This document shows positions 1 to 64,000 of a stretch of DNA of 64,000 bases, piece after piece. The stretch's first letter is position 1. Every line of letters begins with the position of its first letter. The position numbers were made by a program, and so were the translations under genes. The notes beneath the pieces are model-generated. The model saw only the letters and a program-made list of their open reading frames with translations, searched no databases and was not told where the DNA came from. Source of the DNA: Vibrio sp. SS-MA-C1-2 (GTDB taxonomy: Bacteria > Pseudomonadota > Gammaproteobacteria > Enterobacterales > Vibrionaceae). The stretch lies in the NCBI RefSeq assembly GCF_021513135.1, contig NZ_CP090981.1:2046001-2110000 (forward strand), read 5' to 3'.

Positions 1-240
1 ATTGATACGTCATTATTAACTCAATTCACCTTAGCGATTGATCTATCCTCTGCGGAGCTTTCTTCACAATTCGATCCAGCCAATAAAGCGGTCATTGATA
101 TTATTGAAAAAACACTTCAAGCAGCAAAATCAGCCAATAAACCCTCTGTTTTGATGGGATTAAATTTAACGGCTGAAAGTAAACTGTTTGATCAATTGGA
201 AGATGACAATATCGATACCATTTCACTTTCAACGATATAA
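1..240 (+). CDS. C-terminal end of a PEP-utilising enzyme (PEP synthase/PtsI-like barrel), partial
   Basis: Open from the window edge in frame 1 to a TAA at 238-240, giving 79 residues of C-terminus. The stretch LLTQFTLAIDLSS followed by FDPANKAVIDII resembles the end of the PEP-utilising TIM-barrel domain, where PpsA has a DLTQLTLGVDRDS-like segment, and the final DNIDTISLS resembles the PpsA ending GISSVSLNPD. The protein stops a few residues after this point, so it lacks the short tail of E. coli PpsA. The active-site region lies outside the window, so the choice between a PEP synthase, a PTS enzyme I-like protein and another family member is open. Confidence 0.55.
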   Translation: MDTSLLTQFTLAIDLSSAELSSQFDPANKAVIDIIEKTLQAAKSANKPSVLMGLNLTAESKLFDQLEDDNIDTISLSTI

Positions 241-294
241 GTTAACTATCGTTGATTTTTATCAGTCATAACGGCGATATTTTAAGTTAAATAA

Positions 295-336
295 AAAGGC
301 GCATTAGTACGCAACATCGCGTACAATAGCGCCTTT
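295..336 (+). terminator. Two-part hairpin after the partial gene
   Basis: AAAGGCGC (295-302) pairs with GCGCCTTT (329-336), and inside it GTACGC (307-312) pairs with GCGTAC (319-324) around a six-base loop. The following T-run is short (CCTTTACT), so this is a strong hairpin but only a moderate intrinsic terminator. It lies 23 bases before the start of the next gene and would become part of that gene's leader on read-through. Confidence 0.5.
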
Positions 337-358
337 ACTATTGCAACAGAGAAATTTC

Positions 359-1192
359 ATGATCAAAATCGGCCAACTTAATACCCTTCCTATTATCAAA
401 GAAGTTCCTTTTGGTGTCTTTTTAGATGCAGGCGAATTCGGTAATGTATTATTACCTAAACGTTATCTTCCTGAAGGTGCGAAACTGGGTGATGAAGTTG
501 AAGTTATTGTCTATTTCGATACTGAAGATGATCTGATAGCGACGACAGAAAAGCCGATTGCCTATGTGGGTGATTTCGCGATGCTAAAAGTGGTTGGTAT
601 CTGTGGTGTTGGTGCTTTTGCTGACATGGGATTAGTGAAAGATCTTCTGATTCCTTTTAACGAGCATCGTGGTCGTTTAGAGGAAGGGAATACTTACCTT
701 ACTCGTATCTATATTGATAAAGTCACTGGCCGTTTAGTGGGCAGTACTAAGATCAATAAATTCTTAGATAAGACCCCAGCAAATTATAAAGCAGGTGAAG
801 AAGTTCAATTGATCGCAGCTGAACGTACCGATATGGGTATGAAAGTGATCGTCAATAATGAACACCTTGGTTTGATTTTTAAAACTGAAATCATTGGTAA
901 TTTAAGCCCGGGTAAACGTTTAAAAGGATACATCAAAAATATCCGTCCAGATGGTAAGCTAGATATTACTCTACAACGCCCAGGTCAAGGCAAAGTGGAT
1001 GATTTAAGTGTTAAGATTTTAGATGCCTTAGCACGTTGTGATGGCTTCTTACCATTGAGTGATAAGAGTTCACCTGACGCTATCTTTAGTGAGTTCCGAA
1101 CCAGTAAAGCGACCTTTAAGCGTACGATTGGTGGCCTTTATAAGCAGGGTAAGATTACTATTGCTAAAGATGGGATTACGTTAGTTAAATAG
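359..1192 (+). CDS. cvfB: CvfB/YitL-type S1-domain RNA-binding protein
   Basis: 277 residues from the ATG at 359 (MIKIGQLNTL). An in-frame TTG at 341 would add six residues but lies inside the preceding hairpin. The protein matches the CvfB family in length and build: an N-terminal S1-like domain (about 1-65, IIKEVPFGVFLDAGEFGNVL), a second S1-like unit (about 66-140), a third (about 145-215, ending GYIKNIRPDGKLDITLQRPG), and a C-terminal winged helix (about 225-277). Family members bind RNA and modulate post-transcriptional regulation in Firmicutes; the role in gammaproteobacteria is poorly defined. It appears monocistronic. A weak hairpin followed by T7 at 1248-1270 could terminate it. Confidence 0.8.
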   Translation: MIKIGQLNTLPIIKEVPFGVFLDAGEFGNVLLPKRYLPEGAKLGDEVEVIVYFDTEDDLIATTEKPIAYVGDFAMLKVVGICGVGAFADMGLVKDLLIPFNEHRGRLEEGNTYLTRIYIDKVTGRLVGSTKINKFLDKTPANYKAGEEVQLIAAERTDMGMKVIVNNEHLGLIFKTEIIGNLSPGKRLKGYIKNIRPDGKLDITLQRPGQGKVDDLSVKILDALARCDGFLPLSDKSSPDAIFSEFRTSKATFKRTIGGLYKQGKITIAKDGITLVK

Positions 1193-1595
1193 TCACTAAA
1201 CCTAGTCTGTTATTGAAATGAGTCAATCTTTTGTTTGTTATGATCACAAGCGAAAAGGTTGGCTTTTTTTATACCTATGGTTTATCAACTAATAAGATAT
1301 CAGTCGTTAAGTGAGCTAAATGTCTTCGCCAAAGCAAAAAAAAACCTAGAACTAATCCTGTTCTAGGTTTAAAAAAGGTTCAGGAGAACCAGTGCATAAA
1401 TATGGAGTAACACATGAACTTCATAAATTAAGAATAGACCAAGAATGTAAAAAATCTAACTTAAGTAAGATTTTTTTAAAAATGAAACAAAAAATGCCTA
1501 TAAGTTGTTGAAAGTTAATCTGGAATTTTTACTAAACGGAAATTATTTAGGATGGGCATAAACAAGCAATAAAGAAGCGACTTTTCATGTGTTAT
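1193..1595. other. Intergenic stretch between convergent cvfB and LysR genes
   Basis: 403 bases with no credible ORF. It holds a weak AAGC/GCTT hairpin followed by T7 (1248-1270), which could end cvfB, and the strong terminator at 1336-1370. The rest, 1371-1595, is AT-rich and shows no further recognisable structure. Confidence 0.6.
1336..1370 (-). terminator. Intrinsic terminator, minus-strand orientation
   Basis: AAACCTAGAAC (1342-1352) and GTTCTAGGTTT (1360-1370) form an 11-bp perfect stem with a seven-base loop. On the minus strand it is followed by a run of nine T (A-run at 1336-1344), so it most likely ends the LysR transcript, 225 bases beyond that gene's stop. Confidence 0.75.
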
Positions 1596-2495
1596 TTAGG
1601 GGGTAGTTGAATCATTTTCAAAAAGCTCAACAGAATATTGTTTAATATATCTAATGAAATTATCCCTGATAGGATCATTTATAGACTGATTCCATACCAC
1701 GCCTATATTCCATTCTGCTTTAGCATGTTGAAGCTCAAAATATTGGATTTGTTCATATGCCAATTGCTTAGCACTAACAGGTATAATGGTATAGCCAAGG
1801 TTAGCAGAAACCATTGAAAGTAAGGTTAGTATATCTTTTGCTTCTCGTGCTATTGGTAAGTTCAAATTAACTTCGTATGAGTATTGTTCGATTTGTGTTG
1901 TAAGCCCTGGGCCTCTTTGTGGAGTAAGCCTCATGTAATCCAGTTTATCAATTGTCTCTAATAAATTATCTTCATTGACGCTTACTGATTGGTGCATCGC
2001 TATCGCTAATCTATCAATTCCAATAGGTATAGAAGTTAACGGAAAAGAGACAGGCACTCGATTAAAACTGACTTGAAGTTCACCCTCTAACAGCATCTCA
2101 TTTTGTTTACAAGACGGTATATCATCAAGACTGACATGCACTTTTGGGTAATGTTTTTTAAATTTAGCGATACACTTTGGTGCTAGTTGATGAGAAGATA
2201 TCCCATAACCTATTTTTAATACTCCAGATTTTCCTTTTGAAATACTTTTACTTAGAGTTTCAAAAGAAGAAAAGTTTAGATCTAATTGTCTTGCAGCAGG
2301 TAGTAATGTTTTTCCCGCTGTTGTCAATTTAGCGCCATTCCTGCCTCTTTCAAATAGTTTGCATCCGATATTATCTTCTAAACGTTGAATTTTCTTAGTA
2401 AGAGCTGATTGGGACATAAATAATGCTTGTGAGGCTAATCCATAATGCTCTTTCTCTGCTAGTTTACAAAAAGCTTTTATTTGGTCTATATCCAT
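1596..2495 (-). CDS. LysR-family transcriptional regulator
   Basis: 299 residues, the usual length for LysR proteins. The N-terminal winged helix-turn-helix is clear (about residues 17-50: LASQALFMSQSALTKKIQRL, then LFERGR), followed by the linker helix and a type-2 periplasmic-fold effector domain from about residue 90. It is divergent from the HAD phosphatase gene with 185 bases between the starts, the classic arrangement for a LysR protein and its target. A LysR-type dyad lies 29 bases upstream of its own start. The effector cannot be inferred. Both genes are AT-rich and do not belong to the conserved rsmF-letAB block beside them, so they may be an acquired pair. Confidence 0.85.
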   Translation of the reverse strand: MDIDQIKAFCKLAEKEHYGLASQALFMSQSALTKKIQRLEDNIGCKLFERGRNGAKLTTAGKTLLPAARQLDLNFSSFETLSKSISKGKSGVLKIGYGISSHQLAPKCIAKFKKHYPKVHVSLDDIPSCKQNEMLLEGELQVSFNRVPVSFPLTSIPIGIDRLAIAMHQSVSVNEDNLLETIDKLDYMRLTPQRGPGLTTQIEQYSYEVNLNLPIAREAKDILTLLSMVSANLGYTIIPVSAKQLAYEQIQYFELQHAKAEWNIGVVWNQSINDPIRDNFIRYIKQYSVELFENDSTTP

Positions 2496-2523
2496 TCCAG
2501 AACCTCATCAAAATATGAAATTA

Positions 2524-2539
2524 ATTCATTATATTGAAT
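2524..2539. promoter_or_regulatory. LysR-type operator candidate (ATTCA-N6-TGAAT)
   Basis: ATTCA and TGAAT flank a six-base AT core, fitting the T-N11-A LysR box. It sits in the divergent gap between the LysR gene and the HAD phosphatase, 29 bases from the LysR start. Placement supports it; the region's AT content weakens the statistical case. Confidence 0.4.
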
Positions 2540-2680
2540 AGGAAATGTTAGATCAAAAAGCAATGATTATTCCTATCACATGTTCAGCAGAGAATAGTTC
2601 TCAGGCTTTAAATATATATAAAGATAAGATTGTAGGAAATTTAGATTCCTTAATGGTTATTACTTCAAAGGAGTCATTAC

Positions 2681-3325
2681 ATGTTAAATAATTGTGATGC
2701 TGTATTATTTGATATGGATGGGACATTGATTGATTCTAAACCTGTGATTGAATTGGCGTGGACTACAGTCGCTACCAGGTATGGTTTAAATATTAGTTCA
2801 GATCAATTAGAACAACATGTTCACGGACGAAATGGTCAATATACATTATCTTATTTTTTTGGCAAATTCACCCAAGCTGAACAGAGGAAGGTGAAAAAAG
2901 AGGTTGATTTAATAGAAGAAAATAGTCCGGTAACATTAATTCCAGGAGTAAAGCATACATTGGATTTTTTAAAGAGGCATGATGTTAAAGTTGGATTAGT
3001 TACAGCAAGTTGGCCAGAACGAATTAATTTTATTTTCGATTATCATAATCTACATGGTTATTTTGAATGCGTGATTAGCCGAGAAGATGTGAAAAAAGGC
3101 AAACCGGATCCTGAAGGTTTTCAACTTTGTTCAAAAAGACTTAAAGTGCCGATTGAGAAGTGTATTATCTTTGAAGATTCTTTTAGTGGTTTGGAGGCTG
3201 GAATTCGTAGTGGTGCAAGATGTATCGGAATAAATACAATTAAAATACCTACATCAAAAAAATTAATTGCGAATTATGATGATTATATTAGTTTCAATAC
3301 AGAATATCTATTTATTGAATGTTAA
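2681..3325 (+). CDS. HAD-superfamily (subfamily IA) phosphatase / beta-phosphoglucomutase-like
   Basis: 214 residues. Motif I is FDMDGTLID with the nucleophile Asp11 and acid/base Asp13; motif II Thr is in LVTAS; motif III Lys is in KKGKPDPEGF; motif IV is IIFEDSFSGLEAG. The helical cap between motifs I and II is the small type seen in sugar-phosphate phosphatases and beta-phosphoglucomutases. An excellent ribosome site (AAAGGAGT) precedes the ATG. The substrate cannot be told from sequence; a small phosphorylated sugar is the family default. It is divergent from the LysR gene, which probably regulates it. Confidence 0.8.
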   Translation: MLNNCDAVLFDMDGTLIDSKPVIELAWTTVATRYGLNISSDQLEQHVHGRNGQYTLSYFFGKFTQAEQRKVKKEVDLIEENSPVTLIPGVKHTLDFLKRHDVKVGLVTASWPERINFIFDYHNLHGYFECVISREDVKKGKPDPEGFQLCSKRLKVPIEKCIIFEDSFSGLEAGIRSGARCIGINTIKIPTSKKLIANYDDYISFNTEYLFIEC

Positions 3326-3337
3326 ATCTATAATATT

Positions 3338-3465
3338 TATACCTTTAATACTTGAAGTGCTCGGTTGTTGGCGTCGCTCATTCGCCCCAATCATATAGAA
3401 AACCTATACTCATGGGGTCTGATTCACTTGCCGCCTACTAGTAACTCCCATTGCTTTGGGTATAT
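3338..3465. repeat. Dispersed imperfect palindromic repeat, copy 1 (128 bp)
   Basis: Starts TATACCTTTAATACTTGAAG and ends with GCTTTGGGTATAT, so both ends read TATACC... inward. The left arm (ACTTGAAGTGCTCGGTTGTTG) matches the right arm, in reverse complement, of the copy at 58357-58438 and the left arm of the copy at 52131-52209. It lies between the convergent HAD and rsmF genes. This copy has about 45 extra central bases (around 3385-3430) relative to the others. Confidence 0.75.
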
Positions 3466-3490
3466 ACTTAATAAACTTGGTTTAGCTCAT

Positions 3491-3525
3491 CAAAAAAGTA
3501 AGGGCGCCGATTTAAAATATGGCGC
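3491..3525 (-). terminator. Probable rsmF terminator
   Basis: GCGCC (3504-3508) and GGCGC (3521-3525) form a short GC-rich stem, followed on the minus strand by a T-rich tract (A-run at 3492-3497). It lies 65 bases past the rsmF stop. The stem is short and the loop 12 bases, so confidence is moderate. Confidence 0.4.
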
Positions 3526-3590
3526 GCTTCTTTGCTAACCAATTAAAACACGAGAATGCTTTAAGTTACTATTCTTATCTAGGTTTTATC

Positions 3591-5033
3591 CTAAAGAGGC
3601 TTATTGTCCTTAAACAGATTTTTGTCCCTAACTAAATCTCTCGGATAACCATTTTTAACTCGATTACCGACCCATTTACCTAAACCAATTGGGTAATTTT
3701 GGTAGCTAACAATCACTTCCCCTTTGCCAACTAACTCTGGGCGAACATCTCGTCCCATATACCATTCAATTGCTTGTTCTGTTGTCAGTTCTACCATCTC
3801 TTCTTGGCGGTGATTACTTAAAGCGATAACCGCTTCATGTTGCCATTTAAACCCTTTCTTGTGGGTTTCTGCTAACTTAACGCCAATACGGTCAAACTTG
3901 ATTTCACTCAGTAATGGAACGAGGGCAGAAGGGAATAACCAAACCTCGCTATCGCGTAACCAAATTTCAGACTCAACGGGAATTTCAATCTGTAAGCTTG
4001 CTCTTAATGCATCGGCAATTTCTCTACCTTCTCTCGTTTTCGCTGGTGAGAAAGGAAACTTACGCAAGCGTTTTTTGACCTTCGGTGTTTCTACGGAGCC
4101 ATTTTTTTGGATTTTAGCTACAAAGAACCCTTCGCAATCAAATATTTGAGGGAAAATATGCAAGAAGCCTTGTTCAGTAATGGCTTTTTCAGCGCCATCA
4201 AAAAGGGTATTGAGGGGTTCAAACGTGACCGCATCACCAAAAGTGGATTGTAAATATTCTAGTACTTGATGATTTTCTGTTAGGTTAAGGGTACAAGTCG
4301 AGTAGACCATGGTTCCACCAGGCTTTAATGATTGAAAAGCGCTGATAATTAACTCTCGTTGGGTTTCTGCAATCTCATCCACACTTTCAAGACTCCAGTT
4401 ACGCATCGCAAGGGGATCTTTTCTAACTATCCCTTCACCAGAACACGGAGCATCTAATAAAATAGCATCGAAAGACTCTGGTGCCCAACCACCAAAAACA
4501 CGACCATCAAAGTGAGTTAGGGCTGTATTTTTCACTCCACAACGTAAAATATTGGCATGTAGCACTTTGATTCGACTTGCTGAATATTCATTAGCAACGA
4601 GTGCACCTTTATTATCCATTAATGCAGCAATTTGCGTCGTTTTTGAACCGGGCGCTGAAGCAACATCGAGAATCGTCGAAAATTTGTGTTCAGGGTCACT
4701 GAATAGTGCAGAAACAGGCATCATCGAACTGGCTTCTTGAATATAGAAAAGTCCGGCTAAATGTTCAGAGGTATTTCCTAATGGTGTTTCGTCTGTTTCA
4801 GGGCGTGTTAACCAAAACCCAGTGTCACACCAAGGTACTGGCTCTAATTGCCACTGTTGTGCTTCCATCTTAGTTTTAAAGTCATCAACCGTTATCTTAA
4901 GGGTATTGACTCGGATGCTGGTGCGCAATGGTCGTTTACAGGCCGCTTCAAATTCAGCTATTGATAGATGTTCGGGAATAATTTCTTTGATCTGTTGGAT
5001 AAATTTGGCTGGAAGTTCGATATTTTTGTGCAC
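3591..5033 (-). CDS. rsmF: 16S rRNA m5C1407 methyltransferase RsmF
   Basis: 480 residues, against 479 in E. coli RsmF (YebU). It methylates C1407 of 16S rRNA using SAM. The SAM-binding motif is LDVASAPGSKTTQ (about 122-134). The two cysteines of Nol1/Nop2/Sun methyltransferases are Cys197 in DAPCSGEG and Cys247 in YSTCTLN, one being the nucleophile. The C-terminal third carries the PUA-like and RsmF-specific extension. It follows letAB in the same direction, as in E. coli (yebS-yebT-yebU), but a terminator-like hairpin in the 203-base gap suggests separate transcription. Confidence 0.95.
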   Translation of the reverse strand: MHKNIELPAKFIQQIKEIIPEHLSIAEFEAACKRPLRTSIRVNTLKITVDDFKTKMEAQQWQLEPVPWCDTGFWLTRPETDETPLGNTSEHLAGLFYIQEASSMMPVSALFSDPEHKFSTILDVASAPGSKTTQIAALMDNKGALVANEYSASRIKVLHANILRCGVKNTALTHFDGRVFGGWAPESFDAILLDAPCSGEGIVRKDPLAMRNWSLESVDEIAETQRELIISAFQSLKPGGTMVYSTCTLNLTENHQVLEYLQSTFGDAVTFEPLNTLFDGAEKAITEQGFLHIFPQIFDCEGFFVAKIQKNGSVETPKVKKRLRKFPFSPAKTREGREIADALRASLQIEIPVESEIWLRDSEVWLFPSALVPLLSEIKFDRIGVKLAETHKKGFKWQHEAVIALSNHRQEEMVELTTEQAIEWYMGRDVRPELVGKGEVIVSYQNYPIGLGKWVGNRVKNGYPRDLVRDKNLFKDNKPL

Positions 5034-5152
5034 TAGCGGGCTCTTTTGTCATGCATTTGATGCGGGGTAGTTTAACAAAAGCCGCTGTATAGCGTTAATA
5101 AAATATTTTAATAAATAATGATGAAGAATAAAAGTGAGTCGGAGGTGAAACA

Positions 5153-5186
5153 TAAAAAAAGGACAATGAGCGAACTCAGTTGTCCT
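5153..5186 (-). terminator. Intrinsic terminator after letAB
   Basis: AGGACAA-TGAG pairs with CTCA-G-TTGTCCT (5160-5186) around a CGAA loop, with one bulged G, followed on the minus strand by seven T. It lies 50 bases after the letAB stop. Confidence 0.85.
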
Positions 5187-5236
5187 ATTTCTATTATCGT
5201 TTTTGAATGATGTAGCTATGAAAACGTTGTTATCAT

Positions 5237-8200
5237 TCACTCTTTAGGGATGGCAGTTCTCCACTTTAACCATTCAATTTTAGGTTCTTCATTGAGAATA
5301 AAGTGGGTATTTGTTTTAGCAATCGGCAATAGTGGTTGAATATCTGGTGTCGCGAATGCAATACCACCGCGAACTAAATGGTCAATCGTTGGTGTTTTGA
5401 GTTCAACACTGGTTAAACCGACAGAAACATCAATCCCTGAAATATTCCAAAATACTGAATTGGCGCGAGCTAAATGTTGATACTGTTGTTTAATATTGAT
5501 AGTCAGTAAAACGCGATCGCTTAACTCTCCTAGTTCAATGTCGATAACTTTGCCCACTTCTATATCACGAAAATAGAGAGGACTTCCTACTGATAAGCTT
5601 CCACGATCAACGGTTTCTAGCACAAGCGTTAATCCTTGGTCATGTTCAATCTTATTGGTTTGTAATTCAAAGTTACGCTTCAGACTTTTTTGCGTCCCTG
5701 GCTCAACCTCAATATAACGGCTAATTAATGCATCTAAATTTGATGCTCCTTTGATCGAGATATGGGGCGTCACTACCCAATATTGACTATCAGTGCGTAT
5801 CAGCAAATCACTGGATTTAGCGTACAGTTGTGCTTTAATTTGTACTTTTTGCTGTTTAAAAAGTGGTGTTAATTGAGTCACTTCACCCACATTAATACCA
5901 CGGTATTTTATTTTACTTCCAACAGAGAGCCCCTGATTTTTATTCGCTATAAAAGTTATCGCTTTACCAAAATTCTGTGCTTGATTCATGTTGTCGTAAA
6001 GGATCCAATGATTCTCTTTCTTGTTATCAACATAATCAATCGTATCAAATGCAATACCGCCTTCAATTAACGTTGCTAAAGGACCTGTTCTCACTTTTAT
6101 CCCAGATAGACTAGCATCAATCTCAATACCTGATTGCAACCAAAAAACGGTGCTGTCATTCACTAAATGACGATATTTACTGTTAACCTTAACCAGAATT
6201 TCGAATTGATGATCATCATTTTCATCTTTAAGCAGCTTGTAACTTAAGACTTCTCCCACAGGCAGGTTCTTAAATAGTAATGGACTGCCTTTACTGACTG
6301 AAGGTAGTGATGAGGTGATCAATTTTAAGGTACTGAATCCTTGTTCGTTGCTGGTGGCTAATGACGCTAAATCCTGATTTGCAAAAAGCGGGTAGAGCGC
6401 TTTGATTTCATTTCGGCCTTCAGAGGTAAAGCTGACTTCGCCTCTTAATAGCTGGTCCATAGAGGGTAGAGTGAAATCAATGCCATTTGCACTTATATTA
6501 CTGTGTAATCCACTATTAATGTAAAACTTACTTTGGCTTTTAACTAAATTGGCATACTCAGGATCAATCAATGCTTTAATCTCAATGAGATTAGCTTTTA
6601 GTTTGACACTGCCGATTTTACCAACGGTGATCCCCTTATGCGTAATTGGATTACCTTGGTTAAGCCCATAACTTTGGCTTGCCATTAATGTCACTTCCAA
6701 CGCACCAGGTTGTTCCGCACTGAGTGCATGTTGGCTAATTGCGACAAATTGATGTTGCTTGTTTCCTTGGCCAGGATAAAGTGATATGAAATTACCTGCG
6801 ATAAGGTTTTTAACGTTTTTCACTCCAGTTAAGGAGAGTTGAGGTTCCTCTAAAACAAAACGACTTCCACTATTTAGGTAGTCACTGAAGCTTGGGGCTA
6901 TCGCGGCATGAGCAATAACTTTTGAGCGTTCCTTATTCAACTCTAAACGATTTATCTGTCCAATCTCTAACCCTTTGTACATGATTGGCGCACCATTTGG
7001 CGAAATATTATTGCCTGCTGGTAACTCAATGGTGATGGGTAAACCACGACCCGCGGTGTTGAGATCTGGGTAGAGTTGATAACGGTGGTAGCTCTTTATA
7101 CTTTCCCCAGCGCCTGGAGAGTCAAAAGCAATCGCACCACCAATTAATGCAGCAATACCTGCAAATTGAATATCAACCCCATTAAACCCGATGTCAGCAC
7201 GGAAACCACTAACATTCCAAAAACGACTCTGTTCGGTGATTAGGTGAGCGTAATCCTCTTTGATATTAACATCGATAACCACACTTTTAATATTATCCGC
7301 TAAACGGTAAGCATAGACTTTGCCGACGGGAATTTTTTTATAAAATATTTGAGAGCCAACCGTTAATGAACCAAGGTCGGGAGCAGTTAACTGTATATTT
7401 AATCCTTCATTTTTAGGGAGAGAGAGGAGAGGTTCTCTTAATGCCGTAAATTCGGTTTCGGCTTCACCACTACCGGGTGCCATACCGATATAGTTCCCGG
7501 AAACGAGTGCATCTAAGCCTGATATACCTGTAATTGAGGCTTGTGGCTTAGTTAACCAAAATTTTGTATTTTTCTTCAAAATACTGGTTGCTTGAGGATA
7601 GATATCCGCAATAACGTAAATACTCTTTAAATCTTTACTGAGCACGATATCCTTCACCATTCCAACTTCAAGACCTTGATAACGAATCGTGGTTCTACCT
7701 GCAGTAATACCATCAGCTGAAGTGAAGTTAATTTTTATCCGTTGCCCTGCTTCGCTCATGGACTGGTAAAGTAACCAACCTGCAAGTGAAAGGGCAAGTA
7801 GAGGGAGTAACCAAAGAGGTGAGAAGCCACGGTCACGTTTCACAGTCACTTGAGCAAATGGCTGCTCTTGTGCCGATGTTGACTCTGAATCGCTATTTTG
7901 TTGATTTTTTTGCTCATAATTATCCCAAATTAAACGAGAATCTAAACTTTCTGTTGCTAACATAGTGAAAAGAACAACTAACCCAAAAGCCACTGCTCCA
8001 ATACCCGGTGTGAAATCTAAAATTTGGCCTCTATCGATTAATTTCATCATCAAGGAGATAACAAAGAGATCAATCATTGACCATTTACCGATTATTTGAA
8101 TTGTTCGATAAATTTTCATTCTAAATAGATAATGAGATCGACTCTTAAGTTGAATGGTTATCAGTATATAAATTAAACCCAGTATCTTCATTAATGGAAC

Positions 8201-9190
8201 TATAATACTGGCCGTAAAAATGATAATGGCAATGCCCCACATATCGGCATTGATCAAAGATGCGACACCTGAAAAGATAGTATCTTTCAGCAGCTGGCCA
8301 TTAGTAATCAATATTGAAATAGAATAGACATTTGCAGGTATAAAAAGGACGGCGGCTGAAATAACAAATGCCCACGTTTTTTGGAGGCTTTGTGATTTAC
8401 GTTTATCAATTTTTGAATCACAACGGCGACAAATAGTCACTTGACCTTCAGGTGAACGCTTTTGGTGGTAATGACAATTTAAACAGACAATCGAGTTTTG
8501 CAAGTTAGCTTCGGGGTACTTATGGTAGATATCACAAGCATTGGCACTAGGAGCATCATGATTGAGGTGTTGGTATTTTTCTTGCCATTTACGCCAAAAC
8601 TTATTTGCACTAATTCTAACTAATAAGAAAGAGATTAATATCTGGGAGACCACAAAAGGGTAGAGACCAATGCCGACTTCAATATCTGCATAGTCTTGAA
8701 TCTTGAACCAAGAAATACCTAATCCGACGAGAAATACATCAAACATCACCCACTCTTGCCCATGCTTTATCAGCTTAAGTGCATACTTAAACGGTTTAAA
8801 GTAACCATAAAAGAGAGAAAGATGTGCAGAGAGAAGTGCCAATAAAACAAACAAAGGAGCGATAACACTGGCAACAAGGATCAATGTTGATAAAAAGTAA
8901 AAGCCAGAATCAAACAGGATCAATGAACCAGAACTTACGGAGGCAGATATATTGACCCCCAGAAGGTTAATTTTAATGACTGGATAGAGTTGTGCTGGAA
9001 AATAAAGTAATAAGCAGGTAATAATTACGGCCAATTCGCCCGATGAAGTGAGTGTCGTCCCTTTTGCAAGACGGGTGTCACACCGTGGACAATAGCCACT
9101 ATTTCCCGGACGTATCTTTCCTTGAATCGAGATGAAAAGATCACATCCATGGCATTGGACCGATTTGTTGATTAAATGATTTAACATCAA
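5237..9190 (-). CDS. letAB: LetA-LetB fusion: inner-membrane lipid transport protein with seven MCE domains
   Basis: 1317 residues in one frame. Residues 1-425 match LetA/YebS (PqiA family): two zinc-ribbon pairs (Cys13/16 with Cys34/37, Cys236/239 with Cys254/257) and several membrane segments, ending like LetA in LDSRLIWD. After a polar linker (about 426-452) comes the LetB/YebT part: one transmembrane helix (about 456-476) and seven MCE domains, each marked by a G..YRG/YKG..VG motif; the C-terminus (GGIAFATP...WLKWRTAIPKE) matches LetB. LetB forms a periplasm-spanning lipid tunnel and LetA is its membrane partner; E. coli encodes them separately. No ATG sits at the expected LetB start (nearest Met 410 and 478), though GTG codons occur at 448 and 450. 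Neighbours msrC and rsmF match the yebR-S-T-U order, supporting LetAB over PqiAB. Confidence 0.9.
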   Translation of the reverse strand: MMLNHLINKSVQCHGCDLFISIQGKIRPGNSGYCPRCDTRLAKGTTLTSSGELAVIITCLLLYFPAQLYPVIKINLLGVNISASVSSGSLILFDSGFYFLSTLILVASVIAPLFVLLALLSAHLSLFYGYFKPFKYALKLIKHGQEWVMFDVFLVGLGISWFKIQDYADIEVGIGLYPFVVSQILISFLLVRISANKFWRKWQEKYQHLNHDAPSANACDIYHKYPEANLQNSIVCLNCHYHQKRSPEGQVTICRRCDSKIDKRKSQSLQKTWAFVISAAVLFIPANVYSISILITNGQLLKDTIFSGVASLINADMWGIAIIIFTASIIVPLMKILGLIYILITIQLKSRSHYLFRMKIYRTIQIIGKWSMIDLFVISLMMKLIDRGQILDFTPGIGAVAFGLVVLFTMLATESLDSRLIWDNYEQKNQQNSDSESTSAQEQPFAQVTVKRDRGFSPLWLLPLLALSLAGWLLYQSMSEAGQRIKINFTSADGITAGRTTIRYQGLEVGMVKDIVLSKDLKSIYVIADIYPQATSILKKNTKFWLTKPQASITGISGLDALVSGNYIGMAPGSGEAETEFTALREPLLSLPKNEGLNIQLTAPDLGSLTVGSQIFYKKIPVGKVYAYRLADNIKSVVIDVNIKEDYAHLITEQSRFWNVSGFRADIGFNGVDIQFAGIAALIGGAIAFDSPGAGESIKSYHRYQLYPDLNTAGRGLPITIELPAGNNISPNGAPIMYKGLEIGQINRLELNKERSKVIAHAAIAPSFSDYLNSGSRFVLEEPQLSLTGVKNVKNLIAGNFISLYPGQGNKQHQFVAISQHALSAEQPGALEVTLMASQSYGLNQGNPITHKGITVGKIGSVKLKANLIEIKALIDPEYANLVKSQSKFYINSGLHSNISANGIDFTLPSMDQLLRGEVSFTSEGRNEIKALYPLFANQDLASLATSNEQGFSTLKLITSSLPSVSKGSPLLFKNLPVGEVLSYKLLKDENDDHQFEILVKVNSKYRHLVNDSTVFWLQSGIEIDASLSGIKVRTGPLATLIEGGIAFDTIDYVDNKKENHWILYDNMNQAQNFGKAITFIANKNQGLSVGSKIKYRGINVGEVTQLTPLFKQQKVQIKAQLYAKSSDLLIRTDSQYWVVTPHISIKGASNLDALISRYIEVEPGTQKSLKRNFELQTNKIEHDQGLTLVLETVDRGSLSVGSPLYFRDIEVGKVIDIELGELSDRVLLTINIKQQYQHLARANSVFWNISGIDVSVGLTSVELKTPTIDHLVRGGIAFATPDIQPLLPIAKTNTHFILNEEPKIEWLKWRTAIPKE

Positions 9191-9494
9191 TTTTCCACTG
9201 AGTATAAATGGATCATAAAGTAAGACCTATCGTTAACAGGTTAGTATACAACCTGATCTTTTATTTTTACAGATGGTCGATTAATCTAACATTTTAATAA
9301 TTAGAGATAAAATTATTTGATATAAATTGCGATTATTATGGGATTATTTAGAAAAACAATAATGCTAGGGTATTAACTGATTGATATTCTGTCTTGCATT
9401 ACAACATCTATATCACCTACAATCTGTCCCACTTATGACCTTAATGGTCTATTCCATCGGTTTTTATTCGATATTTAAAGGACTAACCAACAAA
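9191..9494. other. Divergent promoter gap between letAB and msrC
   Basis: 304 AT-rich bases between divergent starts. An in-frame extension of msrC (from a TTG at 9381) is open here, but its 38 residues have no counterpart in MsrC, so I treat it as non-coding. No clear operator or hairpin was found. Confidence 0.5.
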
Positions 9495-9965
9495 ATGGAT
9501 AAAACGAAACTCTATTCGCGTTTAGCTATTCAACTTGAAGGCTTGCTGGATGGTGAAAGCAATATGATCGCCAACATGGCAAATACCAGTGCGCTGCTAT
9601 TCATGGAAATGGAACAAATTAACTGGGTTGGATTCTATATTTTTGACAAAAATGAAGATGAACTAATTTTAGGCCCATTCCAAGGAAATCCAGCATGTGT
9701 TCGTATCAAGCCAGGTAAAGGGGTTTGTGGTACGGCGTTTGCGACTGAAACAACACAAAGAGTCGATGATGTTCATCAGTTTGCCGGCCACATTGCCTGT
9801 GATGCCGCAAGTAATTCTGAAATCGTTATTCCTGTGTATCATGGTAACCAATGTATCGCAGTATTGGATATAGATTCGCCAATTTTGAATAGATTTGAGA
9901 TCGAAGACCAAAAAGGGCTAGAAAATCTCACAAAAATTGTAGAAAATACATTTAAGTTGGACTAA
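9495..9965 (+). CDS. msrC: Free methionine-(R)-sulfoxide reductase (GAF-domain fRMsr)
   Basis: 156 residues from the ATG at 9495. The E. coli homologue YebR/MsrC has 165, and the longer upstream-extended reading has no family support. It reduces free Met-(R)-sulfoxide in the cytoplasm. The whole protein is one GAF domain; the three family cysteines are present as Cys68 (NPACVRI), Cys78 (KGVCGTA) and Cys102 (HIACDAASNSEIVIP). It lies between letAB and proQ as in E. coli, and is divergent from letAB. Confidence 0.92.
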   Translation: MDKTKLYSRLAIQLEGLLDGESNMIANMANTSALLFMEMEQINWVGFYIFDKNEDELILGPFQGNPACVRIKPGKGVCGTAFATETTQRVDDVHQFAGHIACDAASNSEIVIPVYHGNQCIAVLDIDSPILNRFEIEDQKGLENLTKIVENTFKLD

Positions 9966-10065
9966 GCAGTGGTTTTTCACTCTAAGACAACTATAATAGC
10001 ATCACTTATTACTAATTAATTGTCACTTCTTGTGGAGAAAAATCCACAGCAAGTCAGGAAATTTC

Positions 10066-10704
10066 ATGGAAAACACTGAAAAGCTTACTAACAGCAAAGC
10101 TGTAATCACATATGTCGCAACGATCTTCCCTAAATGTTTTATTATGGAAGGTGAAGCAAAACCATTGAAAATTGGTATTTTTCAAGATCTTGCAACACGT
10201 CTTGCAGATGATGAAAAAGTAAGCAAAACTCAGCTTCGAGCAGCTTTACGCCAATACACTTCTTCTTGGCGCTACCTTCACGGTGTAAAGCCTGGTGCAC
10301 AACGTATTGACCTTGATGGCAATGATTGTGGTGAACTAGAAGCTGAACATATCGAGCATGCACAAAAAGCCCTTGCAGAAAGCAAAGCTAAAGTTCAAGA
10401 GCGTCGTAAGGAAAAAGCGGCTGCAGAACGTGCTGTACGTAAAGAAAAATCTGATGCTGCTAAAGCTAAAGCAAAAAAAGCTAAGCAGATCAAAGAAAAG
10501 ACAGCTAAACTAACAAGTAAGCCAGCTCCTATTGTTACTCGCGAGATTAAAAAAGAAGAAGTGATTCTTGATCGTGAAGTTAAAGTCAATATGGGTAAAG
10601 GCGATATGCCAGCTACGATTGTCGAAATTCAGAAAGATGGGGTGCGTGTACGTTTAGCTAATGGATTAGTGATGTTAGTTAAACAGGAGCACCTGCGTCT
10701 GTAA
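10066..10704 (+). CDS. proQ: RNA chaperone ProQ
   Basis: 212 residues from the ATG at 10066, with AGGAA just upstream; the longer reading from 10030 would start inside a small hairpin. ProQ binds structured sRNAs and mRNA 3' ends. The N-terminal FinO domain is about 1-115 ([19 protein letters not shown] ... [15 protein letters not shown]), the middle is a highly charged Lys/Ala/Glu linker (about 115-160), and the C-terminal Tudor-like domain (about 165-212) ends [20 protein letters not shown]. It is 17 bases before prc and probably co-transcribed with it, as in E. coli. TGTGGA/TCCACA forms a small hairpin at 10031-10048, 18 bases upstream of the start. Confidence 0.95.
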
Positions 10705-10721
10705 AGGAGATACCCTGACGC

Positions 10722-12728
10722 ATGAAATCCAAATTCCGCGTCTCAATGATTGCTGCTAGCTTAGCGCTAGTAGCATCTTCAGCGTTTGCGCTAGAGGCCA
10801 AATACAGTGAGAGTGATATCCCAACTCTTACATCAGATAAGCAACATGCTACCGCAAGTAAACGAGTTACATCTCAGTTTACCCGTTCTCATTATAAGCA
10901 TTTTCAACTTGATGATGCCTTTTCAGAGCAGATCTTCGATCGTTATCTAAAGTCACTTGATTTTAATCGCAGTGTGTTAACTATCTCTGATGTCGAAAAA
11001 TTAGATAAATGGCGCGACAAAATTGATGATCAATTAGTGTCTGGTGAAACCAGTGCTGCTTATGATATGTTCAATTATACGATGAAACGTCGATATGAGC
11101 GTTATGCTTATGCGCTATCTCTTCTCGATACCCCAATGACGTTTGATGGCGATGATGAGTTTGTTCTTGATCGTAGTGAACTTCCTTGGCCTAAAGATAC
11201 TGCAGCTTTAGATGCAATTTGGTATGGCAGAGTGAAGTACGATGCACTTAACTTAAAGTTAGCCGATAAAACTTGGCCTGAAATTAAAGAGACGTTAGGC
11301 AAACGTTACAACAATGCAATTAAACGCCTGACACAAAGTAAGAATGAAGATGCATTTCAAGTCTATATGAATGCCTTTGCTCGTCAAGTTGACCCACATA
11401 CTAGCTATCTTTCTCCTCGTAACGCTGAACAATTTCAAACTGAGATGAATCTCTCTTTAGAGGGGATTGGTGCAGTTTTACAGCTTGAAGATGACTACAC
11501 GGTGATTCGTTCTTTGGTTGCTGGTGGCCCTGCGGCTAAATCTAAGCAACTAGCAAAAGGGGATAAAATTGTCGCCGTTGCACAAAAAGATGGCGAGATG
11601 GTTGACGTTGTCGGTTGGCGTTTAGATGATATCGTTGAATTAATTAAAGGCCCTAAAGGGAGTGAAGTTCGTCTTCAAATTCTTCCTGAAGCTAAAAATG
11701 CAAAAGTCTATACAGTCACTCTTATTCGCGACAAAATTCGTTTAGAAGATCGTGCTGTTAAGTCGAAAGTTATCGATGTTAAGGGCGAAAAAATTGGTGT
11801 ATTAGAAGTACCTAGTTTTTATGTTGGTCTTTCAGAAGATACCAAAAAGCAGATTGCTGAACTAGAGAAGCAAGACGTGAAAGGCATTGTTGTCGATCTT
11901 CGTAATAACGGAGGCGGTGCATTAACAGAAGCGACAGCGTTAACAGGACTATTTATTGATAGTGGCCCTGTTGTTCAGGTTCGTGATGGTTATGACCGTG
12001 TTCGTGTAAATGGCGATAATGACAACTTGAGTTATTACAACGGACCATTAACGGTTCTCATCAATCGTTATAGTGCTTCTGCTTCAGAAATTTATGCTGC
12101 AGCTATTCAAGATTATGGTCGTGGTGTCATTATTGGTGAACAATCCTTTGGTAAAGGGACGGTTCAACAGCATCGCTCTTTAAATCACATCTATGATCTT
12201 TATGATGAGCCTTTAGGATACATTCAATATACAATTCAAAAGTTTTACCGTATCAATGGTGGTAGTACGCAGAACCTAGGTGTTGTCCCTGATATTGCTT
12301 TCCCTTCTGCGGTTGATCCTGCAGAAACAGGGGAGAGTGTGGAAGATAATGCTCTGCCTTGGGATAGCATTAACCCAGCGAAATACAATAAGCTTGATGA
12401 TTTTAGTGTATTGATTAAGCCTTTAACTGTTGCTCATCAAGAACGCATAGCAAAAAATATGGAATATGGCTTTATCTTTGAAGATATCAAGCATTACCAA
12501 GAACAGAAAGACATTAATGCTATTTCATTAAATGAAGATGCAAGATTAAAAGAGCAGGAAGAAGAGCAAGAGCTTCGACTATCTCGTCTTAATCAACGTC
12601 AAAAAGCGGAAGGAAAAAAACCTTTTGCCTCTTTAGATGATGTACCTAAAGACTATGAAGGACCGGATCCTGTATTGGATGAGGCTGCTGCGTTAACTTT
12701 AGATTTAGTAGATGCAGATAAAGAGTAA
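10722..12728 (+). CDS. prc: Tail-specific C-terminal processing protease Prc (Tsp)
   Basis: 668 residues; E. coli Prc has 682. A Sec signal peptide (about 1-23, ending SSAFA) sends it to the periplasm, where it cleaves proteins bearing nonpolar C-termini. The PDZ domain is about 245-335 (GIGAVLQLEDDYTVIRSL). The peptidase S41 core follows, with Ser453 in RYSASASEIYA and Lys478 in QSFGKGTVQQ; the 25-residue spacing equals that of the E. coli Ser/Lys dyad. The C-terminal helical region (about 530-668) is the DUF3340 part. An AAAGGAGA ribosome site precedes the ATG. Confidence 0.95.
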   Translation: MKSKFRVSMIAASLALVASSAFALEAKYSESDIPTLTSDKQHATASKRVTSQFTRSHYKHFQLDDAFSEQIFDRYLKSLDFNRSVLTISDVEKLDKWRDKIDDQLVSGETSAAYDMFNYTMKRRYERYAYALSLLDTPMTFDGDDEFVLDRSELPWPKDTAALDAIWYGRVKYDALNLKLADKTWPEIKETLGKRYNNAIKRLTQSKNEDAFQVYMNAFARQVDPHTSYLSPRNAEQFQTEMNLSLEGIGAVLQLEDDYTVIRSLVAGGPAAKSKQLAKGDKIVAVAQKDGEMVDVVGWRLDDIVELIKGPKGSEVRLQILPEAKNAKVYTVTLIRDKIRLEDRAVKSKVIDVKGEKIGVLEVPSFYVGLSEDTKKQIAELEKQDVKGIVVDLRNNGGGALTEATALTGLFIDSGPVVQVRDGYDRVRVNGDNDNLSYYNGPLTVLINRYSASASEIYAAAIQDYGRGVIIGEQSFGKGTVQQHRSLNHIYDLYDEPLGYIQYTIQKFYRINGGSTQNLGVVPDIAFPSAVDPAETGESVEDNALPWDSINPAKYNKLDDFSVLIKPLTVAHQERIAKNMEYGFIFEDIKHYQEQKDINAISLNEDARLKEQEEEQELRLSRLNQRQKAEGKKPFASLDDVPKDYEGPDPVLDEAAALTLDLVDADKE

Positions 12729-12789
12729 TCTCTTTTTGTAAATAGTCTTGGTGATTGATTTAAGGTTAATCACAGAGTGACAACCTATC

Positions 12790-12826
12790 AAAAGCAATCA
12801 ATGTGATGTTGATTGCTTTTTTATTT
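12790..12826 (+). terminator. Intrinsic terminator after prc
   Basis: AAAAGCAATCAA (12790-12801) and TTGATTGCTTTT (12809-12820) form a 12-bp perfect stem with a seven-base loop, running into a T-rich tail. Confidence 0.9.
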
Positions 12827-12948
12827 GCCGATTAAATGAGTAATAAGGATATTTTTTAACCTGTTTGTGTGATCAATGTCTATTTTTTTATTAAATGTCG
12901 ACTAAATTTAATTATATGACGGTATGAAAATTAGATTAGGTAGTCGAT

Positions 12949-13719
12949 ATGAAAAAGTTAGATAATTCACGTCTTTCAAGGTTAACCTTTACACCGGTGA
13001 AGTTAATCTTAGTTGTTGTCGCATTATTGCTTTCAACATTAATACAAGCTAATGAGATGAAAACTAATCAAACACGTAAGTCGGTGAGTCATGAGGTTTT
13101 CTTATCGGAAACCAAGAAACAACCCGATCTGACTCAGTTTGATTACCCTTTCTTAATTGGTGATTGGTATTGGTTTGCTCCTCAAGATAAATCCATCAAT
13201 CATAAAGGTACAGATTATAAAGCGATAAGTTTAAAGTTTAATTCTGACTATCACTATTATGGTCGATTACTAACTTCAAATAATATCGTTGAGCGTTGGC
13301 AGGGTATTTATCGTATTGATGATGACATGATTACCTTTATTCGCCAAGGATCAGATAACAAACAGCAATATCAATATCGTATCAATCATAACAAGATCCA
13401 ACTTGGCAAAGCAGTATTCACCAAAGTGGTACCTAAAGAGCTCAGTGGCCAATGGTATTCGGCGACAATTAAAAGTGAAGAGCAAGAATACGAGCAGATA
13501 AATCTAAATTTAGGCAATAACTTTATATTTTCAGTTGAAGTTATTGGAGAAAATGGCAAAAAGGTAATGCATGAAGGTGTCTATTTTTATGAGGATGAGC
13601 AGCTAGTGATGCTCTATAAAGGTGGACAACAATTACACCATTTTACGATTGAAAATAATCAGCTAAATATTTCGAACTTAAGTAAAGATATCTCTGTGGT
13701 GATGACACGTCAGCAATAA
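12949..13719 (+). CDS. Exported protein of unknown function with two similar beta-rich halves
   Basis: 256 residues; I do not recognise the family. A hydrophobic stretch at about 18-34 (KLILVVVALLLSTLIQA) looks like a signal peptide or anchor with a long N-region, so the product is probably periplasmic. The rest looks like two related beta-rich units: about 63-160 (LIGDWYWF ... GRLLTSNNIVERWQGIYRIDDDMITFI) and about 165-255 (LSGQWYSA ... EGVYFYEDEQLVMLYKGG). Both start with G-[DQ]-WY and contain a GxY followed by an acidic turn and hydrophobic strand, which recalls lipocalin/calycin-like small domains; that fold is inference only. It stands alone between terminators. Confidence 0.6.
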   Translation: MKKLDNSRLSRLTFTPVKLILVVVALLLSTLIQANEMKTNQTRKSVSHEVFLSETKKQPDLTQFDYPFLIGDWYWFAPQDKSINHKGTDYKAISLKFNSDYHYYGRLLTSNNIVERWQGIYRIDDDMITFIRQGSDNKQQYQYRINHNKIQLGKAVFTKVVPKELSGQWYSATIKSEEQEYEQINLNLGNNFIFSVEVIGENGKKVMHEGVYFYEDEQLVMLYKGGQQLHHFTIENNQLNISNLSKDISVVMTRQQ

Positions 13720-13748
13720 AATCAATATTAATGCTTCTTTAAAACAAT

Positions 13749-13785
13749 AAAAGAGAAAACAATTATCAGTTGTTTTCTCTTTTTT
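13749..13785. terminator. Bidirectional intrinsic terminator
   Basis: AAAAGAGAAAACAA (13749-13762) and TTGTTTTCTCTTTT (13770-13783) form a 14-bp perfect stem with a seven-base loop, with T-rich tails on both strands. It separates the convergent exported-protein gene and pncB. Confidence 0.9.
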
Positions 13786-13809
13786 ATCGATAAAGCTTTT
13801 ATTGACTAT

Positions 13810-14970
13810 CTAGCTCTGCAAACCAAAAGCCTGCTTTAACTGTTTAATGTAATGAGCATCTGTACAGTGAATTTTACCGGGCTCGTCTGAAATTTTAGCA
13901 ACAGATTGACCATCGCACTCAGTTAACTTCAATACAATATTTAATGGTGAAACCCCAGGTATATCGCAAGTAAGATGAGTCCCTATACCAAATGCAGTTT
14001 GAATCTTTCCTGTGAAGTAGGTATTAAGCTTTTCTGCTTTTGCTAGTGTTAAACCATCAGAAAACATCAGCATCTTATCTTTTGCCTCAATACCTAAGGT
14101 TTGATAATGTCTTAACGCTTTATCACCCCACTGAAAGGGATCGCCTGAGTCATGACGTAAACCGGTAAATTTCTCCGCTAATGGTTTTGAAAAATCCTGT
14201 AAGAAACTATCCATATTGATGCAGTCAGTCAGCGCGACCAATAGAGAATCAGGGTATTCTTTTAGCCATGCTTCTAATGCTTCAACTTGAAAATCGACCA
14301 GTTTTTCTGATATCTGCTGGTGCGCTTGGAACCACTCGTGAGCTTGAGTACCAAAAGGTTTCAAATGATGCTTCATTGCCAATGCGTAATTCGAGGTGCC
14401 TAAGAATCCTGGATAGTGGGAGACTAACTCTTCTACGATAGTATTTTGCACCGCTTTCGAATAACGACGTCGTGTACCAAACTCAATCAAATTAAGGTGT
14501 TGTTCTTGTTGATGAGTCAACTTCGATTGCAGTTGTTGTTTTGCACTATCAAGATGATCGTTTTCAGTTTGATGAAATAATTCTGAGATAATGGCCAATA
14601 ATGGGACTTCCCACAAAATAACATCTAACCAACTCCCTTCGATGGTAATAAAGAGCTGATGGCCTTGCACTGATACATTGACAAGTTCTGGATTAAAGCG
14701 AAAAGTGGAGAGATAGAGAAGATAATCGGCTTTAAAGTAGTCTAACTGCGATAAATAATTAAACTCATCGTCAGATAGCTGTATATGTGCCATAAATTCG
14801 ATCTGTTCGATCAGCTGATGATATAAGTGAGTTAAATTTTGTGTACCTCGAGATTTAAACTCGGCTTTTACTTGTGTGTTTGGATAAAGATGAAACACGG
14901 CTTGCTGCATATGTAGTTTGTATGCATCGGTATCAAGTAGAGAGGTGATTATAGAGATTTGCTTATTCAC
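13810..14970 (-). CDS. pncB: Nicotinate phosphoribosyltransferase
   Basis: 386 residues; E. coli PncB has 400. It converts nicotinate and PRPP to nicotinate mononucleotide in the NAD salvage pathway. Family signatures: LLDTDAYKLHMQQAVFHLYP at the N-terminus, VKAEFKSRG, the arginine-rich FGTRRRYS, and the phosphate-binding region GLRHDSGDPFQWGDKALRHY with KMLMFSDGL. It is divergent from pepN, an arrangement also found in E. coli. The 270-base gap to pepN holds no clear operator. Confidence 0.95.
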   Translation of the reverse strand: MNKQISIITSLLDTDAYKLHMQQAVFHLYPNTQVKAEFKSRGTQNLTHLYHQLIEQIEFMAHIQLSDDEFNYLSQLDYFKADYLLYLSTFRFNPELVNVSVQGHQLFITIEGSWLDVILWEVPLLAIISELFHQTENDHLDSAKQQLQSKLTHQQEQHLNLIEFGTRRRYSKAVQNTIVEELVSHYPGFLGTSNYALAMKHHLKPFGTQAHEWFQAHQQISEKLVDFQVEALEAWLKEYPDSLLVALTDCINMDSFLQDFSKPLAEKFTGLRHDSGDPFQWGDKALRHYQTLGIEAKDKMLMFSDGLTLAKAEKLNTYFTGKIQTAFGIGTHLTCDIPGVSPLNIVLKLTECDGQSVAKISDEPGKIHCTDAHYIKQLKQAFGLQS

Positions 14971-15240
14971 GAATATGTTTTGATTCTTAAAAGTCTATTT
15001 ATTTGATCTATTTTACCTTAAAAATTCATTTGGTGTTAGATTTTGCATTAAATTATCGAATAAAAAGTAAAAACTAGAGTTGCAGATTTGATTAAAATAA
15101 CTTGATATTATGTTATTTATCAAAAGTTAGATACACTTTACTTAATATCAAAAAAGCTTAGTATTAAGCGAATTAAGACTTTATTAATATTCTATTAATG
15201 CGATTAATCGAACCTCTCTATTGTAAAGAAGGACTTTAGA

Positions 15241-17862
15241 ATGACAGACGTAACGACTGCAGCTCCACAAGCTAAATACCGTAAAGATTACCTCCCACCT
15301 GTATATACCATTAGCGATATCGATTTGGATTTTGATCTTTACGATAACGACACAAGGGTGATTGCAACTTCTAAAGTTCAATGCTTGGGTGATAATAGCA
15401 AGCCATTGGTCTTGATTGGTGAAGATCAACAGATTGTTAAAGTGGAAGTGGATGGTCAAGTTTGGACAGATTACCATTATGCGGGTAATGAATTAACGAT
15501 TAATGCCGTTCCTGTTCAATTTGAGCTGAAAATAGAGACAATTATTGATCCAAAAAATAACACCTCATTAGATGGTTTATATAAATCGGGTGATGCATTT
15601 TGTACTCAATGTGAGGCAGAAGGCTTCCGTCGTATTACTTTCTATTTAGACAGACCTGATGTGCTCGCAAAATTTACCACTAAAGTGACGGCAGATAAAA
15701 CGGCTTATCCATTTTTATTAAGTAATGGCAACCCGATTGCAAAAGGTGATGTTGCTGGTGGGCGTCACTTTGTTCAATGGCAAGACCCATATCCAAAGCC
15801 AAGCTACCTATTTGCACTAGTTGCAGGCGATTTTGATCTACTTAAAGATAGTTTTACAACGGTCAGTGGGCGTGAAGTTGCACTTGAAATCTTTGTCGAC
15901 AAAGGAAACTTAGATCGTGCTGAACATGCGATGACCTCGCTGAAAAACTCCATGAAGTGGGATGAAGAGCGATTTGGCTTAGAGTACGATCTCGATATTT
16001 ATATGATCGTCGCGGTAGATTTCTTTAATATGGGAGCGATGGAGAATAAAGGGTTGAATGTCTTTAACTCTAAGTATGTGTTAGCGAATTCTCAAACGGC
16101 GACAGACACCGATTATTTAGGGATTGAAGCGGTAATCGGTCATGAATACTTCCATAACTGGACGGGTAATCGTGTCACTTGTCGTGATTGGTTCCAATTG
16201 AGTTTGAAAGAAGGTTTAACGGTTTTCCGTGATCAAGAGTTCTCTTCAGACTTAGGTTCTCGTGCCGTTAATCGAATCAATAATGTTCGTATTGTTCGTG
16301 GTGCGCAGTTTGCCGAAGATGCGAGTCCTATGTCTCATCCTATTCGTCCTGAAAAAGTCATCCAGATGAATAATTTCTACACATTAACGGTCTATGAGAA
16401 AGGCAGTGAAGTGATTCGTATGATGCATACCCTTCTGGGAGAGACGAACTTCCAAAAAGGAATGAAGTTATACTTTGAGCGTCATGACGGTACAGCAGCA
16501 ACCTGCGATGACTTTGTTGCTGCAATGGAAGATGCGTCAGGAATTGATTTAACTAAATTCCGTGGTTGGTATAGTCAATCGGGTACACCAAATGTCTCTT
16601 TAACCAGTGATTATCATGCAGAGACTAAGCAATTTAGTTTAACCGCAACTCAAAAAACAGCCGCTACAGCGGATCAAGCTGAAAAGCATTCTTTACATAT
16701 TCCACTAGATATTGAACTTTATTATCAAGATGGTTCGATTGTTGAACTGATGTCTGAGGGTGAAGCGGTTCATCATGTCTTGAACTTAACAGAAGAGTCT
16801 CAAACATTTGTATTTGATAATGTTGAGACAAAACCTGTTATTTCTCTATTTAGAGAGTTCTCTGCACCAGTGACTTTCGATTACCCTTATAGCGATGAGG
16901 AGTTAAGTTTCTTAATGGTTCATGCTTCTAATGAGTTTGCTCGTTGGGATGCAGGTCAAATGCTATTGGCTAAATATATCAAACAAAATGTTGCAGCAAT
17001 TCAAGCAGGGAGTGACTGCCAACTTCCAGATTCAGTTGTTGATGCTTTCCGTGGTGTTCTATTAAATAAAGATTTAGATCCTGCATTAATTGCAGAAGTC
17101 CTTTCTCTGCCAAGTGAGAATGAGATTGCTGGTTGGTTTGATACTGTTGATGTTGATGCGATTTCTACTGCTCGTGGTTATATTCGTCAAGTCTTTGCAA
17201 CAGAAATGGCAGATGAGTTTGCTGCACTTTATCGCAGTCTTGCTCAAGAACGTTATGATATTGATCATGCTGCGATGGCAAGCCGTTCGTTACGTAATTT
17301 AGCATTAAGTTATCTATCATTAACCGATAATGGTAACAAACTTGTTGAAGCGCATTTTAATCAAGCGACTAATATGACCGATACGATGGCGGCAATGTCT
17401 GCGGCAAATAGTGCATCTTTAGTTTGTCGTGAATCGTTAATGACCCAATTTAGTGATAAGTGGCAACATGATGGTTTGGTGATGGATAAGTGGTTTATCT
17501 TACAAGGTACAAACCCTGCATCAGATAGTTTAGCCAACGTTCGTCAACAGATGTCTCATCCGGCATTTGATATTACCAATCCAAATAGAACACGTAACTT
17601 GGTGGCTAGCTTCTGTTCTAATAATCCAGTGTATTTTCATGCTAAAGATGGCTCAGGTTATCAATTCTTAGTGGAAATTATGGAGATCTTGAATAAAAGT
17701 AATCCACAATTGGCGTCACGTTTACTTGATCCACTATTGAAGTATCGTCGATATGATCAAGCCCGTCAGCAATTGATGCGTAATGAACTTGAAAAATTAG
17801 CTAATATGCAGGATCTCGCTGCTGATCTGTTTGAAAAAGTCAATAAAGCATTAAATGTTTAA
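15241..17862 (+). CDS. pepN: Aminopeptidase N (M1 family)
   Basis: 873 residues; E. coli PepN has 870. A cytoplasmic zinc aminopeptidase that trims N-terminal residues. The substrate-anchoring GAMEN motif is at 265-269. The zinc site HEYFH is at 301-305, and the third ligand Glu324 follows in LSLKEGLT, each four residues later than in E. coli. The four-domain layout follows: N-terminal beta domain, thermolysin-like catalytic domain, small beta domain, and the large C-terminal helical domain (from about 550). The start has a good AGAAGGA ribosome site. Confidence 0.97.
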   Translation: MTDVTTAAPQAKYRKDYLPPVYTISDIDLDFDLYDNDTRVIATSKVQCLGDNSKPLVLIGEDQQIVKVEVDGQVWTDYHYAGNELTINAVPVQFELKIETIIDPKNNTSLDGLYKSGDAFCTQCEAEGFRRITFYLDRPDVLAKFTTKVTADKTAYPFLLSNGNPIAKGDVAGGRHFVQWQDPYPKPSYLFALVAGDFDLLKDSFTTVSGREVALEIFVDKGNLDRAEHAMTSLKNSMKWDEERFGLEYDLDIYMIVAVDFFNMGAMENKGLNVFNSKYVLANSQTATDTDYLGIEAVIGHEYFHNWTGNRVTCRDWFQLSLKEGLTVFRDQEFSSDLGSRAVNRINNVRIVRGAQFAEDASPMSHPIRPEKVIQMNNFYTLTVYEKGSEVIRMMHTLLGETNFQKGMKLYFERHDGTAATCDDFVAAMEDASGIDLTKFRGWYSQSGTPNVSLTSDYHAETKQFSLTATQKTAATADQAEKHSLHIPLDIELYYQDGSIVELMSEGEAVHHVLNLTEESQTFVFDNVETKPVISLFREFSAPVTFDYPYSDEELSFLMVHASNEFARWDAGQMLLAKYIKQNVAAIQAGSDCQLPDSVVDAFRGVLLNKDLDPALIAEVLSLPSENEIAGWFDTVDVDAISTARGYIRQVFATEMADEFAALYRSLAQERYDIDHAAMASRSLRNLALSYLSLTDNGNKLVEAHFNQATNMTDTMAAMSAANSASLVCRESLMTQFSDKWQHDGLVMDKWFILQGTNPASDSLANVRQQMSHPAFDITNPNRTRNLVASFCSNNPVYFHAKDGSGYQFLVEIMEILNKSNPQLASRLLDPLLKYRRYDQARQQLMRNELEKLANMQDLAADLFEKVNKALNV

Positions 17863-17890
17863 TTATCAGGTTAATAGTTCGATTAATCGG

Positions 17891-17919
17891 TTGATGTTTT
17901 AAACGTTTCCATGAATAAT
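17891..17919 (+). promoter_or_regulatory. Candidate pyrD promoter
   Basis: TTGATG (17891-17896), a 17-base spacer, then AATAAT (17914-17919), each one or two bases from consensus. The predicted start falls about 17925-17927, inside the CCCC run that opens the hairpin described next. E. coli pyrC and pyrD use nucleotide-dependent start-site switching at a similar C-rich start, so the placement may matter for pyrimidine control. Confidence 0.45.
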
Positions 17920-17923
17920 ACAG

Positions 17924-17947
17924 CCCCGTTTATGCGGGGTTTTTTTA
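17924..17947 (+). terminator. pepN terminator / pyrD 5' leader hairpin
   Basis: CCCCG (17924-17928) pairs with CGGGG (17935-17939) around TTTATG, followed by eight T (17940-17947). It has intrinsic-terminator form, yet it ends two bases before the pyrD ribosome site AGGAGG and 11 bases before the pyrD ATG. It probably ends the pepN transcript and also shapes the pyrD leader. Confidence 0.7.
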
Positions 17948-17958
17948 TAGGAGGTTCA

Positions 17959-18969
17959 ATGCTTTACCGTATTGCAAGAGAAGCGATTTTTCAATTAGAT
18001 CCAGAAAAAGCACATGATTTAACTATCAAAAGCTTATCGAAATTTACGGGGACACCCCTAGATCTGTTTTATCGTCAAAATTTACCCTCTAAACCTGTTA
18101 CGGTGATGGGATTGAATTTTGATAATCCGGTGGGGTTAGCGGCAGGATTGGATAAAGATGCTGAATGTATTGATGCATTTGGAGCGATGGGGTTTGGTTT
18201 TGTAGAAGTTGGAACCGTCACACCTAAACCACAAAGTGGTAATGATAAACCTCGTCTATTTCGCGTGCTTGAAGCGGAAGGTATTATTAATCGAATGGGA
18301 TTTAATAATAAAGGGGTAGATAACCTGGTTGAAAATGTGAAGAAGAGTCAGTATAAAGGCATTCTTGGCATTAATATCGGCAAAAATAAAGACACACCCG
18401 TTGAACAAGGTAAAGACGATTACCTTATTTGTATGGATAAAGTGTATCCTTATGCCGGTTATATCGCAGCAAATATCTCATCACCAAACACACCTGGACT
18501 ACGTTCTTTACAATATGGTGAAGCGTTAGATGAGTTATTATCAGCACTAAAAGAACGTCAAGAAAAACTAGCAGAAAAACATAATAAATACGTGCCATTA
18601 GCACTTAAAATTGCACCTGATCTCGATGATAATGAGTTAAGTCAGATTGCTGAAAGCTTATTACGCCATAAGATTGATGGTGTGATTGCGACCAATACCA
18701 CGCTAGATCGTTCTTTGGTTGACCAACTTCAATATGGTACTGAAGCTGGTGGGTTAAGTGGAAACCCACTTGTTAACCGTTCAACCGTTATTATTCGCAA
18801 ACTCCATGAACAGCTGAAAGGTGAGATTCCAATCATTGGTGTTGGCGGAATTGATAGTTATGTTTCAGCGAAAGAGAAAATGTTAGCAGGTGCATCGTTG
18901 GTACAAGTCTATTCTGGCTTTATCTATCAAGGACCTAAGTTAGTTAAGAATATCGTTAATAATATTTAA
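17959..18969 (+). CDS. pyrD: Dihydroorotate dehydrogenase (quinone), class 2
   Basis: 336 residues from the ATG at 17959, identical in length to E. coli PyrD; the start follows a consensus AGGAGG. The longer reading from 17911 would translate the terminator. It oxidises dihydroorotate to orotate with FMN, passing electrons to membrane quinone, in pyrimidine synthesis. The N-terminal amphipathic helices ([20 protein letters not shown]) are the membrane/quinone part. The catalytic serine is Ser175 in [11 protein letters not shown], the same number as in E. coli. The FMN phosphate-binding region is [10 protein letters not shown] near the C-terminus. Confidence 0.97.
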
Positions 18970-19052
18970 AATAGATTATTATTTTAAAACGATGTTTATG
19001 GTTAATTTATTGAATGTAAAAGACTTTAAAAATCTTCACTTCAATTATTTAA

Positions 19053-19087
19053 AAAAAATAGAGGAGCGGGTTCGCTCTTTTATTTTA
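19053..19087 (+). terminator. Intrinsic terminator after pyrD
   Basis: GAGCG (19064-19068) and CGCTC (19073-19077) around GGTT, extended by A-rich and T-rich flanks (A-run 19051-19058, TTTTATTTTAT after). Confidence 0.7.
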
Positions 19088-19154
19088 TAATTTCAATTTT
19101 TGTACTAAAGTTAATATAGAGTTGAAAATAAATTTAATATTAATTGGGTGGGTA

Positions 19155-19694
19155 ATGTTAAAACCAAATAATGATTGGGAATGGTATTATGAGTCAGAGT
19201 GCAATTCATTACTGCTAGATCTAGGTAATGAGTATGTGTTTCGTGTCTCGATCCCGATGAAAAACTTGGTGCCGACTGCTAAAGAGTCTAGCTCATTTTC
19301 TGTCAATGATGCGGCGACGTTTCAAATATTTAATGAAAGTTTAAAAGATCTAGATATTGTAGATAATCGTGGCCCCGAAGTTTTGTTAAATGCTATCGCA
19401 GCGGTTCGATACCACAAGCCCTTAATGCCAAAAAGTTGGTTTTTCACTGACTCTGGTGTTGATTTTTCTCCTCAACAGGGAGAAGTTGTTACTATGTGTA
19501 ATGATCTTAATTGTGGTCGTTTTCTTATTTTAGAAAACAGCGGTGCAGCAAGTTTATGTATCTGTATTGAAGCTTCTTTTGAGCTCAGTGAAAGTAAGAC
19601 ATTACATTTTTGTGAGACAATCAAAGTAATGAATGATCGTATGTCTCAATATCAGCAACAGTCTCATGCCAATAACTACGCATTAGTTGGTTAA
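19155..19694 (+). CDS. zapC: Cell division protein ZapC
   Basis: 179 residues from the ATG at 19155 (MLKPNNDWEWYYESE), preceded by GGGTGGG; E. coli ZapC has 180. An alternative start at 19122 adds 11 residues with no counterpart. ZapC binds and bundles FtsZ, stabilising the Z-ring. Matching segments are VNDAATFQIF, VLLNAIAAVRYHKPLMPKSWFF and the end IKVMNDRMSQ. Its place after pyrD is conserved with E. coli, but the next E. coli gene, ycbX, is missing and rlmL follows directly. Confidence 0.9.
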   Translation: MLKPNNDWEWYYESECNSLLLDLGNEYVFRVSIPMKNLVPTAKESSSFSVNDAATFQIFNESLKDLDIVDNRGPEVLLNAIAAVRYHKPLMPKSWFFTDSGVDFSPQQGEVVTMCNDLNCGRFLILENSGAASLCICIEASFELSESKTLHFCETIKVMNDRMSQYQQQSHANNYALVG

Positions 19695-19860
19695 CCCCCT
19701 TCAAAAATAGTATTCCCCGCCTTAGTTGTATTTGTTAACTTACTGTAATTATTGTACTTTTCTTAATGTTTCGATAAAGTTTAGATTTTTATCTTCTTAT
19801 TAAAGGAATGCGTCTCTTTTTGCGTTATAATTGAGGCAATTTTCATTTAAAAAGAATGCC

Positions 19861-21981
19861 ATGAATCATTATTTAGCTATCTGTGCTCGCGGTCTTGAAA
19901 ACCTTCTAGCCGAAGAACTTACTCAACTTGGTGTTGAGTCTCCAAAATTAATGCATGCTGGGGTTAAATTCTCCGCTGATGCTGCAACAGCAATGCGTTG
20001 TTGTCTCTGGAGTCGAACGGCTTCTCGCTTTATCCATATTTTAGGTGAATTTGCTGTTCGTGATGACCTTGATCTTTATTTAGGTGCAACAGCGATCTCT
20101 TGGTTTAACTATTTTGATTCAGACACTAAAATCGTGGTTGATTTTAATGGTACCAATAAAGAAATCCGTAACAGTCAATATGGCGCATTAAAAGTAAAAG
20201 ATGCCATTGTTGATCGTTTCAATAAAGCGGGTTTAGAACGTCCAAACATTGATAAAGACTCTCCGGATCTTCGTATTCACATGCGTTTATTTGGTGAAAA
20301 AGGTATTTTAGGTTTAGACATGGTCGGCAGTGGTCTACATCAACGTAGCTACCGAACTGATGCTGGTCTTGCTCCTTTACGTGAAAACTTAGCAGCAGCA
20401 CTGGTTATGCGTAGTGGGTGGAAAGAGCCTCAATCTATGTTAGATCCAATGTGTGGTTCAGGAACCTTATTGATTGAAGCTGCGCTTATGGCGGCGGATG
20501 TTGCACCTGGTTTGAAACGTCACCGTTGGGGTTTTGAAGCAATCAAAGGCTTTGATAATGAGCAGTGGTTAGAAATCGTTTCTGCCGCCAAAGTTAAAGC
20601 TCGTAAAGGTATTGCTCGTTGTGAAACGCGTTTTTGGGGCTTTGATTCAGATAGCCGTGTTCTAAGAACCGCTAAAGATAATGCCAAACGTGCTGGTGTT
20701 GAGAGTTTAATTACTTTTGCTGTTGGAGATGCTGCGCGTATTTCTCGTCCTGAAGGCTTTGATGCCGGCGTTATTTTATCAAACCCGCCCTACGGTGAAC
20801 GCTTAGGTACAACCCCTTCGCTTATTGCTCTTTACAGTGAGTTTGGTCATCGACTTAAAACTGAATTCAGTGGTTGCCAAGCTTCAATCTATTCAGGTTC
20901 AGATGAATTATTAAGCTGTTTACGCATGCGTGCAGAAAAACAGTACAAAATTAATAATGGTGCCTTAGCTTGTACGCTAAAGAACTACCAAATTACAGGT
21001 GCTGGCGCGGCAGAGAAAACAGAAGCCGGTGATGCAAATGTTGCTCCTGATTTTGCAAACCGCCTTAAAAAGAACATAACTAAGTTAGATAAGTGGGCAA
21101 AACAGCAAGGTATCGATTGTTACCGTATTTATGATGCAGATTTACCAAATTATAATGCGGCGGTTGATCGTTACAAAGATTATATTATTATTCAAGAATA
21201 TGCTGCACCTAAGTCTGTGCCTGAAGATAAAGCGCGTCGTCGTTTAATGGATCTGATGCGTGCAACGATGCAAGTTACCGGTGTTGATAGCAACCATGTT
21301 GTTATGAAGGTACGTGAAAAACAAAAAGGCACGAATCAGTATAACAAACTGAGTGATGCAGAAAGATACATGGAAGTTAGCGAATATGGCGTTAACCTAG
21401 AAGTGAATCTTTTTGATTATCTTGATACGGGTTTATTTCTTGATCACCGCTTAACACGTAAAAAAATAGGCGAGTTAGCGGCAAGTCGTGATTTCTTGAA
21501 TTTATTTGCTTATACCGGTTCTGCAACAGTGCATGCTGCGGTGGGTGGCGCACGAACGACAACAACGGTTGATATGTCAAAAACGTATCTATCTTGGGCT
21601 GAAAGAAACATGAAGCTCAATGGGAAAGTAGGGCGTCAGCATCAGTATATCCAAGCAGATTGTTTGAAATGGCTAAAAGAAGCGAAACAACAATACGACT
21701 TAATATTTATCGATCCGCCGACATTCTCTAACTCAAAGAGAATGGAAGGGACTTTTGATATCCAACGCGACCACCAGTACTTAATGAAGAATCTAAAACG
21801 TCTTCTTCGTGAAAATGGCACTATCGTTTTCTCGAATAATAAGCGTGGTTTTAAAATGGATTTAGAGGCGATTGAAGAATTAGGTTTACATGCTGTGAAT
21901 ATTTCAGCTAAAACCTTACCACAAGATTTTGCTCGTAATAAACAAATCCATAACTGTTGGATTATTACTCATAAAAAATAG
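19861..21981 (+). CDS. rlmL: 23S rRNA m2G2445 / m7G2069 methyltransferase RlmKL
   Basis: 706 residues from the ATG at 19861; E. coli RlmL has 702, which rules out the longer reading from 19831. A bifunctional enzyme that modifies two guanines in helix 74 of 23S rRNA. Order: THUMP domain (about 45-155), RlmL methyltransferase with [15 protein letters not shown] from Asp195 and NPPYGERLG from Asn308, then the RlmK half with [30 protein letters not shown] and [11 protein letters not shown] from Asp618. A TATAAT-like box at 19826-19831 could be part of its promoter. Confidence 0.96.
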
Positions 21982-21992
21982 AGATATGTAAT

Positions 21993-22271
21993 TTGAAACT
22001 TGCTTTATACAGCACGGATGGCTGTCACCTTTGTGAGCAAGCATATTCACTCATCGAGCAGGCAGGAATTGCTTCGCTCGTTGAGGTTATTGATATTGCT
22101 TTTGATGATGAACTGTTTTCTCGTTACGGCGTCACAATTCCTGTGGTGGCTTACTTCCCTGATAATCAACAGCAAACATCTTTTACTCACTCACAAAATG
22201 AACTTGGGTGGCCTTTTGACTATCCGCAACTTATACAATGGTTAAATTCTCATGGCATTATTAACAATTAG
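21993..22271 (+). CDS. Glutaredoxin-like thioredoxin-fold protein (DUF836 type)
   Basis: 92 residues from a TTG at 21993; an ATG at 21986 runs straight into a stop, so TTG is the reasonable start. The N-terminus KLALYSTDGCHLCEQA carries a CxxC redox pair (Cys11, Cys14) on a first strand/helix, and GVTIPVVAYF supplies the cis-Pro of the thioredoxin fold. It lies 11 bases after rlmL and overlaps the start of uup by 20 bases, so it is probably co-transcribed and coupled. Substrate unknown. Confidence 0.82.
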   Translation: MKLALYSTDGCHLCEQAYSLIEQAGIASLVEVIDIAFDDELFSRYGVTIPVVAYFPDNQQQTSFTHSQNELGWPFDYPQLIQWLNSHGIINN

Positions 22272-24171
22272 TAACGCGCAACTCGCGTATGGTGACCATC
22301 CTTTACTTGATAAAGCTGAATTTATCCTTCAGCCAGGTGAAAGAGTCTGTTTAGTTGGACGAAATGGCGCTGGAAAATCAACCTTAATGAAGGTTATTTC
22401 TGGCGATGTCACACTTGATGATGGAACGATTCAATTCCAGCAAGATATTAAAGTTTCTCGTTTAGAACAAGATCCACCCAAAAATGCTGAAGGGACTGTT
22501 TTTGATTTTGTCGCTCAAGGTTTGCAAGAAGTCGGTGAAACGCTAAAAGAGTATCACCATTTATTAGAGTTAATTACCAATGATCCTTCAGACAAAAACT
22601 TTAATCGTTTAGCTCGAGTACAAGATAAGCTTGATCACTCGGATGGTTGGCAACTTGAAACGAGAATTGAACAGGTTTTAGGTAGCCTTCAATTAGATGG
22701 TGATACAAAGCTAACCGAACTATCAGGTGGTTGGCAACGTAAAGCGGCTCTTGCTCGTGCGCTTGCTTGTAACCCTGATATTTTATTACTTGATGAGCCA
22801 ACCAACCACTTGGATGTTGCTGCGATTGAATGGTTAGAAAAATTCTTACTCGATTTTTCTGGTTCTATCGTCTTTATTTCTCATGACCGTGCGTTTATTC
22901 AATCGATGGCAACACGCATTATTGATCTTGACCGTGGTAACTTGACATCTTGGCCAGGTATTTATACCGCTTATCTTGAAGGCAAAGAAGAAGCCTTACG
23001 TGTTGAAGATGAGCAGAACGCACTGTTTGATAAGCGTCTAGCTCAAGAAGAAGCGTGGATTCGCGAAGGAATAAAAGCTCGTCGAACGCGTAATGAAGGG
23101 CGAGTTCGCGCACTGAAGAAACTGCGAGTTGAACGTTCTGAGCGTCAAAATGTTGTCGGTAAAGCTAATATGCAAGTCGATGATGGCGCGCGTTCAGGAA
23201 AAATTGTCTTTGATGCTGAAAATGTGACTTATCACATCGAAGACAAAAAATTGATCAGTAATTTTGATTTTACTATCATGCGTGGTGATCGGATTGCACT
23301 TATCGGCCCTAATGGGTGTGGCAAAAGTACATTGCTCAAACTGATGCTTGACCAATTACAACCACAAGATGGTAACATCCATTGTGGAACCAAGCTGGAA
23401 GTGGCTTATTTTGACCAATACCGTGAAAAGTTAGATCCAGAAAAAACCGTCATGGATAACTTGGCGGAAGGTAAAACTGAGGTTGAAGTCGGGGGCAAAA
23501 AACGTCATGTTATGGGGTACCTACAAGATTTCCTTTTTCACCCGAAGCGTGCGCGTGTTCCAGTAAAAGCATTGTCAGGTGGTGAGAAAAACCGTCTACT
23601 TTTAGCTAAACTTTTTCTTAAAACCAATAATTTATTAATTCTTGATGAACCGACCAATGATTTAGATATCGAGACATTGGAACTTTTGGAAGAATTACTT
23701 GCCAACTATAAGGGCACTTTACTATTGGTGAGTCACGACCGTCAATTTGTTGATAATACAGTGACTAACAGTTGGATTTTTGAGGGTAATGGTGTTATTG
23801 ATAAATACGTGGGTGGTTATCATGATGCACAACATCAACGCGCGAATGTGATTGCTTCACGTGCGGCTTATGCACCAAAAGTAGACACTAAACCCAAAAT
23901 TGAAGAGCCGATTAAAAAAGATCCTAAGCCAGTTACTAAGAAAAAATTAAGCTATAAACATCAACGTGAATTGGAAACATTACCTATAACGATTGATGAG
24001 TTAGAGACGTTAATCGAAACGTTACAACTACAGATTAATGACCCAGATTTCTTTGGTCGTCCAAGCAGTGAAACAGAAGATGTTTTACAAAAGTTATCGA
24101 CGGCTGAAAATGATTTAGATATCGCCTTCGAACGTTGGGAAGAACTAGAAGCGATGCAAAAGGATGGATAA
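22252..24171 (+). CDS. uup: ABC-F family ATPase Uup
   Basis: 639 residues with two ABC domains and no membrane segments. First Walker A GRNGAGKST at 36-44, signature LSGGWQRKAALA, Walker B LLLDEPTNHLD; second Walker A GPNGCGKST at 352-360, signature LSGGEKNRLLLAKL and LILDEPTNDLD. The interdomain linker is charged and helical (about 245-300). The last about 75 residues form the Uup-type coiled coil. Uup-group ABC-F proteins act on ribosomes and in E. coli affect precise transposon excision. The start overlaps the glutaredoxin-like gene. Confidence 0.95.
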   Translation: MALLTISNAQLAYGDHPLLDKAEFILQPGERVCLVGRNGAGKSTLMKVISGDVTLDDGTIQFQQDIKVSRLEQDPPKNAEGTVFDFVAQGLQEVGETLKEYHHLLELITNDPSDKNFNRLARVQDKLDHSDGWQLETRIEQVLGSLQLDGDTKLTELSGGWQRKAALARALACNPDILLLDEPTNHLDVAAIEWLEKFLLDFSGSIVFISHDRAFIQSMATRIIDLDRGNLTSWPGIYTAYLEGKEEALRVEDEQNALFDKRLAQEEAWIREGIKARRTRNEGRVRALKKLRVERSERQNVVGKANMQVDDGARSGKIVFDAENVTYHIEDKKLISNFDFTIMRGDRIALIGPNGCGKSTLLKLMLDQLQPQDGNIHCGTKLEVAYFDQYREKLDPEKTVMDNLAEGKTEVEVGGKKRHVMGYLQDFLFHPKRARVPVKALSGGEKNRLLLAKLFLKTNNLLILDEPTNDLDIETLELLEELLANYKGTLLLVSHDRQFVDNTVTNSWIFEGNGVIDKYVGGYHDAQHQRANVIASRAAYAPKVDTKPKIEEPIKKDPKPVTKKKLSYKHQRELETLPITIDELETLIETLQLQINDPDFFGRPSSETEDVLQKLSTAENDLDIAFERWEELEAMQKDG

Positions 24172-24178
24172 AAGCCAG

Positions 24179-26182
24179 ATGAAAAAAAATATTTTTAAAC
24201 TTTCTGCATTAACAGTTTTAGTGGCTGGGGCTTTACCTGCTCAGGCTGCACTTTATAAAGTTGTGGAGGTTAATCCTTCTTCGAGTGACACGAGTATCAA
24301 TACATATGGTCAAGGAATTGGTCCCTCTGCTATTTCTACTAGCTGTTTTGCCGATGGTGCAAATTGTGGCGACGCTGATGATACATCAGTTGTTGGTCAA
24401 ACTCTATCCGCAGACCCAGGAATGGATTTACAAGATACTTTCCCATTCCTTTATGATTTTGATTACACAATCAATAGTGAATCTGACTTCCGAAGCGTTT
24501 GTTATACCTTACATGATTGGGATAGTGACCTTTGTGATGATTGGGCAAATCGTAAATATTATGGTGTTTTAGATAACGGTAATGCAGCTGACTCTGGTGA
24601 TTTTGATGATGGAACAGCAACCATTGGTGGTTATGTTAAATATTATCAAGCTTGGGTTAATGGGTACCAATCTCTTGGTAATGCCTTATTAGATAGTGAT
24701 ATATCAATTTCTCCTTTTGCAAATGGTAGTGCAGTCGATGGCAATAATCCAACTGGTGTAGCAATTACTAACTCTAATGAGTCAATTTTGAATGCTACAA
24801 ATGGAACCTATTCGGTTGGTACAGGTAGCTCGGCTTATTTTGACTCTGGAAGCGTTAATGCAAGAGCATTTGCTAAACGTGGTTTTGTGACTGATTCTGA
24901 CGGTGCTGTTATTTCAGAATTGTTACCTGATCAAGCGGCAACTGATGGAACAAATATCACTGGTCAATCAACCGCAAATACAGTCGTAAATGATGGTACT
25001 GACACTTATGTATTCGGCTCTGCATCAGTTACACTTTTTGATACTACTGATGGTGATAAGTTAGATAGTAATGATTCGGATCGAGGTATAAATATCCAAG
25101 ATGGTAGTAATTTATCTTACTGTTTAGGGGCAACCACTGGTTCGGTATATGCTTATCAAGCTTGTCAATATTTAGGGTTTGCGAACCAAGCTGCGGGTTG
25201 GAAAATTGCTGGTTCATCTAATACTTTAACGCCTTTCTTTATTGCAGATAATTGGGGGACGAATGGCTCTATTACAGGTAATAGAGATGAAGCTTCCCCA
25301 CAAGCTGCAATATTAGGTGCAAATACAAGTTTAAATCTTGTTGGTTATTCCACTTATGACTGGGATGACTTAGATGGTGACGATGGCGATCGTTTCCGTG
25401 CATTCGCAACGTATTACACTTACTCTGGAGATGGAAGTACTGACTCTTGGAGCTCAACACGAATTCCAATGGATGTTGAATCTGATGGTGATCTAAAATA
25501 TAACTTCTCTGTCGCTAATGATATTAATGAAGATAACGTGATTGTTGGTAGTGCACAATATTATTTAAGAGAATCTCGTGCGATTCCAGAGGTTTCATAT
25601 ATTTATAAAGCAGAAGATAGTAGTGTTACTTACTTTAATAATATAGATTCTTCGATCTTTTTTGATGGTTCTAGTAGTGTAGCAAAAGCGATAAATAATC
25701 GTGACCAAGTAGTGGGCTGGGTTGATGTTGACACCAATGCTGAAGTTGATGGCAAGTCACGTCGTCAACGAGGGTACATATTAAGAGCTGATTCCTTATA
25801 TAATATTGATGATGGTGATAGTTCTGCATTCGGTGATAAGAAAGTCTATATGTTAGATGATCTCACCAATGGTACTGGTGCTGAATCAGATGCAAATGAT
25901 TTCCGAATTGCTCAAGCTACGGATATCAACGATGCCGGTGTCATTTCTGCTTCAGCACTAAAGTGTGAAGGCGGTTACTCTGATACTTATAGCGATTCAA
26001 CCTGTAGTACAACAGAAACTGTGGTTGCAGTTAAGTTGATTCCTATTTCTGATTCAGGGAACAGAGATATTGAACCTCGTGGTAAATCACCACAGACAAC
26101 TGAACGTTCTGGTGCTTCATTGGGTTGGTTAGGTTTGATCTCATTAATGGGTTTATTTGGCTTTAGACGTCGAATTAAATAA
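24179..26182 (+). CDS. DUF3466 exported protein with a GlyGly-CTERM-like tail
   Basis: 667 residues from the ATG at 24179; an ATG at 24164 overlaps the uup end, but the second Met begins a clean signal peptide (about 23 residues, MKKNIFKLSAL ... PAQA). The mature part is rich in Asp, Ser, Gly and Asn and contains repeated short units such as DINEDNVIVG, AINNRDQVVGW and DINDAGVISA, the phrase typical of DUF3466. The C-terminus SGASLGWLGLISLMG followed by RRR looks like a GlyGly-CTERM sorting signal (Gly/Ser motif, hydrophobic helix, basic end), handled by rhombosortase in Vibrionaceae. Function unknown; probably surface or outer-membrane associated. Confidence 0.8.
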   Translation: MKKNIFKLSALTVLVAGALPAQAALYKVVEVNPSSSDTSINTYGQGIGPSAISTSCFADGANCGDADDTSVVGQTLSADPGMDLQDTFPFLYDFDYTINSESDFRSVCYTLHDWDSDLCDDWANRKYYGVLDNGNAADSGDFDDGTATIGGYVKYYQAWVNGYQSLGNALLDSDISISPFANGSAVDGNNPTGVAITNSNESILNATNGTYSVGTGSSAYFDSGSVNARAFAKRGFVTDSDGAVISELLPDQAATDGTNITGQSTANTVVNDGTDTYVFGSASVTLFDTTDGDKLDSNDSDRGINIQDGSNLSYCLGATTGSVYAYQACQYLGFANQAAGWKIAGSSNTLTPFFIADNWGTNGSITGNRDEASPQAAILGANTSLNLVGYSTYDWDDLDGDDGDRFRAFATYYTYSGDGSTDSWSSTRIPMDVESDGDLKYNFSVANDINEDNVIVGSAQYYLRESRAIPEVSYIYKAEDSSVTYFNNIDSSIFFDGSSSVAKAINNRDQVVGWVDVDTNAEVDGKSRRQRGYILRADSLYNIDDGDSSAFGDKKVYMLDDLTNGTGAESDANDFRIAQATDINDAGVISASALKCEGGYSDTYSDSTCSTTETVVAVKLIPISDSGNRDIEPRGKSPQTTERSGASLGWLGLISLMGLFGFRRRIK

Positions 26183-26210
26183 TAAATCTAATTTTAATAG
26201 ATTCTTAATA

Positions 26211-26242
26211 AAGGCATAGTTATCAACACTATGCCTTCTTTT
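26211..26242 (+). terminator. Intrinsic terminator after the DUF3466 gene
   Basis: AAGGCATAGT (26211-26220) and ACTATGCCTT (26228-26237) form a 10-bp perfect stem with a seven-base loop, then CTTTT. Confidence 0.8.
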
Positions 26243-26335
26243 AATTCAGTTAATGCACTATAACTTCTAGGGTGGTTGACAATGCTACATTAGAAAAGAG
26301 GTATACACTGATATATAATTAAAAAAAACTCTTTA

Positions 26336-26962
26336 ATGGTAAAATTAATGGAAGCAATACAACATATAATCAATGAGCTTTCACCACTGCTACAACAATA
26401 TGGATATTTCATTCTAGCACTCGCTATTGCTATCGAAGGGATCGGGATACCGGCACCCGGACAATCTTTATTAATTGTTGCAAGCCTTTTAGCATCACAA
26501 GGAACAATGTCATTAACTAATGTTTTGTTAGTGAGCGGGGTAAGTAGTGTCGTTGGCAATACCTGTGGTTATTTCTTAGGCAAAAAATTTGGTCACTTCT
26601 TTATTCGTAAAAAATGGTTAAAGCCAAAGACTTTAAATAAAATTCATTCATTTATTGATAAATATGGTTTACTTGCTCTGATATTAAGCCGATTTATTGA
26701 AGGTGTTAAACAGTTTATTTGTTTAGGTTGTGGTGTCGCACAAATGCCATTCAGATACTTTTTTATTGGAAATGTATTGGCGGTTTCAATTTGGTTATTC
26801 TGTTTTAGTTGGGCACCTGCTTATTTTTACGGTGAAATTGGTCATATCATCAACTTTTATCATACCTATCAAACAGAGTTTTGGGTTGCTGGCTGTTCTT
26901 TGCTTGCAATTATCATCTTGCTTTTTGCATTAAAGATTAGAAAAAAGAACTTTAAATCGTAG
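26336..26962 (+). CDS. DedA/SNARE-associated family membrane protein
   Basis: 208 residues with several hydrophobic segments. Family marks: EGIGIPAPGQSLLIVA near the N-terminus, GNTCGYFLGKKFG, and the re-entrant-loop region LSRFIEGVKQF, where the common form is RF(I/V)PGVR; here Pro is Glu and Arg is Lys, a variant known in part of the family. DedA proteins are inner-membrane proteins thought to flip lipid carriers or phospholipids. The start may be 26336 or the in-frame ATG at 26348; neither has a strong ribosome site. It stands alone between terminators. Confidence 0.85.
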   Translation: MVKLMEAIQHIINELSPLLQQYGYFILALAIAIEGIGIPAPGQSLLIVASLLASQGTMSLTNVLLVSGVSSVVGNTCGYFLGKKFGHFFIRKKWLKPKTLNKIHSFIDKYGLLALILSRFIEGVKQFICLGCGVAQMPFRYFFIGNVLAVSIWLFCFSWAPAYFYGEIGHIINFYHTYQTEFWVAGCSLLAIIILLFALKIRKKNFKS

Positions 26963-26975
26963 CGTTATACAAACT

Positions 26976-27017
26976 AAAAAAAGAGGTAAAAGTCCTAATT
27001 CTTTTACCTCTTTTTTT
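26976..27017 (+). terminator. Strong intrinsic terminator after the DedA gene
   Basis: A-run plus GAGGTAAAAG (26976-26992) pairs with CTTTTACCTC plus T-run (27001-27017): 17 bp, perfect, eight-base loop. Confidence 0.92.
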
Positions 27018-27191
27018 ATAAATCTGTTATGTGTTTTTTGTTATCAACTGTATCTGTTTTTTTTTAATCAGTTTATTAAAATACTTTTATATATTCATCA
27101 TACGTAATCCAATATTCGTTTTTCATCTTCACTCATTTACTATTAACTCCTAATGATATGTCCTCATAATAAGATATTATCGGAGGAAATT

Positions 27192-27569
27192 ATGAAAAGC
27201 TTAACTGGTAGAGTAAAAAAATTAACGCATCAAATAGACTTAAATGGCTTTGTTGTCACGACTTTTAAAATATTAAATACAACAGTCAAAGTTAGTCTAA
27301 AAGACAAATCTGAAATAGAAGAAAACGATGAAATCACCGTAGCCGGTGAGGAACGTAATAAAATATTTTTTGCTCGTGCATTGCGCAATATTTCTAAGAA
27401 TAATACCAATGTTGACGATACTACCACGAGCTGGTTGACCGCAGTTTCATTCCTAGTCATTGGAATTTTATTATTGCCTAATTTTGTTGGATTTATTTTG
27501 ATATTTGCTTCGTTAGTTTTCTTCGACCAAATTTATCTTCTCCATAAAGCTTTACGTTTACTCAGTTAA
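27192..27569 (+). CDS. Small membrane protein of unknown function
   Basis: 125 residues from the ATG at 27192, which has an excellent GGAGGAA ribosome site; an upstream reading from 27153 lacks one. I do not recognise the family. About 1-65 is a soluble beta-rich part (TGRVKKLTHQIDLNGFVVTT ... DEITVAGEERNKIFFARAL) that could fold as a small OB-like barrel. About 78-115 contains two hydrophobic segments separated by a short turn, so a helical hairpin in the membrane. It lies 44 bases upstream of the orphan nqrB and is probably co-transcribed with it. Confidence 0.65.
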   Translation: MKSLTGRVKKLTHQIDLNGFVVTTFKILNTTVKVSLKDKSEIEENDEITVAGEERNKIFFARALRNISKNNTNVDDTTTSWLTAVSFLVIGILLLPNFVGFILIFASLVFFDQIYLLHKALRLLS

Positions 27570-27613
27570 ATTTACATAGTTATTAATCTTTTATCGACTT
27601 AGTGGGGTCTATT

Positions 27614-28876
27614 ATGAGCTTAAAAAATTATTTAGAAAAACATGAGCACAACTTTGAACCTGGTGGAAAATATGAAAGATGGTTTTCACTCTATGAAGCT
27701 GTCGCTACTTTACTTTATACACCAGGAACAGTAACTAATAAAGGTTCTCATGTTCGTGATAGTATTGATCTTAAACGAATCATGATCATGGTTTGGTTTG
27801 CAGTCTTTCCTGCCATGTTTTGGGGGATGTATAATGTTGGCCATCAATCCATTGAAGCGTTACACTTCACTTATGACTCTAATGAATTACAACGTATTGT
27901 TTCTAGTAATTGGCATTATGAGTTGTTATCGACCTTAGGTTTATCACTTGAATCTAGTTCTGGTGTTTTAAGTAAAATAGTACTGGGTGCCAGTTATTTT
28001 TTACCTATCTATCTGACTGTTTTTATTGTCGGAGGATTTTGGGAAGTACTCTTTAGTATTGTTCGAAAACATGAAATAAATGAAGGTTTTTTTGTTACTT
28101 CCATCCTTTTTGCACTCATACTCCCAGCAACAATTCCTCTGTGGCAAGCAGCTTTGGGCATTAGTTTTGGTGTTGTTGTTGCTAAAGAACTATTTGGTGG
28201 GACGGGTAGAAATTTCCTTAACCCAGCACTAGCAGGACGAGCATTTTTGTATTTCGCTTATCCTGCACAAATATCAGGAGATTCAGTTTGGACCGCCGCC
28301 GATGGGTACTCCGGTGCTACAGCATTAAGTCAATGGGCTCAAGGTGGGGAAGGTCAACTGGTGCATAATGTATCTCAAAAAAATATTTCATGGCTAGATT
28401 CTTTTTTTGGAAATATACCAGGTTCAATTGGTGAAGTGTCAACAGTTGCGATATTCATTGGTGGAGCCATGATTGTTTATATGAATATTGCATCTTGGAG
28501 AATTATTTTAGGTGTATTTATTGGTATGGTAATAACTAGTCTGATTTTTAATGTGATAGGTTCAACCAGCAATGCAATGTTTAGCATGCCTTGGTATTGG
28601 CATTTAACATTAGGTGGATTTGCGTTTGGAATGTTTTTTATGGCCACAGATCCGGTTTCTGCAGCATTTACTGATAATGGTAAATGGCTATATGGCTTAC
28701 TGATCGGTTTTATGTGTGTACTCATTCGAGTATTGAACCCAGCATATCCAGAAGGCATTATGCTTGCGATCCTTTTTGCTAATTTATTTGCACCTTTATT
28801 TGATTACTTTGTCGTTCAGAAAAATATTGCCCGTAGGTTAAAAAAGCAGATAAATTTCAATCAATCAATTAAGTGA
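27614..28876 (+). CDS. nqrB: Stand-alone NqrB paralogue (Na+-NADH:quinone reductase subunit B)
   Basis: 420 residues from the ATG at 27614; V. cholerae NqrB has about 415. The match runs end to end: [87 protein letters not shown]. The flavin-acceptor motif [10 protein letters not shown] is intact; its Thr is residue 236, the number of the FMN-bearing Thr in V. cholerae NqrB. Yet no nqrA, C, D, E or F lies beside it; its partner is the small membrane protein upstream. This is probably a second nqrB, with the full operon elsewhere (inference). Whether it enters a complex or has another role is open. Confidence 0.88.
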
Positions 28877-28916
28877 CATAAAAAAGATCATAAGATATAT
28901 TCATAATCTACTTTTT

Positions 28917-28949
28917 ATCCATTGGGCTATCCACTCAATGGATTTTTTT
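28917..28949 (+). terminator. Intrinsic terminator after nqrB, overlapping the MocR gene's 3' end
   Basis: ATCCATTG (28917-28924) and CAATGGAT (28936-28943) form an 8-bp stem with an 11-base loop, then T6. The loop contains the stop codon of the convergent MocR gene (28927-28929), so the two 3' ends overlap by about 20 bases. Confidence 0.8.
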
Positions 28950-30336
28950 GTCTTTGAGTCATTGCAAAAGAACTATTTATCCTAATACTCATCGCGGTAT
29001 TTATATCTTTATTTAACTCGTCATTACCACCTTCAAAACTATTATTGATAAACATACAGTCAGGTGCAATCGTTATATTATTTTTAAACGCCATATGATA
29101 GAGATCTAAAGAACTGACTGAACGAGGTAATGTTAACCAAATAAAATATCCACCTTTATGATCACTTATGTGAATGGAGCTCGGCATTAACTCTTTTAAT
29201 AGAGAATATAAAATTGCCTTTCTATTATTTAAAGTATTTCTGAGTGTGCGCAAATGAGTCACATAGTCTTTGGTCTGTAAATAATGAGCTAAAGCCAACT
29301 GAATGGGGACACTAGTTGTAAGACTACTTAACAATTTTAATTTTTGAATTTTATATTTATGCTTTCCCGCTATAACCCAGCCAATTCTGTAGCCTGCACC
29401 TAAGGTTTTTGAAAATGATGAACATAACAATCGATTTTCATTATTTAAAAAATAGCTGATGGTTAGTGGTGGTTGATCATTAAAATAAAGTTCAGAGTAA
29501 ACATCATCCTCAATCAGTGGTACTTGATGCAAGTTGAGTAAATTTGCAATCTCTTGCTTAACGTCATTACTTAATGTTAAGCCAGTTGGATTTTGCATAT
29601 TCGACATAAGCCAAACTGCTTTGACTGGATATTGATTTAGATACATTTTAAGCATTTCTAAATCAAGTCCGGTTAAACTACTGACATTGACGAACAGTGG
29701 TTTCAAGCCCAAACTTTTTACCGTTTGTAATGCGCCGTAATAGGTTGGTTTCTCTAAAATAACCCAATCTTCAGCTTGCGTCACTGCTTGTAAACTTAAC
29801 TTTAATGCTTCTAAAGCACCAGTTGTAATCACAATATCTTTAGGGCAAACATCTAAACCAGTAGCAGAATAACGTTGAGATATTAACCTTCTTAATTCAA
29901 GGTTACCTGGAGGTAAATTATCTGCATCACTATTAGCAGGCATATATCTAATGGCGTGGGTTAGGGATTTATTTAATTGTTGGACTGGGTATAAACTAGG
30001 ATCTGGGTAAGAGTACCCTAATGAAGTGATGTTTTTATTTCTTGATGCTTGTAAAATATTAACAATAATATCGTCATTATCAAACTCTTTTAGTGGTCTA
30101 TTTTCATCAGAGTTATGTCTTTTTAATGCTTTTGTTGAAACATAATAGCCAGAGCGATGAGAAGAATAAATCCAGCCTTGACTTTCTAGTAGGCGATAAG
30201 CATGCATCACTGTCATGGTACTTAAATGACAATCTTTAGCTTGTTGTCGAATTGATGGCAGTTTATCGCATGAATTCCAAACCTCAGCTTTTATTTCACG
30301 TTTAATTTTATTAACTAACTGAATATATTTTATCAT
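28927..30336 (-). CDS. MocR/PdxR-type regulator: GntR winged helix fused to a class I aminotransferase fold
   Basis: 469 residues. Residues 1-70 are a GntR-type winged helix (KLPSIRQQAKDCHLSTMTVM ... LLESQGWIYSSHRSGYYV). From about 95 the chain has an aminotransferase class I fold: PPGNLELRRLISQRY, TTGALEAL, NPTGLTLS, Asp277/278 in IEDDVYSEL and the PLP lysine Lys310 in SSFSKTLGAGYRIGW. Such proteins sense PLP, PLP-amino acid adducts or a ligand and control metabolism genes. It is convergent with nqrB and not divergent from any obvious target within 250 bases, so its regulon is unknown. Confidence 0.9.
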   Translation of the reverse strand: MIKYIQLVNKIKREIKAEVWNSCDKLPSIRQQAKDCHLSTMTVMHAYRLLESQGWIYSSHRSGYYVSTKALKRHNSDENRPLKEFDNDDIIVNILQASRNKNITSLGYSYPDPSLYPVQQLNKSLTHAIRYMPANSDADNLPPGNLELRRLISQRYSATGLDVCPKDIVITTGALEALKLSLQAVTQAEDWVILEKPTYYGALQTVKSLGLKPLFVNVSSLTGLDLEMLKMYLNQYPVKAVWLMSNMQNPTGLTLSNDVKQEIANLLNLHQVPLIEDDVYSELYFNDQPPLTISYFLNNENRLLCSSFSKTLGAGYRIGWVIAGKHKYKIQKLKLLSSLTTSVPIQLALAHYLQTKDYVTHLRTLRNTLNNRKAILYSLLKELMPSSIHISDHKGGYFIWLTLPRSVSSLDLYHMAFKNNITIAPDCMFINNSFEGGNDELNKDINTAMSIRINSSFAMTQRQKNPLSG

Positions 30337-30512
30337 AACTTTTAAAATGCCAAATAATTAACATTGTAATAATATTAGCAGGTATAACAAAAATTGGAGT
30401 TATTCGCAGGCGAAAAGTGTATGAACATAGGAGAGATATGTGCTTTTGCGAGTACTTTATGAATATGGTGATTGAATAGCTTCAAGTATGAAGGGGGGAT
30501 AGATTCTTTATT

Positions 30513-30539
30513 TAAAAAAGCCGCCCATATGAGGCGGCT
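30513..30539 (-). terminator. Intrinsic terminator after fabA
   Basis: AGCCGCC (30519-30525) and GGCGGCT (30533-30539) form a GC-rich perfect stem with a seven-base loop, followed on the minus strand by T5-6. It lies about 50 bases past the fabA stop. The remaining bases from 30337 to 30512 show no gene; in particular no ribosome modulation factor gene. Confidence 0.88.
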
Positions 30540-30587
30540 AATATTATTAACATCGTATACGAAGTTAATATTATGTTTAAACGTCAA

Positions 30588-31100
30588 TTAGAACGAAGTG
30601 GTATCTTGGAATAGACCGACTTTTAAATCTTTTGCTACGTAGATTTCTTTACCATCAACAAGAACGCGACCATCAGCAAGACCCATAACTAATTTACGAT
30701 TGATGACACGTTTCATTTGGATTTCATACGTTACTTTTTTAGCTGTTGGTAATACTTGGCCAGTAAACTTAACTTCACCTACACCGAGTGCACGACCTTT
30801 ACCTTCGCCTCCAACCCAACCAAGGAAAAAGCCAACTAATTGCCACATTGCATCAAGACCTAAACAACCAGGCATAACAGGGTCACCCGGGAAGTGACAA
30901 TCAAAGAACCATAAATCAGGAGTAATATCTAATTCAGCAACGATACTACCTTTACCAAAATCACCATCTGAATCACACATATGTGGAATGCGATCCATCA
31001 TTAGCATATTTGGAGCTGGAAGTTGAGGGCCAGTTGGTCCAAAAAGCTCACCTTGGCTAGATTTTAATAGGTCATCTCTGTTATACGATTGTGTTTTCAT
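30588..31100 (-). CDS. fabA: 3-hydroxydecanoyl-ACP dehydratase/isomerase FabA
   Basis: 170 residues; E. coli FabA has 172. It dehydrates beta-hydroxyacyl-ACP and isomerises trans-2- to cis-3-decenoyl-ACP, the first committed step of unsaturated fatty acid synthesis. The hot-dog fold active site is intact: His69 in [19 protein letters not shown] and Asp83 in the same helix. A FabR-type operator lies 38 bases upstream of the start, and the ycbZ gene follows upstream as in E. coli. Confidence 0.97.
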
Positions 31101-31137
31101 TTTTTTTCTACTATTCGAAATAAGTTATGTATAGATT

Positions 31138-31155
31138 AGCGAACACGTGTACGCT
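31138..31155 (-). promoter_or_regulatory. FabR operator upstream of fabA
   Basis: On the minus strand the 18 bases read AGCGTACACGTGTTCGCT, the form I know as the FabR palindrome of the E. coli fabA and fabB promoters; the dyad extends to 31135-31158 with ATT/AAT arms. A TATACA -10 candidate follows immediately (31130-31135 region, minus strand), so the operator overlaps the core promoter, consistent with repression by FabR in response to the saturated/unsaturated acyl balance. Confidence 0.82.
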
Positions 31156-31157
31156 AA

Positions 31158-32798
31158 TCAAGTAGCTTTACGCTGGACAAACCAGTCAATAATTTTTCCT
31201 ACTAATGAATGACTTACAGCATGCTCATCAAGTTGCTGAATTCGTTCTGCAATTTTATTTAATAACGAATCACCATCTGCGTCATCAAATGGTATTCCAG
31301 AAATTATCTTCAATGCTTGGTCAACTGAATTGACACTCCAAATATGAAATTGATTGTTTTTTACTGCATCTATTACATCATCACTAAGACAAAGATTAGA
31401 TAAATTCGTTTCTGGGAGAATAACACCTTGAGATCCTGTCAAACCACGATATGAGCAGAGTCTAAAGAAACCTTCTACTTTTTCATTTATTCCACCCACT
31501 GCTTGAACACGGCCAAATTGATCGACTGCACCTGTCACTGCAATTTGTTGATTTAATGGTTGAATAGCAAGGGCACTGACTAATGCACAAAGTTCAGCTA
31601 AAGACGCACTATCGCCATCAACCTCACTGTAGGATTGCTCGAATACAATTGATGCTGAAAAGGGAAGTGGGTGTTCAAGTTGTAAAGCAGAGCTTAAAAA
31701 AGCCTGCATAATCATCATACCTTTAGCATGAATATTACCACCTAGCTCGGCTTTACGTTCAACGTCAGCAATATCGCCATCACCTAAATGGACCACGCAA
31801 GAAATTCGAGCTGGTTCCCCATAAGATTTAGGATGGCCAGCAATATCAATAACCGTTAGTCCATTCACTTGACCAATTTCGCTACCTTGGCAATCAATAA
31901 TCACTTGCCCTTGCTCAATATCTTCACGGGTTCTATTTGCCAGGTAGCTTTCACGATAATCTTTTGCTAATGCGGCTTGTTTTATGTCACTTGCAGTAAT
32001 CATCTCATGATTGGATTCAACCTTTGCTTCATTGATACGAGCTTGATACCAAACAGGGCAAAGTGGTGCACGTAACTGCTCTTCTTTATAGCGAGAAGCC
32101 GTTGCTAACAATGAAAGATAAGTAGGAATATCTTTCATTTTACCGTGACTAAGTTGTTGCGCAATTCTATCTGTATAATCACACCAAAGATTTATGTTTT
32201 GTTTATTGATTTTTATGTCATTTTCAAAATCTGAGAATATTGTCGCAAAGTGATAAAGGTCTGGCTCAATTTCGTTAAAATCAGCCAATTGATAGCGATC
32301 CCCCATCAATACTAGTTTAAATTTAGACTCAATCTTCGCTGGATGGTCAGCAAGGGCAACTTTATTATTTATAGGCCAGCCTGCAAATTGATTTGCTAAA
32401 ATTAACTTCAGTTGTTGCCATTGTCTAGGATCCGCGAGTAGTGCAGCGACAGGTAAGATAATAAAACCGTTATTAATATGGTGAACAACACCTGAATTGA
32501 CTGTGTGATCGTCATTATTTGCAATATAACCAAAAAGCTCTTCTTTGCTTTTATATTCACAATTAATAACTTCTTGATTGGTTCGACTTCCTAACCAATC
32601 ATTCATTAAGTGGCGATAAAGTGGATGATCGATTGAATTAACCATCATTACCGATGAGCTAGGTAATGAAATGAAACGTTGAATGGCATTCTCCAATCTC
32701 GGTTGCAGATGCAGAAGATCGATTTTATTACGTAATGGTGATATATGTTCCACAAGTTCAGAAAAATCAGGAGAAAGAGATTGCCAGTTTGAATTCAT
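31158..32798 (-). CDS. ycbZ: Lon-family (S16) protease-like protein YcbZ
   Basis: 546 residues; E. coli YcbZ has 586. The C-terminal part is a Lon proteolytic domain: the Ser motif EVDGDSASLAEL with Ser397 and the Lys motif GGINEKVEGFF with Lys440, the Ser-Lys dyad of S16 peptidases; GNIHAKGMMIMQAFL is also typical. The N-terminal half should hold a diverged ATPase-like region, but I see no Walker A (GxxxxGK[ST]), so ATP dependence is doubtful. It sits between matP and fabA as in E. coli. Physiological substrates are not established. Confidence 0.88.
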   Translation of the reverse strand: MNSNWQSLSPDFSELVEHISPLRNKIDLLHLQPRLENAIQRFISLPSSSVMMVNSIDHPLYRHLMNDWLGSRTNQEVINCEYKSKEELFGYIANNDDHTVNSGVVHHINNGFIILPVAALLADPRQWQQLKLILANQFAGWPINNKVALADHPAKIESKFKLVLMGDRYQLADFNEIEPDLYHFATIFSDFENDIKINKQNINLWCDYTDRIAQQLSHGKMKDIPTYLSLLATASRYKEEQLRAPLCPVWYQARINEAKVESNHEMITASDIKQAALAKDYRESYLANRTREDIEQGQVIIDCQGSEIGQVNGLTVIDIAGHPKSYGEPARISCVVHLGDGDIADVERKAELGGNIHAKGMMIMQAFLSSALQLEHPLPFSASIVFEQSYSEVDGDSASLAELCALVSALAIQPLNQQIAVTGAVDQFGRVQAVGGINEKVEGFFRLCSYRGLTGSQGVILPETNLSNLCLSDDVIDAVKNNQFHIWSVNSVDQALKIISGIPFDDADGDSLLNKIAERIQQLDEHAVSHSLVGKIIDWFVQRKAT

Positions 32799-32931
32799 TA
32801 CGGACTTCTTAAATTAAAATTGAAGAACGATTATAACTTAACTTCTATCAATCAACCTATAGTTTTATACACAAAGTCATTGAGTTCAACCACAAATCAC
32901 CTTATAGCAGTTGTACTTATCCATTATCATA

Positions 32932-32944
32932 GTTACACTGTCAC
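32932..32944. promoter_or_regulatory. matS-like site (one mismatch) just upstream of matP
   Basis: GTTACACTGTCAC differs from the MatP consensus GTGACRNYGTCAC only at base 3. It ends 38 bases before the matP start codon, where binding could affect matP transcription. Autoregulation is inference. Confidence 0.5.
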
Positions 32945-32982
32945 TAGGTTGATGTGTTTAATAATAAACAAGAGAGTATGGA

Positions 32983-33402
32983 ATGAAGTATCAACAACTG
33001 GATAATCTGGAAGCTGGCTGGAAGTGGCAATATTTATATAAAAAGCATCTAGCTGGTGAAAGAGTCACTCGCTATATCGACTCAAGTGAGATATCTTTCT
33101 ATATTGAATCATTAATTAAAATTGAACATCAACCGACACTAGTTTTAGCTTGGATAGATCAACATTTAAATCCAGAGCTTAATAATAAACTGAAGCAAGC
33201 TATTCGAGCTAAAAGAAAACGCCACTTTAATGCAGAACAAGAACATACAAAAAAGAAATCAATAGACTTAGATTATCGAGTATGGGAACGTTTATCTGAA
33301 AAAGCCAACTCTTTAGATTCAACACTATCGGATACCATTGATTACTTATTATCTGAACTAAACCATTCTATTGATCAAGATTATGATAATGAATTAAATT
33401 AA
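32983..33402 (+). CDS. matP: Macrodomain Ter protein MatP
   Basis: 139 residues; E. coli MatP has 150. It binds matS sites and compacts the chromosome terminus, linking it to the divisome through ZapB. The N-terminal segment MKYQQLDNLEAGWKWQYL and the basic KQAIRAKRKRHFNAEQEHTK are near-identical to the E. coli protein, followed by a ribbon-helix-helix (KKSIDLDYRVWERLSEKA). The C-terminal coiled coil is about ten residues shorter than in E. coli. It is divergent from ycbZ and precedes a DUF3634 gene by 13 bases. Confidence 0.95.
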   Translation: MKYQQLDNLEAGWKWQYLYKKHLAGERVTRYIDSSEISFYIESLIKIEHQPTLVLAWIDQHLNPELNNKLKQAIRAKRKRHFNAEQEHTKKKSIDLDYRVWERLSEKANSLDSTLSDTIDYLLSELNHSIDQDYDNELN

Positions 33403-33415
33403 TAAAGGAGATGAT

Positions 33416-33730
33416 ATGATTTACGTAATATTATTAGCAGCCGTTTTACTTATTATATTTTTTTCAATCGACAGACCGATTGTTAAGCTAATTTTTAAAG
33501 ATGGAAAATTAATTAAAGTAAAAGGAAAAATTGCAAAAGGATTTATTCATGATTGTCAGGACATTGGATTAAGAAAGCCATTTACTGGTGTGATTAAAGT
33601 TTATAAAAATAGGTTTACGACTAAATTAAACTTTAGCAAAAGTATCCCAAAAAACATTCAACAACGGATTAGAAATGCATTTCCATATCCAAGTTCAAAT
33701 AATAAGAAACACAATAAAAAACGTGTTTAG
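33416..33730 (+). CDS. DUF3634 small membrane-anchored protein
   Basis: 104 residues with a strong AAAGGAGA ribosome site 7 bases from the ATG. A single N-terminal transmembrane helix (about 2-18, IYVILLAAVLLIIFFSI) is followed by a basic cytoplasmic domain (FKDGKLIKVKGKIAKGFIHDC ... NRFTTKLNF), as in the DUF3634 family of Vibrionaceae and relatives. Spacing of 13 bases from matP suggests co-transcription. Function unknown. Confidence 0.75.
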   Translation: MIYVILLAAVLLIIFFSIDRPIVKLIFKDGKLIKVKGKIAKGFIHDCQDIGLRKPFTGVIKVYKNRFTTKLNFSKSIPKNIQQRIRNAFPYPSSNNKKHNKKRV

Positions 33731-33771
33731 GTTTTCTCTGATTTAGAGTCTAAGTCGTAAATATCCCCCTC

Positions 33772-33799
33772 AAGCCCGATCTCTCGATTGGGCTTTTTT
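33772..33799 (+). terminator. Intrinsic terminator after the matP-DUF3634 pair
   Basis: AAGCCCGAT (33772-33780) and ATTGGGCTT (33787-33795) pair over nine positions with one G-U, six-base loop, then T run to 33799. Confidence 0.88.
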
Positions 33800-33909
33800 G
33801 TCCCAAAATTAGACTTGGAAAAATTTGAATTGCTATCAACGACAAGTAAGTGTAAGTCTATGAGTCTAGATACTGCATTCTTATTTACCCCTTCGAAGCT
33901 AATTATTAA

Positions 33910-33922
33910 GTGACAGCGTCAC
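33910..33922. other. matS site (MatP binding), exact consensus
   Basis: GTGACAGCGTCAC fits GTGACRNYGTCAC at every position. It is 0.5 kb from matP and 1.35 kb from the dif-like site. Known role of matS: anchoring MatP to define the terminus macrodomain. Confidence 0.85.
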
Positions 33923-33980
33923 AAGTCTAATTGTGTAAATTTAACCTATTGAATTAAGCGATCAGTATTTTTCCATCATT

Positions 33981-34012
33981 TTACCCGTAAAAATAACTAT
34001 TTTTACGGGTAA
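33981..34012. repeat. 32-bp palindrome upstream of the recombinase gene
   Basis: TTACCCGTAAAAATA (33981-33995) and its exact reverse complement (33998-34012) flank a two-base centre AC. No long T-run follows, so it is not an obvious terminator. It lies 140 bases before the recombinase start and could be an operator, a recombination site or a cruciform; no function is shown. Confidence 0.75.
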
Positions 34013-34151
34013 CTATTTGGATTAAAATGAGTTAAAATAGAATTAATTTGTTGAATTAAGTGTTTATCGGCTACTTTTTGAACAAATATGGTAGATTTAG
34101 TTCCAGTTGTAAATGACTGTCAAAAACAGTTAAAAAAGGGAGTTTTGAGCA

Positions 34152-34876
34152 TTGAAAGGCGTTAAAAGAAGGATAAATCGTGTCGATCTTAATATTGATG
34201 ATACCGGTGTCATTAAAAAAGAACGAAGAAAAGTCCCATCAAAGCCACCTAAAAATAGCCATATTTTAGACTCAATTCTTCTACAAGTTGAAATGAAAAA
34301 TGAGATATTAAGCCTAATTTTAAAGATGCAAGCAATAACAGGATTACGTTTTAGCGATGCGTCATGGTTACGATTTGATGATGTTATTGAGGATAATCGT
34401 TATAAAGATAAGTTTATTGTTTATCAACAAAAGTTATTTAATTCAGCTTTGACAAGATTGAAAAAAAGAACCAGAATAGGGAAGAGCCTTTATCTTTGGC
34501 CAATATGAAAACCATCGCAAAAAAACGATCTTCAGTTACGATATATATTACAAAACAAGTCATCGATGTTATTGAAGAGACAAAATATTTAAATCGTAAT
34601 AATGAATTTATGTTTGCTAATCATCATCACCATAGTGCTGGGTTACCAATGAATATTCGTTCTGCAAATGATATATTACGAGATGTTGGTGAGAAATTAA
34701 AACTGGATGCATTAGGAACTCACTCAATGCGCCATTATTATGCCGAATCATTAATTCGCAGTGGTGCAAATCCCGTACAAGTCAAAGATCTGTTAGGTCA
34801 ACGTTCTTTAAACTCAACTCAAGTTTATCTGAGTACCCAAGATGAAGAGTTAAAGGCTTTAGTTGAGTTACTTTAG
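34152..34876 (+). pseudogene. Short tyrosine recombinase, frameshifted at a run of seven A
   Basis: Two overlapping frames together encode a tyrosine recombinase catalytic domain. The first (from a TTG at 34152, good AAAAAGGGAG ribosome site) holds the first active-site Arg, Arg66 in ITGLRFSDASWLRF. The second frame holds HSMRHYYAE (His and second Arg) and LLGQRSLNSTQVYLS with the Tyr nucleophile; the usual LGH is LGQ. Adding one A to the seven at 34461-34467 joins them seamlessly (RLKKKNQNREEPLSLANMK). The repaired protein is about 241 residues and lacks the N-terminal core-binding domain; a stop sits just upstream of the TTG. It lies 0.4 kb from the dif-like site. It may be a true pseudogene, a sequencing error, or expressed by slippage. 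Confidence 0.75.
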
Positions 34877-34944
34877 CTTACATATAATGGCTAATAGTGT
34901 TGTTTATTAATAAGAATCAGAAATACCAATCACAATGCTTTTGA

Positions 34945-35190
34945 TTAGATAAAGTATCTAAAGTTATCGTGATACCAGTGGTTAGTTGATTTTCCACTCT
35001 GACCATGAGCTAGTCCCGAAGCAACGTTAGTTTGAAGCTTAATTAATAAACGACGAATTTGACGAGTTGATAGATTCAATAGTTTTGCAGCATCGGTTTG
35101 TTTTAATCGTTTATTGAGAACATCTTGGAGGACTTTAAACCGATTTATTTCATTATTAGACATAGTAATTAGCATCCGGTTTTTCCTCAT
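34945..35190 (-). pseudogene. Truncated ISNCY-type transposase, N-terminal fragment
   Basis: 81 residues. MSNNEINRFKVLQDVLNKRL then KQTDAAKLLNLSTRQIRRLL is the helix-turn-helix start of ISNCY-family transposases, followed by ASGLAHGQSGK. Full-length members exceed 400 residues, so only the DNA-binding N-terminus remains. The reading ends in unrelated residues at 34945. Confidence 0.75.
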
Positions 35191-35255
35191 TAATGATTAA
35201 TACATTAATCATAAGAGGACATTTTAAAAATGGGCAAACCGGACATTACTAAATT
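34945..35255 (-). mobile_element. Insertion sequence remnant next to the dif-like site
   Basis: Comprises the truncated transposase plus its upstream leader. On the minus strand the leader begins about 35255 with AATGTCCGGTTTGCCC, a plausible left terminal end, and includes a palindrome (ATGATTAAT/ATTAATCAT, 35193-35212) before the transposase start. A related CCGG word recurs at 35176-35179. The right end is gone. The exact boundary is uncertain by a few bases. Confidence 0.55.
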
Positions 35256-35269
35256 GCAGTTACACAAAT

Positions 35270-35297
35270 AATGCGTATAATGTATATTATGTTAAAT
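35270..35297 (+). other. dif: dif chromosome dimer resolution site (XerC/XerD)
   Basis: 28 bases in dif layout: left arm AATGCGTATAA, centre TGTATA, right arm TTATGTTAAAT. Against E. coli dif as I know it, the centre and the XerD arm are identical and the XerC arm differs at three positions (1, 2 and 7), giving 25 of 28. Neighbouring matP and matS sites agree with a terminus location. XerC and XerD recombine here, activated by FtsK, to resolve chromosome dimers. Confidence 0.92.
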
Positions 35298-35370
35298 ACT
35301 GTGTGAGTTAAGATAACAGCTTTGTTGTCCTACTCGTCATTTATACAGTTTATCATTCAGATTTCCTCCA

Positions 35371-35383
35371 TATTTAACATAAT
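35371..35383 (-). repeat. Inverted copy of the dif XerD half-site
   Basis: The 13 bases are the exact reverse complement of 35286-35298, which covers the XerD arm of dif, with 72 bases between. The sequence beyond (35384-35399) does not resemble a XerC arm, so only half a site is present. Confidence 0.65.
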
Positions 35384-35503
35384 TTCTATTTACCATAAAA
35401 TAGCTAATCTACATTAATATTTAATAGATTGAAATGATACCTTCGCTATCATTTCTACTATTCAATATCTTTGTAATTAGCTTCAATATATAAGTATTAG
35501 TTA

Positions 35504-35535
35504 AATAAAAAAGCATATCGACAAAGATATGCTTT
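35504..35535 (-). terminator. Terminator for the His/Met-rich protein gene
   Basis: AAAGCATATC (35510-35519) and GATATGCTTT (35526-35535) form a 10-bp stem with a six-base loop; on the minus strand a T-rich tract follows. Confidence 0.75.
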
Positions 35536-35654
35536 CATGAAATTTATTAATACTAAAACAACGCGAGATCAAATTACTAAAGATCCTAAGTTGATAATTA
35601 TATCCATTATTATAAATGATTAAATTTACGAATAATGGCTAGAATCAAAGTACA

Positions 35655-36245
35655 TTACTTCACTTGACCATCAGCAGTAAAAACAACGTTATAATTTTTA
35701 TCGTTTATTGCTATCTCCATTTTCCAGTCCATGGTTGGATGCATACAGGCTGGAACAGAAAAATTCGCAATAACTTGGTTATCTTCATTAATGGTAAACT
35801 GTAATGGAATTTTCCCCATATCCATGGAGACACCTTCAATGATTCCACCTTTTGGAACTTCCGATAAACCTGACACAACGAGTTCTACTGGTTGCATTGG
35901 TTTGACTCTTTTCGTATCAAGATGAAAGTTAATCTCATGAGTACCATTTTTTACAATACAATGCCCATCAACCATTTTACATCCATTTTTAAATTCTAAA
36001 CCTGTTGTCTCTGCCATTGGCTTCATTTTATGATTTGAGTGATCCATTATTTCATTCTTATGACCATTCATATCGTTAACCCCATTATGGTTATCATGTA
36101 CAACATGAGTTGTGACTTTCTCAGTTGTTACGTTGTCACCTGAGCTTGCTGTTTCAGGGCTCTTCCATATATAAAGACAGATTAAGACAATTAGCATAAC
36201 AATTATTTGTATTAAACGACCTTTGGTCAATTTCTGTGCTGGCAT
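35655..36245 (-). CDS. Membrane-anchored His/Met-rich periplasmic protein, probable copper binder
   Basis: 196 residues; no family recognised. One transmembrane helix near the N-terminus (about 11-27, IQIIVMLIVLICLYIW) is followed by a His/Met/Asn/Asp-rich segment (about 47-78, with HVVHDNHNG, HKNEIMDHSNHKM). A beta-rich domain follows (about 84-196) with a Cys pair (CKMVDGHC) and a second Met/His/Cys cluster, VSMDMGK and ACMHPTMDWKM. Such His/Met motifs usually bind copper in the periplasm. It is divergent from ccoN, whose product needs a copper cofactor, so a role in copper supply or defence during cbb3 oxidase assembly is a reasonable inference. Confidence 0.6.
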   Translation of the reverse strand: MPAQKLTKGRLIQIIVMLIVLICLYIWKSPETASSGDNVTTEKVTTHVVHDNHNGVNDMNGHKNEIMDHSNHKMKPMAETTGLEFKNGCKMVDGHCIVKNGTHEINFHLDTKRVKPMQPVELVVSGLSEVPKGGIIEGVSMDMGKIPLQFTINEDNQVIANFSVPACMHPTMDWKMEIAINDKNYNVVFTADGQVK

Positions 36246-36416
36246 ACTTATTTCCTATACTCTCTAGTTCAAAATCTTTGAATTTTCTATGTTATTTATA
36301 ACAGATTATTGCATATTTACTGTTATTTATTTGTAACCTAAAGTAAAATATTTCCCAAGGTGCTTTTTAAATTACTATAACGTATTAAATTACAAATCAA
36401 TAATAAAAAAGCATTT

Positions 36417-36438
36417 ATGATCAAAGGATTTTGATCAT
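36417..36438. promoter_or_regulatory. 22-bp dyad upstream of ccoN
   Basis: ATGATCAAA and TTTGATCAT (nine-base perfect arms) flank GGAT, ending 46 bases before the ccoN start, in the gap divergent from the His/Met-rich gene. It holds the FNR half-sites ATCAA and TTGAT, but in everted order (ATCAA-N6-TTGAT), so it is not a standard FNR box. A regulator site is likely; identity unknown. Confidence 0.5.
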
Positions 36439-36484
36439 CAGGGAAACGTAAAGTGTAGTTGGATAACTAATAGCGGAAATAAAT

Positions 36485-37915
36485 ATGAGCCAAGAAAATC
36501 AACTTGATCAGAACTATAACCTCACCGTCGTTCGACAATTTACCTTAGTAACTGTGTTATGGGGAATTGTTGGAATGTGTGTTGGAGTCTTGATCGCCGC
36601 CCAGTTAGTATGGCCGCAACTTAACTTCGATACACCTTGGTTGACATATAGTCGTTTACGACCACTTCATACCAATGCAGTCATTTTTGCATTTGGTACA
36701 AGTGCCCTCTTTGCAACGTCTTATTATATTGTACAGAGAACATGTCAAACTAGGTTGTTCGGTGGTAAGTTAGCGTCATTTACTTTTTGGGGTTGGCAAG
36801 CAATCATTGTAGCAGCGGCTATATCGTTGCCATTAGGGTTTACCTCAGGGAAAGAGTATGCAGAGTTAGAGTGGCCTATTGATATCGCAATTGCGATTGT
36901 ATGGGTATCTTATGCTATTGTCTTTTTTGGAACCTTATTCACAAGAAAGACGTCACATATCTATGTGGCAAACTGGTTCTTCGGAGCTTTCATTTTAACA
37001 GTTGCTGTTTTACATATCGGTAATAGTTTAGCTGTACCTGTATCGATGACTAAATCTTACTCCGCTTATGCTGGCGCAGTAGATGCAATGATTCAATGGT
37101 GGTACGGACATAACGCCGTTGGATTCCTATTAACAGCAGGCTTCTTGGGTATGATGTATTACTTCGTTCCTAAGCAAGCAGAACGTCCTGTCTACTCTTA
37201 CCGTTTATCGGTGATCCACTTTTGGGCGTTAATCTCTCTGTATATTTGGGCTGGTCCACACCACCTTCATTATACAGCGTTGCCTGATTGGACTCAGTCT
37301 TTAGGTATGGTGATGTCGCTAGTTCTATTTGCTCCATCTTGGGGTGGTATGATTAACGGTATTATGACCTTGTCTGGAGCTTGGCATAAACTTCGTTACG
37401 ATCCCATTCTTCGCTTCTTAATTGTCTCTTTATCATTCTATGGTATGTCTACCTTTGAAGGTCCGATGATGGCAATTAAAACAGTGAATGCGCTTTCTCA
37501 TTATACCGATTGGACTATAGGTCACGTACATTCAGGTGCATTAGGCTGGGTAATGATGGTAACAGTGGGTTCACTTTACCACTTGATCCCTCGCCTATTT
37601 GGTCAAGAGAAAATGTACTCCACTGCCCTTGTTAACGTTCATTTCTGGTTAGCAACCATTGGTACAGTGCTTTATATCGTTGCGATGTGGATTTCGGGTG
37701 TAATGCAAGGTTTAATGTGGCGTGCAGTAAACTCTGACGGTACTTTAACTTATAGCTTTGTTGAATCATTAAATGCGTCATATCCTTTCTACTTTGTTCG
37801 CTTCCTTGGTGGGGTTATCATTGTAACGGGTATGTTCTTAATGGCTTACAACACGTATAAAACAATCACGGCTAAACAAGGTAGTTTAGTTAAAGATCGC
37901 GAACAGCTAGCATAA
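36485..37915 (+). CDS. ccoN: cbb3-type cytochrome c oxidase subunit I
   Basis: 476 residues with about 12 membrane segments. This is the catalytic subunit of the high-affinity oxidase, carrying haem b and the haem b3-CuB centre. The histidines expected are visible: His62 ([12 protein letters not shown]), His209 (YGHNAVGF), His259/260 ([11 protein letters not shown]), and His347/349 ([10 protein letters not shown]). First gene of ccoNOQP, with gaps of 12 or fewer bases inside the cluster. The upstream dyad probably carries its control. The enzyme serves respiration at low oxygen. Confidence 0.97.
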
Positions 37916-37927
37916 GGAGCATGACAG

Positions 37928-38548
37928 ATGAGTTCTAATTCAAATAATCGTCATGAGATCGTAGAGAAAAATGTCGGTTTACTAGCGATTTTAATTATTG
38001 TCGTTATCAGCTTCGGTGCATTGGTAGAAATTATTCCACTAATGTTTCAAAAGCAAACAACTGAACCTGTAGAGAATCTTCGTCCTTATACTGCTTTAGA
38101 GATGGAAGGTCGTGATATCTACATTCGTGAAGGCTGTACGGTATGTCATAGTCAAATGATCCGCCCATTTCGAGCAGAAACCGAACGTTATGGCCACTAT
38201 TCCGTTGCTGGAGAAAGTGTTTGGGAGCACCCATTCTTATGGGGTTCAAAGCGTACAGGTCCTGATCTAGCTCGTGTTGGTGGTCGTTATTCTGATGAAT
38301 GGCACCGAGTTCATTTAAATAACCCAAGAGATGTTGTGCCTGAATCTAATATGCCTTCATTCCCTTGGTTAAATGAAAACATTCTAGATGGTAAATTAAC
38401 CAGTGAAAAACTAGCAATATTCCGCGACCACTTTGATGTTCCTTATACCGACCAGCAGATAGCCTCTGCTGCCGATGATGTAAAAGGAAAAACTGAAATG
38501 GATGCATTGGTTGCATACCTTCAATCACTTGGTCATGCAATGAAGTAA
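37928..38548 (+). CDS. ccoO: cbb3-type oxidase subunit II, monohaem cytochrome c
   Basis: 206 residues. One N-terminal membrane anchor (about 16-38) and a periplasmic domain with a single haem c site, CTVCH at Cys70/Cys73/His74, followed by the conserved [18 protein letters not shown]. It passes electrons to CcoN. It starts 12 bases after ccoN with a GGAG site. Confidence 0.97.
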
Positions 38549-38557
38549 GGATACATC

Positions 38558-38752
38558 ATGGATATTGCAACAGTAATTAGCGTATGGGAAGTCGCACTGT
38601 TTGTCTGTTTTATTGGTATTGTCTTCTGGGCATATAGCAAACGACAAAAGTCCTCTTTCGACGAAGCAGCAAATTTAGTCTTTGCTGATGAGTCAAAAGT
38701 TGGTGAATCACCATCACAAGCTACAGCAACAGATAAGGGAGCGTTAAAATAA
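38558..38752 (+). CDS. ccoQ: cbb3-type oxidase subunit CcoQ
   Basis: 64 residues: one transmembrane helix (about 10-27, WEVALFVCFIGIVFWAY) and the CcoQ tail SKRQKSSFDEAANLVFAD. It stabilises the complex. Its stop overlaps the start of ccoP (TAATG), a sign of translational coupling. Confidence 0.92.
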   Translation: MDIATVISVWEVALFVCFIGIVFWAYSKRQKSSFDEAANLVFADESKVGESPSQATATDKGALK

Positions 38753-39723
38753 TGAGTACTTTTTGGAGTATATGGATATCCATTATTACTATTGGTACCC
38801 TTGTTGGGTGCGCTGCTCTACTTTTATGGTGCTCAAAAGATCTTAAAGGCATTAAAGATGGCGATGATATGGGCCATTCTTATGACGGGATCCGCGAGTT
38901 AAATAACCCATTACCTAAATGGTGGAAATACCTATTTTGGGCAACGTTTGTGTTTGCGATTGTCTATTTAGCGCTTTACCCTGGTTTAGGAAATTGGAAA
39001 GGCTTTTTAGGCTGGCAGAGTTCAAATCAGCAAGTACGCTCTATTGAAGAGTCAAAAGCTGCGGTTGAGCAAGCTCGTTTAAATAAAGAGTATGTCCAAT
39101 ATGATCAAGAAGTAGACAAAGCTTCAGAGCAGTTTGCTGAAACCTTTGATCGTCTTGCATACAAACCAGGAACCACTGAATTCAAATCGATTACTGACAT
39201 CGCACAAGATGAAGAAGCGATTAAAGTGGGACAACGTCTATTTGGCCAAAACTGTTCGCAGTGTCATGGTTCAGGTGGTCGTGGTTTAGTTGGCTTCCCG
39301 AATTTAACTGACAATGCTTGGTTATATGGTGGAGAGCCAGAGACAATCAAAACAACCATTATGCATGGTCGCCAAGGTAACATGGCTGCATGGAAAGATA
39401 TTCTAGGTAAAGATGGCGTTCACGAAGTGACATCATATGTACTGAGTCTTTCTGGCCGTAAAGTCAATGTTCAAGATGCAGAGAAAGGCAAACAACGCTT
39501 TGTTATTTGTGCAGCTTGTCATGGTACAGATGGCAAAGGTAATCCAGCATTTGGTGCACCAGATCTTACTGACCAAGTTTGGCTATACGGCGGTAGTCGA
39601 CGTGATGTTGAAACAACCATTAATTATGGTCGTCAAGGTGTGATGCCAGCATGGAAAGATATCTTGGGTGAAGAAAAAATCCAGTTAATTTCAGCTTATG
39701 TTTGGCAATTAAGCAATAAATAA
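38752..39723 (+). CDS. ccoP: cbb3-type oxidase subunit III, dihaem cytochrome c
   Basis: 323 residues. Two N-terminal membrane segments (about 5-28 and 60-80), then two cytochrome c domains with CSQCH at Cys168/Cys171/His172 and CAACH at Cys253/Cys256/His257. The axial methionines fit MAAWKDILG and MPAWKDILG. It accepts electrons from soluble cytochromes for CcoO/CcoN. Confidence 0.96.
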   Translation: MSTFWSIWISIITIGTLVGCAALLLWCSKDLKGIKDGDDMGHSYDGIRELNNPLPKWWKYLFWATFVFAIVYLALYPGLGNWKGFLGWQSSNQQVRSIEESKAAVEQARLNKEYVQYDQEVDKASEQFAETFDRLAYKPGTTEFKSITDIAQDEEAIKVGQRLFGQNCSQCHGSGGRGLVGFPNLTDNAWLYGGEPETIKTTIMHGRQGNMAAWKDILGKDGVHEVTSYVLSLSGRKVNVQDAEKGKQRFVICAACHGTDGKGNPAFGAPDLTDQVWLYGGSRRDVETTINYGRQGVMPAWKDILGEEKIQLISAYVWQLSNK

Positions 39724-39743
39724 AAACTATAACATCTAACTTT

Positions 39744-39766
39744 TAGCCCCTACTTTTTAGGGGCTA
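39744..39766 (+). terminator. Hairpin between ccoP and ccoH
   Basis: TAGCCCCTA (39744-39752) and TAGGGGCTA (39758-39766), nine-bp perfect stem and five-base loop. The tail is only TATTTCT, so it may be a partial terminator or an mRNA-stabilising 3' structure that sets the ratio of oxidase subunits to assembly factors. Confidence 0.6.
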
Positions 39767-39790
39767 TATTTCTAATTTGGAATATTTAAA

Positions 39791-40282
39791 ATGGTAAAAC
39801 CTTGGTACAAACAGTTTTGGCCTTGGGTACTCATTGCCCTCCCTGCATCCGCTGTTATCGGTAGTCTATTCACTTTTTATATCTTTTCGCAAAATAGTGT
39901 TGAAATGGTAACAGACAATTATTACAAGAAAGGTAAAGCCATTAATAAGGAGATCGGTCAACTTAAAGAGGCAGATAAACTTCATATTAAAGCCAATGTA
40001 AAAGTAGATGAACACCAGATCATTCTCCATTTAGATAAAGGTCAATTGGTCTCACTTCCAACATTAAATATTAAATTTAGCCACCGAACTTTATCAAAGT
40101 ATGATTTCCACCAACTTGTCAATCCTGATGCCAATGGCAATTATCGTATTCACTTAGATGAACCATTAATCGGCCCTTGGTTTGTCCAAATATCACCTCA
40201 CGATAATCAATGGGTGATGCAAAATAGAATCTCTTTCCCAAGCGTTGATACATTACCACTTTACGGACAGGATAAAGGATGA
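39791..40282 (+). CDS. ccoH: FixH/CcoH-family cbb3 oxidase assembly protein
   Basis: 163 residues. An N-terminal transmembrane helix (about 10-32) with the typical WYKQFWPWVLIALP start is followed by VTDNYYKKGKAIN, the FixH hallmark, and a periplasmic beta-domain. FixH/CcoH assists cbb3 assembly. The usual companion ccoG is not present between ccoP and this gene. Its end overlaps ccoI by four bases. Confidence 0.9.
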   Translation: MVKPWYKQFWPWVLIALPASAVIGSLFTFYIFSQNSVEMVTDNYYKKGKAINKEIGQLKEADKLHIKANVKVDEHQIILHLDKGQLVSLPTLNIKFSHRTLSKYDFHQLVNPDANGNYRIHLDEPLIGPWFVQISPHDNQWVMQNRISFPSVDTLPLYGQDKG

Positions 40283-42672
40283 GTAAAGATTGTTATCACT
40301 GTGCTGAACCCATCCCAAAAGGATTTCAACAATCTATCGAAATCCTTGGTGAAGAACGAGAGATGTGTTGCATCGGTTGTCATGCTGTTGCTACAACCAT
40401 CGTTGAAAGCGGCTTAACGTCTTATTATCAATATAGAACGGAAACAGCCACTAAAACCGATTTAATTCCTGATGAGCTTAATAATTTAATTCATTATGAT
40501 CATGAAGAAGTACAGCTAGACTTTGTGCGTAATAATCAAAACCTAAAAGAAGTGACACTGTCACTTGAAGGTGTCTCTTGTGCAGCTTGTGCTTGGTTAA
40601 TTGAAAAGCAATTATTTAACGTTAGCGGGATTCAATTTGTTGGTGTCAACACGGCAACTCATCGAGCTATTATTCGTTGGGATCCAGAAAAAATAAAACT
40701 CAGTGATATTTTACGACGAATTCAACAGATTGGTTATAAAGCTGCACCATTTGAAGCGAATCAACAAGAGCAGCTCTACCATAAACAAATGAAGCAGTAT
40801 CTTTATCGTTTAGGTATTGCCGGAATTGCAACAATGCAAGTAATGATGCTTGCTGTTGCGCTCTATTTTGAACTATTTAGTGATCTTGACCAGGAATTTA
40901 AAGCTTACCTTCGCTGGATCAGTCTTATTTTCGCCACACCAGTCCTACTCTACTCTGCTCAACCTTTCTATATCAACGCTTGGCGAAACTTAAAAGCAAG
41001 AACTTTAGGAATGGATGTTCCGGTTTCTATTGCGCTTCTCATCGCCTACTTTTCAAGTGTTATTGCCACCATGACTGAGCAAGGTGAAGTCTATTTCGAA
41101 TCTGTCTCTATGTTTACTTTCTTCCTATTAATGGGACGTTATCTAGAGATGCGAGCAAGAAGAAAAGCCGCCGCAGCCAGCGCCAATTTACTTAAATTAA
41201 TCCCTTCAATGGCACAGCTTGAAGATGGTAGTAAAATTGCTGCAAAGACATTGATTATCGGCCAACGCGTCATTGTCAAACCGGGTGAGAACTTCCCTGC
41301 TGACGGTATTATTATACAAGGTGATACCAGCGTTGATGAGTCTATGTTAACGGGTGAATCGGTTCATATAAATAAAATTGTTAATGATCCTGTTTTTGCC
41401 GGAACCATCAATGGTGATGGTAATGTGACTGTCGAAGTCACTGAAACAACACAACAATCATTAGTTTCTAAAATTATTCAGTTACAAGATGAAGCGCAAC
41501 TTTCAAAACCTCAAGTTGCTACCTTAGCTGATAATATATCTCGCTACTTTGTTGCCATCATCTTAGTCATTTCGTTAGGAACTTGGCTCTATTGGCACTT
41601 TCATCATCCTGAAGATGCATTTTGGATCATGCTATCTGTATTAGTTGCGACTTGTCCTTGCGCATTATCTTTAGCGACGCCAACAGCCATTACATGCTCG
41701 ACATCAAGTATGGGTGAATTAGGCATTTTATTAAGAAAAGGTCATGTACTTGAAACATTATGTAAGGTAAATAGGCTCGTTATCGATAAAACAGGAACCT
41801 TAACCGAAGGTAATATCAAACTTGTTGATACCGAACTATTTTCACATTATTCACAACAACAAGCATTAGCGATAGCTGCAGGGTTAGAACGCTTTGCGAA
41901 TCACCCAATAGCCAATACCTTTACACCTTATTACTCGCAACAAATTCAATTCCAGCAGGTCAATAATGAGATTGGTTTAGGATTAAATGGTCAATTAGAC
42001 AATGATCATTGGCGTATAGGCCGATTAGAATATGCAATTGAACCCTCATACCTTGATGAATTAAAGGCTAAACATCAACAAGCTGAAATGCAAGTTTGGC
42101 TTTCTTGTAATGGCGAACCTGTTGCTCAATTTATTTTACAAGATCCAATTCGATCAGAAAGTGCAGAATTTATTGCTCAATGCCAACAACAAGGTATTAC
42201 GGTAACTATGTTAACCGGTGATAGCAGTCATGCTGCACAATCTGTAGCCAAAAAACTCAATATTGATGAGTTAGTTTCGGGGGTATCACCACAACAGAAA
42301 TTAGCGTATTTACAAAACTTACCGAAAGATCAAGTAAGCTTAATGGTAGGTGATGGTGTTAATGATGCTCCCGTATTAGCTGGCGCTCACCTCTCTGTTG
42401 CGATGGGAGGAGGAACCGATATTGCTAAATCTTCAGCAGACATGATTTTATTAGGCGATGACTTATTAAAATTGCTGAAAGCTAAAAAGTTAGCCCAATT
42501 TAGTCGTAAAATTATTCGTCAAAACTTAGCATGGGCTTTAGGCTATAACATTACTATTTTGCCATTGGCTTGCGCAGGTTTAGTCATTCCTTATATTGCA
42601 GTAATAGGCATGTCACTCAGTTCACTGCTTGTCGTCTCAAATTCATTACGACTGTTAAAAGGAAAATCATAA
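40279..42672 (+). CDS. ccoI: Copper-exporting P1B-type ATPase of the cbb3 cluster
   Basis: 797 residues. It supplies copper for cbb3 oxidase assembly. The N-terminal Cys-rich region (Cys5/8, Cys30/31/34) precedes an HMA domain with the metal motif CAAC at Cys101/104. The membrane metal site CPC is at 459-461, the phosphorylation motif DKTGT at Asp503, the phosphatase-like MLTGDS and the hinge GDGVNDAPVLAGA follow. An exact matS consensus lies within the coding sequence at 40552. The start overlaps ccoH and the stop overlaps ccoS, so the unit is translationally coupled. Confidence 0.95.
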   Translation: MSKDCYHCAEPIPKGFQQSIEILGEEREMCCIGCHAVATTIVESGLTSYYQYRTETATKTDLIPDELNNLIHYDHEEVQLDFVRNNQNLKEVTLSLEGVSCAACAWLIEKQLFNVSGIQFVGVNTATHRAIIRWDPEKIKLSDILRRIQQIGYKAAPFEANQQEQLYHKQMKQYLYRLGIAGIATMQVMMLAVALYFELFSDLDQEFKAYLRWISLIFATPVLLYSAQPFYINAWRNLKARTLGMDVPVSIALLIAYFSSVIATMTEQGEVYFESVSMFTFFLLMGRYLEMRARRKAAAASANLLKLIPSMAQLEDGSKIAAKTLIIGQRVIVKPGENFPADGIIIQGDTSVDESMLTGESVHINKIVNDPVFAGTINGDGNVTVEVTETTQQSLVSKIIQLQDEAQLSKPQVATLADNISRYFVAIILVISLGTWLYWHFHHPEDAFWIMLSVLVATCPCALSLATPTAITCSTSSMGELGILLRKGHVLETLCKVNRLVIDKTGTLTEGNIKLVDTELFSHYSQQQALAIAAGLERFANHPIANTFTPYYSQQIQFQQVNNEIGLGLNGQLDNDHWRIGRLEYAIEPSYLDELKAKHQQAEMQVWLSCNGEPVAQFILQDPIRSESAEFIAQCQQQGITVTMLTGDSSHAAQSVAKKLNIDELVSGVSPQQKLAYLQNLPKDQVSLMVGDGVNDAPVLAGAHLSVAMGGGTDIAKSSADMILLGDDLLKLLKAKKLAQFSRKIIRQNLAWALGYNITILPLACAGLVIPYIAVIGMSLSSLLVVSNSLRLLKGKS
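40552..40564. other. matS site (MatP binding), exact consensus, inside ccoI
   Basis: GTGACACTGTCAC fits GTGACRNYGTCAC at every position. It encodes part of the protein (VTLSL), so it must satisfy both the code and MatP binding. It is 6.6 kb from the site at 33910. Confidence 0.75.
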
Positions 42673-42890
42673 TGGAAAGTTTATATATTCTGATCCCTGT
42701 TGCGATAGTTTTTGTAGCCATCGCGATTGTTATCTTTATCTGGGCAGTTAAATCTGAGCAATTTGAAGATCTTGAACGTCAAGGTCATAATATTCTATTT
42801 GAAGAAGATGAACCCATTAAAAAAGAGAGCTCAGACCTACTCAATACAGAGAAAGAGAGTCAACATTCACCCTCAAAAATAGATAATTAA
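42672..42890 (+). CDS. ccoS: cbb3 oxidase assembly protein CcoS
   Basis: 72 residues from the ATG at 42672, which shares a base with the ccoI stop. One N-terminal transmembrane helix (MESLYILIPVAIVFVAI then VIFIW) and the CcoS motif WAVKSEQFEDLERQG, with an acidic tail. CcoS is needed for cofactor insertion into cbb3 oxidase. A longer open reading upstream lies inside ccoI and is not used. Confidence 0.92.
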   Translation: MESLYILIPVAIVFVAIAIVIFIWAVKSEQFEDLERQGHNILFEEDEPIKKESSDLLNTEKESQHSPSKIDN

Positions 42891-42892
42891 TC

Positions 42893-43579
42893 ATGCTAAA
42901 TCTTGATGCTTTTAGTGCTTTTCTTATCGGTTTAATGGGCGCGGGTCATTGTTTTGCAATGTGTGGCGGCATTTCGGCTGCAGTGACAGCAGGAATACCT
43001 CAACAACAAAGCCATGTTGTTCGCCATTTTTTAACATTAGCGAGTTATAATTTTGGCCGAATTATCTCTTATATGATTGCCGGTGCGATTATTGGTAGTA
43101 CAATTGCTAGTGTCTCAGATTATGGTATCGAAACAAATGGCTTAATTTATTTAAGGTTATTCGCTGCACTGCTCATGTTTTTGATTGCACTACATATTGG
43201 TCAATGGTGGAGTGGTGTTAATAAAATAGAAGTGATTGGAAAATTCATTTGGCCGAAAATATCACCATTCGCTAAACGATTTTTACCTATTCGAACACCT
43301 TTACATGCTATACCTTTTGGATTTATCTGGGGTTGGCTACCATGTGGTCTTGTTTATACTACTCTAAGTTGGGCAGCAGTCTCAGGAAGTGGTACCGAAG
43401 GTGCTATCGTGATGTTATCGTTTGGTTTAGGAACACTCCCAGCGATGTTAACAATCGGTGTTATCGCTGCAAAATTAAAATCTATTTTCTTAAATTTGAA
43501 ATTTAAACGAGTAAACTCTTTGTTTTTAATAGCTTATTCTATTCATATTGCTTATATTGCAATCAAACAGTTAATTTAA
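42893..43579 (+). CDS. SafE/TauE-type (DsbD-like) membrane protein of the cbb3 cluster
   Basis: 228 residues with six or so membrane segments. MGAGHCFAMCGGISAA at the N-terminus and FGFIWGWLPCGLVYTTLSWA in the middle are the paired Cys-containing motifs of this family, placed like the two half-repeats of DsbD/CcdA-type transporters. It directly follows ccoS (two bases), a conserved neighbourhood in many proteobacteria, which points to a role in oxidase maturation, perhaps copper handling. The exact function is not established. Confidence 0.8.
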   Translation: MLNLDAFSAFLIGLMGAGHCFAMCGGISAAVTAGIPQQQSHVVRHFLTLASYNFGRIISYMIAGAIIGSTIASVSDYGIETNGLIYLRLFAALLMFLIALHIGQWWSGVNKIEVIGKFIWPKISPFAKRFLPIRTPLHAIPFGFIWGWLPCGLVYTTLSWAAVSGSGTEGAIVMLSFGLGTLPAMLTIGVIAAKLKSIFLNLKFKRVNSLFLIAYSIHIAYIAIKQLI

Positions 43580-43609
43580 TGTCGACCTTTTACTCAATAA
43601 GAGGTAAAA

Positions 43610-43623
43610 TTGATATGAATCAA
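43610..43623. promoter_or_regulatory. Perfect FNR box upstream of fnr
   Basis: TTGATATGAATCAA matches the FNR consensus TTGAT-N4-ATCAA at all ten fixed positions. It ends 17 bases before the fnr start codon, a position suited to repression rather than activation of fnr, as known for E. coli fnr autoregulation. Confidence 0.85.
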
Positions 43624-43640
43624 TCTTTTTAAGTGATGCT

Positions 43641-44393
43641 ATGACTTCTGATAAAATTATAACAAAACGAATCCAAGCCGGTGGGTGTGCAATCCATTGC
43701 CAAGATTGTAGTATTAGTCAACTGTGTATTCCATTTACACTTACTGAACCAGAGTTAGATCAACTCGACCAGATTATTGAACGTAAAAAGCCGATCCAAA
43801 AAGGCCAAGAACTATTTAAAGCTGGTAAAGAACTCAAATCACTCTATGCTATCCGTTCTGGTACAATCAAAAGTTATACCATTACAGAACAAGGTGATGA
43901 ACAAATCACTGCCTTCCATCTAGCCGGTGATCTAATTGGTTTTGATGCGATTACTAATATGAAACACCCTAGCTTTGCTCAAGCATTGGAAACATCAATG
44001 GTATGTGAAATTCCATTTGATACCCTTGATGATCTTTCAGGAAAAATGCCTAAACTTCGTCAACAAGTTATGCGTTTAATGAGTAGCGAGATTAAAGGTG
44101 ATCAAGATATGATTCTCCTTCTTTCAAAGAAGAATGCAGAAGAACGTCTTGCCGCTTTTATTCATAATCTATCAACTCGTTTCTCACAACGTGGCTTCTC
44201 ACCTAAAGAGTTTCGTTTAACGATGACCCGTGGTGATATCGGTAACTACTTAGGCTTAACCGTTGAAACTATCAGCCGCCTACTTGGCCGTTTCCAGAAA
44301 GCTGAAATTTTAAGTGTTAAAGGGAAATACATTACCATCCTTGATAGCCATGAACTTGCTGTTCTTGCTGGTATCAGTAAAAGTGATAAATAG
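43641..44393 (+). CDS. fnr: Anaerobic regulator FNR
   Basis: 250 residues, the length of E. coli FNR. The [4Fe-4S] ligands are present at Cys20, Cys23, Cys29 and Cys122 (plus Cys16), the same numbers as in E. coli. The cyclic-nucleotide-like beta roll follows, then the DNA-binding helix [21 protein letters not shown], whose E--SR contacts read TTGAT half-sites. The perfect FNR box upstream indicates autoregulation. Its place beside the cbb3 cluster and uspE is functionally coherent. Confidence 0.97.
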
Positions 44394-44419
44394 CATTAAC
44401 TTCCAATAGCACGATTCAT

Positions 44420-44452
44420 ATTTGATACAGCGAAGCTTGCGCTGTATCAAAT
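44420..44452 (+). terminator. 13-bp perfect hairpin after fnr
   Basis: ATTTGATACAGCG (44420-44432) and its exact reverse complement (44440-44452) around a seven-base loop. No T-run follows, so the call as a terminator rests on position and stem strength only. Confidence 0.55.
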
Positions 44453-44540
44453 TATTCAATTTATTCCTTAATTACCATTCAAATTTCCTTTTTTTACGCT
44501 ACTTTATATATAGATGTTAAAAATATGTAGGGGTAAATTT

Positions 44541-45485
44541 ATGGATAAATATTCAAATATTTTGGTTGTTGCAAATACGAACCACGAATCTCAACCTGCA
44601 CTGTCGCGCGCGGCCTACCTTGCCAAAAAACAAGAAAATGTCTCTATCACCCTCTTTCTCGCCATCTATGATTTCTCTTATGAAATGACCTCGATGCTCT
44701 CGTCTGATGAAAGAGATGCTATGAGAAAAGGAATGATCCAGCAACAAAAAAGTTTGTTGGCTGAATATTGCGAATCCTATCCAGAATTAAATATAGATAT
44801 TCATGTTATTTGGCATAATCGTCACTATGAAGCGATTATTGATTATGTTCATGATAAGAATATAGACTTAGTAATGAAAGCGAGTCGACATCATGACATT
44901 CTTGAAACCATCATTTTCACACCAACAGATTGGCACTTACTCCGTAAATGTCCTTGTCCAGTGCTACTTGTTAAAGATCACGAATGGCCTGAAGGTGGAA
45001 ATATTTTAACTTCAGTTAATATTGCAACCGAAGATGATAATCACCATTTATTGAATGATAAGCTGGTAAAAGAAAGTCTTGAAATATCTCAACTCGTCAA
45101 TGGAAATGTCAATTTAGTCAATGCCTACCCCGCGACACCAGCTAATATCGTGATAGAAATCCCTGAGTTTGATCCTTCCTCTTACACTGATGCAGTACGA
45201 GGCCATCATCTTACTTCAATGAAAGCATTGCGCCAAAAATTTAGCTTAGCGGAAGAGGATGTTCATGTTTTAGAAGGCATTCCAGAAGAAATTATTCCTC
45301 AAGTAGCAGAAAAGATTGATGCTGAGCTTGTCGTCTTAGGTACCATTGGTCGTACTGGTTTATCAGCTGCATTTATAGGGAACACTGCAGAACAAACAAT
45401 TGATCAATTAAATTGTGACTTATTAGCGATTAAACCTGATGGCTACATTTCACCACTAAAACCAGAAACAAAAATAGAAGATTAA
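44541..45485 (+). CDS. uspE: Tandem universal stress protein UspE
   Basis: 314 residues from the ATG at 44541 with TAGGGG upstream; E. coli UspE has 316, so the reading from 44514 is too long. Two Usp domains: about 1-150 (YSNILVVANTN) and about 155-305, whose end holds LGTIGRTGLSAAFIGNTAE, the nucleotide-binding glycine pattern. The order fnr-uspE is shared with E. coli. Role in stress survival and motility. Confidence 0.93.
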   Translation: MDKYSNILVVANTNHESQPALSRAAYLAKKQENVSITLFLAIYDFSYEMTSMLSSDERDAMRKGMIQQQKSLLAEYCESYPELNIDIHVIWHNRHYEAIIDYVHDKNIDLVMKASRHHDILETIIFTPTDWHLLRKCPCPVLLVKDHEWPEGGNILTSVNIATEDDNHHLLNDKLVKESLEISQLVNGNVNLVNAYPATPANIVIEIPEFDPSSYTDAVRGHHLTSMKALRQKFSLAEEDVHVLEGIPEEIIPQVAEKIDAELVVLGTIGRTGLSAAFIGNTAEQTIDQLNCDLLAIKPDGYISPLKPETKIED

Positions 45486-45521
45486 AGTTAAATATTATTC
45501 GTTAAAGTTGAACTCTCTCCT

Positions 45522-45555
45522 CCCCTTAATGACATACAGCTATTAAGGGGATTTA
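45522..45555 (+). terminator. Probable uspE terminator
   Basis: CCCCTTAAT (45522-45530) and ATTAAGGGG (45542-45550), nine-bp perfect stem with an 11-base loop, then ATTTAT. Confidence 0.65.
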
Positions 45556-45662
45556 TACAAAATTCTCAAAAAAGAAATCATAGCTTTAACTAATTAATAT
45601 ATAACTTATAAGTCAACTGAATTATATTTAAAGATACTATTTAAATCAGTCGGTGATGTTAT

Positions 45663-47204
45663 ATGGAATTTGAGAGTATTTTGTTTGCGAATAACAAAAC
45701 AAGTAATGAACTTTCTAAATCATTACCTTTGTTTATTGATCTCCAACTCAATTCTGTATTTGATTACATTGTTGATAAAAATGATCATTCAAACACTCTT
45801 AGCTATTTCTATCAACCATTAGATAACCTCAAATTAATTAATTACCGCCAAGCTATTTTTAATGACTTAAAAAATCCTCACGTTTTCATGGCTATCTCGA
45901 CGATATATAAGCAATTAAGAGACATAGATGAGCAATATACTCAAATAAAAAAAAGTGCTGATAGTAATCATGTCGCCTCTACCCACCTTTTTTTACTCAA
46001 AAGTTATTTATCGATAATTGATAATTTTTTAAATTCTAATATTATTGATAGTTGCCAAAGTGAAGGGCTTAAGTGCTTTGAACGATACTTACATCAGATT
46101 ATGGCATCTGAAATTATGCTTAAATTAAAACAGCGGATTCAAGAGGTTGAACTCGCTTTATCTGAAATAAATATTAATTTTGCTATTAAAGACAAAGTTA
46201 TCGAAGCTTATCTAGCAAATAACCCGTCTGACTACTATTCACGCTTAAACCAATGCCTCAGCAGATTGGAATTATTTCCTTCTAAAAGTAATTTATCATC
46301 AAACCATGACAGTCGTTTATTTAAGGCAGGGATCATTCATTACGACTTAATTCAACTGGTTGAGAAGCTATTTCCTGATACTTTTTCGCAATTAAAATGC
46401 TTATCTCAAGATAACTTAAACTTCTTTGATTCAAAGTTACTGTTATTTACCAAAGAGTTTGGTTTTTACCTTAGCTATCACAACTTTATGATGAAACTCA
46501 AAAGTCCCTTTACTGTACCTTCATTGAATTCCATCGATAAACAAGAAAAAGTTATAGGTAATTACGATATAAATTTAGCTATCTCAATGATGGATTCAAA
46601 TAGAGAAACGGTTAAGAATGATTATCAACTAGATGAGCAACAGAGAATAATCTTTATCAGTGGGCCTAATCAAGGAGGTAAAACAACCTTTGCTAAAGCG
46701 ATTGGGCAGATTCATTATTTATCTAAATTAGGTGTTCCTGTTCCTGCAACTTCAGCATCTTTATACTTAGTTGATCAAGTTTTAACCCACTTTGAACGAG
46801 ATGAGGTGATAACAACTGCAGATGGAAAACTACAAGATGATATCAATCGATTATTTCAAATAGATCAATTAATGACAAATCGAAGTTTACTGATCATCAA
46901 TGAAATATACTCATCAACGACATTAGTGGATGCGACATTATTGAGCGAAAAATTGTTAACTAAGATAATTGAGAAAGGTAGCTTGGCTGTAAATGTCAGT
47001 TTTATTTATCGACTAAGTCAATTTTCACCCGCTATTACATCAATGGTAAGTCAGCTTGATAACTCCAACCCAAACCGTAGAACCTTTAAGATTATAGCTG
47101 AACACTACTCACAAGATGCTTTAGCATTAAATTTAGCCGCTCAATACCAATTAACAACAACCGAAATTATAAACACAATAAAAAATAAAGGGATAGTATC
47201 ATGA
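45663..47204 (+). CDS. MutS-like ATPase, first of a coupled pair (unknown role)
   Basis: 513 residues. There is no mismatch-recognition domain; the chain begins with a helical lever-like region (about 20-300, with the shared phrase NYRQAIFNDL) and ends with a MutS domain V ATPase. Walker A is GPNQGGKTT (334-342), where MutS proteins usually have GPNMxGKST. The Walker B position reads LIINEIYSS (Asn413-Glu414), so the normal Asp is Asn. The switch histidine of MutS (TH) is not evident: the equivalent phrase is SFIYRLSQF. The gene overlaps its downstream paralogue by four bases (ATGA). Role unknown; a heteromeric ATPase with its partner is inference. Confidence 0.75.
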   Translation: MEFESILFANNKTSNELSKSLPLFIDLQLNSVFDYIVDKNDHSNTLSYFYQPLDNLKLINYRQAIFNDLKNPHVFMAISTIYKQLRDIDEQYTQIKKSADSNHVASTHLFLLKSYLSIIDNFLNSNIIDSCQSEGLKCFERYLHQIMASEIMLKLKQRIQEVELALSEININFAIKDKVIEAYLANNPSDYYSRLNQCLSRLELFPSKSNLSSNHDSRLFKAGIIHYDLIQLVEKLFPDTFSQLKCLSQDNLNFFDSKLLLFTKEFGFYLSYHNFMMKLKSPFTVPSLNSIDKQEKVIGNYDINLAISMMDSNRETVKNDYQLDEQQRIIFISGPNQGGKTTFAKAIGQIHYLSKLGVPVPATSASLYLVDQVLTHFERDEVITTADGKLQDDINRLFQIDQLMTNRSLLIINEIYSSTTLVDATLLSEKLLTKIIEKGSLAVNVSFIYRLSQFSPAITSMVSQLDNSNPNRRTFKIIAEHYSQDALALNLAAQYQLTTTEIINTIKNKGIVS

Positions 47205-48694
47205 AAGTCCATTTACTCTATCCTAGCCAGGAATATGACAAGTCATTAGCGCCTTATAATAGAGATGAATTATTATTTGATTTAGAGTTACAAGTAATAA
47301 TTGATAAGATCTTGCAAAATAAAGAGCTTGAAGAGTCATTTAAAGATATTCTTACCTCGTCTTTAACCACGCCAGATGAGATTCACTATCGACAAGAAAT
47401 AGTAAAAGATATATCCAATCATCAAGAACTTTTTACAAAATTATTGGAACAGACTTTTGAAATACAAGAGCAGCAAAAAAAATTGTTTTTTCTTTCAACA
47501 ATTGATCGCGCAGGCCCTATTCTCTATTCAAGTCAGCGTTTTTGCCAATATGGCCTAGAACAGATTTTATCTATCATCAAAAAATTAAATCGTATCCATC
47601 CAGAAATAAAATCAAAAGGATTAAACAACTTTATTGGTAATTTAAATAAATTGTTCACTCATGAATATTGTGAAGAACTAAAATATCATCTTGATTTTGC
47701 GAGATTTGATAAACAAGTTGTTATTAATGTAACATTAGGTGATCAGCTTTTGTTTCCCAAATTAATCATCAGTGATGAAGTTCCCATTGCCAATCCATTT
47801 AAAAATCTATTTAGAAGATTAACCCAGACAGCACCTAGTTTTCCTATTCCAGAGCGTAGTGAATCTATATTTAGAACATTAGGTCAAATGAATGATACGG
47901 CTAAGCATGACTTAGCTAATTTATGGCTACAGGTTAGTCAAACGTTTCAATATTTTTTTGAACAGTTACAAGTCCAATTGAATTTTTATTTGTCGATAGA
48001 AAACCTAAAGTGTCACCTATCAGAAAATGAATTCCCATTCTGCTTTCCAAGTATCCTTCCCTTAGGAATAAATGATAATCAATTTATCAACCATTATGAT
48101 TTAGCGTTAGCAATTAAAGATCAAAAATTACCTGTAGCAAATTCTTTAAAAACAAGTAATCAACCTTATCTGATTATTACTGGTGCCAACCAAGGTGGGA
48201 AAACTACTTTTCTGCGTGCTAGAGGACAATTACAATTATTAACACAGTCTGGATCTATTGTTGCCGCAGAATCAGCAACAATAATGCTTTGTGATGGATT
48301 ATTTACTCATTTTAAACGACAAGAAGATCAAACTAATAGCAGTGGAAAGCTTGACGAAGAGCTAAAAAGAATAAGCCAAATAATCCCTTACTTAAAAGCT
48401 AATTCAATGGTATTGATGAATGAATCTTTTACTTCAACCAATGAGTTAGAAGGTTCGGGACTCATTAAACAGATCACCGATGCATTTGAACAATGTGAAA
48501 TAAATTATATTAATGTTACTCATCTATACAGCTACGCTAAATTATTACACGATGAGAGCAATAAACAACGACTATTTTTACGGGCAGAGAGAGATGATAC
48601 AACCCAAAGAAGTTTTAAATTAATACCTAATCCCCCACTTGATACTGGTTTTGGTATCGATATATATGAAAGAAAATTTGGCGGTAAAGATTAA
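47201..48694 (+). CDS. MutS-like ATPase, second of a coupled pair (unknown role)
   Basis: 497 residues, a paralogue of the upstream gene: LLFDLELQVIIDKIL and HYRQEIVKDI align with the first protein's FIDLQLNSVFDYIV and NYRQAIFNDL. Walker A is GANQGGKTT (328-336) and Walker B reads MVLMNESFTST with Asn407-Glu408, again Asn for Asp. Unlike its partner it keeps the switch motif (NVTHLYSY). No mismatch-binding, HNH or Smr domain is present. Its start overlaps the first gene's stop, so equal expression is likely. The downstream gap to 48857 holds an AGCTATCC/GGATAGCT stem (48729-48772) and no further gene. Confidence 0.75.
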   Translation: MKVHLLYPSQEYDKSLAPYNRDELLFDLELQVIIDKILQNKELEESFKDILTSSLTTPDEIHYRQEIVKDISNHQELFTKLLEQTFEIQEQQKKLFFLSTIDRAGPILYSSQRFCQYGLEQILSIIKKLNRIHPEIKSKGLNNFIGNLNKLFTHEYCEELKYHLDFARFDKQVVINVTLGDQLLFPKLIISDEVPIANPFKNLFRRLTQTAPSFPIPERSESIFRTLGQMNDTAKHDLANLWLQVSQTFQYFFEQLQVQLNFYLSIENLKCHLSENEFPFCFPSILPLGINDNQFINHYDLALAIKDQKLPVANSLKTSNQPYLIITGANQGGKTTFLRARGQLQLLTQSGSIVAAESATIMLCDGLFTHFKRQEDQTNSSGKLDEELKRISQIIPYLKANSMVLMNESFTSTNELEGSGLIKQITDAFEQCEINYINVTHLYSYAKLLHDESNKQRLFLRAERDDTTQRSFKLIPNPPLDTGFGIDIYERKFGGKD

Positions 48695-48857
48695 AAGCAG
48701 AGGAATAAAAATAAAGGAATAAGAAGAGAGCTATCCCCAGAGCAACCTTTAAATGAGGTATCGAGGATAGCTAAAAAACGTCTATTTCTTAAAGCCAATT
48801 AAAATATAGCCAAAAGAGTACAATTTACCTGTAATGAGTAATTAAATAGCTTTAAGC

Positions 48858-49325
48858 TTAAATCATATAATCACGTAAAACATAAGTTAATGTGTATTTA
48901 TCACCTTTTAGAATGAGTTGTTCCTTAGTCAGCGTCACATCACTCCAATCTGATAATGTTGCCGTGACCGCATTTTCAATATCCACAATATTGCCAATAC
49001 ACATCATTCTAGTCATCCCCATACCATCGATACGGAGTTGGTCACCTTTAACCTCAATCTGCCCAAAGAAGTTATTACAACCCGCTCGACCTGTTGTTGT
49101 TAGCTTTTCATTGATCTCAATATTTGGCACTTCAAAATTTTCTGGCACTTTAAATTTGTTATCATTTATTTTAACTAAAACCCAGTTATGATGCTGTAGG
49201 TTCTCAGCTGTTAAAGCCAGTTTAGAATTTGATGGTTGTTGGTTTTCTTGTTTTGTCGAAGTAGCTGTAGAAGAGCAACCATAAACAAATAAAGATAGTG
49301 TCAATACAGCAAGTAGCTTTTTCAT
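48858..49325 (-). CDS. META-domain lipoprotein (HslJ-like)
   Basis: 155 residues. A lipoprotein signal with the lipobox VYGC puts the acylated Cys at 17. A META domain follows (about 40-150): HNWVLVKIND, GRAGCNNFFGQ, MGMTRMMCIG and the closing LTLTKEQLILKG region, all typical of the HslJ/META family. Cys in GCNN and MMC are the usual pair. Probably an envelope protein linked to stress or heat in other species; function here not established. Confidence 0.85.
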   Translation of the reverse strand: MKKLLAVLTLSLFVYGCSSTATSTKQENQQPSNSKLALTAENLQHHNWVLVKINDNKFKVPENFEVPNIEINEKLTTTGRAGCNNFFGQIEVKGDQLRIDGMGMTRMMCIGNIVDIENAVTATLSDWSDVTLTKEQLILKGDKYTLTYVLRDYMI

Positions 49326-49499
49326 AAAAATCCCTTAATCACAATTAAACATAGTTAAAACATCCTCATTATAACCAATTGATTTATATTCGTTGTCGCA
49401 AATTCAACTCATGAGCGAATTCTTTCGTAAATTTAACAATCCACCAGCAATTCAACGCGCTATTTTAATCAAGATCTCAGTTTATAGCTAAAGTAATTA

Positions 49500-49570
49500 A
49501 AGTTGCTTGTAGCCAACAACCAAGCAACTTAAAGTAAAAAAGGCAGATAACTCAGGTTATCTGCCTTTTT
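49500..49570 (-). terminator. Terminator of ttcA, preceded by a second hairpin
   Basis: A-run plus GGCAGATAAC (49536-49551) and GTTATCTGCC plus T5 (49556-49570) form a 15-bp stem with a TCAG tetraloop and T-tails on both strands. A separate perfect 10-bp stem AAGTTGCTTG/CAAGCAACTT (49500-49530) lies beside it. Confidence 0.88.
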
Positions 49571-49593
49571 AAATGTAAAATAGATGCAGTGAA

Positions 49594-50520
49594 TTAGACG
49601 TTTGTTACATCAATAATTTGGCTATCATCAAAATCTTCTACAGCAACCATTACCGATGTATCTAAATTTGAAGAAGAAACTTCAGCCTCAGTAAATTGAT
49701 ATGCATCTCTTTCAGTAGAACGATCAATCGGAAGATTGATAAAATCGAACAGCTCTCGATCAGCTAATTGACTTGGGCTAATATTTTGAATTGATTTAAA
49801 AATACTCTCTACTCGACCTGGGGTTTTCTTATCCCACTCAAGTAACATTCCTTTGATATTTTGACGCTGTAAGTTCTCTTGAGAACCACAAAGATTACAA
49901 GGAATAATTGGGAACTGACGCTTTTCAGCAAACTGAATCAGATCTTTTTCACGACAATAAGCCAAAGGGCGAATAACGACATTACGTTTATCATCTGAAC
50001 GTAATTTCGGTGGCATCGCCTTGAGACGTGAACCGTGGAACATGTTCAGGAACATCGTTTCAACAATATCATCCATATGATGACCTAAGGCTAATTTCGT
50101 CGCACCAATTTTTTCAGCAAATGAATATAACGTGCCACGACGAAGACGAGAACAAAGACCACAAGTTGTCTTCCCTTCAGGAATCTTCTCTTTTACTACC
50201 GAGTAAGTATCTTTATCAACAATGTAGTAAGGAACACCCATCTTTTCGAAATACTCAGGAAGAATATGCTCAGGGAATCCAGGCTGTTTTTGATCTAAGT
50301 TAACCGCAATAACATCAAATTTAATCGGAGCTGATTTTTGTAATGATAAAAGAATATCGAGCATTGCAAAGGAGTCTTTCCCTCCACTGATACAAGCCAT
50401 TACCACGTCATTTTCTTCGATCATATTAAAATCACTGATTGCCGTCCCTACTTGGCGACGAAGACGTTTAGACAATTTATTAAATTCAAGCTTTTGTTTT
50501 TGGATATCTGATTGATTCAT
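49594..50520 (-). CDS. ttcA: tRNA 2-thiocytidine biosynthesis protein TtcA
   Basis: 308 residues; E. coli TtcA has 311. It thiolates cytidine 32 of certain tRNAs using ATP and a [4Fe-4S] cluster. The PP-loop SGGKDS is at 45-50. The cluster cysteines lie in CGLC (Cys120/123) and CNLC (Cys208/211). In E. coli the gene is near fnr-uspE, as here, though the MutS-like pair and the lipoprotein gene now intervene. Confidence 0.96.
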
Positions 50521-50623
50521 TACTTTTCTCTCTCGGATACTTAGTTAACCGAAGATTTGCAGGCTATTAATTTTGGCGTGATTATACGGTGTTTATATAA
50601 AAGGTGGCAACAATTGATTGAGC

Positions 50624-50670
50624 ATAGAGATAGAAAGAGGCAGTCTTAGCTACCTCCTTTTGATCTCTAT
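50624..50670 (-). terminator. Possible pepT terminator hairpin
   Basis: ATAGAGAT (50624-50631) and ATCTCTAT (50663-50670) with further pairing of AAAGAGG and CCTCCTTTT inside. No T-run follows on the minus strand, so it is a weak call. Confidence 0.3.
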
Positions 50671-50709
50671 TCAAATAACTCTAGATTAATTCATTATTTG
50701 AATATTTGA

Positions 50710-51936
50710 TTATTTCTTTTCTGATGTTAATTCCGCAATTTTGACAATGACGTCCACGGCTTGTTTCATACCATCAATAGTAATGAACTCATGGATACCA
50801 TGGAAGTTATAACCCCCCGTAAAGATATTTGGGCATGGTAGCCCCATAAACGATAGACGAGCTCCATCAGTTCCACCACGAATAGGCTTAATCATTGGTT
50901 CAATATCACATGCAAACATGGCTTGCTTAGCGACATCGATAATATGCATATGAGGAATCACTTTTTCACGCATATTAAAGTAACTATCCGTGATTTGAAC
51001 TTCCACTGAACCTTTTTCTAATTCTTCGTTCAATTGTGCAGCTTGATCTAACATGAATTGCTTACGTTCTGTCATTTTATCTAAGTCAAAATCACGAACA
51101 ATATAGCTTAACTCTGTAGTTGCAACGGCAGGAATCATTGATTTCAAATGATAAAACCCTTCATAACCTTCTGTGCATTCAGGTGTTTCAGTTTTAGGCA
51201 TACGCGAAATAAATTTACCTGCAATGGTCATTGAGTTAACCATTTTATCTTTAGCTGAACCAGGATGTACATTATTCCCGTGACAAATAACCGTCGCAGT
51301 AGACGCGTTAAAGTTTTCAAACTCAAGCTCACCAACTGGGCCGCCATCAATGGTATAAGCCCATTCAGCACCAAACTTCTTAACATCAAAGAAATTTGCA
51401 CCGCGACCAATCTCTTCATCTGGCGTAAAGCCAATACAAATATCACCATGAGGAATAGAAGGATTTGCTTGTAGTGTTGCAATCGCCGTGATGATTTCAG
51501 CAATACCCGCTTTATTATCCGCCCCTAATAGAGTTGAACCATCAGTGGTAATCAAATCATGACCTAATAGTTTATTTAGATCTGGATATTGAGAAGGTGA
51601 AAGGAATTGCTCTCCATTCCCTAGCGCGATTTCACCGCCTTGATAATTTTCTACTAGTTGAGGTTTAACATTCGCACCAGAAGCATCCATTGCTGTATCC
51701 ATGTGAGCAATAAAACCAATCGCTGGGACAGAGTGTACGACATTAGAAGGAAGACGAGCCATTAAATAACCATTCTCGTCTAATGAAACATCAGCAAGCC
51801 CCATTGAAGTAAGCTCATCACGCAAGAATTGTGCAAATGTTAGCTGCTTACTGGTACTTGGTGTTGTCGTACTTTCAGAATCTGATTGTGTATCAAAAGC
51901 GACATAACGCATAAAGCGATCAACGAGCTGGTTCAT
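50710..51936 (-). CDS. pepT: Peptidase T (tripeptidase, M20)
   Basis: 408 residues, the length of E. coli PepT. A cytoplasmic zinc aminotripeptidase. Metal and catalytic residues keep the E. coli numbers: His78 and Asp80 in [10 protein letters not shown], Asp140 in LLGADNKAG, Glu174/175 in TPDEEIGRG. The lid/dimerisation domain is about 205-320. E. coli pepT is adjacent to potABCD in divergent orientation; here two extra genes lie between them. In E. coli FNR activates pepT; I see no clear FNR box in the upstream gap. Confidence 0.95.
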
Positions 51937-52252
51937 AATAATATTCTCTATAATTTATTAAATTCTTTTTAGATTGAATTATTATGCGATGCTTTTACTT
52001 ATGTTTTATTGCGTTATGTCATTTTTAAGAGTGTATTTTCTACAAATTATTGTTATTTATTTTGCGAAAATAGAGGATGAACCTAAATATTAAGCGAGTA
52101 TTTAATATTAACTTTACTATATTTCTAATAGATACCCTTCATACTTGAAGCTGATCGGTTGTTGATTGCGTTCGTTCCCCTACTAGCAACGCCAACTATT
52201 TTAGATATAGAAAGCCTGAATAATAGACATGAGAATGGTTGATTTTTCTTCA
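51937..52252. other. Intergenic stretch upstream of pepT
   Basis: 316 bases with no credible ORF. It should hold the pepT promoter (near 51940-52030) and contains one copy of the dispersed palindromic repeat (52131-52209). No other structure is evident. Confidence 0.6.
52131..52209. repeat. Dispersed imperfect palindromic repeat, copy 2 (79 bp)
   Basis: Begins GATACCCTTCATACTTGAAG and ends TTTTAGATATA. The left arm (ACTTGAAGCTGATCGGTTGTTG) matches copy 1 (ACTTGAAGTGCTCGGTTGTTG) closely, and CTACTAGCAACGCC in the right half matches CTACTAGTAACTCC of copy 1. It lies 44 bases past the stop of the DUF2987 gene. Confidence 0.75.
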
Positions 52253-52954
52253 CTATTTAGTTGAAAACCAAGGCGTCACTTTTACCGATGCTTGAGAAAA
52301 TATCAAAGAGTCATCTTCAAGCTGACCAAGAGATAAGTATAGTTTATTCTCTTTTGTTTCTATTACCTTCCCTTGTTGGCTATCAATAAAAGTTGGCTGA
52401 TCGAATGAAATAATAATGCCCGTAGCTTCAGGGACAAACCATGATGACATCATTCCACCGAGTTCTTGATATAGACTAGAAAACTGCTTGGTTAATGAAT
52501 CCAATGTCTGGCCATTAATCTTTGTTATATGATTATCTTTTGCTTCTACTTCTATAGACATATCACAAGATAAGTTATTTGGGCTTTGATAATGGATAAA
52601 AATATCTGGATTCACTTTTCGTAATGTACTATCCATAGGAATCATAAGTTGATTAGTTTCAGGTATAGCAATTATTTCAAAATGTTCTTCTTTCCGCATT
52701 TCAATTTGATTTATTTGACACACCTCACCGCGTTTTGTTTTTAGATAAAAGCTGACATTCAGATCTTGAAACTCTTCAGCTATATTATATTTTGCACGGT
52801 TATAAAAATCGTTATAGCGTAATGAAAGCTTGTCATCCGCAAAGGTAGAGAATGAGGTAGAGAGTAAAGAAGCCAAAAGTAAGCTTGGTATCAATTTTAT
52901 GCGGGAGTTAGAGCTTAATTGAAAAAATTCTTTTAGCATCGTCCGTTGATTCAT
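52253..52954 (-). CDS. Exported DUF2987-type protein
   Basis: 233 residues. An N-terminal signal peptide (about residues 18-39, LIPSLLLASLLSTSFSTFA) directs export. The mature part begins with LRYNDFYNRAKYN, then VSFYLKTKRGEVCQINQIEM, KEEHFEIIAIP and STLRKVNPDIFIHY, which fit the DUF2987 family of Vibrionaceae as I remember it. Two cysteines (in GEVCQ and NLSCD) could form a disulfide. Function unknown; probably periplasmic. It lies downstream of the membrane protein gene, separated by a terminator. Confidence 0.65.
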   Translation of the reverse strand: MNQRTMLKEFFQLSSNSRIKLIPSLLLASLLSTSFSTFADDKLSLRYNDFYNRAKYNIAEEFQDLNVSFYLKTKRGEVCQINQIEMRKEEHFEIIAIPETNQLMIPMDSTLRKVNPDIFIHYQSPNNLSCDMSIEVEAKDNHITKINGQTLDSLTKQFSSLYQELGGMMSSWFVPEATGIIISFDQPTFIDSQQGKVIETKENKLYLSLGQLEDDSLIFSQASVKVTPWFSTK

Positions 52955-52990
52955 TGTTATTATCCCTTTTTAATTATTGATAGAATCAGT

Positions 52991-53026
52991 AAAAAAAGAG
53001 CTAAAAAGTCACCCCTTTAGCTCTTT
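52991..53026 (-). terminator. Intrinsic terminator after the membrane protein gene
   Basis: AAAGAGCTAAA (52995-53005) and TTTAGCTCTTT (53016-53026), 11-bp perfect stem with a ten-base loop, followed on the minus strand by T-run from the A-run at 52991-52997. Confidence 0.88.
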
Positions 53027-53037
53027 CCATGTTCATG

Positions 53038-54033
53038 TTATGCGTCGAAGGTATTACTGCCACCAGCGCTTTGATTTCCGCTCGTTCCTTGATTACCACC
53101 TTGAGGTGATTTTGGTGGTCTTTGATTATTCTCTGGCTCTTTAGTCTCAGAGTCTACCGCGGTTGAGTCAGATTCAGAGTAATCAGAAGTAGCAGATGAA
53201 TCTACATCTGTTTTGCCACTATTTGAATATTCTTCATTAGTATATTGATCGACAGGTTGTTTGTGTTCATCATTGGCGTTCACCTCACCGACAATCTGCA
53301 CATTCACCCCGAAGATTCGACGATATAACACACCTTTTAAAGTGAAGAAGAATGGGAACGCTAAGATTAATGAAATCCCCATTGTCGGAATCGCAGACAA
53401 GAAGAAGATCAACGCCACAAGGAAAATACCGGTCAACGGAATAATCTTACGAGTTACAACACGAACCGAAGTAACTACGGCTTGGAATGGACGCATACGA
53501 CGTTCGCACACTAATAGAATGACAAAAGAAAGCGACATTGTTAGATATAAACCAATGATTGGGAAAATTGCATTACCCGCACCTTCAATTAAGGTTAACA
53601 GCATCATTGATATCGTGACTGGAATTAAAAAATTCATCCCTTTTAATATATGACGAGGTTTTGTTTTCAAACCAATCGCATGACTCATTGCCATCAAACT
53701 CACACCCGCATAAATTGGTGCTGATAGAATTTCGGCACTGACGTTGGCAATAATCAGATTATCAAGCATGTCGGTAGTAAAATTATTACCACTGATTAAT
53801 GCTTGAAATAACAGACGAGGCTCACCGACTTGAATCTTTAATGAAAGCCAGAAGATAATAACCTGAATACAGATTAGGAAGATAACAGAGGGTAAAAAAG
53901 AGAACAAGTTCTTCCACATCACCTGAATGGTCTCTTTTATCACAGTCGAAACCGGAAGTTGGTAATCCCCACTGAGAGCTTTCTCTAAACTTCCACCAAC
54001 TATAAATGATTTCTGGTTCTTATTATCAGACAT
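53038..54033 (-). CDS. Multi-pass membrane protein with a disordered acidic tail, unknown function
   Basis: 331 residues; family not recognised. After a short soluble start come about five or six hydrophobic segments between residues 40 and 230 (for example FLPSVIFLICIQVIIFWLSL and LTGIFLVALIFFLSAIPTMG). From about 250 the chain is low-complexity: Asp/Glu/Ser-rich (SSATSDYSESDSTAVDSE), then Pro/Gln/Gly/Asn-rich to the end (GGNQGTSGNQSAGG). Such a tail is likely cytoplasmic and unstructured. It lies between the pepT and potABCD units and is divergent from potA. Confidence 0.7.
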   Translation of the reverse strand: MSDNKNQKSFIVGGSLEKALSGDYQLPVSTVIKETIQVMWKNLFSFLPSVIFLICIQVIIFWLSLKIQVGEPRLLFQALISGNNFTTDMLDNLIIANVSAEILSAPIYAGVSLMAMSHAIGLKTKPRHILKGMNFLIPVTISMMLLTLIEGAGNAIFPIIGLYLTMSLSFVILLVCERRMRPFQAVVTSVRVVTRKIIPLTGIFLVALIFFLSAIPTMGISLILAFPFFFTLKGVLYRRIFGVNVQIVGEVNANDEHKQPVDQYTNEEYSNSGKTDVDSSATSDYSESDSTAVDSETKEPENNQRPPKSPQGGNQGTSGNQSAGGSNTFDA

Positions 54034-54386
54034 ATGACTTCTTTATCGAGTAAAAAAAGAAATCATTATACTGAATAGTCAAAAGCGACAAAAACGTTTA
54101 TTTGCCTATATTTAAACTTTTTTACTTAAAACCCATTGCATTAACAGTTTGGTAACCTATTAATTAGAAGTTCCAACACTTTTGCGTCAAACCTGCTCTA
54201 TTATTAATCAGTAGAGGTTGAAAAGATGATTTTATCATTAGCTTGCTAAATTTATTGAATATTTGCTTTAAAACAGGTCAAAAAATACTTTAAATAGTTG
54301 CATTAGGCGTCTATTATGCGCACTTTCAATCGACAGATAATAATAGGTTACGATTTATCGTACTCTAAGGCGGAGATAACAGAGCA
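54034..54386. other. Divergent control region between the membrane protein gene and potA
   Basis: 353 AT-rich bases with no credible ORF. It must contain the promoters for both directions. I could not pick a convincing -35/-10 pair or operator. A GGAGATAACAGAG stretch at the end (54373-54385) is the potA ribosome site. Confidence 0.5.
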
Positions 54387-55508
54387 TTGAACCAGACAGT
54401 TTCCCATCAAGACACGCCCGTTATTCGACTCACCAACTTAGCAAAAAGCTTTGATGGTAAACAGATCATTGACCATTTTAATCTCGATGTTAATCATGGA
54501 GAATTTATTACCATTCTTGGCCCTTCAGGCTGTGGTAAAACAACCGTATTGCGAATTATTGCAGGCTTAGAAGAAGCCGACGCAGGTACTGTGTTGTTAG
54601 ATGGCAAAGATGTGACTCAGGTGCAAGCTGAACACCGACATGTTAATACGGTCTTCCAAAGTTATGCCCTTTTTCCACATATGACGGTATTTGAGAATGT
54701 TGCATTTGGTTTAAAAATGCAAAAAGTTCCTACCTCTGAAATTAAACCACGAGTAATGGAAGCGCTTCAGATGGTGCGCTTGGCTGATTTTGCAGAACGA
54801 AAACCTCATCAACTATCAGGCGGTCAGCAACAACGAGTCGCTATTGCCAGAGCCGTGGTGAATAAGCCTAAAGTGTTATTACTTGATGAGTCCCTCTCTG
54901 CGCTTGATTATAAGTTGCGAAAAGAGATGCAGCTAGAACTTAAGCGACTTCAACGTAAATTAGGGATCACTTTCATTTTTGTGACCCACGATCAAGAAGA
55001 AGCCCTTTCAATGTCAGATCGTATTATCGTTATGCGTGACGGTAACATTGAACAAGATGGCTCACCAAAAGAGATCTACGAAGAACCAATCAATCTATTT
55101 GTTGCGCGTTTTATTGGTGAAATTAATGTCTTCACGGCTAATGTATTAGAACGTATCGATAATAAACGCATCAAAGCGAATGTTGAAGGTCGAGAATGTA
55201 TCGTCTACTGTCCAATTGATGTGGTGGCTGGAGAACATATTAATGTTCTACTTCGCCCTGAAGATCTTCGTCTTGAAGAGCTCAATAAAAATCAAGCTAG
55301 TGATGCGATTATCGGCTATGTCCGTGAACGTAACTATAAAGGCATGACCTTAGATTCTGTCGTTGAATTAGAGAATGGCAAGACTTTAATGGTTAGTGAA
55401 TTCTTTAATGAAGATGATCCAGACGTTGACCATTCACTAAACCAAAAAGTCGCTGTGACTTGGGTTGAAAGCTGGGAGGTGGTGCTCGCTGATGAACAAG
55501 TCAATTAA
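54387..55508 (+). CDS. potA: Spermidine/putrescine ABC transporter ATPase
   Basis: 373 residues from a TTG at 54387, with GGAG about ten bases upstream; E. coli PotA has 378. Walker [11 protein letters not shown]-loop [10 protein letters not shown], signature [12 protein letters not shown], Walker [13 protein letters not shown] and switch VTHDQEEA are all present, followed by the C-terminal TOBE regulatory domain (about 290-370). First gene of potABCD. Confidence 0.95.
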
Positions 55509-56349
55509 CCTACAAAAAGTCATTGTTACCGTCATCGTTGGCTGGTTAATCTGTTTTGTCTTTATCCCCAACTTAATGATCATCGGTACCAGCTTTTTAA
55601 CCCGAGATGATGCAAAGCTAATCGATCTCACCTTGACGTTGGATAACTATTTACGCCTGTTTGATCCTTTATACGCTAAAGTGGTGTGGCATTCATTCTA
55701 TATGGCAACAGTCGCTACCTTACTGTGTCTTATTATTGGTTATCCATTTGCTTTCATTGTGGCTCGCATGAAAGCAAAGTGGCGTCCAATCATGCTCTTT
55801 TTGGTGATTATTCCTTTTTGGACTAATTCACTGATCCGTACTTATGGCTTAAAAATTGTGATTGGTACTAGTGGTGTATTAAATAAATCACTATTAGCGT
55901 TAGATATCATCGATAAACCGATTCGCATTATGTATTCAGAGTATGCAGTGATGATTGGTTTAGTCTATATTCTATTGCCATTTATGATTTTGCCCCTCTA
56001 TTCAAGCATTGAGAAGTTAGATAACGTCTACCTAGAAGCTGCAAAAGATTTAGGTGCGAATAAGATCCAAACTTTCTTTAGAGTTATCTTACCTCTAACC
56101 ATGCCAGGTATTGTTGCCGGTTGTCTGTTAGTACTGCTTCCAGCCTTGGGGATGTTTTATGTCTCTGACCTACTCGGTGGTGCAAAAAATCTATTAATAG
56201 GTAATGTGATAAAGAGTCAAATCCTTAATATGCGAGACTGGCCTTTTGGTGCAGCGACTAGCATTGCATTAACAACAGCAATGGGGTTATTGCTCTATAT
56301 CTATTGGCGAGTGGGTAAAATGCTCAATAAAAAAGTGGAGTTAGACTAA
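55492..56349 (+). CDS. potB: Spermidine/putrescine ABC transporter permease PotB
   Basis: 285 residues from the ATG at 55492, overlapping potA by 17 bases and preceded by GGGAGG. Six membrane segments, with the EAA coupling motif [20 protein letters not shown] facing the ATPase. The alternative start at 55465 lies deeper inside potA and is unlikely. Confidence 0.95.
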
Positions 56350-57119
56350 TGTTAAAACTATTACGCTCTAGCTATCTAAGCTTGGTATACGCATTTTTAT
56401 ATATTCCTATCATTGTATTGATTGTTAATTCTTTTAATGAGAGCCGCTTCGGTATGAAGTGGAAAGGCTTTACTTTTAAGTGGTATCAAGAACTGATTAA
56501 TAATGACAGTTTGATGCAAGCTGCTGGCCATTCGTTAATCATTGCACTTTTTTCGGCAACTGCGGCGGTCATTCTTGGTAGTTTAGCCGCGATTGCACTC
56601 TATCGTTACCGTTTCCGTGGTAAAGGATTCGTCAACGGGATGTTGTTTGTGGTGATGATGTCTCCAGATATCGTAATGGCAATTTCACTATTAGCCTTAT
56701 TTACCGTTGTCAGTGCGCAACTAGGTTTCTTTACCCTATTAATCTCTCATATTACCTTTTGCCTTCCTTTTGTGGTGGTGACCGTTTATAGCCGCTTAAA
56801 TGGCTTTGACGTTAAAATGCTAGAAGCCGCTAAAGATTTAGGTGCCAGTGAATGGGTAATATTATCTAAAATTATTTTACCGTTAGCTAAACCCGCTATT
56901 GCAGCTGGCTGGCTACTTAGTTTTACATTGTCACTTGACGATGTCATTGTTAGTTCCTTCGTAACAGGGCCAACCTATGAAATTTTACCACTGAAAATAT
57001 ACTCAATGGTTAAAGTAGGCATCTCCCCTGAAGTGAATGCATTGGCAACCCTGATGTTAATTGTCTCTCTAATCTTGGTGCTCACATCGCAAGTGATCTC
57101 CCGAGATAAACTGAAATAA
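56349..57119 (+). CDS. potC: Spermidine/putrescine ABC transporter permease PotC
   Basis: 256 residues, six membrane segments, EAA motif [20 protein letters not shown]. The start shares a base with the potB stop (TAATG), so translation is coupled. The end LTSQVISRDKLK is followed by a 117-base structured gap before potD. Confidence 0.95.
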   Translation: MLKLLRSSYLSLVYAFLYIPIIVLIVNSFNESRFGMKWKGFTFKWYQELINNDSLMQAAGHSLIIALFSATAAVILGSLAAIALYRYRFRGKGFVNGMLFVVMMSPDIVMAISLLALFTVVSAQLGFFTLLISHITFCLPFVVVTVYSRLNGFDVKMLEAAKDLGASEWVILSKIILPLAKPAIAAGWLLSFTLSLDDVIVSSFVTGPTYEILPLKIYSMVKVGISPEVNALATLMLIVSLILVLTSQVISRDKLK

Positions 57120-57139
57120 TTAATACTATCTTTTAGGAG

Positions 57140-57227
57140 GGGCGGAAAACGCCCTATGATAAATAAGACTTAGATCTGAGTCTTTATCAAATAATACAGA
57201 CTCTTCTATCCGAGTTGAGTCTAGGAG
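57140..57227 (+). promoter_or_regulatory. Structured potC-potD intergenic RNA with alternative stems next to the potD ribosome site
   Basis: GGGCG (57140-57144) and CGCCC (57150-57154) form a GAAAA-loop hairpin. Downstream, AAGACT (57165) can pair with AGTCTT (57179). AGACTC (57198-57203) can pair with GAGTCT either upstream (57178-57183) or downstream (57217-57222), so these stems are mutually exclusive. The last GAGTCT touches the potD ribosome site AGGAG (57223-57227). Confidence 0.45.
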
Positions 57228-57236
57228 TAATTTAAA

Positions 57237-58280
57237 ATGGCAAAATGGAAAAAGACACTCATTGGTTCTGCATGTGCACTATCAATGTTTTCTGGTGCAG
57301 CGTTAGCAGCTGATAATGAACTCTACTTCTACAATTGGTCTGAATATATTCCTACCGATATCTTAGAGCAATTTACTAAAGAGACAGGAATCAAAGTCAT
57401 CTACTCGACTTATGAGTCCAATGAATCTATGTATGCTAAATTGAAAACGCATCCTGAAGGTTATGATCTCGTGGTCCCCTCGACTTACTACATCTCGAAG
57501 ATGCGTGATGAAGGCATGCTACAAAAAATCGATCACAGTAAATTAAACCATTTTAAAGACCTAGACAGTAACTATTTAAATAAACCTTTTGATCCAAACA
57601 ATGATTATTCAATCCCTTATATTTGGGGCGCGACAGGTATTGGCGTCAATACAGATATTATCGATAAAAGTGAAATCACAAGCTGGGCTGATCTTTGGGA
57701 CCCGAAATGGGAAGGTCAGTTAATGATGATGGATGATTCTCGTGAATTTTTCCATCTAGGACTTAAGAAGCTCGGTTATTCAGCAAATACCGAAGATCCC
57801 GCACAAATTAAAGCGGCTTATGAAGAGTTGAAGAAACTGATGCCAAACGTATTGGTATTTAACTCAGACTTCCCTGCTAACCCTTATATGGCGGGTGAAA
57901 CTGCTTTAGGTATGCTGTGGAATGGCTCTGCCTACGCTGCACGTCAAGAAGGCGCGCCTATTGAGATTGTTTGGCCAAAAGAAGGGGCAATATTCTGGAT
58001 GGATAATTTAGCAATTCCAGTCAATGCTGAACATACCGAAGCGGCACATAAGATGATTGATTTCTTATTACGCCCAGAGAACGCAGCGAAAATTGCCTTA
58101 GAGATTGGTTACCCAACGCCAGTTAAATCTGCTTATCCGCTCTTACCTAAAGCGTTTATTAATGATCCAAACGTCTACCCGCCACAAGAAGTGATGGATA
58201 ACGGTGAATGGCAAAACTCAGTGGGTAAAGCCAATATTCTTTATGAAGAGTATTTCCAAAAGTTAAAAGCAGGAATTTAA
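57237..58280 (+). CDS. potD: Spermidine/putrescine-binding periplasmic protein PotD
   Basis: 347 residues; E. coli PotD has 348. A signal peptide (about 1-24, ending GAALA) precedes the mature start DNELYFYNWSEYIP. Polyamine-site aromatics and acids are in place: the NWSEY start, STYESNESMYAK, and WGATGIGVN. It delivers spermidine or putrescine to PotBC. Confidence 0.96.
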   Translation: MAKWKKTLIGSACALSMFSGAALAADNELYFYNWSEYIPTDILEQFTKETGIKVIYSTYESNESMYAKLKTHPEGYDLVVPSTYYISKMRDEGMLQKIDHSKLNHFKDLDSNYLNKPFDPNNDYSIPYIWGATGIGVNTDIIDKSEITSWADLWDPKWEGQLMMMDDSREFFHLGLKKLGYSANTEDPAQIKAAYEELKKLMPNVLVFNSDFPANPYMAGETALGMLWNGSAYAARQEGAPIEIVWPKEGAIFWMDNLAIPVNAEHTEAAHKMIDFLLRPENAAKIALEIGYPTPVKSAYPLLPKAFINDPNVYPPQEVMDNGEWQNSVGKANILYEEYFQKLKAGI

Positions 58281-58309
58281 TTTCTGAGTTTTAATCTCTG
58301 AATAGAAAC

Positions 58310-58349
58310 AAGGCGATTACCTACAAACCGTATTAATCGCCTTATTTTT
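58310..58349 (+). terminator. Intrinsic terminator after potD
   Basis: AAGGCGATTA (58310-58319) and TAATCGCCTT (58334-58343), 10-bp perfect stem with a 14-base loop, then ATTTTT. Confidence 0.82.
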
Positions 58350-58356
58350 AATAATC

Positions 58357-58438
58357 TATACCCAAAGTAATTGTGGGTGCTAGTCGGCGGCAAGCGAGTG
58401 CAGCTAACGACCTAGTTACTTCAAGTAAGAAGGGTATA
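58357..58438. repeat. Dispersed imperfect palindromic repeat, copy 3 (82 bp)
   Basis: Begins TATACCCAAAGTAATTGTGG and ends CTTCAAGTAAGAAGGGTATA, so the two ends are inverted copies. In reverse complement its right arm reads TATACCCTTCTTACTTGAAG, the same as the left arms of copies 1 and 2. It lies 25 bases before the Cof-type hydrolase start; an in-frame GTG inside it would extend that gene but is not a credible start. Confidence 0.78.
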
Positions 58439-58462
58439 AACTCAATAAATGATGGAATAACG

Positions 58463-59263
58463 ATGAACCAGATTAAATTTATAGCGACAGACATGGATGG
58501 CACATTACTCGATGAAAACAGCCAACTACCTACTGAATTTAGTTCGATATATCAACAGCTAAAAGCGCAAGGGATTATCTTTTGCCCTGCCTCTGGTCGT
58601 CAATATTATAGCTTGTATGAAACCTTTGGTGATATCAAAGATGAACTGGTCTATATTGCCGAAAATGGCACCGTCGTTATGCATCAAGGCAAAGAACTGT
58701 ATAGTAACACCTTAGATAAAACCACAATTCCTGCAATCATTGAACACGTTCGACAACTTCCAAATAGTTACTTAGTGTTATGCGGTAAAAACTCTGCGTA
58801 TATTGAAACCCAAGAGCCAGAGTTACTTGACGAATTTAAAAAGTATTATCATAAATGCCAATATGTTGAAGATCTTTTACACGTTGATGATGAATTTATC
58901 AAGATAGCAATTTGTAATTTTGAAGGAACAGAAGAACATGTATTCCCTACCCTAAATCAACATTTTGGCGCAGATATGCAGGTTATTGTTTCTGCGCATA
59001 TCTGGCTAGATATCATGAATAAAACCGCATCCAAGGGTGATGCACTGCAATTTTTACAGAAACATTTTAACTTCAACAAAACTGAAACCATGGTATTTGG
59101 CGATTACCTCAATGATCTTGAAATGTTAGATAATGCTGAATATAGCTATGCCATGGCAAATGCTCATCCTAAGGTTAAAAATCATGCCAATTATACTGCG
59201 CCATCTAATCAGCAACATGGCGTAATAACCATATTAAAAGCATTATTAGCAGAAAATAAATAA
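58463..59263 (+). CDS. Cof-type HAD-IIB hydrolase
   Basis: 266 residues from the ATG at 58463; the longer reading begins inside the repeat. Motif I is IATDMDGTLLDE (Asp10, Asp12), the C2B-type cap fills the middle, and motifs III/IV are ASKGDALQFL and MVFGDYLNDLEML, ending AMANAHPKVK. Family members dephosphorylate sugar phosphates or flavin/PLP-type metabolites; it resembles YbjI/YidA-type proteins. Substrate not decidable. Confidence 0.85.
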   Translation: MNQIKFIATDMDGTLLDENSQLPTEFSSIYQQLKAQGIIFCPASGRQYYSLYETFGDIKDELVYIAENGTVVMHQGKELYSNTLDKTTIPAIIEHVRQLPNSYLVLCGKNSAYIETQEPELLDEFKKYYHKCQYVEDLLHVDDEFIKIAICNFEGTEEHVFPTLNQHFGADMQVIVSAHIWLDIMNKTASKGDALQFLQKHFNFNKTETMVFGDYLNDLEMLDNAEYSYAMANAHPKVKNHANYTAPSNQQHGVITILKALLAENK

Positions 59264-59398
59264 TGGCTATTAGTGAAAGACGTTGTTTCAAGACCTAGAT
59301 TGAGAAACAATTGAAATTATTTATAATGAAATTAGTGCCATCACTCCCCACTTTGGCATATAATTACCCCTATATATCTTTAAGAGTAGAATTTAAAA

Positions 59399-59827
59399 AT
59401 GAGAATTTGTGGTGTAGAACTAAAAGGTAATGATGCAATCATCTGTTTATTAGGTAAAAACGATGGTCTGTTTGAACTACCTGATTGCCGTGTAAAGAAG
59501 ATTTCAATCAATAATGCATTAGATACACAGCAAGTCAAAGACTTTCAGTTTGCGTTTAAAAAGCTTTGTGAAGATTATAAAATTGAAAAAGTAGCGATTA
59601 AACAGCGTCAAACCAAAGGTAAATTCGCTGGCGGTTCTGTTAGTTTCAAACTTGAAGCTGCAATTCAATTAATCGATGACGTAGAAGTAACATTGCTTTC
59701 AACGACAGAACTAAAAGAAATCCTAAAACGTAATCCGTTACCGATTGATTTCCGTGAAACAGGCCTTAAGCAATTTCAAGAGCAAGCTTTTGTAACTGGT
59801 TTCGCTTTTCTTTCTCAACGAAACTAG
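59399..59827 (+). CDS. DUF3010 family protein
   Basis: 142 residues. RICGVELKGNDAIICLLG at the start and KVAIKQRQTKGKFAGGSVSF in the middle match the DUF3010 family found in Vibrio and relatives. The alternating strand pattern suggests an RNase H/RuvC-like fold, but I cannot identify a catalytic acid set. A TATAAT box at 59359-59364, 35 bases upstream of the start, may be its -10 element. Function unknown. Confidence 0.75.
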   Translation: MRICGVELKGNDAIICLLGKNDGLFELPDCRVKKISINNALDTQQVKDFQFAFKKLCEDYKIEKVAIKQRQTKGKFAGGSVSFKLEAAIQLIDDVEVTLLSTTELKEILKRNPLPIDFRETGLKQFQEQAFVTGFAFLSQRN

Positions 59828-59886
59828 TATTTCTCCCAGTGCAATTAGATCAAATCTAATTTAAATTATTGTTGAAGAATAATTAA

Positions 59887-59917
59887 AAAGCCATATGAAA
59901 ATATGGCTTTCTTTTTT
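59887..59917 (+). terminator. Intrinsic terminator after the DUF3010 gene
   Basis: AAAGCCATAT (59887-59896) and ATATGGCTTT (59901-59910) with a GAAA tetraloop, then CTTTTTTT. Confidence 0.92.
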
Positions 59918-59994
59918 TATCCACACTTTAATTTATGAATAAAGTATTGGAATATGATTTAACTCATACCATCACTGAACACTAGGTTTTCAAT

Positions 59995-60201
59995 TTGAAA
60001 AAACATCTAAAAACGAAAATTGTAAGAACCTTTATTCTACTGGCGACTTGCTACAGTCTATCGGGTTGTGTCATTGCAACCACCAGCGCGATTGTTTATT
60101 ATAAAAAACATCACCCTAAAGATGTTAACTTGGTTAAAAGTCAACAAATTGACCCAATGTGTCAACTTACACAGAAAGGCAATAACACAAAAGAAAGCTA
60201 A
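59995..60201 (+). CDS. Small lipoprotein
   Basis: 68 residues from a TTG at 59995, the only start that gives a complete signal. MKKHLKTKIVR plus a hydrophobic stretch leads to the lipobox LSGC, with the acylated Cys at 25. The mature part has about 44 residues (CVIATTSAIVYYKKHHPKD ...) with a second Cys in DPMCQL. No family recognised. It could be an outer-membrane or inner-membrane anchored small protein. The ribosome site is weak, which lowers certainty. Confidence 0.55.
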   Translation: MKKHLKTKIVRTFILLATCYSLSGCVIATTSAIVYYKKHHPKDVNLVKSQQIDPMCQLTQKGNNTKES

Positions 60202-60227
60202 CCGTTAGTTTTCTCACTTAATAAAAA

Positions 60228-60262
60228 GCCCCATAGTGACAGAAGTCTGAATACTATGAGGC
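60228..60262. terminator. Hairpin between the lipoprotein gene and guaA (convergent)
   Basis: GCC-C-CATAGT (60228-60237) pairs with ACTATG-A-GGC (60253-60262), one internal mismatch, 15-base loop. T4 follows on the plus strand and T5 on the minus strand. Confidence 0.65.
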
Positions 60263-60301
60263 AGTTTTCTATTGTTTTAACTCAGTCTTTAATATAACCG
60301 G

Positions 60302-61851
60302 TTATTCCCACTCAATCGTTGCTGGGGGCTTTCCTGAGATATCATAAACAACACGAGAGATTCCATCGACTTCATTGATGATACGGTTTGAAACCTTACC
60401 TAAGAAGTCATAAGGAAGATGAGCCCAATGCGCTGTCATAAAGTCAATGGTCTCAACCGCTCGTAATGAAACAACCCAATCATATTTACGACCATCCCCC
60501 ATCACACCTACTGAACGTACAGGTAAGAAAACAGTGAATGCTTGAGAAACCTTATGATAAAGTTCGGCGATATGAAGCTCTTCAATAAAGATCGCATCTG
60601 CACGACGCAATAAATCACAGTATTCTTTTTTAACTTCACCAAGAACACGAACCCCTAAACCAGGACCTGGGAAGGGATGACGATAAAGCATGTTATACGG
60701 AAGGCCTAACTCTAAACCAATTTTACGTACTTCATCTTTGAATAGTTCACGCAACGGCTCAACCAAGCCCATCGCCATATCATCAGGAAGTCCGCCAACA
60801 TTATGGTGAGATTTAATCACGTGCGCTTTACCTGTTTTAGATGCCGCAGATTCAATCACATCCGGGTAAATTGTTCCTTGTGCTAACCATTTTGCATTTT
60901 GTAACTTCTTGGACTCTTCATCAAAGACATCAATAAAGACATGCCCAATCGCTTTTCGTTTCTCTTCAGGATCAGATTTTCCTTCAAGCGCCGATAAGAA
61001 ACGTTGCTCAGCTTCGACTTTGATAATGTTTAGACCAAATTGATCACCAAACATATCCATCACTTGCTGACCTTCATTGAGACGTAATAAACCGTTATCA
61101 ACAAAAACGCAGGTCAATCTATCACCGATAGCACGATGAACTAACATTGCTACAACTGATGAATCGACACCGCCTGAAAGCCCTAAAATAACTTCATCAT
61201 CACCAACTTGCTCTTTAATACGAGCAATCGCATCTTCAATGATCGATTCTGACGTCCATAAGCGTTGACAACCACATGCTTCAAGAACAAAGTTCTCCAA
61301 CATTTTTAAGCCATTTTTTGTATGTGTCACTTCAGGGTGGAATTGCACGCCATAATATTTTTTTCTTGATTTTCCATCGCCGCATATGGACAGGTATCAG
61401 TTTCACCTACTTTGACAAAGCCCGATGGAATTTCAACAACTTTATCACCATGACTCATCCACACATCTTGGCTGTCTTCAAGATCCTTAAAAATAGAAGA
61501 GGTATTATTCACTGCAACTTGAGCATAACCAAATTCGCGCTCATCAGAACTCGCAACACGGCCACCTAACTGCTCTGCCATTGTCTGCATACCATAACAA
61601 ACCCCAAGAACAGGTACGCCTGAATCAAAAACATACTGAGGAGCACGAGGAGAGTTAGCTTCTGTGACGCTTTCAGGACCACCCGAAAGAATAATTCCAT
61701 CAGGATTGAATTCACGAATATCCGCTTCATCAACATCCCAGCTCCAAAGTTCACAATAAACACCAATTTCACGAACTCGACGCGCCACTAATTGAGTATA
61801 TTGAGAACCAAAATCTAAGATTAAAATACGATCATTATGGATATTTGTCAT
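60302..61851 (-). CDS. guaA: GMP synthase (glutamine-hydrolysing), frameshifted in this sequence
   Basis: Two overlapping frames make up GuaA, which converts XMP, ATP and glutamine to GMP. From the ATG at 61851 the first frame holds the glutaminase domain: [10 protein letters not shown] and Cys85 in VLGVCYGMQ. After residue 163 (AAMENQEK) it runs out of frame. The other frame continues with [13 protein letters not shown] (glutaminase His/Glu), the PP-loop [10 protein letters not shown] and the dimerisation end KPPATIEWE. One extra A in the A7 run (T7 at 61358-61364) gives [14 protein letters not shown] and a 516-residue protein; E. coli GuaA has 525. A sequencing error is the likeliest cause. 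It is last in the operon with xpt and the permease. Confidence 0.9.
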
Positions 61852-61852
61852 T

Positions 61853-62506
61853 TTAAGCCACTTCATTAATAGGGGTAGAAGATGATTGTTCATGCGTTTC
61901 AGAATCTAACTCTTTAGAGTCAAGGCTATCAGAGCATAAATTAAGCTCAATGCCATTCTTTAACGAACTAATTCGAGCAAGAGATAATGAGGCAATACCA
62001 TTACTCTCTAAAAGTTGATGACCTTGTTGGAAGCTCTTTTCAAATAAGAATCCACCACCAACAACCGTTGCTTCAGCTTGCTCAGCGATAGATAAAATAC
62101 CCTCTAAAGCATTGCCATGAGCTAAAACATCATCGATAAACAGTAATTTACTTCCCTCTGGAAGGTGTGATTTCACACAATTAAGCTGATAACTTATATT
62201 TTTAGTGAAACTATGAACATTGGTTAGCAGCATCTCTTGATCATCAAGAATACTTAACTGCTTTTTTAATAATACTAAAGGTAAACCTAACTTTAAAGCA
62301 ACCAAGGTTGAAATTGCGATACCGCCGCTTTCAATTGTCACAACACGGGTCGCACCGCTCTGTTTAAATTTATCTGCAATCATGGTCGCACAGTAATCAA
62401 GCAGAGAGATATCAATCTGACGAGTTAGAAATTGACTCGCATCTAAAGCAACTCCGTTAAATGCGCGACCTTGTTCTAAAATACGTTTCTCTAATAAATT
62501 CATCAT
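61853..62506 (-). CDS. xpt: Xanthine phosphoribosyltransferase (Bacillus-type Xpt)
   Basis: 217 residues; B. subtilis Xpt has 194. It salvages xanthine to XMP with PRPP. Matching segments: [28 protein letters not shown], the flexible loop VHSFTKN, the PRPP motif [13 protein letters not shown], and FEKSFQQG. The last about 25 residues ([16 protein letters not shown]) are an acidic tail beyond the family core. It ends two bases before the guaA start and begins seven bases after the permease, so the three are one operon; XMP made here is the substrate of GuaA. Confidence 0.9.
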
Positions 62507-62513
62507 TTAATCC

Positions 62514-63839
62514 TTATAATATAACAAGATAAGCGAAAAACAGCACGCCTAATCCATAAATCAGTGGGTGAACTTCTTTCCCTTTTCCAAGTACTAACAT
62601 CACAAAGCAGTAACTAATAAAACCAATTGCCATTCCATTTGCTGGTGAAAAGGTTAATAAGCTAAAGATCATGGTAAAGAAAACGGACACTCTAAATTGT
62701 GGTTTTTCCCAATCAACATGTGCAACATTACCAATCATGTAAATTCCGATAATAACCATGGCTGGTGCAACAATAGCAGTAGTAAAAATTGAGAACAGTG
62801 GATATAAGAAAAGTGACAGTAAAAAGAAAGCTGCCGTAGTAATCGCACTTAAGCCGGTTTTAGCACCAAGAGAAGACGCAACACCTGATTCAGAAAAACA
62901 AGTAATTGAAGTTGTACCTAATAAAGTACCAATAATCGTACCACCAGAATCTGCAACGAGTGCAGCTTTAGCATTTGGTACTTTATCATCCGTGATAATA
63001 CCGGCATCGCGACCTACCCCTACAATCGTACTTAATCCATCAAAAAAATCGACAATAAAGAAGATCAAGACAATAAAAAATAGTGAAGTTAAATCAGGTA
63101 ACGTTAATTGTGACACATCAAAAATCGCACCAAAGGTAGGCGCAATTGATGGTGGAACTGAAAATAACGCATCAGGTAATGTTAATAACGAAGTCCCTAG
63201 TACCTTATCAGACAAAATACTTAATAGTACCGCAGCGACAAACGAGATGACTGTTGCTAACTTAATGCCGCGAACCATAAAACCGATAGCAATAAAAATA
63301 CTAATTAACGCTATCGCGACTTGTGGATTGAAAATATCACCAAGTTGGACAAGAACAAAAGGATTGGCAGTGATAATTCCAGAATTTTTTAGCCCTAAGA
63401 AGGTTAAGAACAAGCCAAGAGAGACTGCAATACCATATTTAAGATCATTAGGAATAGCTTCAATAATAATGCGTCGAGCTGGCGTTAAACTAAAGAAGAA
63501 GTAGATAACCCCTGAAATAAATATACCTAATAACGCTTCATTCCAAGCTAAAGTAATGGCACCACTAACAAGCATTCCTTTAAAAAAAGAGTTCATGCTC
63601 ATTCCAGGCGCTAACATCACAGGATAGTTAGCAAAAAAACCCATGATAAAGGTTGCGATTGCTGCTGAAAGTGCGGTAGCAGTAAAAACTGCGCCTTTAT
63701 CCATGCCTGGAATACTACCAAGAATAGCCGGGTTAACCGCCAGAATGTAACTCATTGCTAGAAAGGTAACGAAGCCAGCGTAAATTTCATTTTTTACATT
63801 AGCGCCACGTGCTTGTAGCTGAAAATATTTGTCCATCAT
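62514..63839 (-). CDS. NCS2-family purine permease (AzgA/PbuG-like)
   Basis: 441 residues with about 12-14 membrane segments. Family marks: YAGFVTFLAMSYILAVNPAI, the substrate region MLAPGMSMNSFF, GTTSITCFSESGVASSLGAK and PANGMAIGFISY. The AzgA/PbuG branch carries adenine, guanine and hypoxanthine; uptake of xanthine or guanine would suit its operon partner xpt. The 161 bases upstream to the window end show no purine riboswitch core, so regulation is undetermined. Confidence 0.88.
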   Translation of the reverse strand: MMDKYFQLQARGANVKNEIYAGFVTFLAMSYILAVNPAILGSIPGMDKGAVFTATALSAAIATFIMGFFANYPVMLAPGMSMNSFFKGMLVSGAITLAWNEALLGIFISGVIYFFFSLTPARRIIIEAIPNDLKYGIAVSLGLFLTFLGLKNSGIITANPFVLVQLGDIFNPQVAIALISIFIAIGFMVRGIKLATVISFVAAVLLSILSDKVLGTSLLTLPDALFSVPPSIAPTFGAIFDVSQLTLPDLTSLFFIVLIFFIVDFFDGLSTIVGVGRDAGIITDDKVPNAKAALVADSGGTIIGTLLGTTSITCFSESGVASSLGAKTGLSAITTAAFFLLSLFLYPLFSIFTTAIVAPAMVIIGIYMIGNVAHVDWEKPQFRVSVFFTMIFSLLTFSPANGMAIGFISYCFVMLVLGKGKEVHPLIYGLGVLFFAYLVIL

Positions 63840-64000
63840 AATCTCAAAGTAGTTAAAGAATTAGAAAGACAACATTGTGGAGTATAAGGATCTACTGACT
63901 GATAGGAGAATACAAAAAATTGGTATGACATTATCTACAAAGTAAAAAACTAAGGTAGCATCATTCTAACGGTTATATTGTATTACTAGCCTATCTAAAA

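Follow-up and report, generated by a model that had tools for sequence, protein, structure and literature searches.

The locus

The window considered here is a stretch of 64 kb, positions 2046001-2110000 of C2, the larger chromosome (3.07 Mb) of a genome that also comprises C1 (1.04 Mb) and a contig whose length, by subtraction, is 0.22 Mb. It contains a 28-bp dif site, dif1, which is followed on the side of its XerD arm by a second element, here called the companion. An earlier sequence-only reading of this DNA had covered dif alone, and the companion is an addition to it. Together, dif and companion make up a unit of 213 bp: behind dif come a variable spacer, the inverted boxes A and B, and a stem-loop. 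The features of the locus are the following:

32983..33402, plus strand: matP (Pfam MatP, 2.8e-39; MatP_C, 2.8e-19)
33910..33922: matS GTGACAGCGTCAC, exact match
35270..35297, plus strand: dif1, whole 28-mer AATGCGTATAATGTATATTATGTTAAAT
35270-35280: XerC arm of dif1
35281-35286: central region of dif1, TGTATA
35287-35297: XerD arm of dif1, TTATGTTAAAT
35298..35301, plus strand: tetranucleotide adjoining the XerD arm, hypervariable in relatives
35298..35387: spacer from dif to box B, 90 bp here and 48-181 bp over 69 sites
35372..35382, minus strand: box A ATTTAACATAA, an exact XerD arm, inverted
35388..35402, plus strand: box B ATTTACCATAAAATA, the most conserved part of the companion
35388..35415, minus strand: inverted dif-like 28-mer AATGTAGATTA-GCTATT-TTATGGTAAAT, with its XerD arm inside box B
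35402..35482, minus strand: long imperfect stem-loop of 81 nt adjoining box B
35509..35536, minus strand: intrinsic-terminator-like site, apart from the stem-loop and between it and the leftward ORF
35655..36245, minus strand: leftward ORF of 196 aa, the first listed ORF to the right of the element
40552..40564: matS GTGACACTGTCAC, exact match

dif1 and its chromosomal setting

Chromosome dimers are resolved at dif, by XerCD recombination that FtsK activates. The sequence at 35270-35297 has the layout of such a site, with two inverted arms of 11 bp, a 6-bp centre and a conserved XerD arm. It had been described as sharing 25 of 28 positions with E. coli dif, the centre TGTATA and the XerD arm being identical; the E. 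coli query was located exactly in MG1655, and the comparison with that site gives the same 25/28 and the same two identities. The runner-up in the 64-kb window matches at 18/28. Two degenerate patterns, run over the whole genome with up to three mismatches, find this single site on C2, and hence none better elsewhere on that chromosome, a sole match on C1 (dif2, C1:111742-111769) and no dif-like site on the third contig. In a profile search, the genome encodes XerD (386.6 bits, cut-off 329.6), XerC (371.2 bits, cut-off 335.15) and an FtsK_gamma domain (3.6e-25).

The surroundings of dif1 are those of a terminus. The neighbourhood of matP and two exact matS sequences, already pointed out in the sequence-only reading, stands with matP at 32983-33402 and the matS sites at 33910 and 40552. 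Named relatives of this MatP belong to the Vibrionaceae without exception among the best 80 of 176, with identities of 67-73%, which supports the assignment of the genome to that family. There are eight GTGACNNNGTCAC matS sites in the 400 kb around dif1 and no exact one in the 400 kb of C1 that were sampled (20 pieces of 20 kb, including that of dif2 at 104-124 kb). In the 400 kb around dif1 the cumulative GC skew is maximal 8.1 kb to the right of the site, so the expected switch lies near dif1 and not at it; such a distance between the skew shift-point and dif is usual, according to the available part of PMC3025954. The polarity of GGGNAGG flips around dif1 over the same 400 kb (21 plus and 1 minus to the left, 9 plus and 23 minus to the right). 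The strict 8-mer GGGNAGGG is less clear and mixed to the right (5 plus and 0 minus on the left, 4 plus and 3 minus on the right). Hand counts of this 8-mer along C2, among the matches listed, gave 16 minus and 3 plus at 0.05-0.53 Mb, 48 plus and 3 minus at 0.585-2.00 Mb, and 4 of each at 2.10-2.36 Mb; many of these sites occur as repeated triplets with a fixed spacing, which were taken for putative rRNA operons. From this KOPS-like polarity, which on the right arm rests on the 7-mer GGGNAGG, an origin can be placed near 0.55 Mb, half a chromosome away from dif1 (2.08 Mb). The site lies near a switch, opposite this origin, that is clear for the 7-mer and the skew. In the 20 samples from C1, the skew turns from plus to minus between those at 52 and 156 kb, around dif2, and KOPS-like counts are few and mixed.

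It is virtually certain that 35270-35297 is dif1, the dif of C2, and as the sole C2 match, near matP, matS and the switch of skew and KOPS-like motifs, it serves as the terminus marker that it had been claimed to be. Its function would be the resolution of C2 dimers, as taken from established knowledge of dif. Phages and islands do integrate at dif in the Vibrionaceae (PMC11630473, in the part available; also the viral contigs and inserts described below), and the 28-mer might on that ground be the relic of a phage attachment site and no working dif; this is scarcely credible for the only C2 site at up to three mismatches, near the skew switch and with canonical arms. As a dif site, dif1 is ordinary, because near-identical sites are present in 289 of 296 genomes of the family, mostly two in each when judged by eye.

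The left flank has features of its own. The stretch 34960-35269 contains a short helix-turn-helix ORF on the minus strand (HTH_23, 1.4e-4, below the cut-off), and an end that reads ...GTTACA five bases before the XerC arm of dif1. By resemblance it is a probable remnant of an IS1202-type insertion sequence; IS1202-family elements occur 5 bp from the XerC arm of dif, as stated in the accessible portion of PMC10132070. Judged by eye, several relatives have a similar end to the left of dif, and dif2 has one too. Further left is what looks like a single broken tyrosine recombinase, in two overlapping ORF pieces (34152-34876) of which only the second has a Phage_integrase match (1.2e-14). On C1, recombinase-like matches lie 2-4 kb from dif2 (108188-108946 and 114081-114356).

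Organization of the companion element

Boxes A and B begin 74 and 90 bp beyond dif1 on its XerD side, and both resemble an inverted XerD arm. Box A, which reproduces the arm exactly in the window, is partly conserved over 142 loci, approximately as ATTNAAC. The reverse complement of box B includes TTATGGTAAAT, identical to the XerD arm at 10 of 11 positions, so box B has the sequence expected of the XerD arm of an inverted XerCD site. The same TTATGGTAAAT is the XerD arm of dif itself in two genomes of a second family (f2), and in genome G001 box B contains the exact XerD arm on both chromosomes. In most species the inverted 28-mer has a weak XerC half, which is partly dictated by the stem: its inner ATTA is mostly kept, and the outer part is variable and tied to the stem. 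This arm is more dif-like in G001 and at two further loci (L289 and L291).

The exact XerD arm occurs three times in the 64 kb, in dif1, in box A and at 24631, the last presumably by chance. With up to one mismatch it was found 8 times against 6.25 expected; it is the cluster of XerD arms at dif1 and not the count over the window, which shows no excess, that stands out. The leftward ORF beyond the element (35655..36245) matches zero Pfam families at E 0.001.

Conservation and distribution

In its own genome, the exact companion pattern is present twice in 4.3 Mb, beside dif1 and beside dif2 only. In other genomes every one of 33 named loci has the companion motif (at least 21/28), with its start 95-192 bp from that of dif; these are the loci with a dif of at least 24/28 and an exact XerD arm in the fetched DNA, the 47 of 80 without one being uncounted. 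In a second set, a companion in the same orientation, which the count demanded, lies at most 250 bp from dif at 69 of 74 dif sites in 39 genomes of the family, those among the matches listed of 71 searched. At the 69 sites its distance from the end of dif is 48-181 bp, with a median of 89, and usually both replicons have it. The two sets overlap, with six identical 200-bp units.

Matches that are dif itself were excluded from the list of elements, in which 79 copies were typed. The dif list excludes the plasmid-type paired sites of G028:C77 and G052:C3, four weak two-mismatch hits (G064:C1:2517439, G023:C12, G056:C1:2487783 and G003:C186), and two G001 hits that are box B. Five of the 74 dif sites have no companion within 250 bp. 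In G056 and G035 it is found beyond inserts of 11.5 and 7 kb, and for two sites of G003 and that of G080:C6 no companion is present on the same contig. Conversely, 10 of the 79 element copies do not adjoin a listed dif. Three of them (G028:C150, G013:C4 and G080:C50) have a dif missed by the pattern 96-128 bp away, start to start, which is outside the 69/74 count; the copies of G056, G035 and G116:C3:999491 are on the far side of inserted DNA; and the other four are matches with one mismatch at other places.

The excluded paired sites constitute a separate observation. Their contigs (loci L113 and L149), of 56 and 92 kb and perhaps plasmids, carry opposed dif-like sites about 175 bp apart in which both XerD arms are TTATGGTAAAT, an arrangement similar to that of pdif modules.

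Over the order, the companion pattern was detected in 21 of 148 genomes: in 8 of 9 from its own family (f1), in 8 of 9 from f2, where it lies beside dif, and as five other matches with one mismatch each and no dif found nearby. The two flanks of dif in E. coli K-12, about 390 bp each, contain no companion. Among 30 dif loci of other families, two of which have less than 300 bp on the left, 27 show no extra XerD arm (at least 10/11) within 300 bp; exceptions are L265, with one extra arm, and L276, where dif is weak, with three.

At the third exception, a locus of a further family (L275, f10), boxes A-B and a GC-rich hairpin are located on the XerC side of dif, after the end of an ORF. Of the loci examined beyond f1 and f2, this is the only one with an A-B arrangement near dif.

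The presence of the companion and its conserved position, orientation and distance are observations, and it is almost certainly real and tied to dif. It is also very probable, if slightly less so, that dif1 is inside a conserved dif-linked unit.

The stem-loop

The stem-loop at 35402-35482 on the minus strand has z-scores of -6.7 (RNA) and -7.8 (DNA), and none of 200 shuffles folded as well. Its 5' arm begins directly after box B, and where pairing is clear the partner arm ends mostly 45-52 or 68-78 nt further on; in f2 the stem is further from box B. In an ungapped 14-bp stem test, 59 of 125 loci reached 11 pairs or more, where shuffles predict about 1.1; the test misses bulged stems, among them that of the window itself (8/14).

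The two arms covary. In 26 stems of equal length, cells with a double change number 43, against a mean of 12.2 and a maximum of 21 in 500 shuffles, which leave the relatedness of the loci in. Watson-Crick pairs occupy 321 of 364 cells, a share that is inflated by the choice of stems with at least 9/14 pairs. The more stable fold is that of the minus strand in 87 of 130 loci and that of the plus strand in 27. Mismatches counted by RNA strand (15 GT, 40 AC and 119 others) also lean to the minus strand, which for related loci is not decisive. The Rfam search returned three hits, all far under the gathering score.

The spacer and its likeness between chromosomes

The two dif sites of a genome differ mostly in their centres, and the DNA behind them can be very similar. 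For 16 genomes that have two dif contexts, presumably on different chromosomes, mean identity over the dif-to-B spacer is 74% within a genome (43 to 98%) versus 58% between genomes. The 200 bp of the right flank are at background (59% within, 60% between), and so are the left 300 bp except in three genomes with 85-99%.

The start of the spacer is hypervariable. Over 31 non-independent locus pairs in which the later spacer is near-identical, the mismatch rate is 0.35-0.55 per position at +1 to +4, then 0.06, 0.06 and 0 at +5 to +7, and 0.29 at +8. To the left of dif, positions -2, -3 and -8 are variable as well. On the other side of the spacer, identity often switches at box B: out of 8256 pairs of loci, 20 are alike on the right side only, 19 in the spacer only and 37 in both. 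Sequence next to dif has been exchanged.

Proposed role of the companion

In the tentatively preferred reading, the companion would be an accessory XerD-binding element of dif, so that dif and companion would act as a composite site. Boxes A and B are predicted to bind XerD, or perhaps XerCD at the inverted dif-like 28-mer, because box A is an exact arm, because box B is one base off and equals the arm in dif of two f2 genomes, and because box B of G001 is an exact arm on both chromosomes. As the central regions differ, the boxes would not recombine with dif. Instead, they might retain recombinase or act as a boundary next to the XerD arm of dif, the side on which FtsK must touch XerD; the stem-loop is likewise predicted to have a role. 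Somewhat more guardedly, this can be extended to the Vibrionaceae and at least one neighbouring family, in which dif would be the left end of a composite site, an accessory or boundary for XerCD/FtsK that is present on each chromosome and kept similar between the two, with dif centres that differ so that no fusion occurs. E. coli dif works without such an element, and since there is no companion near it, the companion is not needed for Xer recombination in general.

Mobile DNA suggests a different origin. Boxes A and B with the stem-loop could be the attachment end of elements that integrate at dif, such as filamentous or tailless prophages and islands with a trio of recombinases, and the host copy a fixed remnant exchanged by newcomers. 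The pattern is found in 55 viral contigs, 52 of which have a dif-type XerD arm 60-164 bp upstream of box B, and the integration of phages and islands at dif in the Vibrionaceae is on record in the text available of PMC11630473. Elements inserted at dif also contain copies of box B or carry them at their edge. The islands present at dif in G011 and G116 encode, next to it, a trio of proteins of 449-813 aa and a small protein (about 150 aa). Pfam Phage_integrase is matched by the whole G116 trio, in two cases below the cut-off, and the G011 proteins were likened to these by length, order and eye. In G011 there is a box B with stem-loop within the island and a second one past it, and G116 has a box B next to dif and a second one past its island. 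The 7-kb insert of G035 carries at its left end the spacer, box A and part of box B, with a break near the arm/centre edge of B. The right junctions of the G011 (L292/L293), G116 (L289) and G035 (L291) inserts show AAGTTAAAT followed by a native-looking spacer, TTAAAT being the end of the XerD arm. In G056, 11.5 kb that, from its ORFs read by eye, may be a tailless or filamentous prophage separates dif from a companion copy with a degraded XerC arm.

These copies in, next to and beyond inserts favour an attachment remnant, as do the switches of identity at box B and the f10 stretch with A-B on the other side of dif. However, one orientation and a distance of 48-181 bp at 69 of 74 sites, with compensatory changes in the stem, are not what a neutral remnant should show, and this alternative is considered somewhat unlikely.

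The stem-loop, together with the T-rich complement of box B on the minus strand, could also be a terminator or insulator that shields dif from leftward transcription. The greater stability of the minus-strand folds is in its favour. So is the leftward direction of the right neighbour in 56 of 61 rows, a count from a mechanical choice of ORF that includes the window twice and takes L002 as rightward despite a nearer, shorter leftward ORF; leading-strand genes would in any case mostly point leftward to the right of dif. The explanation is weakened because a separate terminator-like site (35536-35509; one in 1.7 kb, 0.6 expected from shuffles) precedes the stem-loop. In addition, the stem is AT-rich with just a four-T run behind it, in place of the GC-rich stem and T run of an intrinsic terminator. 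The terminator scan, limited to short loops and less bulged stems, did not call it, and a terminator would need neither a strongly conserved box B nor box A. A shielding function is therefore improbable. Still more doubtful is a plus-strand promoter in A/B that would yield a small structured RNA: TTAACA-16-TAAAAT scores 10/12 as a sigma-70 promoter and ties for the best of the region, but promoter-like sites number 10 against 10.2 expected, the covarying stem begins a few bases past the -10-like hexamer and so before a normal start, no Rfam family fits, and the minus strand folds better.

Whether the accessory XerD-binding element is the right description or not, dif has been held to need no accessory DNA, and a companion on both chromosomes across a family allows this to be tested directly. 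It raises the question of a second XerD site, or a second job of XerD, at the terminus, be it as recombination accessory, boundary or phage landing place. The companion marks an entry point of prophages and islands, and it may help to explain how the surroundings of dif1 and dif2 are exchanged while the centres of the two sites stay different.

Comparison with known systems

In B. subtilis, XerD-binding sites near dif unload SMC. Those sites are, as boxes A and B here, apart from dif and near the terminus. They belong to another phylum with another SMC system.

According to the available portions of PMC2731167 and PMC6549158, a chromosomal dif is a 28-bp site with a conserved XerD arm and a 6-bp centre, present once per chromosome, at a terminus with matS and KOPS. 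E. coli dif and the dif1 and dif2 of Vibrio share with dif1 of the window the 28 bp, the XerD arm, the centre and the place at the terminus. The same part of PMC2731167 presents proteobacterial dif with no apparent specific genetic environment and no required accessory elements, whereas a conserved companion lies behind dif here. No description of the companion was found in the open-access papers searched, although one may exist elsewhere. As far as their accessible text extends, it is not described in PMC10132070, PMC2731167, PMC4246890, PMC2864571, PMC6549158, PMC8826520, PMC10214605, PMC9345347, PMC11630473, PMC12907356 or PMC3025954.

The modules of Acinetobacter, both pdif and those at the chromosomal dif, are also stretches between inversely oriented Xer sites (PMC10132070 and PMC12907356, in the sections available). 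However, they hold genes, while the stretch described here is a spacer of 48-181 bp with a degenerate inner site. The G011 and G116 islands are similar to the SEs with the gene order intA-tfp-intB-srap treated in the available part of PMC10214605, since they have three recombinase-like genes and a small-protein gene in a row and share with SEs a 6-bp sequence common to both junctions. This likeness is one of gene order and description; the islands sit at the XerD arm of dif, which the passages available do not name as an SE target, and the words 'dif site' are absent from both main texts consulted on SEs.

The attP of CTX-phi, compared by its description in the accessible text of PMC4246890 and not by phage sequence, has two inverted dif-like sites about 90 bp apart and a hairpin, as the unit described here. 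In the present unit, by contrast, the working chromosomal dif is itself one of the partners, the stem is outside the pair, and the whole is located in the host chromosome.
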